Part shown: one piece after another, positions 1 through 5,313 of the stretch
Numbering within the stretch: position 1 is the first letter of the stretch
How the letters are laid out: each line of letters starts with the position of its first letter
Origin: an uncultured delta proteobacterium
GTDB taxonomy: Bacteria; RBG-13-61-14; DRUE01
Direction: 5' to 3'
Assembly: GCA_903930515.1 (NCBI GenBank)
Contig: CAIYYW010000096.1
Location: forward strand, 1 to 5,313
DNA: 5,313 nt
The notes under the pieces: model-generated
Told to the model about the DNA's origin: nothing
Seen by the model: the letters and a program-made list of their open reading frames with translations, nothing else
The model's database searches: none
Program-made: the position numbers and the translations under genes

Positions 1-178
1 GGAAAAAAATGGGGAATGAATAGAATGGCCGGATCAATCGCTAGTGGCTCCGGTCATTTTTTCATTTTATCAAATCCAGGCGAATCCGCAGGATTTATCG
101 TTGCTGATTTCTCAATGAATTCATATGGTTATTCAGTCATTGGGATTGGTCCGCAGTTTTTACCAGGCCTGGATGGTT
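1..178. other. Left flank with no supportable gene
   Basis: This AT-richer flank lies beyond the end of the small exported gene's extended frame. A plus-strand frame (16-210) has no ribosome site and overlaps the minus-strand continuation, so I do not call it. A minus-strand frame is protein-like in pieces, for example PYEFIEKSATINPADSPGFD, but is broken by TAA at 129-131 and TGA at 54-56. It could be decayed coding sequence. A perfect 10-base palindrome CCAGGCCTGG (163-172) follows the second TGA but lacks a loop and a T-run. Confidence 0.35.
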
Positions 179-304
179 TCACTTGGCAACGGCTAACCCT
201 TTTTCAATGAGTTCTACGGTCTTTGGGACCAGCTTGGGAACCGCAAAACTGGCGCAATGGAAGCTGGAATTATCATGCCAATCGCTCCCGCATTTTTTTT
301 CTCA
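179..304 (-). other. In-frame continuation beyond the TGA of the small exported gene
   Basis: Read in phase with the 60-codon gene, the bases after TGA (302-304) give 40 sense codons and then TGA at 179-181. The translation begins EKKCGSDWHDNSSFHCASF and ends in an amphipathic segment containing KTVELIEKGLAVAK. With the TGA as residue 61, the protein would be 101 residues with Cys at about 32, 64 and 76, and residue 61 would pair with Cys64 as U/C-x2-C. Both other frames are interrupted sooner (TGA or TAG). TGA is also the genuine stop of the GMC gene next door, so it is not reassigned to Trp across the genome. A weak stem-loop follows (259-288 on this strand: GGAGC/GCUUCC around UGG/CCA, 10-nt loop about 24 nt after UGA). 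Its distance is compatible with a bacterial SECIS element, but the upper stem is poor. A nonsense mutation explains the data equally well. Confidence 0.4.
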
Positions 305-484
305 GGCATAAGAAGCCGTGCCCCATTTTGCTTCCGAGCTGTAAGGCCGTTCATCCCCGGTGGCGATCTTGAAAGCATGAGCGGCGCAGATGGTCTGGTC
401 CGGCGGGATTTCCGCCCGGGCAGAAAGGCCGGATATAAATAGCGCGGTCAAAAATACCAGAAAAAGAAAACGATTGCTCTTCAT
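302..484 (-). CDS. Small exported protein of unknown function; frame continues past its TGA
   Basis: I do not recognise the family. The 60 residues open with a clear Sec signal peptide: Lys/Arg at 3-5 (KSNR), a hydrophobic core at about 6-18, and a likely cut after ARA (residue 24). The mature part is short and polar, with one Cys at about residue 32 in ICAAH. That is not a heme-binding CxxCH. The start is supported by a GAGGAGG Shine-Dalgarno at 492-498, 7 bases upstream. The gene starts 25 bases after the GMC gene's stop, so it is probably the last gene of that operon. The odd point is the end: the 60-codon frame stops at TGA (302-304), but the same frame stays open for 40 more coding-like codons to a second TGA at 179-181. 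The gene could be a complete short protein, a nonsense-truncated pseudogene, or a selenoprotein of 101 residues. Signal peptide and ribosome site are seen; the function is unknown. Confidence 0.6.
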   Translation of the reverse strand: MKSNRFLFLVFLTALFISGLSARAEIPPDQTICAAHAFKIATGDERPYSSEAKWGTASYA

Positions 485-491
485 TTTCCGG

Positions 492-498
492 CCTCCTC
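492..498 (-). promoter_or_regulatory. Ribosome binding site of the small exported gene
   Basis: GAGGAGG on the minus strand, 7 bases before the ATG at 484. It is strong evidence that this 60-codon frame is, or recently was, translated separately from the GMC gene. Confidence 0.75.
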
Positions 499-509
499 GG
501 TTGGGGATT

Positions 510-2471
510 TCATTGGAAATATTTTCCCCGGTTCTCTTTCAGGTATTCGGCCAGATAAGTTGAATAGGCCATGATGGATAATTGCGGATTCACTCCGAGC
601 GAGGTGGGGAAGATGCCGGCGTCGGAGATGAACAGGTTTTTGACCTCGTGGCTTTCCAGGTTGCGGTTGACCACGGCTTGGGCAGGGTTGTCTCCCATGC
701 GGCAGGACCCCATGGGATGGAAGGCCATGTATTCAATGTCGGTCTTTCTGACATTTTTTTCGGTGAGCAGGCTCATCTGGTCCTTGGAGTTTATCACCGG
801 ATATGGGGCCACCCCGGTATAGACCTCTTTGGCGCCGGCCGCGAACATCACCTCAATGGCCAGCTTGAGGCCCTTGAGGGTCTTGAGGAAATCCTCATGG
901 TTGATGAAATAGGTGATCAAGGGCCTTCCGCCCGCGGACCGGACCCGCCCCTCGGAGGAATCCGAGACGAGTAGTCCGAGGTTGACGATATTCTTGAAGC
1001 GGGACATGAGTTCTTTTTGCTTGAGCCCGAAGAAGGGCAAAGAAGCCGCGGCCACCGCGGGCGCCAGTCCGGTGGCCTCAAGCATGATCCCTTCCTTTTG
1101 ATAGGTGTCAATGTAATAGCTCTGCATGATCCCCTTCCACTGCTCGATCTCCTCGTCAAACAGGGCGGAGACCCGGGCGCAGGGGTGAATGCGGAGATGC
1201 CTGCCGACCTGGCCGTTCCGGTTGGCGATATGGTTTCGGAGCAGCAGCGCCGGCGAGAACACGGCGCCGCAAGCCACGATCACGATTTTGGATTTGACCG
1301 TGAAGGGAATTTTGGGCTTGCCGGTCTCGCGGTCAAGGACCACGCCGCTCACTCCGACGGCCCGGCCGTTTTCATGCAGGATTTTATCCACCCGGCATCC
1401 GGCAAAGACCTTGGCGCCGGCCTTGATTGCCAGCGGGATGTAGGTCTTGTCCATTGACTGTTTGGAACCCTCGGGACAGCCGTAATTGCAGGAGCCGCAC
1501 CCGCCGCAGCCGCGGACATTTCTGAGCAGGGGACCGTGGCTCAAGCCGAGCGCCTCGGCGCCCCGCTTGGTGACCAGGGCGTTCTTTCCGATCACGGCCA
1601 TATCTCCGGGCAGGACATTGATGATCTTCTCTACCCGCTCGTAATAGGGAGCGATGGTTTTGATGCTCAGGCCCTTGAGGTAATAATCTTCCGCCCATTC
1701 GGCCAGCACTTCCGCGGGCGCCCGGAAGCAGGTGCCGGAATTGATGGTGGTGGTCCCGCCGATGCCCTTGCCGACCGAGAGCGGCACGATCGGGGACCCG
1801 AGCGTGAAGACCATGCTGTTGTTGCGGTAGTAGAGCGGTAAGGAGTCAATGGGCTTGCGGTGGAAATCCTCGGTGGCATAGTAAGCCCCTTCCTCCAGCA
1901 CAAGGGTCTTGAAGCCGGACTCGGCCAGCTCCTTGGCCGCGACCGCGCCGCCCGCGCCCGAGCCGATCACGCACACATCAAATTCCTGTTTCAACTCGGA
2001 GCCGATGTCCTCAAATTCCCTGATCGCGGGGTCCCTCGTTTTCAGACCGGCTTCCGGCCGGCAGGGCGACTCATACTTGATGTTTTTCTCAATCAGGTCA
2101 TCCGAATAAAGAAGTATCCCGACCAGGGCCTTGATCGCGGTGAACACCCCCCGGATGCTGTAGTTGCGGCTGTTTTCCCATTTTTCCATATAGCGGACCC
2201 GGTCCTCCGGCGACAATCCTTTCAGGGTCCTGGGCTTGAAAATGAAAAACAGGGGAAGATAGTTCAGCGCGGAGAACATGAACTTGAACCCGAACAGGGT
2301 GAGCGGGTCAAAGCCCTTGGCTAACCGGTTGAACAAGCCCTCCAGGTCCAGGTCCCGAGCCCCGGTTTCAAACGGTCCGCCCGGGGGCATGAAGGTTTCG
2401 GCCACCGTCTTCAACATCTCCTGATACCTCGGGCTCAGATACACCGCTTGCTTTTCACTCCCGGAATTCAT
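510..2471 (-). CDS. GMC-family FAD-dependent alcohol oxidoreductase (long-chain alcohol oxidase/dehydrogenase type)
   Basis: This 653-residue flavoprotein probably oxidises an alcohol using FAD. An N-terminal helical region (about 1-150) has two hydrophobic stretches, near 57-78 and 106-122, as in membrane-associated fatty alcohol oxidases. The Rossmann FAD motif GSGAGG is at 170-175 after a beta-strand (FDVCVI), with the ribose-binding acid at E193/E194 (VLEEG). GGTTTINSG (238-246) is the GMC signature region. A cysteine cluster at 322-332 (C-x2-C-x2-C-x3-CP) precedes KQS. Near the C-terminus, H585 (FHPMGSCRMG) and N628 (GVNPQLSIMA) match the GMC catalytic His/Asn pair. There is no signal peptide, so it probably acts on the cytoplasmic face of the membrane or in the cytoplasm. 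An AAGGAG site at 2478-2483 lies 6 bases before the ATG. It sits 75 bases after the CocE-like gene and 25 before the small exported gene. Family is certain. The substrate (long-chain alcohol, sterol or sugar) and the electron acceptor are inference; the cysteine cluster favours a dehydrogenase. Confidence 0.93.
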   Translation of the reverse strand: MNSGSEKQAVYLSPRYQEMLKTVAETFMPPGGPFETGARDLDLEGLFNRLAKGFDPLTLFGFKFMFSALNYLPLFFIFKPRTLKGLSPEDRVRYMEKWENSRNYSIRGVFTAIKALVGILLYSDDLIEKNIKYESPCRPEAGLKTRDPAIREFEDIGSELKQEFDVCVIGSGAGGAVAAKELAESGFKTLVLEEGAYYATEDFHRKPIDSLPLYYRNNSMVFTLGSPIVPLSVGKGIGGTTTINSGTCFRAPAEVLAEWAEDYYLKGLSIKTIAPYYERVEKIINVLPGDMAVIGKNALVTKRGAEALGLSHGPLLRNVRGCGGCGSCNYGCPEGSKQSMDKTYIPLAIKAGAKVFAGCRVDKILHENGRAVGVSGVVLDRETGKPKIPFTVKSKIVIVACGAVFSPALLLRNHIANRNGQVGRHLRIHPCARVSALFDEEIEQWKGIMQSYYIDTYQKEGIMLEATGLAPAVAAASLPFFGLKQKELMSRFKNIVNLGLLVSDSSEGRVRSAGGRPLITYFINHEDFLKTLKGLKLAIEVMFAAGAKEVYTGVAPYPVINSKDQMSLLTEKNVRKTDIEYMAFHPMGSCRMGDNPAQAVVNRNLESHEVKNLFISDAGIFPTSLGVNPQLSIMAYSTYLAEYLKENRGKYFQ

Positions 2472-2546
2472 TTCTTACTCCTTGCTTTTACCCCATAAAA
2501 CTTCCAAACAACCGCCTTGCCTTATTTCGTTGAACCAAGGATCTCT
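2472..2546 (-). other. Short spacer between the CocE-like and GMC genes
   Basis: The 75 bases between the CocE-like TAG and the GMC ATG show no terminator-like hairpin with a T-run and no convincing promoter. They contain only the GMC Shine-Dalgarno (AAGGAG, 2478-2483). This supports co-transcription of the two genes. Confidence 0.55.
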
Positions 2547-4409
2547 CTATTTTGCCGGGATCACCGGAAGGATGATCCGGCTGGGGTGTTTTTCATCGTG
2601 ATACACGGTCTGGTAAGCGGTCTTCTTGCAGTCTTTCCCGCCCTCGCCGGCGCAGTTGGAATTGCGGTCAAAGCGGGGGAAGTTGGAGCTGGAAATCTGG
2701 ACTCTGATTTTTTCCCCGGGCTGAAAAGCGTAGCTGGTGGCCCAGAGGTCTATCTGATACTCATAAACCTTTCCCGCCGTGATCGGGCTTGGATCGTCAT
2801 ATCCGTCGCGGTACCGGGCGCGGACGGCTCCATCGGCCAGGTTCATTGAGCTTCCGTCCATTTTCACCACGCAGAGCTTGGCCGTGAAGTCGGTGTCGCG
2901 CTCGCTGGAGCCGGCAAACAGAACCACCTTGAGCGGGCCGGTTATTTCCATCTCTTCCTTAACCGGAGCGGAAGTGTAGATCAAAACATCCGGGCGTTTT
3001 TCATTGGGGGCCTGATCCTCCATCCCCTCCTGCTCCAGCAGGTTGTTCCCGCCCAAAGTCGGCACCGGGTCTTTCGGATCGTATTTGAACTCGTCGGTGG
3101 ACTCAATCTGGGCCGGCTTGTCCGCAGAGATCCAGCCGTCTCCCATAATGGTGTTGGCCTTGCCCTTGCCGTGAAAATAATAATCAGTGTATTTGGTCCG
3201 GGCCAGCGGCCATTCATTCTCGTCCCGCCAGACATTCTTGCCCATCAGATAAATCCGGACCGGGGGCATGCTCTCCACCTTATTCTTCTCGCCCTTGATC
3301 CAGTAATCAAACCAGTCAACCATAAACATATCCTTGAACATCGCCAGCGATTTGCCCTCCTTGCTCAGGTCCTTGCTCCCCAGCGCGCCGTGCGCCCAAG
3401 GCCCGACAATCAATCTCGTGCCGCTTCTCGCCGGCTCCGGCGCGGTCTTTTTCATCAGCATAAAATCCTCCAGCTGGCCTCTGAGGAAAATGTCATACCA
3501 ACCCGAGACCATCATTGCCGGGGCTTTGACATTTTCGTAGCGGTCAAAATAATTGAAAACCTTGGAGTGATACGCGAACCCGGGATAGGCGAATAGATCA
3601 ATCATTTTCTTCGTCGCATCCGGATAGGGCTTATTGGGCGCGTCCGCCGGGGCCAGCCCCATTGTTACCGCGAGCTCCTCAATGTCCATTTTCCCGAGCT
3701 CCTCAAAGCTATTTTTGAAATCAGGCTTCATCGGCATATTGAAGAATCCCTCTTCCGGTCCGACCCCTTTTTTGCCCAGGTCCAAAAGGGTGGTCAGCTC
3801 GCTGCCCTGATTCCCTTTCCCGACCCCGGCGCTCCAGCCCGTTGCCAGCCGGTAATGGAACGCCCCGCCGTCAAAAAGCGCCTTATACATACTCGGGGTG
3901 GTGATCAGGGGATAAAACGCCTTCAGATATTGATCGTCGTCCGCGATCACCCATTGGGTGTATCCGAAATAACTGCCGCCCCAGGCCCCCAGTTTTCCGT
4001 TGAACCAGGGTTGCTCCGAAATCCATTTCACCGTGTCCCTTCCGTCGTCCTGGTCATTGACAAACGGGATGAAGACCTCGCCTTCGGAATTGAAAGTCGC
4101 CCGGCAGTCCTGGATCACAAAAATATAACCGCGCTGCGCGAACAGTCGGCCCGCGTTCCCGGTCAGGTTCTTGCCATAAGGAAGCCGGCACAAGATCACC
4201 GGATATTTGCCCTCGGTCTTGGGCTTGTAAATGTCGGTGGCCAGCTTGATCCCGTCCCGCGCCGTGATCATCACATCCTTGACCACCACCACCTGGTCCT
4301 GCACCGGACCCAGGCCCAATGCCTTGCCCACTATCCGAGAGCAGGAATTCGCCAGCAGAAAAATCATCCCCGCGGCCAATACCAACGATACCCTTATCCG
4401 TCTCTCCAT
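2547..4409 (-). CDS. CocE/NonD-family alpha/beta hydrolase (S15 X-Pro dipeptidyl-peptidase-like), exported, probable lipoprotein
   Basis: This 620-residue serine hydrolase cleaves ester or amide bonds; relatives include cocaine esterase, alpha-amino-acid ester hydrolases and S15 X-Pro peptidases. Residues 1-23 form a signal sequence (RRIR, then a hydrophobic core) ending in LLANSC. Cys23 may be lipidated, although N at -2 is unusual for a lipobox. The alpha/beta hydrolase core begins at about 43. Y78 in RLPYGK corresponds to the oxyanion Tyr of CocE, and VIQDCRATFNSEGE (about 98-111) is the family signature. The nucleophile is S146 in GGSYFG, the acid D306 in SGWYD and the base H340 in GPWAHG. 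A helical cap lies at about 170-290. The C-terminal jelly-roll domain (about 480-620) includes YEYQIDLWAT and ISSSNFPRFDRN. C586 and C594 could form a disulfide, which fits export. GAGGAGG at 4417-4423 sits 7 bases before the ATG. It is the first gene of the cluster. The natural substrate cannot be read from the sequence. Confidence 0.92.
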   Translation of the reverse strand: MERRIRVSLVLAAGMIFLLANSCSRIVGKALGLGPVQDQVVVVKDVMITARDGIKLATDIYKPKTEGKYPVILCRLPYGKNLTGNAGRLFAQRGYIFVIQDCRATFNSEGEVFIPFVNDQDDGRDTVKWISEQPWFNGKLGAWGGSYFGYTQWVIADDDQYLKAFYPLITTPSMYKALFDGGAFHYRLATGWSAGVGKGNQGSELTTLLDLGKKGVGPEEGFFNMPMKPDFKNSFEELGKMDIEELAVTMGLAPADAPNKPYPDATKKMIDLFAYPGFAYHSKVFNYFDRYENVKAPAMMVSGWYDIFLRGQLEDFMLMKKTAPEPARSGTRLIVGPWAHGALGSKDLSKEGKSLAMFKDMFMVDWFDYWIKGEKNKVESMPPVRIYLMGKNVWRDENEWPLARTKYTDYYFHGKGKANTIMGDGWISADKPAQIESTDEFKYDPKDPVPTLGGNNLLEQEGMEDQAPNEKRPDVLIYTSAPVKEEMEITGPLKVVLFAGSSERDTDFTAKLCVVKMDGSSMNLADGAVRARYRDGYDDPSPITAGKVYEYQIDLWATSYAFQPGEKIRVQISSSNFPRFDRNSNCAGEGGKDCKKTAYQTVYHDEKHPSRIILPVIPAK

Positions 4410-4416
4410 TTCCCTT

Positions 4417-4423
4417 CCTCCTC
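4417..4423 (-). promoter_or_regulatory. Ribosome binding site of the CocE-like gene
   Basis: GAGGAGG on the minus strand, 7 bases before the ATG at 4409. It supports this start, which also gives the signal sequence its positively charged N-terminus. Confidence 0.75.
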
Positions 4424-4587
4424 TAACTTGATCCTCAAACTCTTACCACAAACTGATGCCCAAGGCAAGGAATTGGGCTGGTTCCGAGGTTCGGGTTTGG
4501 TGTTTCGCGATTGGAAAACAGGAACCCAGGAATTCGGCAGGGGCTGATCCGTGGGATTGACCTGGTTGGGGTTTTACGGTCGGTGAT

Positions 4588-4624
4588 CGTTTGCCGGTCA
4601 CCGTGGACCGTGAACCGGCAAACG
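4588..4624. repeat. Long imperfect inverted repeat (hairpin)
   Basis: The arms CGTTTGCCGGTCAC (4588-4601) and GTGAACCGGCAAACG (4610-4624) pair as 11 bp, a single-base bulge, and 3 bp more around an 8-base loop. No T-run follows on either strand, so it is not a typical intrinsic terminator. It could be an intergenic repeat element (REP-like), a protein-binding dyad, or part of the CocE-like leader region. Confidence 0.6.
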
Positions 4625-4771
4625 CGGGCCGCAAATGTGTAATGAGAAGGGTCTGTTGCCCAAATAGCCCTTGAGTTTCAGATTTGATTCAGAGTTGATC
4701 ATTTATCTATGGTATCCCGAAATTCAGCCTTCTTGATATAAAAGGCTTCCATTGCTTCCCTAATGAGTTGA

Positions 4772-4790
4772 CACCGATTTCTTGGGACAC
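4772..4790 (+). repeat. Left copy of a divergent imperfect inverted repeat
   Basis: This 19-base segment reads CACCGATTTCTTGGGACAC. Its reverse complement resembles 4932-4950, sharing GTGTCCCA exactly and most of GAAA(C/T)CGGGTG with small gaps. The two copies point away from each other, each with GTGTCCCA as the outer end of its arm and its other end facing outward. It also overlaps a compact hairpin, TTGGG-ACA-CCCAA, at 4782-4794. Either a regulator-binding site or the terminal repeat of a lost insertion sequence would fit. Confidence 0.4.
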
Positions 4791-4849
4791 CCAATAGTGG
4801 TAGTCGGTGGAATGAACAGGAAGGGATGGAAGGAAAGGGGCGCGGAAAG

Positions 4850-4924
4850 GCGCATTGAAAGGCTCGGCTTTCTCAGCCCGAAATAAGCCCGAGAAAGCTA
4901 TTTGACAGGCTTGGCAAAATGCGC
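4850..4924 (+). repeat. Nested dyad upstream of and overlapping the WD40 promoter
   Basis: An inner perfect 8-bp inverted repeat, GCTTTCTC (4867-4874) and GAGAAAGC (4891-4898), has a 16-base loop that also contains the direct repeat GCCCGA. It is enclosed by an outer 7-bp pair, GCGCATT (4850-4856) and AATGCGC (4918-4924). The inner dyad ends 3 bases before the -35 box, and the outer right arm fills the end of the -35/-10 spacer. This placement suits operators better than an RNA leader, because it lies upstream of the expected transcription start. Confidence 0.45.
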
Positions 4925-4930
4925 TTAAAT
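4902..4930 (+). promoter_or_regulatory. Sigma70-type promoter of the WD40 gene
   Basis: A perfect -35 TTGACA (4902-4907) is followed by an exact 17-base spacer and the -10 TTAAAT (4925-4930; 4 of 6 matches to TATAAT). Transcription would start near 4937, giving a leader of about 55 bases before the ATG at 4993. The inverted repeats around it suggest a regulated promoter. This is a prediction from sequence only. Confidence 0.6.
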
Positions 4931-4931
4931 T

Positions 4932-4950
4932 GTGTCCCAGAAACCGGGTG
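4932..4950 (+). repeat. Right copy of a divergent imperfect inverted repeat
   Basis: GTGTCCCAGAAACCGGGTG mirrors the segment at 4772-4790. It begins just after the predicted -10 box and spans the expected transcription start, where a bound protein would block RNA polymerase. It could equally be an insertion-sequence end. Confidence 0.4.
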
Positions 4951-4972
4951 CGATACAGTTTACATATTTATA

Positions 4973-4994
4973 ATTTAAGGAGGAAACCTTAAAT
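4973..4994 (+). promoter_or_regulatory. Hairpin enclosing the Shine-Dalgarno and start codon of the WD40 gene
   Basis: ATTTAAGG (4973-4980) and CCTTAAAT (4987-4994) are perfect 8-bp complements around the 6-base loop AGGAAA. The Shine-Dalgarno AAGGAGG (4977-4983) lies half in the 5' strand of the stem and half in the loop, and the first two bases of the ATG (4993-4994) are in the 3' strand. The stem is mostly A-U with two G-C pairs, so it would be only marginally stable. It could damp translation or melt with temperature; no function is shown. Confidence 0.5.
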
Positions 4995-5313
4995 GAACAA
5001 GAAATTTAATTGCGCTGTGATTTTGGCATTGATCATTTTGTCATTATTGATTCCTGCTCTACGAGTTTCTGCTAATGATTCCAAACTGAGCCTGTTATGG
5101 AGAAAAGGGGATATCACATCCCTTGAAGTATCTCATCGCGGGGAGATATTATCTATGGCCTTCAGCCCGGACGGGAAAATTCTGGCCACTGCCGGAAACG
5201 ATAAGATGGTCAAATTATGGGGAACAGCTGACGGCAGCTTGCTGAAGAATTTTTCCGGGCACAAGTCGCCGATATTCTCCATTGCCTTTAGTCCGGACGG
5301 AAAAGTTCTGGCC
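4993..5313 (+). CDS. Exported WD40-repeat protein, 5' end only
   Basis: The first 107 codons are present and the gene continues past the right edge. The ATG is preceded by a full AAGGAGG Shine-Dalgarno at 4977-4983, 9 bases away. Residues 1-27 form a Sec signal peptide: NKK, a long Ile/Leu core, and a likely cut after VSA. After a linker, WD40 repeats begin: residues 52-65 (ILSMAFSPDGKILA) recur at 94-107 as IFSIAFSPDGKVLA, a spacing of 42 residues typical of beta-propeller blades. The first blade ends in VKLW (73-76), then SGH starts the next. Such propellers are protein-interaction scaffolds, so an enzymatic role is not implied. Its location would be periplasmic or extracellular. Codon use (TTA, ATT, AAA) is more AT-rich than in the minus-strand genes. 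It diverges from the CocE-like gene and has its own promoter. The number of blades and any extra domain lie outside the window. Confidence 0.88.
   Translation, partial: MNKKFNCAVILALIILSLLIPALRVSANDSKLSLLWRKGDITSLEVSHRGEILSMAFSPDGKILATAGNDKMVKLWGTADGSLLKNFSGHKSPIFSIAFSPDGKVLA
5158..5313 (+). repeat. Tandem WD40 coding repeat units
   Basis: The 30-base blocks at 5158-5187 and 5284-5313 differ at only 4 positions and are offset by 126 bases, exactly 42 codons. They encode AFSPDGK-type blade starts. The close nucleotide match suggests fairly recent blade duplication or ongoing homogenisation. Confidence 0.7.

Follow-up and report, generated by a model that had tools for sequence, protein, structure and literature searches.

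The window, namely the whole stretch of DNA analysed here, is an entire 5313-bp contig. It carries a small gene whose frame runs into a TGA approximately 302 bp from the contig end, and the question is whether this codon is read as selenocysteine, marks the true end of the gene, or is an ordinary stop arising from mutation or sequence error. The frame from the ATG at 484 reaches the TGA after 60 codons and then remains open for 40 sense codons up to a second TGA, the extended frame covering 484..179 on the minus strand (Table 1). These observations confirm what the earlier note had described, including the A8 run located directly past the TGA. The gene has a good ribosome-binding site, with a Shine-Dalgarno-like GAGGAGG upstream of the ATG, and its product has a signal-peptide-like N-terminus. 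We propose that the TGA is probably a nonsense mutation, or a sequencing or assembly error, which interrupts the gene of a small exported protein of ~101 residues.

Table 1. Coordinates of the small gene, its in-frame TGA and the adjacent oxidoreductase gene in the window.
Feature	Coordinates	Strand	Remark
60-codon ORF up to the in-frame TGA; N-terminus resembling a signal peptide (MKSNRFLFLVFLTALFISGLSARA)	302..484	-	GAGGAGG before ATG
In-frame TGA, position 61 of the extended frame	302..304	-	
Coding-like stretch of 40 sense codons past the TGA, frame unchanged (EKKCGSDWHDNSSFHCASFAVPKLVPKTVELIEKGLAVAK)	182..301	-	codon score 0.15 bits/codon
Second TGA, closing the extended frame	179..181	-	
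A8 homopolymer immediately past the TGA	293..300	-	
Gene of a 653-aa GMC oxidoreductase, immediately upstream of the small gene	510..2471	-	GMC_oxred_N and GMC_oxred_C; ordinary TGA stop

To see whether the sequence past the TGA is coding, we used codon frequencies trained on 63 long ORFs from the same genome. The score of the 40 codons past the TGA compares with 0.08 bits/codon for the first 60 codons of the gene and with 0.35 ± 0.20 bits/codon for known genes of this genome, while the other two forward frames past the TGA are both negative (-0.19 and -0.39 bits/codon). The opening over 40 codons is not rare in itself, being found in 10% of base-composition shuffles, but the codon score is reached by only 0.05% of the open shuffles. 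Since 23% of the stop-free antisense stretches of genes also match this score, the test is supportive, not proof. The coding-like codons lie in the same frame as the first 60, and it can therefore be concluded that the interrupted small gene probably once had ~101 codons. This agrees with the earlier impression that the 40 codons look like protein. A frameshift at the A8 run was ruled out, as a coding signal past the TGA is confined to the frame in line with the first 60 codons. The chief rival of an interrupted gene is a true protein of 60 residues: the gene would end at the TGA, encoding a precursor of 60 residues with a mature part of ~36 residues, and the 40 open codons would be due to chance. 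Such a protein is possible, and it is consistent with the share of shuffles that are open over this length (~10%) and with the lack of a far-side homologue in the collections searched. However, a far-side score above 99.95% of the open shuffles, with no other frame scoring as high, is hardly expected from chance, and we regard this alternative as rather unlikely.

The earlier note had envisaged a small exported selenoprotein linked to a GMC flavoenzyme, in which the TGA would encode selenocysteine. The coding-like sequence past the TGA would fit such a protein, as would the use of selenocysteine by another genome of the same phylum (G002). However, of the sel genes, which the earlier note had suggested looking for, neither SelA, SelB, SelD nor tRNA-Sec was detected in the genome of the window, which is 93.5% complete. 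The search gave no SelA. For SelB, the best match scored 106 bits, below the cut-off of 242, and corresponds, as judged from its sequence, to an 894-aa IF-2; for SelD, the best match (67 bits, cut-off 125) is a 348-aa ORF that looks like a ThiL-like thiamine-monophosphate kinase. The tRNA-Sec search returned 13 matches, all sub-threshold, the best of which is a tRNA-Ser(TGA). Typing against ordinary tRNAs covered the eight best of the 13, and these eight are all ordinary ARAGORN-predicted tRNAs (tRNA-Ser, -Leu, -Arg, -Glu, -Lys and -Gly). In the congener G001 (87% complete), SelA, SelB and SelD were likewise all without a match over the cut-off.

As a positive control, the same searches recovered a complete sel set in G002, the third genome of the phylum, which demonstrates that they can detect sel genes within the phylum. 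In contig C7 of G002, selD (12752-13675), selA (14055-15143) and selB (15234-17138) follow one another, with tRNA-Sec shortly after, and the selD gene carries an in-frame TGA too, within the motif SG-U-AAK. This selD(TGA)-selA-selB-tRNA-Sec cluster of an order-level relative (L082, G002:C7:5000-24000) is of interest in its own right: selA, selB and selD were found in neither genome of the window's genus and are present in G002, a distribution suggesting patchy use of selenocysteine in the phylum. The clustering also means that a single assembly gap could hide all four genes in a genome that is 93.5% complete. The chance of this is roughly comparable to the 6.5% of the genome that is missing, and is lowered by the absence of the genes from G001. 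It is highly improbable, in our estimation, that the sel cluster was lost in assembly gaps and that the locus encodes an exported selenoprotein that is new, restricted to this lineage and paired with a GMC flavoenzyme.

The local sequence around the TGA does not favour selenocysteine either. The next Cys is at position 65, in the order U61-E-K-K-C65, and the three residues between TGA and Cys, one more than counted in the earlier note, make this UxxxC rather than UxxC, which is not the spacing of a CxxC-type redox pair. Among hairpins 8-60 nt past the TGA, the best has a stability of -9.1 kcal/mol, which is equalled or bettered at 48% of random sites of the window, and the fold z-scores of the proposed stem-loop range from -1.15 to +0.27. 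The stem-loop had been described as weak and a poor SECIS match; its stability is not significant, being at chance level. Stability alone is a weak SECIS test, because the hairpin past the TGA of the G002 selD, taken as a control, is also unexceptional (22% of random sites). An Rfam scan of the window gave nothing of note.

No homologue of the small-gene product, with which position 61 could be compared as the earlier note proposed, was found in any collection. There was no relative in the three genomes of the phylum and about 95 more distant ones, the weak matches among these 98 genomes (E 0.016 or worse per genome) being at chance level. The searches of 84,980 GTDB genomes, of IMG/VR and plasmids, and of Pfam, NCBIfam and PDB sequences were also negative. 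At the DNA level, a search of the congener for this region returned GMC paralogues only. The congener carries a GMC gene start that is 92% identical, but its contig stops within the GMC gene, before the orthologous site.

The locus resembles bacterial selenoproteins, such as the selenocysteine-containing SelD of G002, in having an in-frame TGA followed by coding-like sequence. It differs from them in that no sel genes, no notable SECIS-like structure and no Cys homologues were found, and the proposed selenoprotein is accordingly left without support; we consider that selenocysteine at this TGA is very unlikely. A true selenoprotein here would represent a new family; on present evidence, the locus illustrates how a lone in-frame TGA can have the genome context against it. 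Genome-wide reassignment of TGA to a sense codon, for which the in-frame TGA itself is the one argument, is refuted by stop usage and deserves practically no credence: TGA is the commonest stop of the long ORFs of this genome, ending 28 of 63, and it also ends the adjacent GMC gene.

An ordinary nonsense codon or sequence error is favoured over a selenoprotein because the searches of this genome detected no machinery for selenocysteine. It is the most likely reading since the window is a whole contig, with the TGA near its end and the A8 run after it. We hypothesise that a small exported protein of ~101 residues would be cotranscribed with the GMC oxidoreductase, as suggested by the 25-base spacing and the shared strand, and that the premature TGA at codon 61 would be read as a stop. 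This TGA may stem from a nonsense mutation that the sampled strain acquired recently, or from a sequencing or assembly error near the contig end. We infer that the product is exported and that its full-length form is lost. The fresh nonsense pseudogene suggested in the earlier note is in keeping with the coding signal past the TGA, although a real stop and a sequence error are not distinguishable on the assembled sequence. A single stop, an intact frame after it, a homopolymer beside it and a close contig end are traits that the locus shares with genes broken by a nonsense codon and with assembly errors in fragmentary drafts, a likeness drawn here from the assembled sequence. One argument against this explanation is that the putative continuation past codon 60 is deduced from the composition of 40 codons without a homologue.

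The neighbouring genes present some features of their own. The GMC oxidoreductase has ~140 extra N-terminal residues, whose relatives are encoded by ORFs of their own lying upstream of the GMC domain, in G002 (C60:41332-41709, a 158-aa ORF) and next to paralogues of the same genome (C323 and C236), a configuration that points to gene fusion or fission. Upstream of the GMC gene, 2547-4409 (-) encodes a CocE/NonD-type hydrolase (Peptidase_S15 and PepX_C), and 4993-5313 (+) holds the first part of a WD40-repeat protein, probably secreted, which the contig end truncates.
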